Virus record (IMG/VR): IMGVR_UViG_3300033142_000581
Coordinates: 1-34,889 of that record
Direction: 5' to 3' (one strand)
Source of the DNA: a virus
Length of the DNA stretch: 34,889 nt
Part shown: positions 1 through 34,889 of the stretch, one piece after another
Layout of the letters: each line of letters starts with the position of its first letter
Numbering within the stretch: position 1 is the stretch's first letter
The notes under the pieces: model-generated
Seen by the model: only the letters and a program-made list of their open reading frames with translations
What the model was told of the DNA's origin: nothing
Database searches by the model: none
Translations under genes and position numbers: made by a program

Positions 1-282
1 GCGATGTTTAAACGCTATCTCTTCAGCTTCCTCTCGTTGGTCTGGGTGTACACATACATACCTAATAATCATAAAAGGATTAGATGAATTACTCCAAACA
101 CAACGGTATCTTATCTTTGCTTTTCTGAGTTTCTTGCAGAACTCTTTGATTTCTGTGATTCCAGTGTCAGCCCATTGCTCTGTAATGTTACAGCCTCCAA
201 CAGCATTGACTGGCTCCAACCAAGAACGCCACCCGTCCAGACGGAATATCTTGGATTTAGTAGTATTAATATGCGCTGACAT
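1..282 (-). CDS. Hypothetical protein, C-terminus beyond the left edge
   Basis: Leftward gene open from an ATG at 282-280 to the edge of the window (94 codons visible). It overlaps the end of the upstream gene by 17 bases, which suggests translational coupling. The product starts MSAHINTTKSK and contains a mixed stretch with Trp, Cys and several basic residues (ITEIKEFCKKLRKAKIRY). No signal peptide, membrane segment or catalytic motif is visible. One GTTTAAAC copy (6-13) is read here as Ala-Phe-Lys-His. Family not recognised; it is accepted as a gene from its open frame and its place in a tightly packed array. Confidence 0.6.
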   Translation of the reverse strand, partial: MSAHINTTKSKIFRLDGWRSWLEPVNAVGGCNITEQWADTGITEIKEFCKKLRKAKIRYRCVWSNSSNPFMIIRYVCVHPDQREEAEEIAFKHR

Positions 283-589
283 TTCTCATTTGATTTTGTT
301 GGTAACTTGCTGAAGCCCACTCATCATCATCATAATAACTATTTGTCATGTTGTGATAGTACATCTTCAACTGTACGCTCAGTGCGTTTAAACACTCTAT
401 CTCTTTGTAGTCAACAACTGTGCAGTCACTACATACTTTGCCAAGCATACCGCCACCAAGATAGTTTTGATATGCTGTCATTTTGTGGTGAGGATATCCC
501 CAATCGTCAAGGCGTATCTCAACACCCCCGCCACGCGGTGAGACCTCTTGTCTTACCACCGCGTTCGCTATTTTCTCAGCACTACTCAT
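266..589 (-). CDS. Hypothetical protein, 107 residues
   Basis: Leftward gene starting inside the last codons of the gene at 582-830 (8-base overlap) and overlapping the next gene downstream. The N-terminal half is Gly-rich (residues about 16-50, with RGGGVEIRLDDWG and NYLGGGMLGK); the C-terminal half is rich in Tyr, Asn and Asp. It has four Cys but no clear zinc-binding spacing. A GTTTAAAC copy at 386-393 is read as Cys-Leu-Asn inside YKEIECLNALS. Not recognised. The overlaps on both sides argue for a real gene in a compact operon. Confidence 0.6.
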   Translation of the reverse strand: MSSAEKIANAVVRQEVSPRGGGVEIRLDDWGYPHHKMTAYQNYLGGGMLGKVCSDCTVVDYKEIECLNALSVQLKMYYHNMTNSYYDDDEWASASYQQNQMRNVSAY

Positions 590-830
590 GGTCTACCTCA
601 TCGTTTAAACAAAGCAATACATCTCCTACTACAATACGCCCCGCAATATCAGAAGCTTTAGGATTAATGTCTCTGTCTTTTAAAAGACCTTCTTCATCTA
701 CATACATAAATGAATGAGCATCTACTGGACAATACTCTATGTATCCTCCAACATGATTTTGAATTTTCTTTAAAGACGATATGTCAACATCTCTGACAAT
801 TTTCCCGTCTGTCTTAATTAAATCTGCCAT
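582..830 (-). CDS. Hypothetical protein, 82 residues
   Basis: Small leftward gene with an A/T-rich Bacteroidota-type leader (TTTAATTTAATTTATATG). The product is acidic: MADLIKTDGKIVRDVDIS, then a segment IQNHVGGYIEYCPVDAHSF and a C-terminal tail ending CLNDEVDHE. A GTTTAAAC copy (603-610) encodes the Cys-Leu-Asn near the C-terminus. No motif recognised. It is the first protein gene after the structured RNA and tRNA-like elements at 893-1058, and a further GTTTAAAC copy (857-864) lies just upstream of its start. Confidence 0.6.
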   Translation of the reverse strand: MADLIKTDGKIVRDVDISSLKKIQNHVGGYIEYCPVDAHSFMYVDEEGLLKDRDINPKASDIAGRIVVGDVLLCLNDEVDHE

Positions 831-892
831 ATAAATTAAATTAAATTATGCGTACTGTTTAAACAGGGTTTCCGCTTTCCCTTTATATTATC

Positions 893-961
893 GAGCAGAG
901 ATTTGTATTATGACAGTCGTCACTGCCTGTTCCTCCGTGGGTTCTTGTAACCTCTCTGCTC
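893..961 (-). ncRNA. Candidate structured RNA, three-way junction
   Basis: Seen directly: a perfect 9-bp closing stem (893-901 with 953-961, GAGCAGAGA/TCTCTGCTC on the transcript strand) encloses two hairpins. One is GGTT-loop-AACC (940-943 with 949-952). The other is GGCAGT-GACG-ACTGTC (912-917 with 922-927, one G-U pair). The single-stranded joiner between them is purine-rich (CACGGAGGAACA). Drawn as leftward RNA it starts four bases after the tRNA-like element and precedes the gene at 582-830. The shape is riboswitch-like or that of a small ncRNA, but I recognise no known class. Strand is inferred from flanking genes. Confidence 0.5.
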
Positions 962-965
962 TTTG

Positions 966-1058
966 AAGACGGGCGCGGATTCGAACCGCTAATTAATAAC
1001 CTAAGGTCTTGTGTCAAATTTTCAAAACCACTTCCCCGCACCATGCGATGACCCGTCT
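966..1058 (-). tRNA. tRNA-like element, identity unclear
   Basis: On the minus strand the ends pair perfectly as a 7-bp acceptor stem (AGACGGG at 1058-1052 with CCCGTCT at 973-967). Next to it is a canonical T arm: GCGG, loop TTCGAAT, CCGC. The interval is 93 bases, as in tRNAs with a long variable arm, and CCA is not encoded. The middle contains TTTGAAA, which resembles a Ser(UGA) anticodon loop, but its flanks do not form a good 5-bp stem and the D arm is poor. It may be a degenerate or divergent tRNA, or a tRNA-like structure with another role. GTTTAAAC (1060-1067) lies one base from its 5' end. Confidence 0.45.
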
Positions 1059-1072
1059 TGTTTAAACGCTCT

Positions 1073-1297
1073 CTATAATCTTTCCAGAAAGTCGTCCACC
1101 AACATAAATGGTGTTATCTCATCAAGTCCATTGACTTCTATAAAATCTTTAGCGCATCTATGTACATGGTCGCGAAACTCTTTGTCTGACTTCCACCATT
1201 TAGAGCCTACAATTACGCCACCGTGATTGAAGAACATATCGCTAATAGATAATCTCTCTCTGTTTAATAACTCCGTGATTGATAATAATTTTTCCAT
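1073..1297 (-). CDS. Hypothetical protein, 74 residues
   Basis: Leftward gene starting at an ATG 24 bases from a good promoter -7 box (1321-1328), with leader TTTAAAACTTATATATATG. The product is MEKLLSITELLNRERLSISD, then a Gly/Trp stretch (HGGVIVGSKWWKSDKEF) and an acidic C-terminus ending VDDFLERL. It looks like a small soluble alpha/beta protein. No family recognised. It is the last protein gene before the tRNA-like element, so its promoter probably also drives the RNA elements at 893-1058. Confidence 0.6.
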   Translation of the reverse strand: MEKLLSITELLNRERLSISDMFFNHGGVIVGSKWWKSDKEFRDHVHRCAKDFIEVNGLDEITPFMLVDDFLERL

Positions 1298-1320
1298 ATA
1301 TATAAGTTTTAAATTCTGTA

Positions 1321-1351
1321 CAAGTATACAACTTTTTTATAAACTGTGCAA
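1321..1351 (-). promoter_or_regulatory. Bacteroidota-type promoter, leftward
   Basis: On the minus strand TTG (1351-1349) is followed after 20 bases by TATACTTG (1328-1321). This matches the TTTG-N19/20-TAnnTTTG promoter of Bacteroidota with one mismatch in the -7 box. It lies 24 bases before the ATG of the gene at 1073-1297. TGTACAA and TTGTACA occur in inverted orientation around it (1318-1324 and 1355-1361), a possible operator. Confidence 0.5.
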
Positions 1352-1397
1352 GTTTTGTACATTAAAATTAATTTTAATTTGCTCACCTTGTTTAAAC

Positions 1398-1431
1398 GCA
1401 CTGGGCTTTTTGTCCGCGATTGACCCAGTGC
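1398..1431 (-). other. Intergenic hairpin next to GTTTAAAC
   Basis: A perfect 8-bp stem, GCACTGGG (1398-1405) with CCCAGTGC (1424-1431), closes an 18-base loop containing a further GTC/GAC pairing. It lies between two leftward genes and directly abuts GTTTAAAC at 1390-1397. No T run follows on the minus strand, so it is not an ordinary intrinsic terminator. It could be a processing or regulatory element of the early transcript. Confidence 0.45.
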
Positions 1432-1456
1432 ATTATTTGTCTTTCTTTTCTGTGCA

Positions 1457-1660
1457 TTAGTCTCGTCTTACTGTATAGTCTTCATTCACTAAGCTGAAAA
1501 CCTCTTGATAATATTCTTGAGGAACTTCAGCTTCTTTCATCTGTTCGTGAATCTCTTCGAATAAAGCGTCTACTACACTGCTGAGCGAACAACTGTCAAC
1601 TTGATTATACCAATATGATACTTGTTCGAATCTTTCTTCTGCTGTTAATGTGTTTTCCAT
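1457..1660 (-). CDS. Hypothetical acidic protein, 67 residues
   Basis: Small leftward gene with leader AATTTAAAATTTATATT before the ATG. The product is acidic and mostly helical in appearance: MENTLTAEERFEQVSYWYNQ, then VVDALFEEIHEQMKEAEVPQ and a C-terminus ending YTVRRD. No membrane segment and no recognised motif. It follows the gene at 1687-1908 and precedes the hairpin at 1398-1431. Small acidic early proteins are common in phage takeover regions, but nothing here shows a specific role. Confidence 0.6.
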   Translation of the reverse strand: MENTLTAEERFEQVSYWYNQVDSCSLSSVVDALFEEIHEQMKEAEVPQEYYQEVFSLVNEDYTVRRD

Positions 1661-1686
1661 AATATAAATTTTAAATTAGACTTTGT

Positions 1687-1908
1687 TTAAACGTCGTCTA
1701 CCTCATCTGAGTTAGACAATATACTCTCCGCAATTTCAAGTGAAATAAACTCCAGAACTTCATAATAAATATAGTCACCGCCTTGGTGCATTTGTAATCC
1801 TGATTTATCTGCAACATTTTCAATGTGCGAAACTAATCTGCTTATCAACGTATAATCTCCGTCAATAGCGTCATAGATTTTTTTGGCTATCTTTCTTTCT
1901 ATACTCAT
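1687..1908 (-). CDS. Hypothetical protein, 73 residues
   Basis: Leftward gene whose ATG lies two bases after the stop codon of the gene at 1911-2135, so translation is probably coupled. GTTTAAAC copies mark both ends: 1909-1916 touches its start codon, and 1685-1692 supplies its last codon and stop (GTT TAA). The product (MSIERKIAKKIYDAIDGDYT, ending SNSDEVDDV) is helical in appearance with an acidic tail. No family recognised. Confidence 0.6.
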   Translation of the reverse strand: MSIERKIAKKIYDAIDGDYTLISRLVSHIENVADKSGLQMHQGGDYIYYEVLEFISLEIAESILSNSDEVDDV

Positions 1909-1910
1909 GT

Positions 1911-2135
1911 TTAAACGTCCTCCATTTTTTCATCATGTTTGTCCCACTTTTCGATAGCCTCTTCAATCTCGTCTTTCATGTCGACAATTCTTTCACACGC
2001 GTCCAGTAATATCTCTAATCCTTCGCGCTCGTAATTGCTCATGTCTACACTCATTTCGCCGTTCTCAATTGCCTCTGCACAATCTATTACATCGCCAGAG
2101 GTATTTTCAAATCGACAGTAACTTAAATTTCCCAT
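1911..2135 (-). CDS. Small phage protein with N-terminal YCRFENT motif
   Basis: The product begins MGNLSYCRFENTSGDVIDC. I recall this N-terminal signature (xxSYCRFENTxxDLxDC) from many small, uncharacterised phage and prophage proteins. The rest is acidic and helical (ILLDACERIVDMKDEIEEAI). The function of the family is unknown to me. The gene has a typical leader (TTTAAAAATAAAACTATG), follows a structured intergenic element, and ends in GTT TAA from the GTTTAAAC copy at 1909-1916, two bases before the next start codon. Confidence 0.7.
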   Translation of the reverse strand: MGNLSYCRFENTSGDVIDCAEAIENGEMSVDMSNYEREGLEILLDACERIVDMKDEIEEAIEKWDKHDEKMEDV

Positions 2136-2162
2136 AGTTTTATTTTTAAAGTTAATAACTCC

Positions 2163-2227
2163 TGCACCGCGTTTAAACGGTGCAACGCTTTGAGCTTATC
2201 GTTCTTTTTATAGTCGCTCAAACGACT
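2163..2227 (-). promoter_or_regulatory. Structured element A: pseudoknot-like plus GTTTAAAC hairpin
   Basis: On the leftward transcript: AGTCG-TTTGAG-CGACT forms a hairpin (2227-2212), and its loop plus the next base (TTTGAGC, complementary to GCTCAAA at 2195-2189) can pair 16 bases downstream, as in an H-type pseudoknot. Then comes a 7-bp hairpin TGCACCG/CGGTGCA (2184-2163) whose loop carries GTTTAAAC. The same arrangement with different but still paired bases occurs at 3067-3129. It lies between the gene at 2227-2481 and the leader of the gene at 1911-2135. Function unknown; a role in RNA processing or translation control is inferred. Confidence 0.55.
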
Positions 2228-2481
2228 TAATAGATATCTTCTATTTCGTGAAACTCTATCACCCATGACCCGTAACCTTGAAACTTTACGCACGGTTTAC
2301 CTTCATGCGTTACGTCTACAATTTTACGCTTGACGTTTGACCCTCTCCCGTAAAATGACCACCAGTTAAAATGGATAGTTTTCCCGATTTCTATTTTGTC
2401 TTTGAATTCTGAAATGCCTTCGGCTTCTGCCTTAGAATTTCTTTTCTTGTCCAGTATTTTATCAACTATTAAACTTCTCAT
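2227..2481 (-). CDS. Hypothetical protein, 84 residues
   Basis: Leftward gene joined to the upstream gene by an ATGA overlap (2478-2481), a sign of coupled translation. The N-terminus is charged (MRSLIVDKILDKKRNSKAEA). The C-terminal two thirds look like a small beta domain: IGKTIHFNWWSFYGRGSN, VKRKIVDVTHEGKPCVKF, GYGSWVIEFHEIED. This resembles small SH3-like or barrel folds, but I recognise no family. Its stop codon overlaps the first base pair of structured element A. Confidence 0.6.
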   Translation of the reverse strand: MRSLIVDKILDKKRNSKAEAEGISEFKDKIEIGKTIHFNWWSFYGRGSNVKRKIVDVTHEGKPCVKFQGYGSWVIEFHEIEDIY

Positions 2482-3041
2482 ATTGTTTGAATTTTATTTA
2501 ATCTTTCTAATTTCTCCGCGTCGTTTAAACAGTCCCAATCCTTTGGCTTTTGCCAGTTTGGAATTTTGTTTCTCATCGTCGCAAATACAATCTTTTCTTT
2601 ATACTTCACCGCGTCCGCTGTGTCGTCTTTCTTACTCATCAAATCCCCTAACATTAGAAAAGCTTTCATTGAATTCAAGACTGGGTCTGGCTCTTGCTCC
2701 TTGTTGTTAATCTTGTCCAGTAAATCCAAAAGGTCAATCCCAAAGTACCCGCCAAACTCACGGCTTTTGAAATACTCGCGAAGCTCTTTCTTTCTGGTGT
2801 CGTTTAAACGCTTCCAGTCAGGAAATACAACGCGATGAACTTGGTTCATATTATATTGAATCATATCTTCAACTACCTTCCTCATTGAGGTTTGAAACTG
2901 GTAGTCTTCCCATGTTCTATTATAATAATGTACAGACGTTTTATTGATTTGCACACCGTTAAAATACAGTGTTGAATCATGGCTGAATCCTCCGCGTCTG
3001 CTACGGCTTGAATTCTTGATTTCAAATTTTTTAAATCTCAT
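2478..3041 (-). CDS. Hypothetical protein, 187 residues
   Basis: One of the two longest genes of the leftward array, with leader TTAAAAATTAAATTATG after structured element B. The product is basic and charged (MRFKKFEIKNSSRSRRGGFS) with Trp/Tyr-rich strands (NRTWEDYQFQTSMRK), a helical middle and a Lys-rich C-terminus (WQKPKDWDCLNDAEKLERLN). Two GTTTAAAC copies fall in its coding sequence, read as Cys-Leu-Asn (2523-2530) and Arg-Leu-Asn (2802-2809). No catalytic motif or known family is apparent. Confidence 0.65.
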   Translation of the reverse strand: MRFKKFEIKNSSRSRRGGFSHDSTLYFNGVQINKTSVHYYNRTWEDYQFQTSMRKVVEDMIQYNMNQVHRVVFPDWKRLNDTRKKELREYFKSREFGGYFGIDLLDLLDKINNKEQEPDPVLNSMKAFLMLGDLMSKKDDTADAVKYKEKIVFATMRNKIPNWQKPKDWDCLNDAEKLERLNKIQTI

Positions 3042-3066
3042 AATTTAATTTTTAAGTTATACAACC

Positions 3067-3129
3067 CGCACTGTTTAAACAGTGCGACGCTTTGGGCTTA
3101 ATGTGCTGTTTTAAGTCGCCCAAACGACT
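3067..3129 (-). promoter_or_regulatory. Structured element B: second copy, overlapping a small gene
   Basis: Second copy of the arrangement at 2163-2227. On the leftward strand AGTCG-TTTGGG-CGACT (3129-3114) is followed, after the same 16-base spacer, by GCCCAAA (3097-3091), complementary to the loop. The 20-base perfect palindrome CGCACTGTTTAAACAGTGCG (3086-3067) follows. Relative to copy A the 7-bp pairing changed from GAGC/GCTC to GGGC/GCCC, and the terminal stem changed entirely while staying paired. Here the first hairpin lies inside the coding sequence at 3098-3226, whereas in copy A it is non-coding. Confidence 0.55.
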
Positions 3130-3226
3130 CCAGACCTTTCACAAATTGTCTCCACTCTTTGCGCGTTTGCTTTGCGCGTCTTCGCGCTTTGCTTTGTCTG
3201 TTTGGTTTATTGATTTTAAATATCAT
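3098..3226 (-). CDS. Small basic protein, 42 residues
   Basis: Short leftward ORF with a leader like its neighbours (CAAAAATCAAATCAAATG). The product is very basic: MIFKINKPNRQSKARRRAKQ, then TRKEWRQFVKGLESFGRLKT and AH. About a third of the residues are Lys or Arg, which would fit nucleic-acid binding, but no family is recognised. The last 30 bases lie in structured element B, so the codons for ESFGRLK also form the hairpin. The good leader and correct spacing support it as a gene despite its size. Confidence 0.5.
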   Translation of the reverse strand: MIFKINKPNRQSKARRRAKQTRKEWRQFVKGLESFGRLKTAH

Positions 3227-3251
3227 TTGATTTGATTTTTGGTTATACAAT

Positions 3252-3273
3252 AGACAGCGTTTAAACGTTGTCT
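3252..3273 (-). other. GTTTAAAC hairpin over a stop codon
   Basis: AGACAGCG-TTTAAA-CGTTGTCT forms an 8-bp stem with one G-U pair and a TTTAAA loop, centred on GTTTAAAC (3259-3266). The stop codon of the gene at 3261-3479 (GTT TAA) lies inside it. The stem sequence is unrelated to those of the other GTTTAAAC hairpins. Confidence 0.45.
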
Positions 3274-3479
3274 CTCTTAAATGCGTCCTTCACTATGTCA
3301 AGGCATAACGTACCGCCCATATAAAACAGGAAGCCGATAAATAAAGCGCAAGGCATGAACGCGATTAAATTGGTTAGGCTTTTGATATCCGTGGCTAAAA
3401 TGTGAACTAATAAGCGCACACAAGAGACCGCGACAAATCCGAAGCATAACGACACTAAAATTGAATTTACTTTTTTCAT
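3261..3479 (-). CDS. Small membrane protein, two predicted helices
   Basis: Leftward gene; the start chosen is the ATG at 3479-3477 because its leader (AAATAAATCAAATTATG) matches the neighbours, although the frame is open further upstream. The 72-residue product has a short basic N-terminus (MKKVNS), a hydrophobic helix at about residues 7-28 (ILVSLCFGFVAVSCVRLLVH), a second at about 37-60 (LIAFMPCALFIGFLFYMGG) and a charged tail (KDAFKRDNV). An inner-membrane location is likely. Superinfection exclusion or host membrane modification would fit an early phage membrane protein, but this is inference. Confidence 0.6.
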   Translation of the reverse strand: MKKVNSILVSLCFGFVAVSCVRLLVHILATDIKSLTNLIAFMPCALFIGFLFYMGGTLCLDIVKDAFKRDNV

Positions 3480-3548
3480 AATTTGATTTATTTGGTTACT
3501 GTTTCGTACTTTTGTACTCATCAGGCAAGGCACACACCTTGCGACAGT

Positions 3549-3568
3549 GGGGCGCGTTTAAACGCCCC
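3549..3568 (-). other. GC-rich GTTTAAAC hairpin after the SprT-like gene
   Basis: GGGGCG-CGTTTAAA-CGCCCC forms a perfect 6-bp GC stem with the palindrome in the loop (GTTTAAAC at 3556-3563). It lies eight bases downstream of the stop codon of the gene at 3576-4193. No T run follows, so intrinsic termination is not supported; transcript stabilisation, processing or protein binding are alternatives. Confidence 0.45.
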
Positions 3569-3575
3569 GCATTCA

Positions 3576-4193
3576 CTACCATTCAAGGTCGCCACCGCAA
3601 CCCGTCGGACAATCAAACTCGTTTATCATGTTGAGGTTTTTCCTCGACGTTCTAAAACTGAAGTCACAACAGTTACAAGAAACTTTTATATTTCTGGTGG
3701 TCTGTGTACGTCCGCCCGTTCTAAGCTGTTGGTGAGGGAATAAACCGAGCTTCTTAACAATCTTCTCAGTCATTAAATTTTGTAGCCATTCGCTTTCTCC
3801 TGTGCTTCTCATTTGTCCAGTCAAACCGACAGCTGTTGCGCACTGTTTAAACGCTTGACCGTGTCCACTTTCGCAATTGTCAACCGCATGGACTAACTCA
3901 TGAACTAACACCCCTAAAATTCGTAATGAACCTTCTAACGTTGACCCGCTTAATGCTGGCGTTATAATTACATGATTTATCCCGTCGTCGCTTAATTGTG
4001 TCGGGTAACATTGACCCAATACAGAAACGCCCAGTTTATTTTTGTTTGTCTTATTACCACGGCTTGCCCATGATACAGATAGTTTTACCGTTGGGACTTT
4101 GTATCCCTTAGGACTAAAAAGAGATTTACGCAAGATTTTTGTTGCCTCTTGCAAGTATGTTTCCCTGTTTAGTTTTGAAGTTTTAAATTTCAT
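3576..4193 (-). CDS. SprT-like zinc metalloprotease
   Basis: The 205-residue product has the zincin signature HELVH at residues 98-102 (LVHELVHAVDN), followed by GHGQAFKQCA with the likely third ligand His111. A C-terminal Cys-rich segment (from about residue 173: SCNCCDFSF, then DCPTGCGGDLEW) looks like a zinc ribbon. HExxH, then GHGxxF and a zinc ribbon are characteristic of SprT/Spartan-like proteases, some of which cut DNA-bound proteins. The target here is unknown. It is the first gene of the leftward array, with a -7 box about 30 bases upstream of its start. GTTTAAAC at 3845-3852 is read as Ala-Phe-Lys-Gln. Confidence 0.8.
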   Translation of the reverse strand: MKFKTSKLNRETYLQEATKILRKSLFSPKGYKVPTVKLSVSWASRGNKTNKNKLGVSVLGQCYPTQLSDDGINHVIITPALSGSTLEGSLRILGVLVHELVHAVDNCESGHGQAFKQCATAVGLTGQMRSTGESEWLQNLMTEKIVKKLGLFPHQQLRTGGRTQTTRNIKVSCNCCDFSFRTSRKNLNMINEFDCPTGCGGDLEW

Positions 4194-4221
4194 AATGTAT
4201 ATATTTAGTTATTAATATGTA

Positions 4222-4229
4222 CAAAGATA
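4222..4229 (-). promoter_or_regulatory. Leftward promoter -7 box
   Basis: TATCTTTG on the minus strand matches the Bacteroidota -7 consensus TAnnTTTG and lies 29 bases before the ATG of the SprT-like gene. No convincing TTTG -33 box is seen at the expected distance, so the promoter is weak or activator-dependent. It would be the head promoter of the leftward array. Confidence 0.4.
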
Positions 4230-4386
4230 GTATAATTATTGTATAATCCTAATTAATTTTATACTGATTTTAAAAATATATTTTCTTGCACCTTGTCCCA
4301 TGCTTGTAACTGGCTGATAGTCAGAGCGTTATCCTGTTAATAACTTTATCTTTTTTTAGTAGATTTATTTTGTCTTTTGATTTATC

Positions 4387-4450
4387 GCGGGGGGATAAAG
4401 AGGGAATTCCTTTTGTCTCTTTACTTGCAAAACGTCAGACCTTCCCCCGC
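4387..4450. repeat. Large inverted repeat in the divergent control region
   Basis: GCGGGGG (4387-4393) pairs with CCCCCGC (4444-4450). Nested inside, TAAAGAG (4396-4402) pairs with CTCTTTA (4417-4423), around the small palindrome GGAATTCC. The structure could be a DNA cruciform, an origin element or a leader RNA. It lies ten bases from the GTTTAAAC cluster. The rest of the gene-free stretch 4194-4701 holds the leftward -7 box, the cluster, and a G/C-run hairpin (GGGGG 4616-4620 with CCCCC 4652-4656, enclosing GGGT-ATT-ACCC). Confidence 0.5.
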
Positions 4451-4459
4451 CTTAACGTT

Positions 4460-4533
4460 GTTTAAACACCCTGAACCCCACACCGTTTAAACATTCCCGA
4501 CCCCGCAACGTTTAAACATGACGGCGTTTAAAC
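4460..4533. promoter_or_regulatory. Cluster of four GTTTAAAC palindromes
   Basis: Exact copies start at 4460, 4485, 4510 and 4526, spaced 25, 25 and 16 bases, between the leftward array and the rightward genes. The sequence between them is C-rich and not conserved. Clustered palindromes in a divergent intergenic region are typical of an operator or a replication or partition site. The cluster lies about 230 bases upstream of the leftward -7 box at 4222-4229. No binding protein is identified. Confidence 0.6.
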
Positions 4534-4701
4534 AGCCTCAGGAAAAAGCTAAAAAAATCGACAAAAATTTTTTGAAATTGATTTGACTTGCGAAAAAAAA
4601 ATCACTTTCGGTACGGGGGGTGGCAATCGTATTATGGGGTATTACCCTCAACCCCCAGATATCTAATAAAAATTTATTATCTTTACAAAAATTATATAGC
4701 T

Positions 4702-4899
4702 ATGAGCAAAAACAATTACGTTGACGGACTATACATTAAAGACGGTAGGTTAATAAACGAAAGACCTGACGGAGAATCTGGTATTGCCAGAGCAGCTGCA
4801 ATCAAAAGAGCTGTAACCAACGATAGAAAAATAAATCGAATTGCTGAAGGAATCCAACTTGCAGAAGACAAGAAGAACTTCAGACAATTAGAATTTTAA
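4702..4899 (+). CDS. Hypothetical protein, 65 residues
   Basis: First rightward gene. The start at 4702 is chosen over upstream in-frame codons because its leader is A/T-rich (AAAAATTATATAGCTATG) and the upstream frame runs through G/C-rich control DNA. The product (MSKNNYVDGLYIKDGRLINE, ending DKKNFRQLEF) is small and charged, with a basic helix-like middle (ARAAAIKRAVTNDRKINRIA). A DNA-binding role would fit its position between control elements but is not shown. It is followed by a good intrinsic terminator, so it is probably transcribed alone. TATCTTTA at 4678-4685 could be its -7 box. Confidence 0.55.
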   Translation: MSKNNYVDGLYIKDGRLINERPDGESGIARAAAIKRAVTNDRKINRIAEGIQLAEDKKNFRQLEF

Positions 4900-4939
4900 A
4901 AAAACAAATTTCCCTATTTGTTCTGTTTTGATTTGAGTG

Positions 4940-4972
4940 AAAGAGAGTTTCTTAACCGAGACTCTTTTTTTT
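4940..4972 (+). terminator. Intrinsic terminator
   Basis: GAGTTTC (4945-4951) pairs with GAGACTC (4958-4964) around TTAACC. The stem can extend with AAAGA against the following T run (4965-4972). It ends the single-gene unit at 4702-4899 and separates it from the groEL operon. Confidence 0.75.
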
Positions 4973-5152
4973 GTCATAACCATGACAACTTTATGACGAC
5001 TTATTTTTTTGTAACTTATTGATTTTCAATTACTTATTTATTTTATGACGACTATGACGACTTAAAAGTAATATTATATAATAATAAATATATATATAAA
5101 AGAAAAAATATATATATAAAATAATAGCAAATCAATTTGTCATTCTCGTCAC
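4971..5152. promoter_or_regulatory. Array of ATGAC(A/G)AC boxes upstream of groEL
   Basis: A perfect inverted repeat TTGTCAT-AACC-ATGACAA (4971-4988) is followed by direct ATGACGACT copies at 4993-5001, 5045-5053 and 5054-5062. An inverted TTGTCAT at 5137-5143 overlaps the -33 box of the groEL promoter, and TCGTCAC follows at 5146-5152. Repeated boxes that reach into a promoter suggest operator sites for a regulator. With the AT-rich tract between them they could also be origin iterons. No CIRCE-type heat-shock operator is present. Confidence 0.55.
5086..5121. repeat. AT-rich tandem repeat, 20-base period
   Basis: AAATATATATATAAAA occurs at 5086-5101 and again at 5106-5121 within an almost pure A/T tract (about 5065-5125). 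It lies between the ATGACGACT boxes and the groEL promoter. Such tracts serve as easily melted DNA at origins or as upstream promoter elements. Confidence 0.5.
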
Positions 5153-5166
5153 AATTTGTATATTTG
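5136..5166 (+). promoter_or_regulatory. groEL promoter, Bacteroidota type
   Basis: TTTG (5136-5139), a spacer of exactly 19 bases, then TATATTTG (5159-5166) match the TTTG-N19-TAnnTTTG consensus perfectly. The groEL start codon lies 25 bases downstream after an AT-rich leader. A TTGTCAT box overlaps the -33 element. Confidence 0.8.
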
Positions 5167-5191
5167 AAGAAATCTAATTAAATTAATTAAA

Positions 5192-6796
5192 ATGAGTAAG
5201 CAAGGATATATACCAAAGAACCTTCACTTCAATTCTGAAGGCAGAGAAAAGTTAATGTCGGGAATCGAAAAGATTTCCCAAGCAGTTAAATCTACATTAG
5301 GCCCACGCGGTAAAACTGTTATCATAGAAACTACCGACCATTTAAGAGGGATGACTATCACCAAAGACGGCGTGACGGTCGCCCGTAGTATTTTTCTGGA
5401 TGACCCTGTAGAGAATATAGCAATTCAAATAATGAAAGACGCATCCAATCGCACAGCGAACTCTGCTGGTGATGGAACAACTACAGCTATTGTATTAGCA
5501 GAAGCTTTTGTAAAAGCAGGTAGTAAGTATTTAATTCCGTCTAACAATACCACACAAGTGGTTAGACATATAAATACAATTGTAAAAGATGTTGTAAAAG
5601 ATTTAGAAAAGAATTCTAAAAAGATTACCAATAGTAGTTTGTTAGATGTCGCTAAGATATCTGCAAACAATGATGCGGAGATTGGAAAATTAATTTTCGA
5701 TGCGTATCAGAAAGTTGGTAAAGACGGTATTGTAACTGTTGAGCGTTCTCAAAACCATGAGACTTATGCTGAGGTTACAAACGGAATCAAAGTAGATAGA
5801 GGCTATTCATCTAATCTATTTATAAATAATCAAAAGAAGGATGAGTGTGTATTAGAGAATGTACGGGTTCTGGTATGTGACCAAGACATTAATAACATAC
5901 TTCAAATAGAAACTGTGTTGAAACCCATCATTCAAAAAAATGAAACCTTGCTTATCATTGCCGATTGCGGTACGAATGTAGTAAACACACTTGCAGCTAA
6001 TGTTGTAAGAAACGGATTGAAGTTGTGTAATATACCGACTCCTTCATTTGGTTATAAGAAGCATGAGCTTATGCAAGACATAGCTCTAACATTAGGAGCT
6101 AAGTATCTATCAGAAAAAACTGGAGATGATTTATCTACATTATCCGAGCATGACTTAGGAAGAGCTGATAAAATTATTGTAGGTAAATCCAATTCTGTTC
6201 TTATTACTAATCAAGAACCAGATGAAGAACTGAAAATGAGAATAGCTGAATTAAGAATTCAAAAAGAAAATACCGAGACACCACAAGAAAGAAAGTTTGT
6301 TGATGAAAGAATCGCAAGCTTAGCAGGTGCCATCGGGTGTATCTACGTTGGTGGTAACTCAGATGTAGAGCAAAAAGAAAAATTTGACCGAGTCGATGAC
6401 TCGGTATGTGCTGTTCGTTCAGCTTTAGAAGAAGGTATTGTACCTGGTGCAGGTCTTGCTTTATATAATGCTTCTAAAAAAATATCAAGTGATAATGACG
6501 ATAATGATTATAATACTGCATGTAATATAGTAAGAGAAGCTATAGTACAACCACTAATTCAAATATTAGAGAACGCAGGTATTAAACCAGAAAATGTTTT
6601 AAAAGAAATAAATGAGAGTTCTAAAAAGAACTATGGGTTTGATGTTAAGAATGAAAAGTTTGGAGATTTATTTAAACTTGGAGTTATTGACCCACTTAAA
6701 GTAACTAAGAACGCACTGATTAATTCAAGCAGTGTAGCATCTACTATATTATCTACTAACGCAATCGTTACCCATGCCAGAATCAATCAAGACTAA
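5192..6796 (+). CDS. groEL: Chaperonin GroEL (60 kDa), phage-encoded
   Basis: The 534-residue product aligns by eye with GroEL along its length: LGPRGK at 36-41, ITKDGVTVA at 56-64, the ATP-site GDGTTTA at 93-99, and ALEEGIVPGAGLAL at 411-424. Asp439 is in the position of the catalytic aspartate. It would form a ring that folds proteins with GroES in an ATP cycle. It lacks the usual Gly-Gly-Met C-terminal tail. It heads an operon with two small ORFs and GroES, under a consensus promoter. A phage copy probably serves folding of its own large virion proteins; this is inferred from other chaperonin-encoding phages. Confidence 0.95.
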   Translation: MSKQGYIPKNLHFNSEGREKLMSGIEKISQAVKSTLGPRGKTVIIETTDHLRGMTITKDGVTVARSIFLDDPVENIAIQIMKDASNRTANSAGDGTTTAIVLAEAFVKAGSKYLIPSNNTTQVVRHINTIVKDVVKDLEKNSKKITNSSLLDVAKISANNDAEIGKLIFDAYQKVGKDGIVTVERSQNHETYAEVTNGIKVDRGYSSNLFINNQKKDECVLENVRVLVCDQDINNILQIETVLKPIIQKNETLLIIADCGTNVVNTLAANVVRNGLKLCNIPTPSFGYKKHELMQDIALTLGAKYLSEKTGDDLSTLSEHDLGRADKIIVGKSNSVLITNQEPDEELKMRIAELRIQKENTETPQERKFVDERIASLAGAIGCIYVGGNSDVEQKEKFDRVDDSVCAVRSALEEGIVPGAGLALYNASKKISSDNDDNDYNTACNIVREAIVQPLIQILENAGIKPENVLKEINESSKKNYGFDVKNEKFGDLFKLGVIDPLKVTKNALINSSSVASTILSTNAIVTHARINQD

Positions 6797-7007
6797 TTTA
6801 GTAAGAGAGGTAAAGCAAAAAGTTTTTTTAGATAAATTATTCAAAGAACAAACTATAGATTTGGATAATTACTTTGCTTATAGTGGTAAAGAAGAAAAAA
6901 CTAATTATAAAATTGCGTATCTTATAGAGAAAGAAAAAAGACATCGTGCTAAATTCGCGAGAGGAATTAGAAACGATATGAGTAAATATAAATTTAAAAT
7001 TAAGTAA
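6774..7007 (+). CDS. Hypothetical basic protein in the chaperonin operon
   Basis: Starts 23 bases inside the end of groEL and is followed one base after its stop by the next ORF, so it is part of the operon. The 77-residue product (MPESIKTNLVREVKQKVFLD, ending MSKYKFKIK) is rich in Lys and Arg with a likely helical middle (YKIAYLIEKEKRHRAKFA). No family recognised. The start could lie later in the frame, but no better leader is visible because it overlaps groEL. Confidence 0.55.
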   Translation: MPESIKTNLVREVKQKVFLDKLFKEQTIDLDNYFAYSGKEEKTNYKIAYLIEKEKRHRAKFARGIRNDMSKYKFKIK

Positions 7008-7008
7008 T

Positions 7009-7140
7009 ATGCCTATATACAATCAAATATTTGAGGAGTTTAGGAAAGAACAAAGACAGATAGATAAAGCTATAAAGCTTTTACAAAGACACGGATACGT
7101 TGTTTCTTCAAAACAAAAAACCTATGCAAGCAGTAAATAA
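7009..7140 (+). CDS. Small protein, 43 residues, overlapping the groES start
   Basis: Short ORF one base after the previous stop, starting ATGCCTATATAC and ending in TAA at 7138-7140. The product (MPIYNQIFEEFRKEQRQIDK, AIKLLQRHGYVVSSKQKTYA, SSK) looks like one amphipathic helix followed by a short strand. It overlaps the groES start by 17 bases in another frame, suggesting coupled translation. Not recognised. Confidence 0.5.
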   Translation: MPIYNQIFEEFRKEQRQIDKAIKLLQRHGYVVSSKQKTYASSK

Positions 7141-7381
7141 GTACATAGTTATTAAAAAAATTAACGAAGAGTATAAAACAAAGTCAGGACTTTTGTTATC
7201 TAACGAAGACATGTCTTCATTAAGATATCATAAAGCAGTTGTGGTAAACCCAGGAACTAATGTGGATACCGTAAAAAAAAATGACGTAATATTTTTTGAC
7301 AAAGCAGCTGGCCATTCAATGGTTATAGATGATAACACTTATACTATTATAGAAGAAAGAGATGTAGTAGTAGTACTATAA
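7124..7381 (+). CDS. groES: Co-chaperonin GroES
   Basis: The start at 7124 (leader AAAACAAAAAACCTATG) gives an 85-residue protein of typical GroES length. It shows the family pattern: NKYIVIKKINEEYKTKSGLL near the N-terminus, a roof segment, then VKKNDVIFFDKAAGHSMVID and a terminal IIEERDVVVVL, as in other GroES proteins. It caps the GroEL ring. The expected mobile loop is represented by EEYKTKSGLLLSNED. It ends the chaperonin operon, tail to tail with the leftward gene at 7376-7825, whose stop it overlaps. Confidence 0.88.
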   Translation: MQAVNKYIVIKKINEEYKTKSGLLLSNEDMSSLRYHKAVVVNPGTNVDTVKKNDVIFFDKAAGHSMVIDDNTYTIIEERDVVVVL

Positions 7382-7825
7382 TTTATTTTCTCTATTAATT
7401 TTTTTCATATAATTTCTGTAAACCTTATCTCTGTATTTTACATCGTGTTTAAACACTGGGTTGTTTGATGCGTTTTCAGGTATGTCTTCACCATTTAGTT
7501 TGGCATAGACATTACTTATCATTCTCTTTGCCTGAAAAGTTAATTCATAAAGAGCAGCTTCATTACCTTTCTTTGGTCTCCATTTATGAATCCAACCTTT
7601 CTTAATTAATTTATAAAACCTATTGTTATCCCAAGACATTAGTTCATTGTATTCTTCAAACTTGGTTTTAGTAAATAAGTGTTCACTGTATAGGAATAAC
7701 ATGAGTTCTAATTCACCAGTTGTAATATCATACTTACGTTTAGCCCAGTATTTAATTACTTTCCAATATTTTAAATAATCATGTTCGGGTTGTTTACGAC
7801 TTGTGTTTCGTACGATGATAGGCAT
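7376..7825 (-). CDS. Putative winged-helix DNA-binding protein
   Basis: The 149-residue basic product has a helical region (residues about 30-95) that resembles a MarR-like winged helix: DITTGELELMLFLYSEHLFT, then a recognition-helix-like SWDNNRFYKLIKKGWIHKWR and a wing-like KKGNEAALYELTF. The C-terminus is Lys-rich. It is the only leftward gene among rightward ones and shares a palindromic divergent promoter with the gene at 7880. That placement suits a regulator of late genes. GTTTAAAC at 7447-7454 is inside its coding sequence, within the longer palindrome GTGTTTAAACAC. The fold is inferred by eye. Confidence 0.6.
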   Translation of the reverse strand: MPIIVRNTSRKQPEHDYLKYWKVIKYWAKRKYDITTGELELMLFLYSEHLFTKTKFEEYNELMSWDNNRFYKLIKKGWIHKWRPKKGNEAALYELTFQAKRMISNVYAKLNGEDIPENASNNPVFKHDVKYRDKVYRNYMKKINRENKL

Positions 7826-7848
7826 AAAATAAATTTGATTTAATTAAT

Positions 7849-7867
7849 TATCTTTGTTACAAAGATA
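7849..7867. promoter_or_regulatory. Palindromic divergent -7 boxes
   Basis: TATCTTTG-TTA-CAAAGATA is a near-perfect palindrome that places a Bacteroidota -7 box (TAnnTTTG) on each strand. It lies between the leftward gene ending at 7825 and the rightward gene starting at 7880. No clear -33 TTTG is seen at 19 bases on either side, so activation by a factor is likely. Confidence 0.55.
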
Positions 7868-7879
7868 GAATAAAATTAA

Positions 7880-8017
7880 ATGGCAAGAAAAATAGTTAGC
7901 AGCTATAGTTATAAACCCAAAAAAAAAAGACCTGGGGTCCATTCTAAAAATAGACACACTAAACAAACAAGTGGCAAATATTATAGTGGACGATTATACC
8001 GAGGTCAAGGAAGATAA
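7880..8017 (+). CDS. Small basic protein, 45 residues
   Basis: Starts 13 bases after the divergent -7 box, with leader AATAAAATTAAATGG. The product (MARKIVSSYSYKPKKKRPGV, HSKNRHTKQTSGKYYSGRLY, RGQGR) is strongly basic and rich in Tyr, Ser and Gly, with no hydrophobic core. It resembles short basic proteins that recur in marine phage genomes beside other small conserved genes. It may be a DNA- or RNA-binding or virion-internal protein, but no family name is certain. It is the first gene of the basic-protein cluster. Confidence 0.6.
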   Translation: MARKIVSSYSYKPKKKRPGVHSKNRHTKQTSGKYYSGRLYRGQGR

Positions 8018-8020
8018 ATT

Positions 8021-8395
8021 ATGAGTACAAGAAACGTAGCAATAAAAGAAGGGGGTAAAGCCGCTCTAAAAAAAATAGGAAAAAAAATTGCTTCTAAAGT
8101 TGTTGGAGTTGGAGGTGCTCTACTTAATACACAAAAAGCCTATGGTGGTCAACTTTCTAAAAAACAATTAAAAGACAAATACGGCTTTAAAGAGTTTGGG
8201 GGAGACGGAGGTGCACTCCCAAAAAAGAAAACTAAAATGTCTATGAGAAAACCAAAGGCAAGCATTTGTCCTTCAGGTATCGCTTGGGCTAAAAGAACTT
8301 TTGATAAGTACCCGTCTGCGTATGCGAATATGGCGGCAAGTAAATATTGTAAAGACCCTAATTACGCAAAGGGTTCTAAAAAGAAAAAAAAATAA
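8021..8395 (+). CDS. Basic Lys-rich phage protein, 124 residues
   Basis: Begins three bases after the previous stop. The N-terminal half is basic with a Gly/Ala stretch (ASKVVGVGGALLNTQKAYGG). The C-terminal half carries the motif CPSGIAWAKRTFDKYPSAYA followed by NMAASKYCKDPNYAKG and a Lys run. I recall similar AWxKR/YPSAYAN/ASKYCKDP patterns from small proteins of marine phages. The two Cys and the conserved aromatics suggest a small folded domain. Role unknown; virion-internal or nucleic-acid binding is possible. A related pattern occurs in the gene at 9758-9937. Confidence 0.65.
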   Translation: MSTRNVAIKEGGKAALKKIGKKIASKVVGVGGALLNTQKAYGGQLSKKQLKDKYGFKEFGGDGGALPKKKTKMSMRKPKASICPSGIAWAKRTFDKYPSAYANMAASKYCKDPNYAKGSKKKKK

Positions 8396-8399
8396 AGTC

Positions 8400-8636
8400 A
8401 TGAAAAAACCTATGTTAAATGCTATACAGAAAGCCAGAATGTCTATGGCTATGAAATCTAAAAACCCTAAAATGAATCCAGGGTTTGATTCATTACCAAA
8501 AGATGTACAGGCAAAAATTATGAATAAAAAAAAGCCTAAGATGGCTATGAAGAAAAAAGCTAAAATGGGAATGAAAAAAGCTAAGGCAAGTCAAACAGCT
8601 GGAGCTATAATGAAAAGAGAAAGATTAATGCTGTAA
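8400..8636 (+). CDS. Met/Lys-rich basic protein, 78 residues
   Basis: The start at 8400 is chosen because it follows the previous stop by four bases and the product then begins MKKPMLNAIQKARMSMAMKS; the open frame upstream overlaps the preceding gene. The middle holds NPGFDSLPKDVQAKIM, and the C-terminal half is low-complexity with repeated KPKMAMKKKAKMGMKK. It is basic and probably partly disordered, as expected for a nucleic-acid-binding or scaffold-type protein. The stop overlaps the next start (TAATG). Not a recognised family. Confidence 0.6.
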   Translation: MKKPMLNAIQKARMSMAMKSKNPKMNPGFDSLPKDVQAKIMNKKKPKMAMKKKAKMGMKKAKASQTAGAIMKRERLML

Positions 8637-8980
8637 TGGGATTTAAACTTAAAACATTAGGACAGGTTTTAGATTTCAGTGATAAATATTCTACAGGCGA
8701 TTATATAGTTAAAGAAAAGAAGCTGGGTAAATATACTTTGGGAGAAATAAATCCTAACGGTGTGATTGATATTGCAAAAGATATATCACCTGCATTAAAA
8801 AGAAAAGCTGTAAAGCATGAGGTAGACCACTTGTATCAAATGCGTAGAGGTGAAATGAGGTTTGACCATAATAATTATTACTACAAACCAACTCCTTATT
8901 CTCAAATACAAGTAATACCTAATAGTAAAATTAACCCTCACGATAGAAATCTACCGTGGGAAAAAGATGCACATCACTAA
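8636..8980 (+). CDS. Zincin-like protein with HEVDH motif
   Basis: The 114-residue product contains HEVDH at residues 61-65 in KAVKHEVDHLYQMRRGEM and a downstream LPWEKDAH (106-113) that could give the third zinc ligand Glu109. HExxH plus a conserved LPWExxA block is the pattern of small phage zincin-like domains. The N-terminal part (LKTLGQVLDFSDKYSTGDYI) is beta-like. A protease role is plausible, possibly virion-associated, but activity is not shown. It sits among small basic genes with overlapping stop/start codons (TAATG) on both sides. Confidence 0.65.
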   Translation: MGFKLKTLGQVLDFSDKYSTGDYIVKEKKLGKYTLGEINPNGVIDIAKDISPALKRKAVKHEVDHLYQMRRGEMRFDHNNYYYKPTPYSQIQVIPNSKINPHDRNLPWEKDAHH

Positions 8981-9219
8981 TGGGAGAATTAAAAAAATGG
9001 GTAAAGCAACAATGGGTCCGCATAGGTACTGACGGAAAAATAAAAGGACCTTGTGGTACATCCAAAAATAAAAAGAACCCTGATAGATGTTTGCCTTTAG
9101 CAAAAGCAAGAAGATTAAGTAAAAAACAATTAGCTCAAACAGCTAAAAAGAAAAAAGCTTCTGGTGGAAAGAAACAATTTGTTTCTAATACAAAAGCTGC
9201 AAAAGTAAGAAACGCGTAG
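8980..9219 (+). CDS. DUF5872-like small basic protein
   Basis: The start at 8980 overlaps the previous stop (TAATG). The 79-residue product has the pattern KKWVKQQWVRIGTDGKIKGP followed by CGTSKNKKNPDRCLPLAKAR, then LSKKQLAQTAKKKK. This WVxI-x-dGKIkGPCG-xxxxxNPDRCLP-xxKA signature is what I recall for DUF5872, a family of unknown function frequent in viruses and marine bacteria. Two conserved Cys may bind metal or form a fold core. The C-terminus is Lys-rich and probably disordered. Confidence 0.7.
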   Translation: MGELKKWVKQQWVRIGTDGKIKGPCGTSKNKKNPDRCLPLAKARRLSKKQLAQTAKKKKASGGKKQFVSNTKAAKVRNA

Positions 9220-9223
9220 TGTT

Positions 9224-9511
9224 ATGTCTAAAAAAAATATGCCATGTAATAGACCAAGACCTTCTACCCGACCAGGTAAGAAAAAAATGGTTAAAGGTTG
9301 TGAAGGGGGAAAAGAAAAGCTTATTCACTTTGGAGCAAAAGGATATGGACATAATTATTCAGCAGCTGCAAGAAAAAGCTTCAAGGCCCGTCATAAGTGT
9401 GGAACAGCAAAATCAAAACTAACTGCACGCTATTGGGCATGTAAAAATTTATGGGCAGGAAAAGGCGGAAGCAAGAAGAGTTCCCCCCAAAATAGACAAG
9501 GAAAATATTAG
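9224..9511 (+). CDS. Conserved small phage protein, Cys-containing
   Basis: The 95-residue product contains MVKGCEGGKEKLIHFGAKGY, then ARKSFKARHKCGTAKSKLTA and RYWACKNLWAGKGG. The HFGxxGYxH ... SFxARHxC ... ArYWaCk-LW pattern is one I have seen in many tailed-phage genomes, often beside DUF5872-like genes; its function is unknown to me. Four Cys (at CNRP, GCEG, HKCG and WACK) may form a zinc site. Starts four bases after the previous stop. Confidence 0.65.
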   Translation: MSKKNMPCNRPRPSTRPGKKKMVKGCEGGKEKLIHFGAKGYGHNYSAAARKSFKARHKCGTAKSKLTARYWACKNLWAGKGGSKKSSPQNRQGKY

Positions 9512-9519
9512 TATATTTG
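9512..9519 (+). promoter_or_regulatory. Possible -7 box
   Basis: TATATTTG matches TAnnTTTG and lies 27 bases before the start at 9547, in the only sizeable gap of this gene cluster (9512-9546). A -33 TTTG is not evident. Confidence 0.35.
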
Positions 9520-9546
9520 TAATTATAATTATTTAAAAATAAAATT

Positions 9547-9756
9547 ATGGCACAAGGTTATAACGACAGACTCGATGAGTCATTAGGCGCGAAGCACGGA
9601 AAGAAGTCTCAATCTTTTAAAGATAGAAGAGATGAATCTAAAGCAATGTCTAAAAAAATATATGGACACGCGTATGGTGGAGACCACTCTATGAAATATG
9701 AAAAACATTATCCTAAAAGTGTTAAGTCACATTTAGGAGGTTTAATTAGAAAATAG
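9547..9756 (+). CDS. Small charged phage protein, 69 residues
   Basis: Good leader (ATTTAAAAATAAAATTATGG). The product (MAQGYNDRLDESLGAKHGKK, SQSFKDRRDESKAMSKKIYG, HAYGGDHSMKYEKHYPKS ...) has the LGAKHGKKSQSxKDRRDESKxM pattern known from small conserved proteins of bacteriophages and some large viruses. It is highly charged with few hydrophobic residues, so it is likely disordered or nucleic-acid associated. Function unknown. The next gene follows its stop by one base. Confidence 0.62.
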   Translation: MAQGYNDRLDESLGAKHGKKSQSFKDRRDESKAMSKKIYGHAYGGDHSMKYEKHYPKSVKSHLGGLIRK

Positions 9757-9757
9757 T

Positions 9758-9937
9758 ATGGCTTTTCCAGAAATAAAAAAGAAAGACCAAGGTAAATTTA
9801 CTGCTTGGGCTAAAAAAAACGGATTCAAAGATGCGTGTAGCGCAGCATCTGCAGTAATGAAGAGTAAGAAAAAATATTCTCCTTCTGTAGTAAAGATGGC
9901 TAACTATGCGAATAACTTTGGCTGTAAAAGAAAATAA
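9758..9937 (+). CDS. Small basic phage protein, 59 residues
   Basis: Starts one base after the previous stop. The product (MAFPEIKKKDQGKFTAWAKK, NGFKDACSAASAVMKSKKKY, SPSVVKMANYANNFGCKRK) has an AWAKK block, an ACSAAxxVM helix and a MANYANNFGC ending. This layout recalls the AWAKR/YANMAASKYC part of the gene at 8021-8395, so the two may be related. Function unknown; a basic virion or DNA-binding protein is possible. Confidence 0.62.
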   Translation: MAFPEIKKKDQGKFTAWAKKNGFKDACSAASAVMKSKKKYSPSVVKMANYANNFGCKRK

Positions 9938-9947
9938 AATTAAATCT

Positions 9948-10145
9948 ATGGCTAAATCTAAAAAAAAGGCTGATTCGAAAGAAGAAGTTAAAAAAGTAAA
10001 AGCAACTGAAAAAAAAGTAGAAACAAAAAAGGTTAAGGTAAAAAAACCTACGGAACTTAAGGCAATGCCTACGTTTATAGAAATACCGTATGTTCCAAGA
10101 AAGATAGACAGACTACCTAAAGACCTAAGTAAATTAAAAAAGTAA
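9948..10145 (+). CDS. Lys-rich low-complexity protein with conserved C-terminus
   Basis: The start at 9948 has a clear leader (AAAATAAAATTAAATCTATG); an upstream in-frame ATG overlaps the previous gene and is less likely. The N-terminal two thirds are Lys/Glu/Val repeats (VKKVKATEKKVETKKVKVKK), probably disordered. The C-terminus is a compact motif, MPTFIEIPYVPRKIDRLPKD. Such basic tails resemble histone-like or virion DNA-packing proteins, but this is a guess from composition. The stop overlaps the next start (TAATG). Confidence 0.6.
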   Translation: MAKSKKKADSKEEVKKVKATEKKVETKKVKVKKPTELKAMPTFIEIPYVPRKIDRLPKDLSKLKK

Positions 10146-10285
10146 TGGGAAAATTATTAGTAAAAGTAGGAATGTGGATTTCAAAAATGTGGTGTAAACT
10201 ATTATGCAAATGGAATTGGCTTCTTTCTAAAATGATAGTGAATGTAAACGATTGTCCAGTGGCACAATGTGTTTGTAAAAAATAA
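10145..10285 (+). CDS. Small Trp/Cys-rich protein, 46 residues
   Basis: ATG overlaps the preceding stop codon. The product (MGKLLVKVGMWISKMWCKLL, CKWNWLLSKMIVNVNDCPVA, QCVCKK) has an N-terminal amphipathic or membrane-binding helix rich in Trp and Leu, then a short Cys-rich tail. Five Cys in 46 residues suggest metal binding or membrane association. No family recognised. It could be a small membrane-active protein, but the evidence is composition only. Confidence 0.5.
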   Translation: MGKLLVKVGMWISKMWCKLLCKWNWLLSKMIVNVNDCPVAQCVCKK

Positions 10286-10289
10286 TATA

Positions 10290-10460
10290 ATGAAATTAAA
10301 CGAAAAGTCCCGAGGACTCGGAGATACTATAGAAAAATTTACCACGGCTACTGGTATTAAAAATGTAGTCACTAAAGTTACCAAAGCTGCAGGAGTAAAT
10401 GATTGTGGTTGCGGTCAAAGGAGAGACACTTTAAACCGTGTGTTTCCTTATAAAAAGTAA
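10290..10460 (+). CDS. Small phage protein with CGCGxRRDxLNRxFPY motif
   Basis: The start at 10290 (leader AAAAAATAATATAATG) is preferred over an upstream in-frame codon inside the previous gene. The 56-residue product has an amphipathic helix (LGDTIEKFTTATGIKNVVTK) and a C-terminal NDCGCGQRRDTLNRVFPYKK. I recall the C-x-C-xxRxxxLNxxFPY ending from small proteins in many tailed phages; the function is not known to me. The Cys pair may bind metal. It is the last of the small basic genes before the structural protein at 10491. Confidence 0.62.
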   Translation: MKLNEKSRGLGDTIEKFTTATGIKNVVTKVTKAAGVNDCGCGQRRDTLNRVFPYKK

Positions 10461-10490
10461 AGAGATTTTTAACCCTCTAAAATAAAAAAA

Positions 10491-11030
10491 ATGGCATATC
10501 CAAAAATTACCGTTAACACGGGCAAGGCATTTGAGATTCTTGCAAGTGATACAATACCTATCCCTTCACCATATTCAGTTCCATTAATAGGAACTACTAC
10601 TAATACAAGAGCAGACGGCTTAGAAGATAGCTCTGAAGATTTTAGTAATGTTGTTGTTGGAGATATAGTATACAACACAACAGACAGCACACTTACAACA
10701 GTTACTGGCTTAGTTAATTCAACAACATTAGATTTAGCTGATAATATATTTACTACAGGTGAAAATTATATTATTTGGCAAGCTGGACCAATATTTGAAA
10801 AAAGAATTGAATCATCTTCAGGGTGTTTACTTTATGTTGGAAGTAATGTTGCTAAAGGAAACATGACTATTGGTGACCAATACGGAGATGTGAAAGTAAA
10901 AACTACACAAGGCGATATAGTAACGTTTAGCAACTTCCCTGTAGGAGAGTATCTTCCACTACAAATAGTACAACTGTATTCAACTGGTACAGATACTACG
11001 ATTAGAAATCAATGTTTAGCAATCTGGTAA
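10491..11030 (+). CDS. Probable virion protein with a shared beta module
   Basis: The 179-residue product is beta-rich, with few charged residues (MAYPKITVNTGKAFEILASD). Residues 56-96 (VGDIVYNTTDSTLTTVTGLV, then TTLDLADNIFTTGENYIIW) closely match residues 138-177 of the connector-region protein at 32845-33807, so one module is used twice in this phage. The C-terminal part (YGDVKVKTTQGDIVTFSNF) also looks like beta structure. A minor head, decoration or tail component is likely. The leader AAAATAAAAAAATGG is good. Confidence 0.6.
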   Translation: MAYPKITVNTGKAFEILASDTIPIPSPYSVPLIGTTTNTRADGLEDSSEDFSNVVVGDIVYNTTDSTLTTVTGLVNSTTLDLADNIFTTGENYIIWQAGPIFEKRIESSSGCLLYVGSNVAKGNMTIGDQYGDVKVKTTQGDIVTFSNFPVGEYLPLQIVQLYSTGTDTTIRNQCLAIW

Positions 11031-11040
11031 AATATTAATT

Positions 11041-11859
11041 ATGAGCAAACTACACAAAAGTAATAGAAGAAGCATGAGACCTAAGTTGTCCATGAAGCCA
11101 ATGATGTCAATGAAAAAACCTAAAGCAGCGGACGCTTCAGCTGCAGGAGCTGCGGCAGGAGCTGCAGGAAAGTTTGGCAAAGCAATGGGAACAGCTGGAG
11201 GAATATTAGGTATTGCGGGTAGCGCAATGAATATAGCGCAAGGATTAAAAAAGAGACCTAAGGTACAAGCTAAAAAAGCTCCTATTAAACCAGTAGCTGG
11301 AAGAGTACAAAAACCTCGTCTATCCAAAAAGAAAAAAGAAATTAAAAGATATAATATAAGTGGCTTTGTATCTAAACACACAGGATTAAAACCTGGTAGT
11401 TATGAAAGAGCTGTAATTATGAATGGTGTAAGAAATGCTGCTCCATCTCGTAGAAAAAAAATTATGGAACTTTTAAAAACTAATGCTGGTACAGCAGACA
11501 TGTTTAAAAAGCCAAAATTATCTGCAAAGAAAGTTGTATCCAGAAAGAAAAAAGCTATAGCAAGAAAAGAACAAATGATAGCTAATGCTAAACAAATGGC
11601 AAAAGACGGATTAGTTTCTAAAAAAAGAGCAGATAAAGATATCAAAAGAAAAAAGAAAGCAATAAGTAGAAAGAAAGCTATTATTGAAAAAGTGTCTAAA
11701 CCAAGACGAAAAGGTGTATTAGGTAAGTACAGAAAACCTAAACTACTTAAAACACATCCAAAAGAAAAAGGTTTAAATGTTAATGTAGGAGCAGGATTAG
11801 GAAAGCTTGCTGTCCTTGGAGGAACTGCATTAGGAATCGCATCAATGTTAAAAAAATAA
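11041..11859 (+). CDS. Large basic protein with Gly/Ala hydrophobic ends
   Basis: The 272-residue product is very rich in Lys and Arg (RLSKKKKEIKRYN; SRKKKAIARKEQM; KKRADKDIKRKKKAISRKKA). Two Gly/Ala segments flank the basic core: residues about 31-66 (AADASAAGAAAGAAGKFGKA, then GTAGGILGIAGSAMN) and 248-270 (GAGLGKLAVLGGTALGIASM). This layout resembles internal virion proteins that contact DNA and insert into membranes during ejection, but I recognise no homologue. It closes the cluster of basic genes before the lysis cassette. Confidence 0.6.
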   Translation: MSKLHKSNRRSMRPKLSMKPMMSMKKPKAADASAAGAAAGAAGKFGKAMGTAGGILGIAGSAMNIAQGLKKRPKVQAKKAPIKPVAGRVQKPRLSKKKKEIKRYNISGFVSKHTGLKPGSYERAVIMNGVRNAAPSRRKKIMELLKTNAGTADMFKKPKLSAKKVVSRKKKAIARKEQMIANAKQMAKDGLVSKKRADKDIKRKKKAISRKKAIIEKVSKPRRKGVLGKYRKPKLLKTHPKEKGLNVNVGAGLGKLAVLGGTALGIASMLKK

Positions 11860-11865
11860 AATAAA

Positions 11866-11934
11866 ATGGAATATTATACACAAACAAACACAGTGGGAGA
11901 TAACGTAGTATTTAATTATATATATGTAAAATAA
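11866..11934 (+). CDS. Microprotein, 22 residues
   Basis: Very short ORF (MEYYTQTNTVGDNVVFNYIY, VK) with leader AAAAAATAAAATAAAATGG, seven bases after the previous gene; its stop overlaps the next start (TAATG). Position and spacing are those of a real operon member, but the size leaves doubt. No function can be assigned. Confidence 0.4.
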   Translation: MEYYTQTNTVGDNVVFNYIYVK

Positions 11935-12245
11935 TGAGCTCGAATAAAAACTTATCGCCTGAAAGTAAATTTACTTTATCGTTAAAAGAAATGGTAGCAA
12001 TGGCTATAGGTTTTGCATCGCTCATTGGCATGTACTACACCCTACAAGCTCAAATTCAAACAGCAATGGAATTGCCAAAACCAGAGGTTAATGCCATTGA
12101 ATTCAAATATAAGGACGAATTGGTGCGTAGCACCATAGACAATATTCAATCTGATGTTACAAACATCAAAGATGATGTTAACGAAATCAAAGAGTCTTTA
12201 GCTAAAATGGATGAACGACTCTACGAAATAAGTAGAAAAAAATGA
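11934..12245 (+). CDS. Membrane protein with C-terminal coiled coil, lysis-associated
   Basis: The 103-residue product has one hydrophobic helix at about residues 19-37 (MVAMAIGFASLIGMYYTLQ), then a Pro-containing linker and a heptad-like coiled coil (about 68-101: STIDNIQSDVTNIKDDVNEI, KESLAKMDERLYEI). This topology is that of inner-membrane spanins or of small holin-accessory proteins. It opens a cassette that contains an endolysin and a holin, so a lysis role is likely. It overlaps the next gene by four bases (ATGA). Confidence 0.55.
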   Translation: MSSNKNLSPESKFTLSLKEMVAMAIGFASLIGMYYTLQAQIQTAMELPKPEVNAIEFKYKDELVRSTIDNIQSDVTNIKDDVNEIKESLAKMDERLYEISRKK

Positions 12246-12577
12246 GACTATGCGTAGTATTAATGTTATTTCCTATGTTGATTTTTTCTCAGGACTTCAA
12301 AGAGGAAATATCAGTAGTACAATTTAGCGCACCTTTCACAAAAGCTTCAGAAATTTCGCTGAAGCCGTTTAAACAGCACAACACTTATACTTTTAATATA
12401 ATCGAAAAGAAAGAAGTATTTGATGATGAAAAAATCAAATACCTTCCAACTATTATACTTTATCACAATGGTGATGAAGTACTGAGAGTGGAGAGTGGTA
12501 TCTCTTTAAAATTACCCGAAAACACTGTCGAGATGATAGAAAAAGAAATTGATAAAATTATTGAAAGTAAATTTTAA
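12242..12577 (+). CDS. Exported thioredoxin-fold protein lacking CxxC
   Basis: The 111-residue product has a cleavable-looking signal (MRLCVVLMLFPMLIFSQ). What follows resembles a thioredoxin: EEISVVQFSAPFTKASEISL, then IKYLPTIILYHNGDEVLRVE and SGI, where LPTxxLYxNGxEVxRxxG matches the cis-Pro strand region of thioredoxins. The active-site CxxC is absent; APFTKA stands at that place. It would be periplasmic and probably not a redox enzyme, so binding of a host or phage envelope protein is more likely. It sits between a membrane coiled-coil protein and a predicted barrel. GTTTAAAC (12367) is read as Pro-Phe-Lys-Gln. Confidence 0.6.
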   Translation: MRLCVVLMLFPMLIFSQDFKEEISVVQFSAPFTKASEISLKPFKQHNTYTFNIIEKKEVFDDEKIKYLPTIILYHNGDEVLRVESGISLKLPENTVEMIEKEIDKIIESKF

Positions 12578-12579
12578 AT

Positions 12580-13809
12580 ATGAAAAAACTTATAACCCTT
12601 ATATTTATTTTAATAAGCTTTACGCTTAATGCACAAGTTATTGATACTGACCCTTCATTTGAAAACAAGATAGTTCGTAAATATAAATTTAAAAAGTTTG
12701 TAGATAAACTATATAAAGATGTTTTTAAATATGCTACTGTGTATGTAGCTGGTGATGTCGGTAATGCTTATGAAACACAATACCCTGATTATTTTATAAG
12801 AACTAATCCTGATAATTTATATGCTATACCACAAGTTATAGATGAAACTATCTATCATCCTTTTGATTATAGAATAGGTTTTGGTGTTCGTAAACTTGCA
12901 AGATTTGATTATGAGATAAAAGGTAGAAATTATTATGATGGTACAGAAAACATCAAAGCTTTGTCTGCACCAACTGCAGCAGTAAAAGGATTTGAATATC
13001 TATTGCACTGGGAACAAGAAAGACAAAGGTCAGATGTGTTTAATAATTCAAGATATTTCTTAAGACATACTGGTAAAAATCATATAATAAAAATTGAACA
13101 AAGAGAAGTAGGTAACATTGATTTTAAATATCAAAGTGCAGAAGTTAGATATAGATTACCTATAGGTAAAAAATTTAGTATTTCAGCTGGAGTTATAGCT
13201 CGTACTCATCAAAAAGCTTTTGGATATAATCCTATTGAGTTATGGCTTAACGAAGTAGATGATAATGGAGACCCAGTAAATTATTGGTATACATTAGGTT
13301 TTGAATATGGATATGATGACTGGTATTATTCATCAACAGACCAGAATGGAAATGATTTTTATGATTGGTACTGGACTGACCCTAATGGAGAAATAGTGGC
13401 TTATACAGATAGACAGTTCAGAGATTTAATATTTGGACAACTTATGAATCGTTATAATCAGGAGCAATGGGCACAGCTTGACGCATTTGCAGAGTATGCG
13501 CCTATTGTCGGTTTTGACTTCTATCATTACAAGTCAAAATTTTGGCTCCATACTTATGCTAACTGGATTCTACCGTATCATAAATATTTTAAGGGTAATG
13601 TCGACTTCAGTTACTTACACCGTAATAGCTGGGGACTCGGGGGCCACAACAACCAGTCAGACGGTGAACAGTGGAGCGATTATCAAGGCGGGTTGATAGT
13701 TGGATGGAAAATTTCCAAAACACTTGGAATATTTGTTGAAGGAGAATACACTAAGTTTTGGGATTCAGAAATTTACAATAGTAGTGTAGGTTTAAACATT
13801 AGATTATAA
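12580..13809 (+). CDS. Predicted outer-membrane beta-barrel protein
   Basis: The 409-residue product starts with a Bacteroidota-type signal peptide (MKKLITLIFILISFTLNAQ). The mature part is rich in alternating aromatic strands: FDYRIGFGVRKLARFDYEIK, FKYQSAEVRYRLPIGKKFSI, LGIFVEGEYTKFWDSE. It ends in a barrel-like strand SSVGLNIRL. A periplasmic or outer-membrane place is clear from the signal; the barrel is inferred. A phage gene of this kind inside a lysis cassette may weaken or remodel the outer membrane at lysis, or block superinfection. I know no named family. GTTTAAAC lies in the C-terminal strand (13790). Confidence 0.6.
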   Translation: MKKLITLIFILISFTLNAQVIDTDPSFENKIVRKYKFKKFVDKLYKDVFKYATVYVAGDVGNAYETQYPDYFIRTNPDNLYAIPQVIDETIYHPFDYRIGFGVRKLARFDYEIKGRNYYDGTENIKALSAPTAAVKGFEYLLHWEQERQRSDVFNNSRYFLRHTGKNHIIKIEQREVGNIDFKYQSAEVRYRLPIGKKFSISAGVIARTHQKAFGYNPIELWLNEVDDNGDPVNYWYTLGFEYGYDDWYYSSTDQNGNDFYDWYWTDPNGEIVAYTDRQFRDLIFGQLMNRYNQEQWAQLDAFAEYAPIVGFDFYHYKSKFWLHTYANWILPYHKYFKGNVDFSYLHRNSWGLGGHNNQSDGEQWSDYQGGLIVGWKISKTLGIFVEGEYTKFWDSEIYNSSVGLNIRL

Positions 13810-14270
13810 TGGATAGAATATCAAAAAACATTACTTACAACGAGGCTATATTTTCTAATACAGCAAAAAGAAAAGGAATAGAAAACAAACCTAATGATGA
13901 ACAGATATCAAACATGATGTCCATAGCAGAAATGGTGTTTCAGCCACTTAGAAGTTATGTTGGTGGCCCCATAAAAATAACTTCTTTCTTCAGGTCGCCT
14001 GAATTAAATAAGGCTATTGGAGGAAGTGGGTCAAGCCAACATTGTAAAGGTCAAGCGATGGATGTGGATGATGTTTACGGACATAAAACAAATGCAGAAA
14101 TGTTTATGTATATAAGAGAAAATTTAGATTTTGACCAACTTATATGGGAGTTTGGTGATGATAAAAATCCTGCATGGGTTCATGTTTCTTATGTAGATAA
14201 ACAAGAAAATAGAAACAGGTGCTTAAAAGCATATAAAGAAAATGGTAAAACTAAATACATGATAATATGA
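13809..14270 (+). CDS. M15-family peptidase, endolysin
   Basis: The 153-residue product carries the M15 peptidase zinc signature: KITSFFRSPELNKAIGGSGS, then SQHCKGQAMDVD with ligands His78 and Asp85, and WVHVSY with His125. This is the fold of D-Ala-D-Ala carboxypeptidases and phage L-Ala-D-Glu endopeptidases (peptidase M15_3 type), which cut cell-wall peptides. There is no signal peptide, so release needs the holin that follows. The start overlaps the previous stop (TAATG), and the stop overlaps the holin start (ATGA). Confidence 0.88.
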   Translation: MDRISKNITYNEAIFSNTAKRKGIENKPNDEQISNMMSIAEMVFQPLRSYVGGPIKITSFFRSPELNKAIGGSGSSQHCKGQAMDVDDVYGHKTNAEMFMYIRENLDFDQLIWEFGDDKNPAWVHVSYVDKQENRNRCLKAYKENGKTKYMII

Positions 14271-14671
14271 AAGAAGTATTAGCTAAAATATTTGGTGGAG
14301 CTGCAGGTAGTGTAGCAGACCAATTAACTTCAGTAGTGGATAAGTTTGTTAGAACAAAAGATGAGAAGGCAGCTTTTGAAAAAGAAATGACAGAAATATT
14401 TATTAATGCTGAAGCAGAACAACAAAAAAATGTAACCGAAAGATGGAAAGCAGATATGGCTTCAGATAATAAATTATCTAAATCAGTAAGGCCTATAACC
14501 TTGATTTTTTTATTTGTGTCTACCGTAGTGCTTATATTTATTGACTCAGGATTTATTAACTTTGCAGTTGACGATGAGTGGAAAGAACTTTTAAAAATGC
14601 TTCTTATAACTATTACTGCTGCCTATTTTGGCGGAAGGTCGTACGAAAAAGGTAAATCTATAAAAAAGTAA
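14267..14671 (+). CDS. Holin, similar to 3TM/GTA-type holins
   Basis: The 134-residue product has a soluble helical N-terminus (residues 1-70, GAAGSVADQLTSVVDKFVRT; EKAAFEKEMTEIF). Then comes the block LSKSVRPITLIFLFVSTVVL, a first membrane helix (about 76-97), and a second (about 109-126, LLKMLLITITAAYFGGRSYE) with a basic tail. The W-x-x-D-x-x-S-x-x-x-L-S-K-x-x-RP pattern followed by helices and FGGRSxEK is that of the holin family with gene-transfer-agent members (PF11351-like). It permeabilises the inner membrane for the endolysin encoded just upstream. Confidence 0.8.
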   Translation: MKEVLAKIFGGAAGSVADQLTSVVDKFVRTKDEKAAFEKEMTEIFINAEAEQQKNVTERWKADMASDNKLSKSVRPITLIFLFVSTVVLIFIDSGFINFAVDDEWKELLKMLLITITAAYFGGRSYEKGKSIKK

Positions 14672-14675
14672 TCGA

Positions 14676-15410
14676 ATGGCAAGAATTGCTACATACGTTA
14701 AAGATACAGATATTGTTGCTGCAGATAAGTGGATTGGTTCTGATTCGCAAAATAATTGGCAAACTAAAAATTTTACAGCAGGAGATGTTGCGGCTTTTAT
14801 AAATAAAACTGCAGCTGAGTCACAATTATTTAGATATAAGTATGACATGATAAATCCTACTACTGTACCAAGGCCAGCCGAGTCTATAACATTTGCTACA
14901 GGTGGAGCATTTACTGTACCCTTTAGTGGCATCACTACATTTGTTTTAAGTGCGTATGCTGAAAACCAAGGAGGGTTAGCTGTTGATGTATCAACCTGGT
15001 ATAACTCACCTCTTACAGGTTCAGATGTTTTAATCACACAATGTGATGATATAACTAACTGGGCTATATATAAATGGAATAGCTCTGCTCTAAAGAGTGC
15101 AGGCTTCTACGACATCAACTTAACATACATTTCAGGCAATGGGGGCTTAACAGACAAAAAAGATTATTTTATATCTTTGCTACAATATGTAGGAAGCAGT
15201 GGAGACAAAAATGAAGTGAGCTCACTTTTATCAGGAGCAAGCTCATACGTTGTAACTCACGGCTTAAATAAATTTCCTGCAGTTTCGGTTAGTTTAGGAA
15301 CAACAGCTAACCCAACTGAAGAAATAGAATGTAAAGTAACATATATAAACACAAGTTCAGTACAATTAGATTTTACAAGTACTTTTACTGGTGTTGCAAT
15401 ATTTAATTAA
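14676..15410 (+). CDS. Tail fibre or head fibre protein
   Basis: The 244-residue product is beta-rich and Thr/Ser/Gly-rich. The N-terminus (MARIATYVKDTDIVAADKWI, GSDSQNNWQTKNFTAGDVAA) is of the type that anchors fibre proteins in marine podoviruses. The middle could be a carbohydrate-binding domain. The C-terminus (SSYVVTHGLNKFPAVSVSL ... VQLDFTSTFTGVAIF) resembles the C-terminal segment encoded at 17177-17479, so both proteins share a terminal fibre domain. Probably part of host recognition. Starts five bases after the holin stop. Confidence 0.65.
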   Translation: MARIATYVKDTDIVAADKWIGSDSQNNWQTKNFTAGDVAAFINKTAAESQLFRYKYDMINPTTVPRPAESITFATGGAFTVPFSGITTFVLSAYAENQGGLAVDVSTWYNSPLTGSDVLITQCDDITNWAIYKWNSSALKSAGFYDINLTYISGNGGLTDKKDYFISLLQYVGSSGDKNEVSSLLSGASSYVVTHGLNKFPAVSVSLGTTANPTEEIECKVTYINTSSVQLDFTSTFTGVAIFN

Positions 15411-15425
15411 TAAACAAAAAAAGAA

Positions 15426-17180
15426 ATGGCAATAAGATTTTTAAACGCACTTAATATTGACGGTACAGTAACCGCAACTATTAACCAAGACGCTAATAAC
15501 GCGTATGACGGTATATTAGTATCTACATCGGGACTCATTGAGAGAAGAACAAAAGCACAAATACTTTCTGACATAGGTGCGGGAACTATGAGTTCTTGGA
15601 CTTTTGCTGGTTCATCAGGTGGTAGTTCTTCTACAATTTCTGACGGAGGAACAGCAACAATCATTGCAGGTTCAGGTATTACAGCTACTGGTAACGGTTC
15701 TGGTGGAGTAACAATTGCTGCCACTTTAAGTGGTTATGCTAACTGGGTTCTTGCTGGAGACACTGGTGCATCACAAACTATTAATTCAACTAATACTGCA
15801 ACATTTGCTGGAGGAACAGCCATTTCTACTGCAGCAAGTGCAACAGATACATTAACAATTAATTTAGATGATACTGCAGTAACCCCAGGTTCTTACACAT
15901 TAGCAAGTATTACAGTAGACCAACAAGGTAGAATTACAGCAGCGAGTAGTGGTAGTTCAGGTTCTATGTCAAACTGGAAGATTGGCTCTACAACAGGTAC
16001 TGACCAAACAGTTACAAACGGACAAACTGTAGATATAGTAGGTGGTACAGGTATTTCTGGAAGTGTAGGTGGAACAAGAACAGTAACGTTAAGCTTAGAT
16101 GATACGAGTGTAACTGCTGGTTCATATACCTCTGCAAACATTACAGTAAATGCTCAAGGTCAAATTACAGCAGCATCAGATGGTGGGGCTGGAACAATGA
16201 CCTCATGGACTTTACAAGGTGATTCAGGTACTAACTTAACAGTTTCTAATGCAACTGTAGTTGATATTGCAGGTGGTACAGGAATTTCTACTGCAACTAC
16301 AGCATCAGGAATGACACTGACAAACAGTTTACCTTTTAACAGCATAACTTTAGCAGCATCATCTGGTACTAATTCTACAATTGCAAATCAAGATACTATA
16401 ACTATAGCTGCTGGTTCAAACATATCTACTACAAATAATGGTAGTGGAACGGTAACTATAGCTTATACTGGAGGTACAGGTACAATGAGTAGCTGGACTA
16501 TAGCTGGTGACTCAGGTTCGTCTTCAGTTAGTAATGGTAATACAGTGACAATAGCTGGTTCAGGCTCAGGTGCAAACGCGGGTATTGATACATCAGAGTC
16601 AGGGCGTACAGTAACTGTAAAACTTGATTTATCTGAATTAGATACAGTTACAGCTATTGACCCTGCAGCAGACTTCTTAGTAGGTGTTGATGGAACAGCT
16701 AATGAAAAAATATTATACCAAAATGTACACTTAAACCAATGGGGTGATGCAGAAGCAGATGTAGACTTTGGCGGAAACAAGCTATTGGATGTAGCTACAG
16801 GTACTTCTGCTACAGATGGTGTTAACTTAGGACAAGTTCAATCACTTATTGCTGGAGTTGGATTGTTCCAAGGAGGATATAATGCAAACACAGGTTTAAC
16901 TACAGACCTTTCAACAAATGGCTCATTAGATGGGGCAAGTAACATAGCTTTAGATAAAGGTGATTTCTTCGTTGTAACAACACCTGGTACTGCATTCTAT
17001 TCGGAAACACTTGAGGTTGGTGATTTAATCTTTGCAAATCAAGATATTAGTGCAAGTTCTAATCCAGCACAAACGGTTTATACAGTAGTTATTCAAGATG
17101 AAAATATAGCTGGAGCAGGAGCATCTGATGGCGCAACACAAAAAGGTGTAGCTGGATTTGACAGTGGTAACTTTTATTAA
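15426..17180 (+). CDS. Tail fibre protein, main frame (584 residues)
   Basis: The N-terminus MAIRFLNALNIDGTVTATIN is typical of phage fibre anchors. From about residue 55 there are roughly six imperfect repeats of 45-75 residues with the core SSWTxAGDSG...(V/I)SNGxTVxIAGGTGIST and LDDTxVTAGSYTxANITV. The C-terminal part has the knob-like GVGLFQGGYNANTGLTTDLS and YSETLEVGDLIFANQDIS. The frame stops at 17178 right after FDSGNFY, but a matching C-terminal domain continues in the -1 frame (17177-17479). The complete fibre is probably about 683 residues; as it stands it is truncated. Confidence 0.75.
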   Translation: MAIRFLNALNIDGTVTATINQDANNAYDGILVSTSGLIERRTKAQILSDIGAGTMSSWTFAGSSGGSSSTISDGGTATIIAGSGITATGNGSGGVTIAATLSGYANWVLAGDTGASQTINSTNTATFAGGTAISTAASATDTLTINLDDTAVTPGSYTLASITVDQQGRITAASSGSSGSMSNWKIGSTTGTDQTVTNGQTVDIVGGTGISGSVGGTRTVTLSLDDTSVTAGSYTSANITVNAQGQITAASDGGAGTMTSWTLQGDSGTNLTVSNATVVDIAGGTGISTATTASGMTLTNSLPFNSITLAASSGTNSTIANQDTITIAAGSNISTTNNGSGTVTIAYTGGTGTMSSWTIAGDSGSSSVSNGNTVTIAGSGSGANAGIDTSESGRTVTVKLDLSELDTVTAIDPAADFLVGVDGTANEKILYQNVHLNQWGDAEADVDFGGNKLLDVATGTSATDGVNLGQVQSLIAGVGLFQGGYNANTGLTTDLSTNGSLDGASNIALDKGDFFVVTTPGTAFYSETLEVGDLIFANQDISASSNPAQTVYTVVIQDENIAGAGASDGATQKGVAGFDSGNFY

Positions 17181-17479
17181 CTTCGCTAAGTCAACAAGAC
17201 ATTGACATTACAGCATCTCAGGTTTCTGATTTCTGTACAGCAGTTAGCACATGTATTGCGTCTAACGAACAATATACGGCCGATATTGGAGGAGCAACTT
17301 CAATAGCGGTAACTCACAACTTGGGAACCAGAGATGTAATGGTTCAGCTGTATGACAACAGTTCTTATGATACTGTTTATGCAGATGTGACAAGAAATAC
17401 TGTGAACCAAGTAACAGTAGATTTTACAACAGCACCATCAGCAAACGATATAAGAATATTGATTACGAAGGTGTCTTAA
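17177..17479 (+). CDS. C-terminal fibre domain in the -1 frame
   Basis: From 17177 the -1 frame is open for 100 codons with no start codon of its own; an in-frame stop lies just upstream at 17168. It reads LTSLSQQDIDITASQVSDFC, then SIAVTHNLGTRDVMVQLYDN and ends DIRILITKVS. VTHxLGTxxVxVxLYD is a common terminal domain of fibre proteins and resembles the C-terminus of the gene at 14676. It therefore belongs to the fibre gene, separated by a one-base shift at TTTTATTAAC. The cause may be a real mutation, a programmed shift (no canonical slippery heptamer is present) or a sequence error. Confidence 0.65.
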   Translation, partial: LTSLSQQDIDITASQVSDFCTAVSTCIASNEQYTADIGGATSIAVTHNLGTRDVMVQLYDNSSYDTVYADVTRNTVNQVTVDFTTAPSANDIRILITKVS

Positions 17480-17491
17480 ATTTAATTTAAT

Positions 17492-20400
17492 ATGCCGATT
17501 CGATTTTTAGCGGACCAGTCTATTGATGAATTACTAAGTGTAGACAGAGTAAATATTGGTTCAACTGCAGATTCAGACTATCTAACAGGTAATTCAAGAT
17601 TATCAGTTAATGGCTATATTATGGTCAAAGGTATAGTCAATACAAGTGAGTCAGGCACAGCCCCTGCAGCAGTTGTATTTGGTACTGGTTCTACATTAGG
17701 AACTGATAAAATATCCCTTGTTACTTCAGGAGTTACTCGAATATTTATTGATACTAATAGTGTTGATGTTAGTCCTACTCTTAATTTAGGTTCAGTAGTA
17801 AATGCTGGTACAGATACGGATAAGTTTTTAGTATTAGATTCTTCGGGTAATGTAGATTTTAGAACTGGTGCGGAAGTAAGAAGTGATATTGGAGCAGGAA
17901 CTGGCAGTGGTTCTGTAACATCTGTAAGCGGAACTGGCAGTGTTAATGGTATAACATTAAGTGGCACAGTTACAAGCAGTGGAGACTTAACATTAGGTGG
18001 TACACTTTCTATAAGTAATGATGACTGGTCTGGAGCAGATTTATCGGTAGCTAACGGTGGAACTGGAGCTTCAAATGCTGCTGATGCAAGAACTAATTTA
18101 GGTGTGGTTAATGATACAGGAACACCAGCTATATTATCTAATGGTTCTACACCAAGTTTAAACACAGGCATTACTGGAGCAGAAGTAAGAAGCTTAATAG
18201 GAGCTGGTACTGGTAATGGTACAATTATTGGTTCAGGTTCAGCGAACAGAATACCTAAATTTACATCAGGTTCACAAATAGGTGACTCAAGATTATTTGA
18301 ATCAACCAGTGGTACTTTTTATCAAGGAGGTAACTCAGCAACAACACTTTACCCTTTTAATATTCAAGCTATATCAGGGATTAACACTCATTCATTTACA
18401 GGTGCAACAGCAACTAATGATTGTAATCTTAGAATAACGCCAGGAAGTGCAGCAACACCAGGTGTAAATTTTGGTAATAGAAGTGGAACTGGAGCTGTGG
18501 ATACAGACACTGGATTGTTTAGCCCAGGGACTAATCAAGTATCACTTTCGTCGGGTGGTACTGAAAGAGTGAGATGGGATGTAAATGGAATGACACTATA
18601 TACTTTAGGTGCCATGGGCTCTGCCGCATCATTGTTTTTAGTAAGTAATAGTGGTGTAGTTGAAACAAGAACTGCAGCTCAAGTGCGTAGTGATATTGGT
18701 GCTGGCACTGGCTCAGGAAGTATGTCTTCTTGGACTTTAGCGGGTGACTCTGGTTCAACAGCAATTTCAAATGCCGATACAGCTACAATAGCGGGAGGAA
18801 CAAACATAACTACAGCAGAAAGTGGAGGTACAGTTACTATAACAAATGATATAACTAACTTAAATCAATTAACAAATGGTCCTGGATATACAACTTTTGC
18901 AGAGCCAGGGATATTTTCTGGAGGTGGTACACCTACATTAGCAACTGGTGTAACTGGTGCTGAGATAAGAAGCTTAATAGGCGCAGGTACAAGCTCAACC
19001 AGTGGTACAGTAACCTCTGTTACATTAGCCGCGGGAACTGGAATATCTTTAGCAGGAACTAATCCTATTACATCAAGTGGTACAATTACTATAACTAATA
19101 CTTCTCCAAATGTACCAGAAACATTTACTGGTTGGGTAGTAAGAGATGATGATAACGATGATAAAACTCTTAGTGGAGGTACAAATAAATATTTAAAATT
19201 CACAGCCGCAACTGGTACTGCAGGAACAAATTTGTCTGGAACAGGAACATCAGCTGACCCTTATGTAATGGCTATTACATTACCTGACAGTAATAGTGGT
19301 GGTACCGTAACTTCTGTTAGTGGAACTGGAAGTAAAAATGGACTTACATTAACTGGTACAGTAACAACCAGTGGTGATTTGACATTAGGCGGCACACTTT
19401 CTATTAGTAATGACGACTGGAGTGGAGCTGATTTATCTGTGGCTAATGGTGGTACTGGAGCTTCAACCGCGGCTGGTGCAAGAACAAACTTGGGTGTTGT
19501 AAACGACACTGGTACTCCAGCTATTTTATCTAATGGCTCAACTCCTTCTTTAAATACAGGAATTACAGCGGCAGAAGTGAGAACATTAATTGGTGCAGGA
19601 ACTGGAAGTGGTTCTATGAGTAGTTGGGACCTTTCTGCCGATTCAGGAACTACAGCCACAGTAACTAATGGAGAAACAGTCAATATTGGAGGTGGAACAA
19701 ATATTAGCACATCGGTTACTGGAAACACAATAACTATAACCAATGGCATTACTAATAATAATCAGCTAACTAATGGAGCTGGTTATACAACAAATACTGG
19801 TACTATAACAGGTTCAGGAGTTTCTACAAGAGTTGCTTTTTTCAATTCTGCTTCAAATCTAACTACTGATAGCGGATTTAGTTACAACTCATCTACTAAC
19901 ACATTGTCTATGAATGGTGATTTAAGTGTAGGAGGTGGTGATATATATATGGATGGTTCTACTGTTAACTCAAATATTAAATTGAATAGTGGTGTATTTT
20001 CAATAGGTGATGCTGACCTAAATGATGCTATCGATACATTAAATTTAAATGTTATGGGTGGTACCAACATTCAGCTGTTGGACTCAGAAATATATTTAAA
20101 TTCTAACGATGTCTATTTCCCGAGTACTGGAGTCGTAAACATGGGTGTTGATACTCATATAGAATATAGTCACTCAAGCTCAAGTACAGGACAAGCTAAT
20201 GGTAATACAATAAAATTAGGTACTACATCTGTAACTGCAGGGCTTGTTTATTGTTTAAACACTAATACAACTTGGACTTCTGTTTCAAATACAAGTTCCA
20301 ATAGTAAAAAATTATTAGCGGTAGCAACTGGTACAAGTTCAAGTAATGGTATGTTGTTGCAAGGAATAATTACAAAAGCATCACATGGATTTGCTATAGG

Positions 20401-20548
20401 AGCTCCATTATACATTTCTTCTTCTGCTGGTTCCATGACAACTACAACGCCTTCAGCTACAAACTCTTATGCAAGAGTAGTGGGTTATGCAGTTGACACT
20501 AATAACATTTACTTTTGCCCTGATAACACTTGGGTACAAAATAACTAA
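17492..20548 (+). CDS. Long tail fibre protein, 1018 residues
   Basis: The N-terminus MPIRFLADQSIDELLSVDRV is a fibre-anchor type. The shaft is Gly/Thr/Ser-rich and contains a 101-residue unit twice (DNA 17912-18214 and 19304-19606). It also has several SSWTLAGDSG...ISNADTATIAGGTNI modules like those in the preceding fibre, and phrases such as LSVANGGTGASxAAxARTNLG that recur in fibres of many phages. The C-terminus (LQGIITKASHGFAIGAPLYI; ATNSYARVVGYAVDTNNIYF; CPDNTW) is a known type of fibre tip domain. It is expected to be a trimeric receptor-binding or shaft protein. GTTTAAAC occurs at 18156 and 20253. Confidence 0.8.
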   Translation: MPIRFLADQSIDELLSVDRVNIGSTADSDYLTGNSRLSVNGYIMVKGIVNTSESGTAPAAVVFGTGSTLGTDKISLVTSGVTRIFIDTNSVDVSPTLNLGSVVNAGTDTDKFLVLDSSGNVDFRTGAEVRSDIGAGTGSGSVTSVSGTGSVNGITLSGTVTSSGDLTLGGTLSISNDDWSGADLSVANGGTGASNAADARTNLGVVNDTGTPAILSNGSTPSLNTGITGAEVRSLIGAGTGNGTIIGSGSANRIPKFTSGSQIGDSRLFESTSGTFYQGGNSATTLYPFNIQAISGINTHSFTGATATNDCNLRITPGSAATPGVNFGNRSGTGAVDTDTGLFSPGTNQVSLSSGGTERVRWDVNGMTLYTLGAMGSAASLFLVSNSGVVETRTAAQVRSDIGAGTGSGSMSSWTLAGDSGSTAISNADTATIAGGTNITTAESGGTVTITNDITNLNQLTNGPGYTTFAEPGIFSGGGTPTLATGVTGAEIRSLIGAGTSSTSGTVTSVTLAAGTGISLAGTNPITSSGTITITNTSPNVPETFTGWVVRDDDNDDKTLSGGTNKYLKFTAATGTAGTNLSGTGTSADPYVMAITLPDSNSGGTVTSVSGTGSKNGLTLTGTVTTSGDLTLGGTLSISNDDWSGADLSVANGGTGASTAAGARTNLGVVNDTGTPAILSNGSTPSLNTGITAAEVRTLIGAGTGSGSMSSWDLSADSGTTATVTNGETVNIGGGTNISTSVTGNTITITNGITNNNQLTNGAGYTTNTGTITGSGVSTRVAFFNSASNLTTDSGFSYNSSTNTLSMNGDLSVGGGDIYMDGSTVNSNIKLNSGVFSIGDADLNDAIDTLNLNVMGGTNIQLLDSEIYLNSNDVYFPSTGVVNMGVDTHIEYSHSSSSTGQANGNTIKLGTTSVTAGLVYCLNTNTTWTSVSNTSSNSKKLLAVATGTSSSNGMLLQGIITKASHGFAIGAPLYISSSAGSMTTTTPSATNSYARVVGYAVDTNNIYFCPDNTWVQNN
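17912..18214 (+). repeat. Fibre shaft repeat, copy 1 (101 codons)
   Basis: This unit and 19304-19606 encode nearly the same 101 residues; I count nine differences (for example GSVNGITL versus GSKNGLTL). Many third codon positions differ, so the duplication is old and the protein sequence is kept by selection. Confidence 0.75.
19304..19606 (+). repeat. Fibre shaft repeat, copy 2 (101 codons)
   Basis: Second copy of the unit at 17912-18214, with core DDWSGADLSVANGGTGAS and GTPAILSNGSTPSLNTGIT in both. The separation of about 1.39 kb could allow recombination that changes fibre length, although the DNA copies are diverged. Confidence 0.75.
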
Positions 20549-20550
20549 GT

Positions 20551-21114
20551 ATGAACTATATTGATAGAACATTAATATTTGAAGAAAATAAAATTTACTT
20601 CATAGATGAGGCTAATGAAGAACAACAAGTTATGATGGATTGGGAAGATGGTCTTATGAAAAAACATGCAGATTATGTATGTAGCAATGGAGGGGATATA
20701 TTAGAGATTGGTTTTGGTATGGGCATAAGTGCAAACTACATTCAACAAAACAATCCAGCTTCACATACTATAATTGAAAACCATCCACAAATAATTGCAA
20801 AAGCAAAACAATGGGCTGAAGGAAAAAGTAATGTAACTATCATTGAAGGCTCTTGGATAGATAAACTATCAGAGTTATCAGAATATGATGGTGTATTTTA
20901 TGATACTTATGGTGATGAAGATGTTGATTCTTTTGGAGGTCACCTACCAAGTTTGGTAAAAGAAGGTGGAGTTGCAACATGGTGGAATGGTAAAACAGAA
21001 GCCGACAATAGTTTTGGAATTGAAGATGTGGTTTATGAACACATAGATATAACTCCACCTGAAAATAATTATTATATTAAAAATGTGTATTATCTTCCAC
21101 AAAAAGAATATTAA
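20551..21114 (+). CDS. Class I SAM-dependent methyltransferase, GAMT/RMT2-like
   Basis: The 187-residue product has the SAM-binding motif I GGDILEIGFGMGISANYI (residues 47-64), an acidic ligand in HTIIENHPQ (about 76), and the post-motif EYDGVFYDTYGDED (111-124). This FDGxxxDTYG block is typical of guanidinoacetate and protein-arginine delta-N methyltransferases (GAMT/RMT2 type), which methylate guanidino nitrogens. It lies between two fibre genes with gaps of only two bases, so a role in modifying a virion or host surface component is suggested by context but unproven. Confidence 0.75.
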   Translation: MNYIDRTLIFEENKIYFIDEANEEQQVMMDWEDGLMKKHADYVCSNGGDILEIGFGMGISANYIQQNNPASHTIIENHPQIIAKAKQWAEGKSNVTIIEGSWIDKLSELSEYDGVFYDTYGDEDVDSFGGHLPSLVKEGGVATWWNGKTEADNSFGIEDVVYEHIDITPPENNYYIKNVYYLPQKEY

Positions 21115-21116
21115 TT

Positions 21117-21845
21117 ATGGCAACAACAAACGTCACCGCAGGTCTACAAGGAAGAATAGGAAACTTTCAGTTTAATATAAGTAACTGGCTCACTGATATA
21201 AGAAACGCGAGCACTGGAACTACTGCTACTACTTTTACCAGCGCAACAAGTCAACAACAAGCATTTAGAGCGTCTCACGCTTTTGGTAGAAGTGGTGTAA
21301 GTGGAAGTATTTACAGAACATTTTTGTTTTTTGATGTATCATCAGTGCCAGGCACTATAACTGCAGCAACATTACAAGTATATGGTTATTTAAACACTAC
21401 AAGTGATGCTTTTATAGTTGAGTCTACAGCATGGGGAGGAAGTGGTGGTACAACAACACTGACTACTGCTATGTATAATGATTTAGATTTTAGTCAACCT
21501 TACTCTCAAAGCTCTATTGCTACTTGGGGCACAAGCACTTCATCACCAAATCAGTTTATTATAAATACTGCTGGTATAAATGACATGAACTCTAATGGGT
21601 ATTTAAATGTAGCTCTTATAAATAAAAGCTATGATTATGATGGCTCAGCACCTACTCTTAATACCACATTTCAGTCAGGCGCAAGATTTAAAAACTCTAC
21701 ATACCCAATACGTTTAGTTATAACTTATGACGAAGGATACAGTGAAGATGTTATTGATGTGGTAAACACTAAGATACAGAATGTTATAGATGTGGCAAGT
21801 GGTGACATAGGCACTGTTATTGGAACACCTGTATCTCCACCATAA
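21117..21845 (+). CDS. Structural protein, DNRLRE-like beta domain
   Basis: The 242-residue product contains SIYRTFLFFDVSSVPGTITA followed by ATLQVYGYLN, the pattern of DNRLRE-like and similar beta-sandwich modules (RxFLFFDVSsVPGTITxAtLxxy) found on surface and virion proteins. Later strands include PIRLVITYDEGYSEDVIDVV. It follows the methyltransferase by two bases and belongs to the fibre block, so a receptor- or carbohydrate-binding virion protein is the best guess. The Pro-rich end (GTPVSPP) is unusual but in frame. Confidence 0.6.
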   Translation: MATTNVTAGLQGRIGNFQFNISNWLTDIRNASTGTTATTFTSATSQQQAFRASHAFGRSGVSGSIYRTFLFFDVSSVPGTITAATLQVYGYLNTTSDAFIVESTAWGGSGGTTTLTTAMYNDLDFSQPYSQSSIATWGTSTSSPNQFIINTAGINDMNSNGYLNVALINKSYDYDGSAPTLNTTFQSGARFKNSTYPIRLVITYDEGYSEDVIDVVNTKIQNVIDVASGDIGTVIGTPVSPP

Positions 21846-21861
21846 TCAAAAATAAAATACC

Positions 21862-21869
21862 TATATTTG
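21862..21869 (+). promoter_or_regulatory. Possible -7 box before the gene at 21900
   Basis: TATATTTG matches TAnnTTTG and lies 30 bases before the ATG at 21900, in a 54-base gap. The -33 element is not clear, as with other late candidates here. Confidence 0.4.
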
Positions 21870-21899
21870 TATAATGTTTAACAAATTAAATTTAATATA

Positions 21900-22160
21900 A
21901 TGGCAAACAAAAAATTAAAAGACGAAGAATTAAAAAAAGTTCAGGAATTAAATCAAAAGTTTTTACAAGCTAAAATTAAAATTGCTGACACCGTAATAGG
22001 TTTATTCAATACTGTACCTGCTGTAGAAGCAATTCAAGGTCAGTTTAATGATTTAGAAAAAGAATTGATTAAAGAATACGGTGAGAACGCAATTATTGAT
22101 TTAAGAACTGGAGAAGTTAAAGACCCAGAAACACCAGTAGAAAATGGCGAAAATAAGTAA
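21900..22160 (+). CDS. Small helical phage protein, 86 residues
   Basis: The leader (CAAATTAAATTTAATATAATGG) and the -7 box support the start. The product (MANKKLKDEELKKVQELNQK, then a long helix to about residue 60) has heptad-like hydrophobics and ends KEYGENAIIDLRTGEVKDPE. I recall this layout (two helices, then YGxxAxIxLxTGEV) from small proteins beside structural genes of Flavobacteriia phages. A chaperone-like or tail-assembly role is possible. It overlaps the next gene by 17 bases. Confidence 0.55.
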   Translation: MANKKLKDEELKKVQELNQKFLQAKIKIADTVIGLFNTVPAVEAIQGQFNDLEKELIKEYGENAIIDLRTGEVKDPETPVENGENK

Positions 22161-22701
22161 CACGAGTGCGTATCCAAATATCGGAGCAAATATAGATTCA
22201 GCTGACTATTTAGTATTAACTGATGCAGAAAATGAGTTAAAAACTAAAACAGCAACGCTTAGTCAAATACAATCTATTATTACATCAGATATTAGGACTC
22301 AACACACTACTGTTAATTCGGCTTCATTATTAGCACTTCCATCAACTCCAGTAACTTTAGTGCCTGCTCCAGGAGCGGGTAAAATACTAAACATATTAGA
22401 GATAATGTTTTACATGGATGCAGGGAGTGTAGCTTATAATTTTAATTTACCCTCCAATATACTAATAGATGGTTCTGCAAGTGGAATCACTGTAGTACCA
22501 AGTGGTGGTAGCTATCCAGGGTTTAACATGGCAACAGACACTGTCTTACATTTAGGTAATACAGCGGGAACTTTTTATAATACTCCTGTAAATGCTGGCT
22601 TGGTAATGGAAGCGGCAACTGGTCAAACTGTATCTGCAGGTAATGGCACGGCATACTTTAATATTCTATACAGAGTATTAGATGTAGACCCAACTTTTTA
22701 A
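22144..22701 (+). CDS. Beta-rich virion protein, probably head or tail fibre
   Basis: The 185-residue product begins MAKISNTSAYPNIGANIDSA and continues DYLVLTDAENELKTKTATLS, an anchor resembling that of the fibre gene at 14676. The rest is Ser/Thr/Gly-rich beta structure (LLALPSTPVTLVPAPGAGKI; TGQTVSAGNGTAYFNILYRV). The LVPAPGxGKxxxxxxI pattern is common in phage head or tail fibre knobs. It overlaps the previous gene, implying coupled expression. Confidence 0.6.
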   Translation: MAKISNTSAYPNIGANIDSADYLVLTDAENELKTKTATLSQIQSIITSDIRTQHTTVNSASLLALPSTPVTLVPAPGAGKILNILEIMFYMDAGSVAYNFNLPSNILIDGSASGITVVPSGGSYPGFNMATDTVLHLGNTAGTFYNTPVNAGLVMEAATGQTVSAGNGTAYFNILYRVLDVDPTF

Positions 22702-22711
22702 ATTAAATTAA

Positions 22712-22936
22712 ATGGACATAAGAAAGATTTCCATAGGAGCAGACTATAAGTCTGGAGCTATGCACTACATAACAGGTCAAGATGTATTAGGTGGCAAATA
22801 CCAAATACATTTAATTCAACATGACCACACTCATGATTCTTATAAAATTTGGATTATAAAAGGAGACGAAGTTTTACTTTGGAAAGAATTTAAAAACACT
22901 TTACCTATATCATTAGAATTTAATATTCATTTTTAA
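22712..22936 (+). CDS. Hypothetical conserved-looking protein, 74 residues
   Basis: The leader AAATTAAATTAAATGG is good. The product (MDIRKISIGADYKSGAMHYI, TGQDVLGGKYQIHLIQHDHT, HDSYKIWIIKGDEVLLWKEF ...) looks like a single small beta domain. The start ADYKSGAMHYxxGQxVLGGxY resembles small conserved proteins I have seen near terminase genes of Bacteroidota phages. Function unknown. Its stop overlaps the next start by one base. Confidence 0.6.
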   Translation: MDIRKISIGADYKSGAMHYITGQDVLGGKYQIHLIQHDHTHDSYKIWIIKGDEVLLWKEFKNTLPISLEFNIHF

Positions 22937-23514
22937 TGCAATCACCTTTTTGTTTTATAGTAAAACCTTATAATGATAGGCGTTACGATAATATAAAATA
23001 TTATGGTGATAAAAAGTTTTTCACCAGTACATCAGAAGAAGACCATACAGTTTCAACTCGATTCGCTACAGTAATAAATACACCTATAAATTATAATGGA
23101 AATATTAAAAAAGGAGACACTCTTGTAGTGCATCATAATGTATTTAAATATTATAACGATATTTATGGAAGACAAAAAAGTGGAAGAAGCTGGTTGATAG
23201 ATGATTTATTTTTAGTAGATGACTTTCAATTCTACATGTATAAACAAGATGGTAAGTGGTATAGTCATGACAAGTATTGTTTTGTAAAACCTATACCTAT
23301 TGAAAAAAAATATATAGATGTTTCTGAAGAAGAAGAACCATTGTGGGGTATACTTAAGTATGGAAACAAACAATTAGAGAAGTTAAATGTTTATCCTGGT
23401 GATAGAATATCATTTCAACCTAATAGTGAATATGAATTCAATATAGATGATGAAAAACTTTATCGTATGTATACAAGTAATATAACTTTAAAAAATGGAT
23501 ACAAAAGCAATTAA
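22936..23514 (+). CDS. GroES-like fold protein, 192 residues
   Basis: The product has two segments resembling GroES or T4 gp31 strands: GNIKKGDTLVVHHNVFKYYN (about residues 55-74) with KYCFVKPI, and LEKLNVYPGDRISFQPNSEY with EFNIDDEKLYRMYTSNI. The pattern GDxVxxxxN/x-x-I-x-x-x-x-Y-x-V and the repeated VxxGDxIxF suggest a GroES-type beta barrel with an insertion. It lies directly before the terminase genes, far from the groEL operon. It may be a head-specific co-chaperonin or a structural protein of the same fold; the assignment is by eye. Confidence 0.5.
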   Translation: MQSPFCFIVKPYNDRRYDNIKYYGDKKFFTSTSEEDHTVSTRFATVINTPINYNGNIKKGDTLVVHHNVFKYYNDIYGRQKSGRSWLIDDLFLVDDFQFYMYKQDGKWYSHDKYCFVKPIPIEKKYIDVSEEEEPLWGILKYGNKQLEKLNVYPGDRISFQPNSEYEFNIDDEKLYRMYTSNITLKNGYKSN

Positions 23515-23770
23515 ATTAGAAATTATAAATGCTGGTGAAAAAGCCGTAAAAGAATTAATTGATGTGGCAAAAGAAAAAATTATAAAACCAGACCCTGACG
23601 ATGAATTAGCAGCTGATAGATTAAAGAATGCAGCCGCTACCAAAAAGCTTGCCATATTCGATGCTTTTGAAATTTTAAAAAGAATAGATGAAGAAAGAGA
23701 TAAACTTGATGGAGTAGAAATAAAAACCAATAACTTACCTAAAGGCTTTGCAGAAAGGAACTCAAAATAA
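23495..23770 (+). CDS. Probable small terminase subunit
   Basis: The 91-residue product is helical and charged (MDTKAIKLEIINAGEKAVKE), with ELAADRLKNAAATKKLAIFD and AFEILKRIDEERDKLDG. A short helical protein with this DELAADKLKxAAxxKKLAIxDAFEIL core directly before a large terminase is typical of the small subunit in related phages, which recognises the genome end for packaging. No helix-turn-helix is obvious, so the call rests mainly on context. It overlaps both neighbours. Confidence 0.55.
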   Translation: MDTKAIKLEIINAGEKAVKELIDVAKEKIIKPDPDDELAADRLKNAAATKKLAIFDAFEILKRIDEERDKLDGVEIKTNNLPKGFAERNSK

Positions 23771-25997
23771 TATTTATGATTTATGTAAAGGTTTAGTGCC
23801 TTCAAACATAATATCTCGTAAAAACAAAGCGAGAACATGGAGGTATGGGTATGATGAAAAATATGATATAGTTATTATATCAAAAGATGGAACTATTGGT
23901 GAGATAATTCATGTATCAGGTTTAAGAATAGCACTACCAGCTGTACCCAAGAAAGTGTTTAAACGTTCTGATAAAAAAGCTGAACAGTACTGGGAGGTAA
24001 AAGAAATACCTCCTGTGTTAAAAAGAATATCTACTATATTTCAATGGCATGAAGCTCCTTCTAATTTTAAAAATCAATGGATTGATTATATAGAAGAAGA
24101 GTTTAATAGAAGAGAGCAGGGCTTTTGGTTTATGAACAATGGTAAACCTACATACATTACAGGTACACATTATATGTATTTACAATGGACTAAAATAGAT
24201 GTAGGTCATCCAGATTTTAGAGAAGCAAATAGAATATTTTATTTATTCTGGGAAGCATGTAAGGCAGACAAAAGAAGTTTTGGAATGTGCTATTTAAAAA
24301 TAAGGCGTTCAGGTTTTTCTTTTATGAGTTCTTGTGAAGGAGTAAATACTGGTACTATTACTAAAAATGCCAGAATAGGTATATTATCTAAAACAGGTAG
24401 TGATGCAAAAAAAATGTTTACAGACAAGATAGTTCCTATTTCTAACAACTATCCTTTCTTTTTTAAACCCATACAAGATGGTATGGATAAACCAAAAACA
24501 GAATTAGCTTATCGTGTTCCTGCTTCTAAGATTACAAAAAAAAATATGTTTAATGTAGAAGAAGAAGTGTTAGAAGGATTAGATACAACAATAGATTGGA
24601 AAAACACTTCTGATAATAGTTATGATGGAGAAAAACTACAACTACTAATACATGATGAAAGTGGTAAGTGGGAAAAACCAGAAAATATTTTAAACAATTG
24701 GCGTGTTACAAAAACATGTTTGAGGTTAGGAAGTAAAATTATTGGTAAATGTATGATGGGTTCTACATCTAACGCATTAGATAAAGGTGGTAGAAACTTT
24801 AAAAACTTATACAATGATTCTAATTGTGAAGTTAGAAATGCTAATGGTCAAACTAAAAGTGGGTTATATTCTTTATTTGTTCCAATGGAATGGAATATGG
24901 AAGGATTTATAGATAGATATGGTATGCCTGTTTTAGAAAATCCAAAGCAAGAAGTGGTAGGTATTGATGATGAGTATATATATCAGGGTGCAGTTAACTA
25001 CTGGGAAAATGAAGTTGTTTCTTTAAAGCATGACCCTGACGCTTTAAATGAATATTACCGTCAGTTTCCTCGTTCTGAATCACATGCTTTCAGAGATGAA
25101 AGCAAACAATCTATATTTAATTTAACAAAGATTTATCAGCAAATAGATTACAATGATAGTATTATAAAAGAACATTTTATAACTCAGGGTTCATTTAGTT
25201 GGGAAAATGGAATAAAAGATACTAAGGTAGTTTGGACTCCAAACAAAAGAGGAAGATTTTTTGTAACTTACATACCTAAACGCTCACTTCAAAATAACAT
25301 TATAAGAAAGAACGGTAGATTCTTTCCTGGTAATGAACATTTAGGTTCATTTGGTTGCGACTCTTATGATATATCTGGTGTCGTGGTAGGCAAAGGGTCA
25401 AACGGTTCTTTGCATGGTTTAACAAAGTTTAGTATGGAAGAAATGCCAAGTAATCATTTCTTTTTAGAATACATAGCTCGACCACAAACAGCAGAAATAT
25501 TTTTTGAGGAAGTATTAATGGCATGTGTGTTTTATGGCATGCCTATATTATGTGAAAATAATAAACCTCGACTCCTTTATCATTTTAAAAATAGAGGGTA
25601 TAGAGGGTTTTGTTTAAACAGACCTGATAAAACTTACAATAAACTTTCTAAATCTGAAAGAGAATTAGGGGGTATACCAAATACATCAGAGGATGTTAAA
25701 CAATCACACGCGTCTGCAATAGAATCTTATATTGAAAAATATATAGGTATAGATTCAGATGGCGTGCATAGAGTTGAAGGTGATATGGGTGACATGTATT
25801 TTCAAAGAACATTAGAGGATTGGGCTAAGTTTGATATAAGTAATAGAACTAAGTTTGATGCTTCAATAAGCTCTGGTTTAGCAATAATGGCTAACCAAAA
25901 ACACTTATATACACCGACTAAAGAAAAAACAAAAATTAGCATTAACTTTGCAAGATATAACAACAGCGAAAAAGTTAGTCGAATTATTAATAAATGA
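23748..25997 (+). CDS. terL: Large terminase subunit (TerL)
   Basis: The 749-residue product has the ATPase-nuclease layout of TerL. A Walker A-like YLKIRRSGFSFMSS lies at about 183-195 (deviant: Gly only once, no GKT/S). Walker B plus catalytic Glu is LLIHDESGKW (299-308). A nuclease Asp lies in LGSFGCDSYDISG (532-544). Its length and the block QGFWFMNNGKPTYITGTHYM resemble crAss-like phage terminases. The start is TTG at 23748; no ATG occurs in frame before about residue 129, and the frame is closed upstream at 23721. GTTTAAAC occurs at 23957 and 25612. It overlaps the portal start (ATGA). Confidence 0.88.
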   Translation: MQKGTQNNIYDLCKGLVPSNIISRKNKARTWRYGYDEKYDIVIISKDGTIGEIIHVSGLRIALPAVPKKVFKRSDKKAEQYWEVKEIPPVLKRISTIFQWHEAPSNFKNQWIDYIEEEFNRREQGFWFMNNGKPTYITGTHYMYLQWTKIDVGHPDFREANRIFYLFWEACKADKRSFGMCYLKIRRSGFSFMSSCEGVNTGTITKNARIGILSKTGSDAKKMFTDKIVPISNNYPFFFKPIQDGMDKPKTELAYRVPASKITKKNMFNVEEEVLEGLDTTIDWKNTSDNSYDGEKLQLLIHDESGKWEKPENILNNWRVTKTCLRLGSKIIGKCMMGSTSNALDKGGRNFKNLYNDSNCEVRNANGQTKSGLYSLFVPMEWNMEGFIDRYGMPVLENPKQEVVGIDDEYIYQGAVNYWENEVVSLKHDPDALNEYYRQFPRSESHAFRDESKQSIFNLTKIYQQIDYNDSIIKEHFITQGSFSWENGIKDTKVVWTPNKRGRFFVTYIPKRSLQNNIIRKNGRFFPGNEHLGSFGCDSYDISGVVVGKGSNGSLHGLTKFSMEEMPSNHFFLEYIARPQTAEIFFEEVLMACVFYGMPILCENNKPRLLYHFKNRGYRGFCLNRPDKTYNKLSKSERELGGIPNTSEDVKQSHASAIESYIEKYIGIDSDGVHRVEGDMGDMYFQRTLEDWAKFDISNRTKFDASISSGLAIMANQKHLYTPTKEKTKISINFARYNNSEKVSRIINK

Positions 25998-28429
25998 AAC
26001 AAGTAGAAATTAACTTAAAAGCAGCTGCGTTTCCAGATGAGTTTGCTTCTGATGCTCAAAAGGATACTTTAGAGTACGGACTGCAAGTAGGACAGGCTAT
26101 TCAATATGAGTGGTTTAGAAAAGATAACGGTTCCTGTAGATATTTAAATCAATGGGGAGAGTTTAATAGATTGCGTTTATATGCTCGTGGTGAACAATCA
26201 GTTCAAAAGTATAAAAACGAAATAGCTATTGATGGAGATTTATCATATCTTAACTTAGATTGGACACCAGTTCCTATTATTCCTAAGTTTGTGGACATAG
26301 TTGTAAATGGATTAAATGATAGGCTGTTCAAAATAAATGCGTTTGCAGAAGACGCAATGTCTGCAGAGAAAAGAGATTCCTTTCAAAAAAAGATAGAAGG
26401 AGAAATGGTTGCTCGACCACTCTTTCAACAAATCGAAGAAGATTTTGATTTAAATGTTTTTCAAACAAACGAAGAAGAACTTCCAGAAAATGATGAAGAA
26501 CTGGAGTTATACATGCAAATGAAATATAAGCCTGCTGTAGAAATTGCAGCAGAAGAAGCTATTGATACTGTATTAAATCAAAACCATTATAAAGATATTC
26601 GTAAAAGAGTTGACTATGATATAATGACTATAGGTGTTGGTATGACTAAACATCAGTTTTTACCAGGACAAGGTATAGAAGTTAGTTATGTTGACCCTGC
26701 TAATGTAGTATATAGTTATACTGAAGACCCATACTTTAAAGATTGTTTTTATTGGGGTGAGCTAAAGACCATACCTATGGCTGAGCTTGTAAAAATAAAT
26801 CCTGATATCACTAATGAAGATATGGAAGAGATAGCTAAGTATAGTCAATCTTGGTATAATTATTATAACAATGCACAGTACTATGAGAACTCTTTATTCT
26901 ATAGAGACACTTGTACTTTACTTTATTTTAACTACAAGACTACTCACACTTTTGTTTACAAGAAAAAAGAAATGGCTGACGGCACATTTAAAGTAGTTGA
27001 AAAAGATGATAGCTTTAACCCGCCAGAAGAAATGATGGCTGAAGGAAAGTTTGAAAAGGTTACTAAAAAAATTGAAGTATGGTATGATGGAATAATGGTA
27101 ATGGGTACAAACATTTTATTAAAATGGGAGCTTGCAGAAAATATGGTTAGACCAAAAGCTGCAAGTCAAAACGCTTTACCTAATTATGTAGCTTGTGCTC
27201 CAAGATTATATAAGGGAATGTATGAATCTTTAGTTAGAAGAATGATTCCTTTTGCTGATTTAATTCAAGTAACTCATTTAAAGCTACAGCAAGTAATATC
27301 CAGAATGGTCCCAGATGGTGTTTTTATAGACGCTGACGGACTTAATGAAGTTGATTTAGGTACAGGTAATGCTTATAATCCTGAAGATGCTCTAAGGCTT
27401 TATTTTCAAACTGGTAGTGTAGTAGGTAGAAGTTTTACTCAAGATGGTGAATTTAACAACGCTAAAGTTCCTATAACTCAATTAACTTCTAATAGTGGTG
27501 GAGCAAAAATGCAAATGCTTATTGCTAACTACAATCACTATTTAGATATGATAAGAACTGTAACAGGATTAAATGAAGCTCGTGACGGTTCTACTCCTAA
27601 TCCAGACGCATTAGTTGGTGTTCAAAAATTAGCAGCTTTAAATTCTAATACAGCTACAAGACATATATTAAATGCAAGTCTATATATTACAAGAAGATTA
27701 GCAGAAGGTATAGTCTTAAGAACAGCTGATGTTTTAGAATACTCTGAGTTTAAAAACCAGTTTGCTATGCAGATAGGTAAGTATAATTTAAACCTACTCC
27801 AAGATATTAAAAACTTATACTTATATAGTTTTGGTATATTTTTAGAGTTAGCTCCAGATGAAGAAGAAAGAGCTATGTTAGAAGCTAATATTCAAATGGC
27901 TTTATCTAAACAGGATATTAATTTAGAAGATGCTTTAGATATTAGAGAAATACATAATCTTAAATTAGCTAATCAATTACTAAAAACTAAACGTAAAAAG
28001 AAAGCTCAAATGGAGCAGCAGCAAGCACAAATGCAACAAGCTGCTCAGGCTGAGATGGCACAACAACAAGCGATGATGGCTGCTCAACAAGAACAGCAAA
28101 GAATACAATTAGAAACTCAATCTAAAATGCAGATTAAACAAGCTGAGATTGCAATGGAAATTGAAAAGATGAAAAATGAAGCTATGTTAAAGTCACAGCT
28201 GATGGAAACTGAGTTTGCTTACAACATGCAGTTAAAAGGTATAGAACAATCTCAAATTGACCAAAGAGAAAAAGCAAAAGAAAAAGGTAAGTCAGATAGA
28301 ATTAGTCAAGCTAATACTCAACAATCTAAACTTATTGAGCAAAGAAAAAGAAATCTACCAGCAATAAAATTTGAATCTAACGAAGATTCTTTAGATGGTT
28401 TTGATTTAGCAGAGTTTGGACCTAAATAA
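25994..28429 (+). CDS. Portal protein
   Basis: The 811-residue product is of portal size for crAss-like podoviruses and directly follows TerL with a four-base overlap. It contains an early wing-like region (GDLSYLNLDWTPVPIIPKFV, then DIVVNGLNDRLFK), a long alpha/beta core (SLVRRMIPFADLIQVTHLKL) and NEARDGSTPNPDALVGVQKL, a motif position that in portals of this type precedes the stem. The C-terminal ~130 residues are Gln/Met/Glu-rich coiled coil (from MEQQQAQMQQAAQAEMAQQQ), as in portal barrels. It forms the DNA-entry ring for packaging. Confidence 0.82.
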   Translation: MKQVEINLKAAAFPDEFASDAQKDTLEYGLQVGQAIQYEWFRKDNGSCRYLNQWGEFNRLRLYARGEQSVQKYKNEIAIDGDLSYLNLDWTPVPIIPKFVDIVVNGLNDRLFKINAFAEDAMSAEKRDSFQKKIEGEMVARPLFQQIEEDFDLNVFQTNEEELPENDEELELYMQMKYKPAVEIAAEEAIDTVLNQNHYKDIRKRVDYDIMTIGVGMTKHQFLPGQGIEVSYVDPANVVYSYTEDPYFKDCFYWGELKTIPMAELVKINPDITNEDMEEIAKYSQSWYNYYNNAQYYENSLFYRDTCTLLYFNYKTTHTFVYKKKEMADGTFKVVEKDDSFNPPEEMMAEGKFEKVTKKIEVWYDGIMVMGTNILLKWELAENMVRPKAASQNALPNYVACAPRLYKGMYESLVRRMIPFADLIQVTHLKLQQVISRMVPDGVFIDADGLNEVDLGTGNAYNPEDALRLYFQTGSVVGRSFTQDGEFNNAKVPITQLTSNSGGAKMQMLIANYNHYLDMIRTVTGLNEARDGSTPNPDALVGVQKLAALNSNTATRHILNASLYITRRLAEGIVLRTADVLEYSEFKNQFAMQIGKYNLNLLQDIKNLYLYSFGIFLELAPDEEERAMLEANIQMALSKQDINLEDALDIREIHNLKLANQLLKTKRKKKAQMEQQQAQMQQAAQAEMAQQQAMMAAQQEQQRIQLETQSKMQIKQAEIAMEIEKMKNEAMLKSQLMETEFAYNMQLKGIEQSQIDQREKAKEKGKSDRISQANTQQSKLIEQRKRNLPAIKFESNEDSLDGFDLAEFGPK

Positions 28430-28435
28430 GTTTTT

Positions 28436-28972
28436 ATGTTTGATGACTTTAACATCACTAAATACAAGCATATAAAATACCCGTCTGACATGAGTATGAA
28501 AACTTTGAATGAAATAAAATCATTACAAGTTCAGAAGATGGATGTTCCTTATGCTGACAAATATGACAATATTCACGCAGCGTTTAAACAACTCTTTGTA
28601 AATAGAAAAAGAAAATATCCTTCTGATTTAGTAAATACTTTAATAGCTAAATCTAAAGATGTAATATTGCGTATAAAAAATTATCACGATAGACCAAGAC
28701 CAAATGTGTTAGCTAAAAAATTTGGTATTGATTTATTGTATCACAAGATGAGTAGTGCACAAACACCTGCGTTTCCATCAGGCCATTCTGCTCAAAGTAA
28801 ACTAATATCTTTGGTTTTATCAGACATGTATCCTGAAATGAAAAAAGAATTTACAGATGTAGCAGCGCATGTTTCTAACAGTAGAATAGTAGCAAGAGTG
28901 CATTATAAATCAGATAAAGACATAGGTGAAAGGTTGGGACAAGACCTTTATAATCACCTAAATAACGCCTAA
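28436..28972 (+). CDS. PAP2-superfamily phosphatase
   Basis: The 178-residue product carries all three PAP2 acid-phosphatase motifs in order: KNYHDRPRP (K-x6-RP, Lys81 to Pro89), PSGHS (114-118) and SRIVARVHYKSD (Ser149 to Asp160), including the catalytic His in each of the last two. These enzymes remove phosphate from lipids, nucleotides or other small molecules. There are no obvious membrane helices or signal peptide, so it is a soluble bacterial class-A type. It lies between portal and scaffold genes, an unusual place that hints at a virion or head-assembly link. GTTTAAAC (28582) is read as Ala-Phe-Lys-Gln. Confidence 0.85.
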   Translation: MFDDFNITKYKHIKYPSDMSMKTLNEIKSLQVQKMDVPYADKYDNIHAAFKQLFVNRKRKYPSDLVNTLIAKSKDVILRIKNYHDRPRPNVLAKKFGIDLLYHKMSSAQTPAFPSGHSAQSKLISLVLSDMYPEMKKEFTDVAAHVSNSRIVARVHYKSDKDIGERLGQDLYNHLNNA

Positions 28973-28993
28973 AAAAGGTTTAAAATTATTGTT

Positions 28994-29001
28994 TAATTTT
29001 G
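28994..29001 (+). promoter_or_regulatory. Possible -7 box before the scaffold gene
   Basis: TAATTTTG matches TAnnTTTG, 16 bases before the ATG at 29018, in a 45-base gap. No clear -33 element. Confidence 0.3.
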
Positions 29002-29017
29002 TTAAAAATTTAATCTA

Positions 29018-29695
29018 ATGAAAATACAAGTAAAAGCAGTGGAAGGCAACACTCAAAAATCAAAAGCCGAAATAGAAGAGCAATTGTTACAAAAGCATGA
29101 GGCTCAACAAGGTAACGAACCAGTCGATGAGAAACCTGAAAAGGTAGAAACATCGAAAGTAGAAAAGGAAACAAAGGTAGAGGAGACTCCACCTGTTGAA
29201 GATAAAACTCCCTCGTCAGAGTTAAATGACGAAAATGTTCTTAATTTTATTAAAGATAGATATAACAAAGACATTAACTCAGTTGAAGAATTATTTGAAA
29301 CGAAAGAATCAAATCCTGAATTACCTGAAGATGTTAAGTTATATTTTGATTATAAGAAAGAAACAGGCCGTGGTATCGAAGACTTTTACAAATTGCAAAA
29401 GAACTACGATGACATGGACGAAGATTCTGTTTTAGCTGATTACATTAGTGTTCAAGAAGAAGGTCTTGATGCTATAGATATTCAAGATATTATGGACGAC
29501 AAATTCGGATACGATAGTGAAGAAGATGACGAGCGTGATATTAAGAAAAAGAAATTAGCTAAAAAAAGAGAACTTGCTAAAGCGAGAAAGTTTTTTAAAG
29601 AACAGAAAGATAAATATAAAATTCCTCTTGAGTCAAGTGGGGGTGGATTATCTGATGAACAAGAAAAGCGTACAGCTTATGAGAAAGAATTTTGA
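29018..29695 (+). CDS. Scaffold/head-assembly protein, N-terminal frame
   Basis: The 225-residue frame encodes an acidic, Lys/Glu-rich protein with a disordered N-terminus (EKPEKVETSKVEKETKVEET) and helical segments (LNFIKDRYNKDINSVEELFE). Its place between portal and major capsid genes is that of a scaffold. It ends at TGA (29693) after LSDEQEKRTAYEKEF, but the +1 frame continues as EERTNNVFNDEFKGFEFSVG, which completes the expected protein. The junction reads GAA TTT TGA G, where TTT can re-pair one base forward. The combined protein would be about 361 residues. Confidence 0.65.
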   Translation: MKIQVKAVEGNTQKSKAEIEEQLLQKHEAQQGNEPVDEKPEKVETSKVEKETKVEETPPVEDKTPSSELNDENVLNFIKDRYNKDINSVEELFETKESNPELPEDVKLYFDYKKETGRGIEDFYKLQKNYDDMDEDSVLADYISVQEEGLDAIDIQDIMDDKFGYDSEEDDERDIKKKKLAKKRELAKARKFFKEQKDKYKIPLESSGGGLSDEQEKRTAYEKEF

Positions 29696-30104
29696 GGAAC
29701 GCACTAATAATGTGTTTAACGATGAGTTCAAAGGTTTTGAATTTAGCGTTGGTGACGATAAATCAATTCTCTATAAACCAGGTACTGCTGAGGAATTAAA
29801 GAACAAGCAAATGGATTTTAATAATTTCATCTCAAAATATAATGATGAGAATGGACTTATGAAAGATGCCAGAGGATATCATAAAGCTATGTCAATAGCA
29901 ATGAATCCAGAAAAGTTTGCACAGTTCTTTTATGAGCAGGGTGTTGCTGCAACAGTAGATGATGTAGCAAAAAAGTCTAAGAATATCAATATGGATGTTC
30001 GTAGAGCCCCGCAACTTAGCACGAAAAATAGTTTGAAAATAAAAGCAGTAGGCGATACTTCAAGTGGTAGAGGGCTCAAAATTAGAAGTATTAAAAAAGT
30101 TTAA
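29655..30104 (+). CDS. Scaffold protein, C-terminal frame (+1)
   Basis: This frame gives the C-terminal part of the scaffold-like protein (VFNDEFKGFEFSVGDDKSIL; KDARGYHKAMSIAMNPEKFA; QFFYEQGVAATVDDVAKKSK). An ATG at 29655 exists, but its leader (GTGGATTATCTG) lacks the A/T-rich sequence seen elsewhere, and the overlap with the upstream frame is in coding sequence. A +1 shift at TTT TGA (29690-29695) is more likely than independent initiation. The site is similar in form to the prfB autoregulatory +1 site, although a sequence error of one T is an alternative. Confidence 0.6.
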   Translation: MNKKSVQLMRKNFEERTNNVFNDEFKGFEFSVGDDKSILYKPGTAEELKNKQMDFNNFISKYNDENGLMKDARGYHKAMSIAMNPEKFAQFFYEQGVAATVDDVAKKSKNINMDVRRAPQLSTKNSLKIKAVGDTSSGRGLKIRSIKKV

Positions 30105-30124
30105 CAAATTAAAATTATACGATT

Positions 30125-31597
30125 ATGCCAGTAAACCCAAGCCCAGGCTTCGACTTACAACCATCGGCTCAACAGGTTCCTGTTGAAACGAATTATATCA
30201 AAGATTTTGATTTCTTGAATCAGTATCTACCAGATACTTACGAGAAAGAATTTGAAAGATATGGTAATAGAAGCATTAGCTCGTTCCTACGAATGGTAGG
30301 AGCAGAGATGCCATCTAACTCTGACCTTATTAAATGGGCGGAGCAAGGAAGGCTACACATTAAATACAAAGGATGTACTTCAGCAGCAGCTGCAGGTACA
30401 GACGCAGGTGCAGTTTGGACAATTCCAAATAACATTACTAACTTCAATCCAGCGTTAGCTAACCCTAACACAGCGAGAGACGCTAAGAACGTTATTAGAG
30501 TAGGTCAAACTGTAATGATTTCAGACAACACTCCAGGTTCAACTTTACAAAACAAAGCGATTGTAACAGCTGGACCAACTAATGCAAACCCAAATACTTT
30601 TACAGTAGCTTATTATGAAGCAGCTGGACAAGCTATGGCGGCTGCAACAGCATGTGATGTTTTCATTTACGGTTCTGAATTTGCAAAAGGAACTGCAGGA
30701 ATGGAAGGTTCATTAGAAGCTGACGATTTCTTCTTCGACAACAAACCAATTATCCTTAAGGATAAGTATTCTGTATCAGGTTCTGATATGGCTCAAATTG
30801 GTTGGGTTGAAGTAAGTGGAGAAGACGGAGTAAGTGGATACTTATGGTATCTAAAGTCTGAGCACGACACAAGACTAAGATTTGAAGACTACATGGAAAC
30901 AGCTTTAGTAGAAGCAGTTCCAGCAGAAGCAGCTTCTGGTGCAGGTGATTACCTACAAGCATCTGGTGCTGGTAACTCTGTTGCTGGATTAAGTGGTTCT
31001 AAAGGTGTATTCTTTGAGGTAGGAGCAAGAGGAAACGTTTATGGTGGTGGTAACCCAACAACATTAGCGGACTTTGACTCTATCATTCAAAGATTAGACA
31101 AGCAAGGTGCAATCGAAGAGAACGTTCTTTTCGTAAACAGAAACTTCTCATTTGACATTGATGACATGTTAGCTGCACAAAACTCTTATGGAGCAGGTGG
31201 TACGTCTTACGGTCTATTTGACAATGATGAAGAGATGGCACTTAACTTAGGATTCTCTGGATTTAGAAGAGGTTATGACTTTTATAAGTCTGACTGGAAA
31301 TACCTAAATGACCCAACTATGAGAGGTGGATTAGTAGCAGGTGGTATCAATGGACTATTAGTTCCAGCTGGTTCTACTTCAGTTTATGACCAAATACTTG
31401 GTAAAAACGCTAAGAGACCATTCTTACATGTAAGATATAGAGCTTCAGAAGCTGAAGACAGAAGATATAAAACTTGGATTACTGGTTCTGCTGGTGGTGC
31501 GAGAACTTCTTCTTTAGATGCAATGGAAGTTAATTTCTTATCTGAAAGAGCAGTTTGTGTATTAGGTGCAAACAACTTCTTCTTATTCCAAAACTAA
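30125..31597 (+). CDS. Major capsid protein
   Basis: The 490-residue product has an HK97-type size and position, following portal and scaffold. It begins MPVNPSPGFDLQPSAQQVPV and then NYIKDFDFLNQYLPDTYEKE, with an E-loop-like segment (SSFLRMVGAEMPSNSDLIKW) and a long beta-rich body (GGLVAGGINGLLVPAGSTSV). Codon use is more GC-balanced at third positions than in neighbours, as often seen in strongly expressed capsid genes. It is followed by a strong terminator at 31617. The specific family is inferred from position and general pattern. Confidence 0.78.
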   Translation: MPVNPSPGFDLQPSAQQVPVETNYIKDFDFLNQYLPDTYEKEFERYGNRSISSFLRMVGAEMPSNSDLIKWAEQGRLHIKYKGCTSAAAAGTDAGAVWTIPNNITNFNPALANPNTARDAKNVIRVGQTVMISDNTPGSTLQNKAIVTAGPTNANPNTFTVAYYEAAGQAMAAATACDVFIYGSEFAKGTAGMEGSLEADDFFFDNKPIILKDKYSVSGSDMAQIGWVEVSGEDGVSGYLWYLKSEHDTRLRFEDYMETALVEAVPAEAASGAGDYLQASGAGNSVAGLSGSKGVFFEVGARGNVYGGGNPTTLADFDSIIQRLDKQGAIEENVLFVNRNFSFDIDDMLAAQNSYGAGGTSYGLFDNDEEMALNLGFSGFRRGYDFYKSDWKYLNDPTMRGGLVAGGINGLLVPAGSTSVYDQILGKNAKRPFLHVRYRASEAEDRRYKTWITGSAGGARTSSLDAMEVNFLSERAVCVLGANNFFLFQN

Positions 31598-31616
31598 TAA
31601 GAAGTAAACCAATATT

Positions 31617-31640
31617 AGGGGAGGGTTACTCCTCCCCTTA
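31617..31640 (+). terminator. Intrinsic terminator after the capsid gene
   Basis: AGGGGAGG (31617-31624) pairs with CCTCCCCT (31631-31638) around GTTACT, followed by TATATTTTTATT. It lies 19 bases after the capsid stop codon and would limit or attenuate transcription into the next genes. Confidence 0.75.
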
Positions 31641-31672
31641 TATTTTTATTAATCAAATTAAATTTAAATACA

Positions 31673-32431
31673 ATGAAAAAAGTAAAAGATAAATATTCCG
31701 ATAAAGCCTATAGATTATTAATGAGGCAAATACCGCTAACTTATATGTTAGCTTCAAGACACACTAACAGGTCCCCACTATTATGGTTTGATGAAGAGAA
31801 AGGAATCAATAGACCTCTTCGTTATGCAAGAAATCAAAAGTCTCCATTTGAAGACGAACAAGATGGAAATGCAGTATTAGAACCAATAATGTTTGAGGAC
31901 GGTATGTTGTCTGTACCAAGAGCCAACCAAGCTCTTCAAAAGTTCTTATATCACCACCCATCAAATGGAAAAGTGTTTGAAGAAATAAATAATGAGAAGG
32001 ACGCTGCAGAACAATTAGCTTTTGTTGAAATGGGATTAGATGCACAAATACTTGCAAAAGGTCTTAGTGGAGAAGAGTTAATTACAGTAAGTAGAGTTTT
32101 AATGGGAGGAGCAGCAGATAGACTGACAACTTCTGAATTAAAAAGAGACGTACTGTTATATGCAAAAAGTAATCCTGAAGATTTCTTAGAGACTGTAAAC
32201 GACCCTATGTTGAATTTATATGGTGATGTAGTACAGTTTTTTAATAACGCTTGGTTGATTTTAAAGAACAATGGTAAAGATGTATTTTTCAATCTTCCTA
32301 AAAACAAAAACAAATTATTATCTGTACCTTTTGGTGAAGACCATTACTATATTGTAGCATCATATTTTCAAAGTGATGATGGTGTAGAGACATATAAGTT
32401 GTTATCCAAAAAGCTTAAAAAAGATAAATAA
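31673..32431 (+). CDS. Head-associated structural protein, 252 residues
   Basis: Leader ATTAAATTTAAATACAATG. The product (MKKVKDKYSDKAYRLLMRQI) is mixed alpha/beta with acidic stretches (NAVLEPIMFEDGMLSVPRAN; HPSNGKVFEEINNEKDAAEQ) and a helical middle (ELKRDVLLYAKSNPEDFLET). I recall proteins of this type downstream of capsid genes in phages with similar modules, where they are listed as minor head or connector proteins; the function is not known in detail. No enzymatic motif. Confidence 0.55.
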   Translation: MKKVKDKYSDKAYRLLMRQIPLTYMLASRHTNRSPLLWFDEEKGINRPLRYARNQKSPFEDEQDGNAVLEPIMFEDGMLSVPRANQALQKFLYHHPSNGKVFEEINNEKDAAEQLAFVEMGLDAQILAKGLSGEELITVSRVLMGGAADRLTTSELKRDVLLYAKSNPEDFLETVNDPMLNLYGDVVQFFNNAWLILKNNGKDVFFNLPKNKNKLLSVPFGEDHYYIVASYFQSDDGVETYKLLSKKLKKDK

Positions 32432-32438
32432 GCTTTTG

Positions 32439-32446
32439 TATCTTTG
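32439..32446 (+). promoter_or_regulatory. Possible late promoter -7 box
   Basis: TATCTTTG matches TAnnTTTG, 32 bases before the ATG at 32479, in the gap after the gene ending at 32431. A -33 TTTG is not evident. Confidence 0.4.
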
Positions 32447-32478
32447 CAGTATTGTTTAACCATAAAATTTTTATTAAC

Positions 32479-32760
32479 ATGGCAAAATTTTTATCAATCC
32501 CTGTAACTGATGAGCAAAACCAATTGGTTAGTGCTGATAACGTTATTCTTTTAGAACAAGCGTCTACAACTACTGTTGTTATTACTTACGCATCTGCTAA
32601 AGTAGTAACTATTACGCATGCAGCGTTAGGTGCAAACGTTGAAACTATGAGAGACTATATACAAGACTCTATTGTTTTAGCGCAGCAACAACCATGGCAT
32701 CAAGTTAAGTATCAGTGTGACGCATTACCTAAAGCGGTAAGCGGTATCGCAGTAGCTTAA
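32479..32760 (+). CDS. Small virion protein, 93 residues
   Basis: The start at 32479 is chosen for its leader (ATAAAATTTTTATTAACATGG); the frame is open upstream to a TTG at 32452, which overlaps the promoter region. The product (MAKFLSIPVTDEQNQLVSAD, NVILLEQASTTTVVITYASA ...) is a small beta protein. The NVxLLEQASTTTxVITY pattern recalls a widespread small structural protein of marine phages, perhaps a decoration or stabilising protein. It has its own -7 box and a terminator after it, suggesting a high level of expression. Confidence 0.6.
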   Translation: MAKFLSIPVTDEQNQLVSADNVILLEQASTTTVVITYASAKVVTITHAALGANVETMRDYIQDSIVLAQQQPWHQVKYQCDALPKAVSGIAVA

Positions 32761-32786
32761 TTAGAAGCTCATTATTATTTAGTGAA

Positions 32787-32818
32787 AGGGGGTAAAAAAA
32801 ATTACCCTCTTTTTTTTT
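32787..32818 (+). terminator. Intrinsic terminator
   Basis: AGGGGGTAA (32787-32795) pairs with TTACCCTCT (32802-32810, one G-U pair) around six A, followed by a run of eight T. It ends the single-gene unit at 32479-32760. Confidence 0.85.
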
Positions 32819-32821
32819 GCT

Positions 32822-32829
32822 TATATTTG
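32822..32829 (+). promoter_or_regulatory. Possible -7 box before the connector genes
   Basis: TATATTTG lies immediately after the terminator and 15 bases before the ATG at 32845. It matches TAnnTTTG; the -33 region is occupied by the terminator. Confidence 0.4.
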
Positions 32830-32844
32830 TAGAAAGATTACCCT

Positions 32845-33807
32845 ATGATTAACTCCGTACGAAATACAGTTTTGGCTATAGCCAATAAAAATAATTATGG
32901 TTATATCTCTCCACAGGATTTTAATTTGTATTGCTTACAAGCTCAAATGGATTTATTTGAAGATTACTTTTATCAATACAATAACTGGATTAATAGAGAG
33001 AATGCAAGAACTTCAGGAACGGGTTATGCAGATGTAATAAAAAATTTAGAAGAAGTTATAGATACTTTTTCAGCAACAGCATATTTAGCTCAACCTAACC
33101 CTGGTTTAAACAACCTCTACACTTTACCTGCTGATTATTATTTAGTAAATAAAATATTTTATTACCCCACTTTAAAAGTAGCAGGTACAACAACTGGTGC
33201 TGCTGTAAACCAACTTATAGATGCAAACCAAACTTTTACTTCTTCTGTTGTAGTAGGCGATGTAATAACTAATACTACTGATAATACATTTGCTTATATA
33301 ACAGAAATAACTAATGATACAACTTTAGTTATTAGTGCAAACATATTTATTCAAGGTGATACATACAGTGTTTATGACCAATACAATATAACTGAAGTAG
33401 AAAGAGTTAATCAAAATAAATTATTTTACTTAACAAGTTCTAATTTAACTTACCCAACTACACAATACCCAGCGTATGTTTTAGGTGGTGCAAGTTCTAA
33501 CGCAACTCCTGGTGTATTAGGTAATACCATATCAGTATACCCTAATACTATAATACAAGGCGGAGCATTACAAGCGCAGTATATTAGGTATCCTGTCGCT
33601 CCTAACTGGACTTATCTAACTACATCTGGACAAGACCCTATATTTAATCCAGCTGCAGCAGATTATCAAAGTTTTGAATTACCTGCGTCTGACGAGCCAA
33701 ATTTAGTGGCAAAGATTTGTCAGTACATAGGTATTGAAATTAGAGAGGACATGGTATATAAGTTTGGACAAACAGAAGAATTAACAGATACACAAGAAAC
33801 AAGCTAA
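32845..33807 (+). CDS. Head-tail connector-region protein with shared beta module
   Basis: The 320-residue product has a helical N-terminus (MINSVRNTVLAIANKNNYGY; ISPQDFNLYCLQAQMDLFED) typical of neck or adaptor proteins in podoviruses. Inside it, residues about 128-177 (VVGDVITNTTDNTFAYITEI, then DTTLVISANIFIQGDTYSVY) match a module in the protein at 10491-11030, here as a beta insertion. The C-terminal part (AQYIRYPVAPNWTYL) resumes the adaptor-like pattern. It is followed by one base and then the next connector gene. GTTTAAAC at 33104. Confidence 0.6.
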   Translation: MINSVRNTVLAIANKNNYGYISPQDFNLYCLQAQMDLFEDYFYQYNNWINRENARTSGTGYADVIKNLEEVIDTFSATAYLAQPNPGLNNLYTLPADYYLVNKIFYYPTLKVAGTTTGAAVNQLIDANQTFTSSVVVGDVITNTTDNTFAYITEITNDTTLVISANIFIQGDTYSVYDQYNITEVERVNQNKLFYLTSSNLTYPTTQYPAYVLGGASSNATPGVLGNTISVYPNTIIQGGALQAQYIRYPVAPNWTYLTTSGQDPIFNPAAADYQSFELPASDEPNLVAKICQYIGIEIREDMVYKFGQTEELTDTQETS

Positions 33808-33808
33808 G

Positions 33809-34723
33809 ATGACATACATAAATCAATATCAATATTACACTAACAACGGTAACTCTCCTGAAGATGCTAACTGGGGGTCATATCAATATATTTCTTTACA
33901 GGATATAGTAAATAATTTTATGTTGATGTATCAAGGTAATCATGAATTGATTAACAATATTAACAGATATCAAATATTATTTCATGCCAAGCGTGGTATT
34001 CAAGAATTGAATTACGATGCAATGAAAGAAATAAAAATATTACAATTAGATGTAGGTAATAACTCAAGGTTTATTTTACCATCTGATTATGTAAATTGGG
34101 TAAGAATATCTCAATTCAGAAATGGAGTATTATATCCAATGAGCGAAAATATACAGACTAATTGGAGTTCAGCATATCTTCAAGATAATCAAGACCGTAT
34201 ATTGTTTGACCAAAATGGTAATGCTTTAAGCCCACAGGATTCACAAGTAGATTTAAGCAGAGGTAGAGTGGGTATTTATCTAAACAGCAATAGCATGTTT
34301 CATAATTGTGAAGGAACATGTGTTGATGGCTGTTGGTATTTTGATTATTCTGTCGGTGCAAGGTTTGGTTTAAACACTGAGACTGCTAATGTAAATCCTA
34401 CATTTACTATAGATAAAAGAGGAGGAGTAATTAATTTTAGCTCGTTAGGTGGTGACGCATCTGTTGTATTAGAATATGTATCTGATGGAATGGAGGGTGG
34501 AAATGATGCGCGAGTTAGTGTAAATAAATTATTTGAAGAATATATCTACGCATATATTAAATACGCCATTTTGAATAGCAGATTAGGAGTGCAAGAATTC
34601 ATTGTTAATAGAGCAAGAAAAGATAAATCTTCTTTATTAAGAAATGCAAAAATAAGATTAAGTAATATACATCCTGGTCGTCTCTTAATGAACTTAAGAG
34701 GTCAGGATAAATGGATAAAGTAG
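33809..34723 (+). CDS. Connector/neck protein, 304 residues
   Basis: Starts one base after the previous stop. The N-terminus (MTYINQYQYYTNNGNSPEDA) is followed by a helical segment HAKRGIQELNYDAMKEIKIL and QLDVGNNSRFILPSDYVNWV, a pattern (R-x-x-x-RGIQELNYD...L-x-Lp-x-DYVnwVr) that occurs in head-tail connector proteins of related phages. The C-terminal half has helices EYIYAYIKYAILNSRLGVQE and basic residues. It would sit between portal and tail ring. GTTTAAAC at 34368. Confidence 0.62.
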   Translation: MTYINQYQYYTNNGNSPEDANWGSYQYISLQDIVNNFMLMYQGNHELINNINRYQILFHAKRGIQELNYDAMKEIKILQLDVGNNSRFILPSDYVNWVRISQFRNGVLYPMSENIQTNWSSAYLQDNQDRILFDQNGNALSPQDSQVDLSRGRVGIYLNSNSMFHNCEGTCVDGCWYFDYSVGARFGLNTETANVNPTFTIDKRGGVINFSSLGGDASVVLEYVSDGMEGGNDARVSVNKLFEEYIYAYIKYAILNSRLGVQEFIVNRARKDKSSLLRNAKIRLSNIHPGRLLMNLRGQDKWIK

Positions 34724-34724
34724 T

Positions 34725-34889
34725 ATGCCAATAGTAACCACGAATTTTATTAAAGGACGAATGAATAAGTCCGTGGATGAGAGACTTCTCCCTCCTGGAG
34801 AATACGTCGATGCAATGAACGTACGCCTTGGTTCTACGGAAACTACTGAAATTGGTGCGGTTGAAAATAGTAGAGGTAATGACCAGTTA
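34725..34889 (+). CDS. Tail stabilization-like protein, N-terminus only
   Basis: The frame opens with ATG two bases after the preceding stop and runs off the right edge (55 codons). It begins MPIVTTNFIKGRMNKSVDER, then LLPPGEYVDAMNVRLGSTET and AVENSRGN. The F-x-K-G-x-x-NK-x-x-DERL-xPxGEYxDAxNxR-x-S start is that of podovirus tail stabilization (P22 gp10-like) or tail-ring proteins in crAss-like modules. The rest is outside the window. Confidence 0.65.
   Translation, partial: MPIVTTNFIKGRMNKSVDERLLPPGEYVDAMNVRLGSTETTEIGAVENSRGNDQL

Follow-up and report, generated by a model that had tools for sequence, protein, structure and literature searches.

A SprT-like protein family as candidate reader of dispersed GTTTAAAC sites in phages and plasmids

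On IncP-1 plasmids, the global regulators KorA and KorB act through dispersed palindromic operators, that of KorA being GTTTAGCTAAAC. Cluster A mycobacteriophages such as L5 and Bxb1 carry 20–30 short sites genome-wide, the stoperators, which are read by a phage protein (Rep/gp71); some of these lie at the early promoter and most elsewhere, and from one phage group to the next, site sequence and protein change together (PMC6550527). Short repeated motifs located at gene starts or 14–30 bp upstream of them are described for further actinophages in the consulted parts of PMC7302621, namely the start-associated sequences (SAS/ESAS) of Clusters K and EF and the inverted repeats of Clusters EG, EC and O. 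With regard to proteins, SPRTN is described in the consulted part of PMC5127644 as a DNA-protein-crosslink protease.

The window, i.e. the whole 34,889-nucleotide stretch analysed here, belongs to a Bacteroidota phage and gave no megablast match to phages. It contains 29 exact copies of GTTTAAAC, 19 of them at 6–4533 and ten elsewhere, as the original prediction had counted, whereas dinucleotide shuffles gave 1.40 on average and 4 at most. A census of 8-bp palindromes placed GTTTAAAC far ahead of the runner-up (nine copies), and the enrichment survived a codon-aware control, with 14 in-gene copies against 2.5 on synonymous-codon shuffling (maximum 8); in the complete relative G002 there were 31 against 3.3 (maximum 9). 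The suggestion of roughly one site per gene was borne out, as nine of the 15 left-arm sites outside the array (Table 1) lie at most 45 bp upstream of a gene start, compared to 1.8 expected from random placement. Spacing in the left arm is strikingly even (mean 274 bp, CV 0.20 versus 0.91 for random placement, P<5e-5). The array occupies the stretch from which the leftward early genes and the rightward genes diverge, and three-site arrays stand at the equivalent position in G002 and in a second relative, G013. The flanks, first thought to be unconserved, proved to be non-random and follow the extended symmetric consensus A-NNN-Y-GTTTAAAC-R-NNN-T; in Bacteroidota phages, a purine occupies position +1 in 89% and a T position +5 in 52%. 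The accompanying rejection of a longer iteron-like consensus held, with nothing found beyond YGTTTAAACR and, weakly, a T at +5. Single-mismatch variants of GTTTAAAC were not enriched as a class, a few being modestly above expectation in some groups.

Table 1. Positions of the sites, ribozymes and sprT-associated features in the window
Feature	Position	Strand	Basis
15 regular GTTTAAAC sites, leftward arm (starts 6, 386, 603, 857, 1060, 1390, 1685, 1909, 2171, 2523, 2802, 3073, 3259, 3556, 3845)	6–3852	none	exact matches and spacing
Four-site GTTTAAAC array (starts 4460, 4485, 4510, 4526)	4460–4533	none	exact matches
10 more GTTTAAAC sites across the rightward genes (starts 7447, 12367, 13790, 18156, 20253, 23957, 25612, 28582, 33104, 34368)	7447–34375	none	exact matches
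Pistol ribozyme, P3 terminal loop carrying GTTTAAAC (site 2171)	2156–2227	-	Rfam RF02679, 59.1 bits
Pistol ribozyme, P3 terminal loop = GTTTAAAC (site 3073)	3060–3129	-	Rfam RF02679, 67.3 bits, E 3.6e-11
sprT-like gene, 205 aa	3576–4193	-	presence/absence matches sites across relatives
Codons of the C-terminal region (RTQTTR...CNCC...FRTSR...CPTGCGG and flanks)	3579–3719 (approximate)	-	part tracking the sites
TATCTTTG, putative match to the Bacteroidota -7 box, about 30 bp upstream of the sprT start	4222–4229	-	direct reading

Loss of the motif from close relatives, which would speak against a functional network, gave a divided picture: the motif is kept in G002 and G013 and is gone in G004, together with the sprT-like gene. 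Of the aligned sites, 23 of 26 are kept in G002 (80% identical to the window) and 19 of 23 in G013, compared to 0 of 14 in G004, which is about equally close to the window (80% identical where aligned). A search for a replacement motif in G004 found none, the homologous positions being scattered near-misses. Complete relatives carry 42–46 copies per genome versus 29 in the window fragment. Phages related by their capsid either have many sites and sprT (G000, G002, G013 and G007) or few sites and no sprT (G004, G006, G005, G008, G015 and G014). Tyrosine integrase (PF00589), to be expected with a temperate-phage repressor system, gave no match in G002, G013, G007, G001 and ten other records, while the positive controls matched; integrases are present in other members (Alexa, Mica, Persinger and Yang).

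The sprT-like gene is the first leftward gene after the four-site array and has its own site at 3845. The Bacteroidota -7 promoter box has the consensus TAnnTTTG, to which the octamer upstream of the gene (Table 1) corresponds. The protein consists of an N-terminal HExxH peptidase-like domain (HELVH) followed by a C-terminal RTQTTR and zinc-ribbon domain. It matched PF10263 only weakly (21.3 bits; curated cut-off 25.6), and the profile was matched (E<=0.01) by 18 of 34 relatives; phrog_6361 (PHROG 6361) gave a match for all 34. Database labels for the family read "SprT-like protease" or "transcription elongation protein". For the AF2 model of the window protein (pLDDT 86.8), the best Foldseek match was human SPRTN 6mdw (prob 0.99, E 1e-3), at a TM of only 0.35–0.38, and a fold search with the 60-aa C-terminal domain returned generic zinc ribbons only, none at E<=0.001. 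In alignment A2, two arginines and two cysteines of the C-terminal region were invariant.

The pairing of protein and sites extends well beyond these relatives. Among 81 viral contigs found by three clustered GTTTAAAC copies alone, the family is encoded at 25 loci, compared to 0 of 75 capsid-relative loci, and searching whole records revealed further members. Some contigs with the triple pattern (G034 and G044) proved to be simple tandem repeats and were left aside. In the reverse direction, single-protein queries led to 53 viral loci, all of which have at least three GTTTAAAC copies and GTTTAAAC as their top 8-bp palindrome (336 copies in total against 10.1 expected, 222 of them outside sprT). 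Plasmid-type loci behaved similarly, with sites in 78 of 80 (158 against 1.9 expected, 88 outside sprT), and the two loci that lack sites both have a broken sprT. These counts are not fully independent, because motif and family are both common to lineages. Part of the counts falls inside sprT, in which TTTAAA is favoured by a conserved Phe-Lys pair. Site-rich contigs without a detectable family member also exist; most are fragments carrying structural genes, and the only other genes that such contigs have in common are structural genes of one clade. We also considered autoregulation through a site just upstream of sprT, which was found for 10 of 157 genes against 6.8 expected; this supports no general claim, although such a site is present in Mica, Persinger, Alexa, ECO1230-10 and Pan1.

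The word most enriched in actinophages is GTTTACAC, a one-base variant of GTTTAAAC. With an intact C-terminus it is the top word, present in 13–43 copies in 11 genomes, and the reversed-pattern control gave 0. In five isolates that have lost both C-terminal arginines, which represent about two losses, neither GTTTAAAC nor GTTTACAC is enriched. No repeated motif is given for Cluster EH in the consulted passages of PMC7302621, yet its member Percival has 14 copies of GTTTACAC.

Judged from these sequence comparisons, the GTTTAAAC sites are very probably DNA-recognition sites of the C-terminal domain of the SprT-like protein. The recognising part would be a basic K-K-Q-x-T-R arm followed by the zinc ribbon with the second invariant arginine, although G002 has 46 sites with RKDGVR in place of KKQxTR, and the domain would probably contact some 18 bp as a symmetric dimer. 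Recognition is further supported by the conservation of the sites, their association with gene starts and their even spacing, by site-rich phages that have lost HExxH or the whole peptidase domain, and by the Pistol ribozymes, whose P3 loop is GTTTAAAC in all eight cases from sprT-positive phages and differs in the sprT-negative G004. The protein may be made early and would then occupy its own array together with the sites that closely precede early gene starts, where it could tune or shut off early transcription, possibly as a repressor, while the sparser, evenly spaced sites would carry the control over the whole genome. Control of early genes or transcription is the likeliest role of the sites, an assignment that we put at even odds. 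For the full reading, in which the family recognises the sites and exerts phage-wide transcriptional control, we estimate a probability of about 0.7. Binding sites of a phage protein distributed among the early genes, comparable to stoperators, as first proposed, are the best-supported kind of explanation, with the SprT-like protein as candidate reader. This protein is no helix-turn-helix repressor of the classical kind, and the sites have no strand orientation.

Given the same recognition, the sites might instead anchor a phage or plasmid chromatin, a bridging or a partition complex rather than serve individual promoters; this is the main rival reading, which we consider possible but less likely. 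Spacing is over-regular in the right arm of the window (mean about 3 kb, CV 0.45 versus 0.87 for random placement, P=0.013), and over eight named genomes regular spacing reached a combined P of 2.5e-11; several unrelated phages show it across their coding and late regions. Plasmids also carry the pair, and on pUT1 sprT adjoins a ParA-like ATPase gene and a ribbon-helix-helix gene, near repA. R5C and Yang have many sites within genes, far from starts, which fit an organising role equally well. On the other hand, the densely placed sites of the window and of G002 lie close to gene starts, those of Yang and Microdon occur preferentially in intergenic stretches and ahead of starts, and spacing is irregular in Zeta1847, SuMoo, ECO1230-10 and the whole left arm of G002.

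It appears improbable that the link is indirect, i.e. that another host or phage protein binds the sites and SprT acts on it, for instance by degradation. SprT/SPRTN relatives are DNA-linked proteases, as far as described in the consulted part of PMC5127644. However, HExxH, present in 151 of the 157 family ORFs examined, is gone in several site-bearing lineages (L085, L103, L139, L218, L219 and L136). Some site-rich phages (L144, L090 and L098) have only the stand-alone C-terminal zinc-ribbon domain of about 60 residues, indicating that the peptidase is dispensable for the sites. Loss of the C-terminal arginines alone, moreover, coincides with vanished sites, and the pair is found across hosts of different phyla.

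We regard an RNA-level element, with GUUUAAAC as a processing, ribozyme-loop or kissing-loop signal, as very improbable. Two window copies do form P3 loops of Pistol ribozymes, both above the RF02679 gathering score of 34.5 bits; but the sprT-negative G004 keeps its ribozyme with a different P3 loop, and the majority of sites lie outside ribozymes. The asymmetric GTTTACAC, furthermore, occurs in both directions in genomes whose genes all run rightward (Microdon 19/21, Henoccus 19/22), which argues against the RNA processing sites initially considered. DNA modification, also raised at the outset, or restriction is suggested by the perfect 8-bp palindrome, which is the PmeI site, but is hardly credible given the strong enrichment, the start association, the array, the coupling to a non-methylase gene and the lack of a PADLOC match for the SprT-like protein. 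Chance, composition or a codon artefact, for which the AT-richness of the genome might speak, is refuted by the dinucleotide and synonymous shuffles and by enrichment of the TTTAAA-containing word even in genomes of 60–65% GC.

Recognition by the SprT-like family gives a candidate function, sequence-specific DNA binding at targets readable directly from the genome, to a gene present in some 160 sequenced phage records and in dozens of plasmids from sphingomonads. Binding sites are thereby predicted, as are a binding domain, two arginines of key importance and a split into two classes of specificity (GTTTAAAC and GTTTACAC); non-pathogenic isolates of Streptomyces, Microbacterium, Arthrobacter and Sphingobium would allow these predictions to be tested. 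Since gain, relocation and loss of the sites go along with the gene, the pair may serve as a model for the origin of such a genome-wide network around a DNA-binding protein that an element has newly acquired. The open-access papers searched contained nothing relevant on GTTTAAAC or GTTTACAC with phage, or on SprT with phage repeats. Recurrence of the same protein-and-tag pair among plasmids and unrelated phages from many bacteria suggests a widespread and apparently undescribed DNA-recognition system. Tentatively, it might be a DNA-addressing system of mobile elements, in which a zinc ribbon, usually fused to an SPRTN-like protease, reads GTKTAMAC, a dedicated word that each element would have evolved at regular intervals along its genome to mark self DNA. 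Proteins located there (blocking complexes, silencers of the host or the protease's own repressor form) would be targets of the protease in cis, and protease-less versions would only organise or silence the genome.

Compared with KorA/KorB, the likeness lies in palindromic operators spread over the replicon and read by one protein, but the protein folds differ and GTTTAAAC lacks the central bases of GTTTAGCTAAAC. SprT/SPRTN (Spartan, PF10263) shares the HExxH domain and a zinc-binding module, with 6mdw as the nearest solved fold; however, we know of no sequence-specific genomic sites for SPRTN, whereas here the catalytic residues are dispensable and it is with the C-terminal domain that the sites co-vary. 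The SAS/ESAS and the EG, EC and O repeats differ from GTTTAAAC in sequence, and no reader protein is named for them in the consulted parts of PMC7302621. Cluster A stoperators resemble the present sites in being dispersed, with 29 in the window, 42–46 in complete relatives and a four-site array in the divergent region. In contrast, stoperators are oriented with transcription, whereas the sites described here are palindromic (GTTTAAAC) or of mixed orientation (GTTTACAC); their reader is the immunity repressor, whereas the candidate reader here is a SprT-like/zinc-ribbon protein; and the relatives of the window's phage lack a tyrosine integrase, while the pair also resides on plasmids. Stoperators are a good analogy, but the GTTTAAAC system is not of that family.

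The palindrome GTTTAAAC occurs 29 times in the window (34,889 bases, GC 0.344, a linear fragment in IMG/VR), as compared with 1.40 expected from dinucleotide shuffles, and leaves all other 8-bp palindromes far behind when these are ranked by enrichment. Nineteen copies lie before position 4534, in agreement with the original prediction of 19 in the left arm (leftward early genes) and ten elsewhere, above chance. The enrichment also survived synonymous codon shuffling, with 14 copies inside predicted genes versus 2.5 in the window and 31 versus 3.3 in G002, a complete circular relative (genes of environmental genomes were called with a simple open-frame caller). The 15 left-arm sites outside a four-site array (see table) are spaced at a mean of 274 bp with a CV of 0.20 (random 0.91, P<5e-5), and nine of them precede a leftward start by 45 bp or less (1.8 for random placement). 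Sites in the rightward-transcribed arm are too regular as well (CV 0.45, P=0.013).

The flanks, at first thought not to be conserved, are weakly but clearly constrained, with a pyrimidine 5' and a purine 3' of the core. Position +1 is a purine at 89% of the sites in Bacteroidota phages and at 98% of those on sphingomonad plasmids; T stands at +5 in 52% of the Bacteroidota phage sites, and in as many as 77% of those in one viral group. Variants with a single mismatch showed no enrichment as a class, a few modestly exceeding expectation in some groups. The site is probably a compact, symmetric stretch of some 18 bp, the kind of target that a dimeric DNA-binding protein would have.

Relatives of the window were collected with its capsid-like protein. 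Of the aligned sites, 23 of 26 were intact when the window was compared with G002 (80% identity over the aligned parts), 19 of 23 when it was compared with G013, and 41 of 49 between G002 and G013, whereas the equally near G004 (80%) kept 0 of 14, has no GTTTAAAC in 60 kb and showed no substitute word in a word-enrichment search. Loss of the motif in a close relative, raised in the original prediction, did occur in G004, which also lacks sprT, the gene of a SprT-like protein. Of the records compared, some of them fragments, site-rich G000, G002, G013 and G007 carry the gene, and G004, G006, G005, G008, G015 and G014 lack it. The gene product contains HELVH and has a weak SprT-like Pfam match, under the cut-off; human SPRTN is the closest structure to its model (pLDDT 86.8), and PHROG 6361 (function unknown) matches all 34 aligned family members. 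A separate word, CAGCTG (with CTGCAG), is over-represented in G002, G013, G001, the window and G004 (74 versus 10.6 in G002, 28 versus 8.7 in G004); since site-free G004 shares the excess, it is independent of sprT. A relative, MW202828, has groEL with an adjoining GroES-like chaperonin gene.

Coordinates of features in the window, in G002 and in viral loci (L numbers)
Feature	Record	Position	Strand	Remark
Four-site array	window	4460-4533		between divergent gene sets
sprT	window	3576-4193	-
sprT	G002	55374-56003
GroEL, phage-encoded	window	5192-6796	+	phrog_5725, E 1e-135
Pistol ribozyme	window	3060-3129	-	P3 terminal loop = site 3073
Pistol ribozyme	window	2156-2227	-	P3 terminal loop = site 2171
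Pistol ribozymes	L168	13171-13242, 14325-14394, 15155-15224
Pistol ribozymes	L174	9078-9149, 10075-10143, 10733-10802
Pistol ribozyme	L172	19106-19172
Stand-alone ~60-aa zinc-ribbon protein	L144	1288-1467		matches SprT C-terminal domain
Stand-alone ~60-aa zinc-ribbon protein	L090	2812-3039	-	matches SprT C-terminal domain
Stand-alone ~60-aa zinc-ribbon protein	L098	9900-10082		matches SprT C-terminal domain

The link between gene and site was examined in both directions. Among 81 viral contigs chosen solely for three clustered GTTTAAAC, 25 loci (GC 0.34-0.55) encode the family, as against 0 of 75 capsid-relative loci; whole-record searches of 50 such contigs found it in 14, three of them with the C-terminal part only. 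Two contigs of 33-37 kb (G029, locus L097; G051, locus L118) carry 12-13 GTTTAAAC with no detectable family match in whole-record searches, and either have another reader or have the gene off the contig. Conversely, all 53 viral loci fetched by SprT query alone (~40-50% identity) had at least three sites each (336 versus 10.1 expected in total) and GTTTAAAC as best palindrome, and 80 loci fetched with the SprT of plasmid pUT1, with few exceptions on Sphingomonadales plasmids or plasmid-like contigs, had 158 sites versus 1.9. Excluding sites inside sprT left 222 (viral) and 88 (plasmid-type), with 10 and 21 loci, respectively, dropping to zero. In both plasmid-type loci without any site, sprT is broken by stops or frameshifts. 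Decayed or frameshifted sprT was noted in L353, L354 and L355 (sphingomonad and Komagataeibacter plasmid-type), two of the three without any GTTTAAAC. GTTTAAAC is the top 8-bp palindrome of isolates Pan1, R5C, Mica, Persinger and Alexa and of pUT1, and is moderately enriched in ECO1230-10. Pan1 (L203) and R5C (L209) show a second strongly enriched palindrome, ATAA-N5-TTAT (7 and 4 copies, ~0 expected), which may serve as a promoter or as a further operator.

Several observations point to the C-terminal domain (basic arm and zinc ribbon) as the part that recognises the site, a reading to which we assign a probability of about 0.9 from sequence comparison. L144, L090 and L098, loci with 16-20 sites each, come from phages that have only the stand-alone frame with a KPKQTTRLRKVECARDVYIVRVSRSTIITHGTPICPTC core, belonging to PHROG 34373 (function unknown), and HExxH is lost in further site-rich members (L085, L103, L139, L218, L219, L136); the peptidase domain is optional for site-bearing elements. 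The invariant residues of the family alignment, two arginines and two cysteines, all lie in the C-terminal domain. Epa5, Eden, Armstrong, Dismas and Bordetella MW2 have a SprT homologue missing both arginines and have no sites, whereas all 19 named elements whose domain is intact have them. If the elements were independent, such a match would have a chance of 1 in 42,504, but on phylogeny the losses count as only about two separate events.

In actinophages whose domain is intact, GTTTAAAC has just 0-2 copies and forms no network. An unprompted k-mer search gave GTTTACAC/GTGTAAAC, one base from GTTTAAAC, as top word in Yang, Microdon and phage 4A, and it has 13-43 copies per whole genome in these and in Zeta1847, Percival, SuMoo, Tweety19, Maureen, Henoccus, Honk and Emotion, the reversed control pattern being absent from all 11. 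Named GTTTAAAC phages and pUT1 have 0-1 copies, and G002 six. GTTTACAC/GTGTAAAC is also the dominant over-represented word in the SprT-bearing actinophage loci L210, L211 and L213; in the portion of a Microbacterium phage repeated-motif catalogue considered here (PMC7302621), GTTTACAC is not among the motifs. Copies of this asymmetric variant point either way, a fact that speaks against oriented stoperators and against an RNA signal, and hence against the RNA processing sites suggested originally.

In the window, G002 and G013 the P3 loop of every Pistol ribozyme found, eight in all, contains GTTTAAAC, and the ribozyme of G004, which lacks sprT, has another loop, so that the site is placed where the RNA tolerates loop variety, an independent sign that the site itself is selected. 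A phage of the window's Bacteroidota group has as many as three of these ribozymes; they sit in the leaders that separate leftward genes and possibly process the early transcript.

With regard to function, the SprT-like protein of the window's phage, encoded first after the array, would control the early arm via the sites at gene starts, for which we see roughly even odds on genomic evidence. A genome-organising role would fit the evenly spaced sites in late genes and the occurrence on plasmids, and is the less likely alternative. Because a search of the window's phage group found no tyrosine integrase, the protein is unlikely to be a lysogeny repressor there; several other family-bearing members are temperate.

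The proposed likeness to stoperators stands in part: the GTTTAAAC network appears to work like stoperator or global-operator networks, but stoperators are oriented (PMC6550527) while GTTTAAAC-type sites are not, and their type of reader differs from the SprT-like candidate. Fold and most relatives place the window protein within the SprT-like superfamily, for which site-linked behaviour is, as far as the open-access literature goes, an unreported property.

Follow-up and report, generated by a model that had tools for sequence, protein, structure and literature searches.

A control-region cluster of exact DNA sites that may belong to a phage SprT-like metalloprotease

ImmA/IrrE-type proteases cleave repressors. 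For SprT proteins, we know of no sequence-specific site. Passages of PMC5127644 describe SPRTN as a DNA-dependent protease and crosslink repair as the biology of SprT. A mycobacteriophage SprT-like gene was toxic in a screen, in which the cells filamented (a passage of PMC7474061), and the authors of a jumbo-phage study suggest that SprT-like proteases target host proteins (a passage of PMC7824862). A different kind of system is found in Cluster A mycobacteriophages, where the stoperators of the L5 and Bxb1 repressors consist of one short word in many copies across the genome. According to passages of PMC6550527, some of these copies lie at the early promoter and most are not promoter-linked. 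From phage to phage, the stoperator words change together with the protein (passages of PMC6550527 and the abstract of PMC9283540).

Here, we describe a cluster of four exact sites beside an SprT-like gene of a phage. The cluster is best read as the local part of a widespread and apparently undescribed site-and-protein system, rather than as an isolated origin or operator. To our knowledge, no described system combines an exact word spread over a whole genome with a gene for a metalloprotease. Among the literature matches listed, no title, abstract or passage linked SprT to the words GTTTAAAC or GTGTAAAC; this covers the available passages of PMC8758107, PMC5313236, PMC5454422, PMC9837993 and PMC11806900, as well as those of PMC7474061 and PMC7824862.

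The control region and the spread of sites

The window, that is, the whole stretch of DNA analysed, comprises 34,889 bases of a virus record classed as linear. Its terminase, portal and head proteins match PHROGs phage families. Searches with the terminase and head protein gave nearest named relatives at 46–72% identity, namely Flavobacterium elemo phages, Cellulophaga phages, Maribacter phage Panino and Manatee Spring podovirus. These are podophages, all flavobacterial apart from the podovirus from spring water, so the phage probably infects a flavobacterium or a related bacterium. It may be crAss-like.

The window contains 29 copies of GTTTAAAC, against a mean of 1.40 and a largest count of 4 in 100 dinucleotide shuffles. 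Four exact copies lie at 4460–4467, 4485–4492, 4510–4517 and 4526–4533. A preliminary description of this DNA had reported four palindromes at spacings of 25, 25 and 16 as the densest group of the motif, and both statements hold for the window. It had also placed them in a gene-free stretch between divergent units. Indeed, the gap extends from the minus-strand start at 4193 to the plus-strand start at 4702, and no convincing gene was found between these two starts. Homologous genes flank the same gap in three close relatives (G029, G050 and G059). When the gaps are aligned, the sites at 4460, 4485 and 4526 are present in all four sequences at spacings of 25 and 41 bp, while the intervening bases differ. 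The third site (4510) is found in the window only and is missing at this place in all three relatives. The preliminary description would have abandoned its reading had relatives shown no conservation; three of the four sites are kept in three relatives.

On its right side, the gap is bounded by a small rightward gene (4702–4899, plus strand), an open frame; in four relatives, a homologue with 69–88% identity lies next to sprT. Upstream of the rightward gene, a second block, GGGGGGTGG...ACCCTCAACCCCC (4614–4660, plus strand), is highly conserved in four relatives; its fold is no better than that of shuffles (z −0.93). The phage also encodes a GroEL chaperonin close to the control region (5192–6796, plus strand; phrog_5725, E 1e-135), the product of which is 92% identical in G029 and G050.

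A further 15 sites occur in the minus-strand early arm (6–3852), at about one per 274 bp. Over this left 3.9 kb the sites are evenly spaced, with a mean of 274 bp and a CV of 0.20 versus 0.94 for random placement, and none of 20,000 random sets equalled this evenness. Eleven of the 15 lie 1–104 bp upstream of a hand-called gene start, and the sites at 2802 and 3845 lie inside the two longest genes of the arm, so that the even spacing is maintained. The same arm has a T-arm-like GGTTCGAATCC (974–988, minus strand) where no clear gene is evident; ARAGORN called no tRNA there, and the tRNA scan returned none.

The remaining 10 sites are scattered over the right part of the window (7447–34375), with its mostly rightward, late genes. 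Selection on these late-gene sites was considered and gave a mixed picture, as the word in the terminase gene is kept in only half of the loci with an identical terminase peptide (5 of 10 and 14 of 28). As a side observation, the G046 terminase (L152:10221–13016) has an intein-like insertion (Intein_splicing E 3e-4, PT-HINT E 0.003).

The −7 promoter consensus of Bacteroidota is TAnnTTTG. A promoter-like TATCTTTG for the minus-strand unit lies at 4222–4229 (minus strand). It is the sole −7-type match on the minus strand of positions 1–4750, and it has no upstream TTG at the usual spacing. We set aside the idea that each early gene has its own promoter, given this single match to the Bacteroidota consensus. 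A phage polymerase with a different promoter may serve the early genes.

The inverted repeat with a nested stem that had been noted beside the cluster is present at 4382–4455. Its outer arms (4382–4393 and 4444–4455) are 12 nt long and 83% paired, and its nested arms (4396–4402 and 4417–4423) pair at 7 of 7 positions. The fold is slightly better than that of shuffles (z −1.48; 18 of 200 equally good), and three relatives retain most of the inner GGGGGAA/TTCCCCC arms. Among the four sequences, double compensatory changes are absent from all 10 consensus pairs, and one pair is broken in one sequence. On these two grounds, the missing compensatory changes and the fold score, the hairpin reading of 4387–4450 was rejected. 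The inverted repeat is conserved DNA, with a structure that is only putative.

GC skew had been put forward as a check for an origin. The skew switches sign at the control-region gap, but gene orientation reverses there too, which makes the two inseparable. An origin with iteron-like repeats is a quite improbable reading of the cluster. Arrays spaced at 24–26 bp also occur in L114 and L126, and the cumulative skew minimum lies at the array in G050; however, in G029 and G014 it lies at the start of the records, which are not rotated, and most sites lie outside arrays, either roughly once per early gene or distributed along the genome.

Association of the site with sprT

The SprT-like metalloprotease gene (3576–4193, minus strand) adjoins the control-region gap and encodes 205 aa with HELVH, His111 as the third ligand and a C-terminal Cys-rich ribbon. 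Five SprT-bearing records (the window, G014, G029, G050 and G059) have 0.24–0.88 GTTTAAAC sites per kb. Fifteen terminase relatives of at least 20 kb without SprT total 509 kb and contain 20 sites, none exceeding three sites or 0.125 per kb. Among the 16 terminase relatives with contigs of at least 20 kb, SprT was found in G014 alone, and G014 has 15 sites; the other 15 are fragments, and some may have SprT beyond their ends. The three close relatives G029, G050 and G059, which were found through the motif, all have SprT and contain 46, 42 and 22 sites. Four named relatives, with 0, 2, 0 and 1 sites in 60–77 kb, gave no SprT match in a search without a positive control of its own; in another search, the same query matched 4 of 19 records.

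A motif-first scan of viral contigs for two GTTTAAAC copies 25 bp apart yielded 52 stretches, and the site-rich contigs differ widely in G+C (0.31–0.60). In an all-versus-all comparison of 20 motif-selected or related contigs from 10 groups, SprT was the sole protein cluster found in seven groups. The next widest clusters, terminases, reached four of the 10 groups, and no repressor, nuclease or primase family common to the motif-bearing groups was found in this set. Three short contigs with sites (L106, L089 and L117) have no member of the SprT cluster. Of the 52 motif-pair contigs, 12 encode SprT according to a profile search. As a separate observation, a GTTTAAAC trio with spacings of ~936 and 25 bp recurs in the isolate contigs L102, L131, L132 and L134. 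The trio is probably one conserved gene, and the loci of these four contigs gave no SprT match.

The protein-first scan of viral_contigs used an SprT alignment (A1) of 12 proteins, all from motif-bearing phages, ignored DNA words and gave 80 loci; the retrieval pattern demanded HEL[VIC]H. GTTTAAAC was enriched at p<1e-4 in 41 of the 80 loci. Pooled over these loci, several of which are near copies and two of which (L163 and L164) had already been found by the motif, 398 copies were seen versus 13.2 expected (30x), and the next of the 256 palindromes reached 3.5x. Control loci around the window's terminase, also 80 in number, had 46 copies versus 28.7 expected (1.6x), with none at p<1e-4. Some of the counts are not independent, because the seed proteins came from motif-bearing phages and G029, G050 and G059 were found by the motif. 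A small set of nine loci from bacterial genomes had 8 copies versus ~0.9 expected.

These counts make chance, codon usage or restriction-site effects a very improbable source of the sites. GTTTAAAC is presumably the PmeI word, and the retention of the terminase-gene site in just half of the same-peptide loci would suit such effects as well, but none of the 100 shuffles approached 29 copies, and an enrichment of 30x in 80 SprT loci compares with 1.6x in the controls.

The position of the word relative to sprT is also informative. GTTTAAAC occurs at most 150 bp upstream of the sprT start in 21 of the 80 loci, and the distance is 16–20 bp in phages ECO1230-10, Alexa, Persinger and Arya, and 73 bp in Pan1. 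The presence of the word shortly upstream of the sprT start in many loci points to autoregulation. In ECO1230-10 (L244), Alexa (L247), Persinger (L252) and Arya (L253), an SSB gene is followed by sprT, and the word lies a short distance upstream of sprT. Families other than SprT within 6 kb reach at most 15 of 98 loci.

The preliminary description regarded the cluster as the natural place for a regulator or replication protein to nucleate. With good support from the sequence comparisons, we infer that a regulator would nucleate at the cluster, because its sites are conserved despite diverged spacers, because unrelated phages share their association with the adjacent SprT-like gene, and because the same site lies directly upstream of sprT in other phages. 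The origin part obtained no positive support.

The word and its one-base variant

The site is exact. In nine genomes, GTTTAAAC was seen 251 times versus 11.7 expected (21x), and its single-base variants reached at most 1.55x. C or T precedes the word in 88% of 838 flanks from 49 loci.

The SprT-like family occurs in 163 of 50,697 phage records, where it is annotated as 'SprT-like protease', 'transcription elongation protein', 'antirestriction protein' or hypothetical. Twelve of the 163 were examined as named phages. Whole-record counts of GTTTAAAC were 17 in R5C, 16 in Pan1, 8 in Alexa, 7 in Arya, 5 in ECO1230-10, 4 in Persinger, 1 in LazerLemon, and zero in Eden, CN1, Epa5, Yang and Zeta1847. 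The variant GTGTAAAC, counted in eight of the 12, occurs 40 times in LazerLemon, 22 times in Zeta1847, 20 times in Yang and once in CN1, and is absent from Eden, Epa5, R5C and Pan1. A reversed control word is absent from all eight genomes, which are G+C rich (0.61–0.71 in the stretches measured), so such words are expected to be almost absent. Judged by these counts, GTGTAAAC is the one-base variant used by actinobacterial phages.

This switch is also seen in the wider set of 92 SprT loci (the 80 loci and the 12 named phages, several of them near copies). At least three GTTTAAAC copies are present in 51 loci, with 400 seen versus 12.8 expected, and GTGTAAAC is mildly raised there (46 versus 16). 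The other 41 loci have 106 copies of GTGTAAAC versus 4.7 expected, 41 of which come from L214 and L218, near copies of one region; here GTTTAAAC was seen 34 times versus 3.0 expected, and other single-base variants reached at most 1.6x. A tree of 90 SprT proteins comprises 50 of the GTTTAAAC type, 10 of the GTGTAAAC type and 30 of neither. Site type changes 17 times on this tree versus 33.7 times when shuffled, and none of 200 shuffles was as low, although near copies add to the clustering. This clustering suggests that specificity follows the protein. The 'neither' set includes a few clades without any site, and also short AT-rich loci that have between one and three sites apiece. Three of the 12 named SprT phages (Eden, CN1 and Epa5) were scored as neither type, and no convincing other word was found in the SprT loci without either word. 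That 30 of the 90 proteins have neither site type weakens our main reading.

The flanks of GTGTAAAC resemble those of GTTTAAAC: among 93 sites, 93% have C or T before the word and 92% have A or G after it. Unlike the palindromic GTTTAAAC, GTGTAAAC lacks symmetry, and 11 loci contained no copy of the fully symmetric GTGTACAC, which is a poor fit to a simple symmetric dimer. In 10 loci, with genes called by our own gene caller, GTGTAAAC had the same orientation as the genes in 32 cases and the opposite in 39. An asymmetric variant that occurs in both orientations indicates a site that works as DNA, and a function at the RNA level was ruled out on the same counts. The sites are spread more evenly than expected by chance in LazerLemon (P 0.0001), Yang (P 0.0001), Pan1 (P 0.003) and R5C (P 0.03), where the even spread runs through structural genes too. 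In Zeta1847 they are not significantly more even than chance (P 0.16).

Exactness and spread might alternatively be explained if the site were a target of nicking, priming or covalent protein attachment, with SprT removing leftover DNA-protein crosslinks, as SPRTN does. The exact core resembles the recognition word of an enzyme more closely than it does a tolerant operator, the sites are genome-wide and, Zeta1847 excepted, even in the phages just named, and crosslink repair is the biology described for SprT (passages of PMC5127644). Yet we consider this explanation unlikely. It predicts neither a site 16–100 bp upstream of sprT nor clusters in control regions, and a nuclease or primase family common to the groups was not found.

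The SprT-like protein and its possible role at the sites

The window protein matches the Pfam SprT-like family (PF10263) at E 2.4e-4 and 21.3 bits, below the gathering score of 25.6, while 50 of 59 aligned SprT members match PF10263 at E<=0.01. HExxH and the third His are present in 64 of 65 aligned members, the window protein included, in a set whose retrieval pattern itself demanded HEL[VIC]H. The predicted structure of the window protein has a pLDDT of 93.3. Its best Foldseek match is 6mdw (E 1.4e-3, prob 0.99), and its best VIA-align Z is 7.9, middling on its own, with an rmsd of 3.2 over 102 residues. Human SPRTN is the best solved structural match, and the model agrees with an SprT fold. 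Searches of NCBIfam with five SprT proteins and of a defence-protein library with four window proteins gave no match.

One SprT-like protein, at L126:1774–2343, has lost its active site, with SQLAH in place of HELxH and the third His gone. This contig, which was found through the motif, is still site-rich (19 sites in 10.5 kb, including an array of six at 24–26 bp spacing). This argues against a purely proteolytic role, and suggests that the function of the site can outlive proteolysis.

On balance, we read the four sites as the control-region cluster of an exact site family, with consensus Y-GTTTAAAC-R, that would belong to the SprT-like metalloprotease; we regard this reading as somewhat probable. 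It is based on the protein-first and motif-first searches, on presence and absence in one lineage, and on the exactness of the word. The SprT-like protein itself probably binds the word, although a partner protein too small or too diverged for BLAST may be the binder. If the link to sprT holds, the cluster probably controls the leftward unit and sprT.

A different phage or host protein might instead bind the sites, with the SprT-like protease acting on that binder, for example by cleaving a repressor. This seems doubtful to us, even though both fold and motif mark SprT as a protease (HExxH and the third His are kept by 64 of 65 aligned members, in the set whose retrieval demanded HEL[VIC]H), the palindrome resembles an ordinary dimer site, and a CI-like repressor gene lies near sprT in Enterobacter phage Arya. 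No other family is common to the groups, the next reaching 4 of 10 groups, or 15 of 98 loci within 6 kb. Moreover, the hosts span several phyla, so a host binder would need near universality, and site type tracks the SprT tree.

Under our reading of an SprT-linked site family, the SprT-like protein, or an undetected partner, would bind Y-GT(T/G)TAAAC-R. The cluster between the divergent units would serve as an operator through which the SprT-like protein regulates the leftward unit that encodes it, and loading of the protein along the phage DNA would take place at the evenly spread sites. Once loaded, it might block transcription, as stoperators do; the leftward unit, where sites are dense and regularly placed and a single promoter is visible, points in this direction. 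Alternatively, it might act as a DNA-dependent protease that removes bound proteins on phage DNA. This option is suggested by the even genome-wide spread, late genes included, by the kept active site and by the DNA-dependent relative. In its fullest form, which we offer tentatively, phage SprT-like proteins would be the first sequence-specific DNA-binding metalloproteases, loaded in each phage lineage by one exact word present in dozens of copies along its own genome, clearing silencers, stalled polymerases or defence proteins, and repressing their own gene via the upstream cluster.

If our reading is true, the family of SprT-like phage proteases acquires a DNA site as its partner and a role that can be tested, and the one-base switch between GTTTAAAC and GTGTAAAC offers a ready specificity test using isolated phages. 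If a separate partner or repressor binds instead, the same counts lead to that binder, and to a variant protease-repressor circuit.

In comparison with known systems, the locus resembles ImmA/IrrE in that a metalloprotease of a mobile element lies beside a palindromic control site, but ImmA/IrrE proteases come with their repressors, whereas the phage sprT has no conserved repressor gene next to it. The window protein shares its fold and active-site motif with SPRTN and SprT-like proteases and would, like them, be DNA-associated. The phage members differ from these proteases, for which no specific site is known to us, by their linked exact DNA site. Like the stoperators, the words are present in many genome-wide copies in the window and in named phages, most of them away from promoters as judged by the promoter consensus known to us, and the words differ between phages in step with a protein, here the SprT-like one. 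Unlike the stoperators, which are tied to an HTH immunity repressor and are asymmetric and mostly in one orientation, the sites described here are linked to a metalloprotease gene, have an exact core and are unoriented (32 same, 39 opposite).
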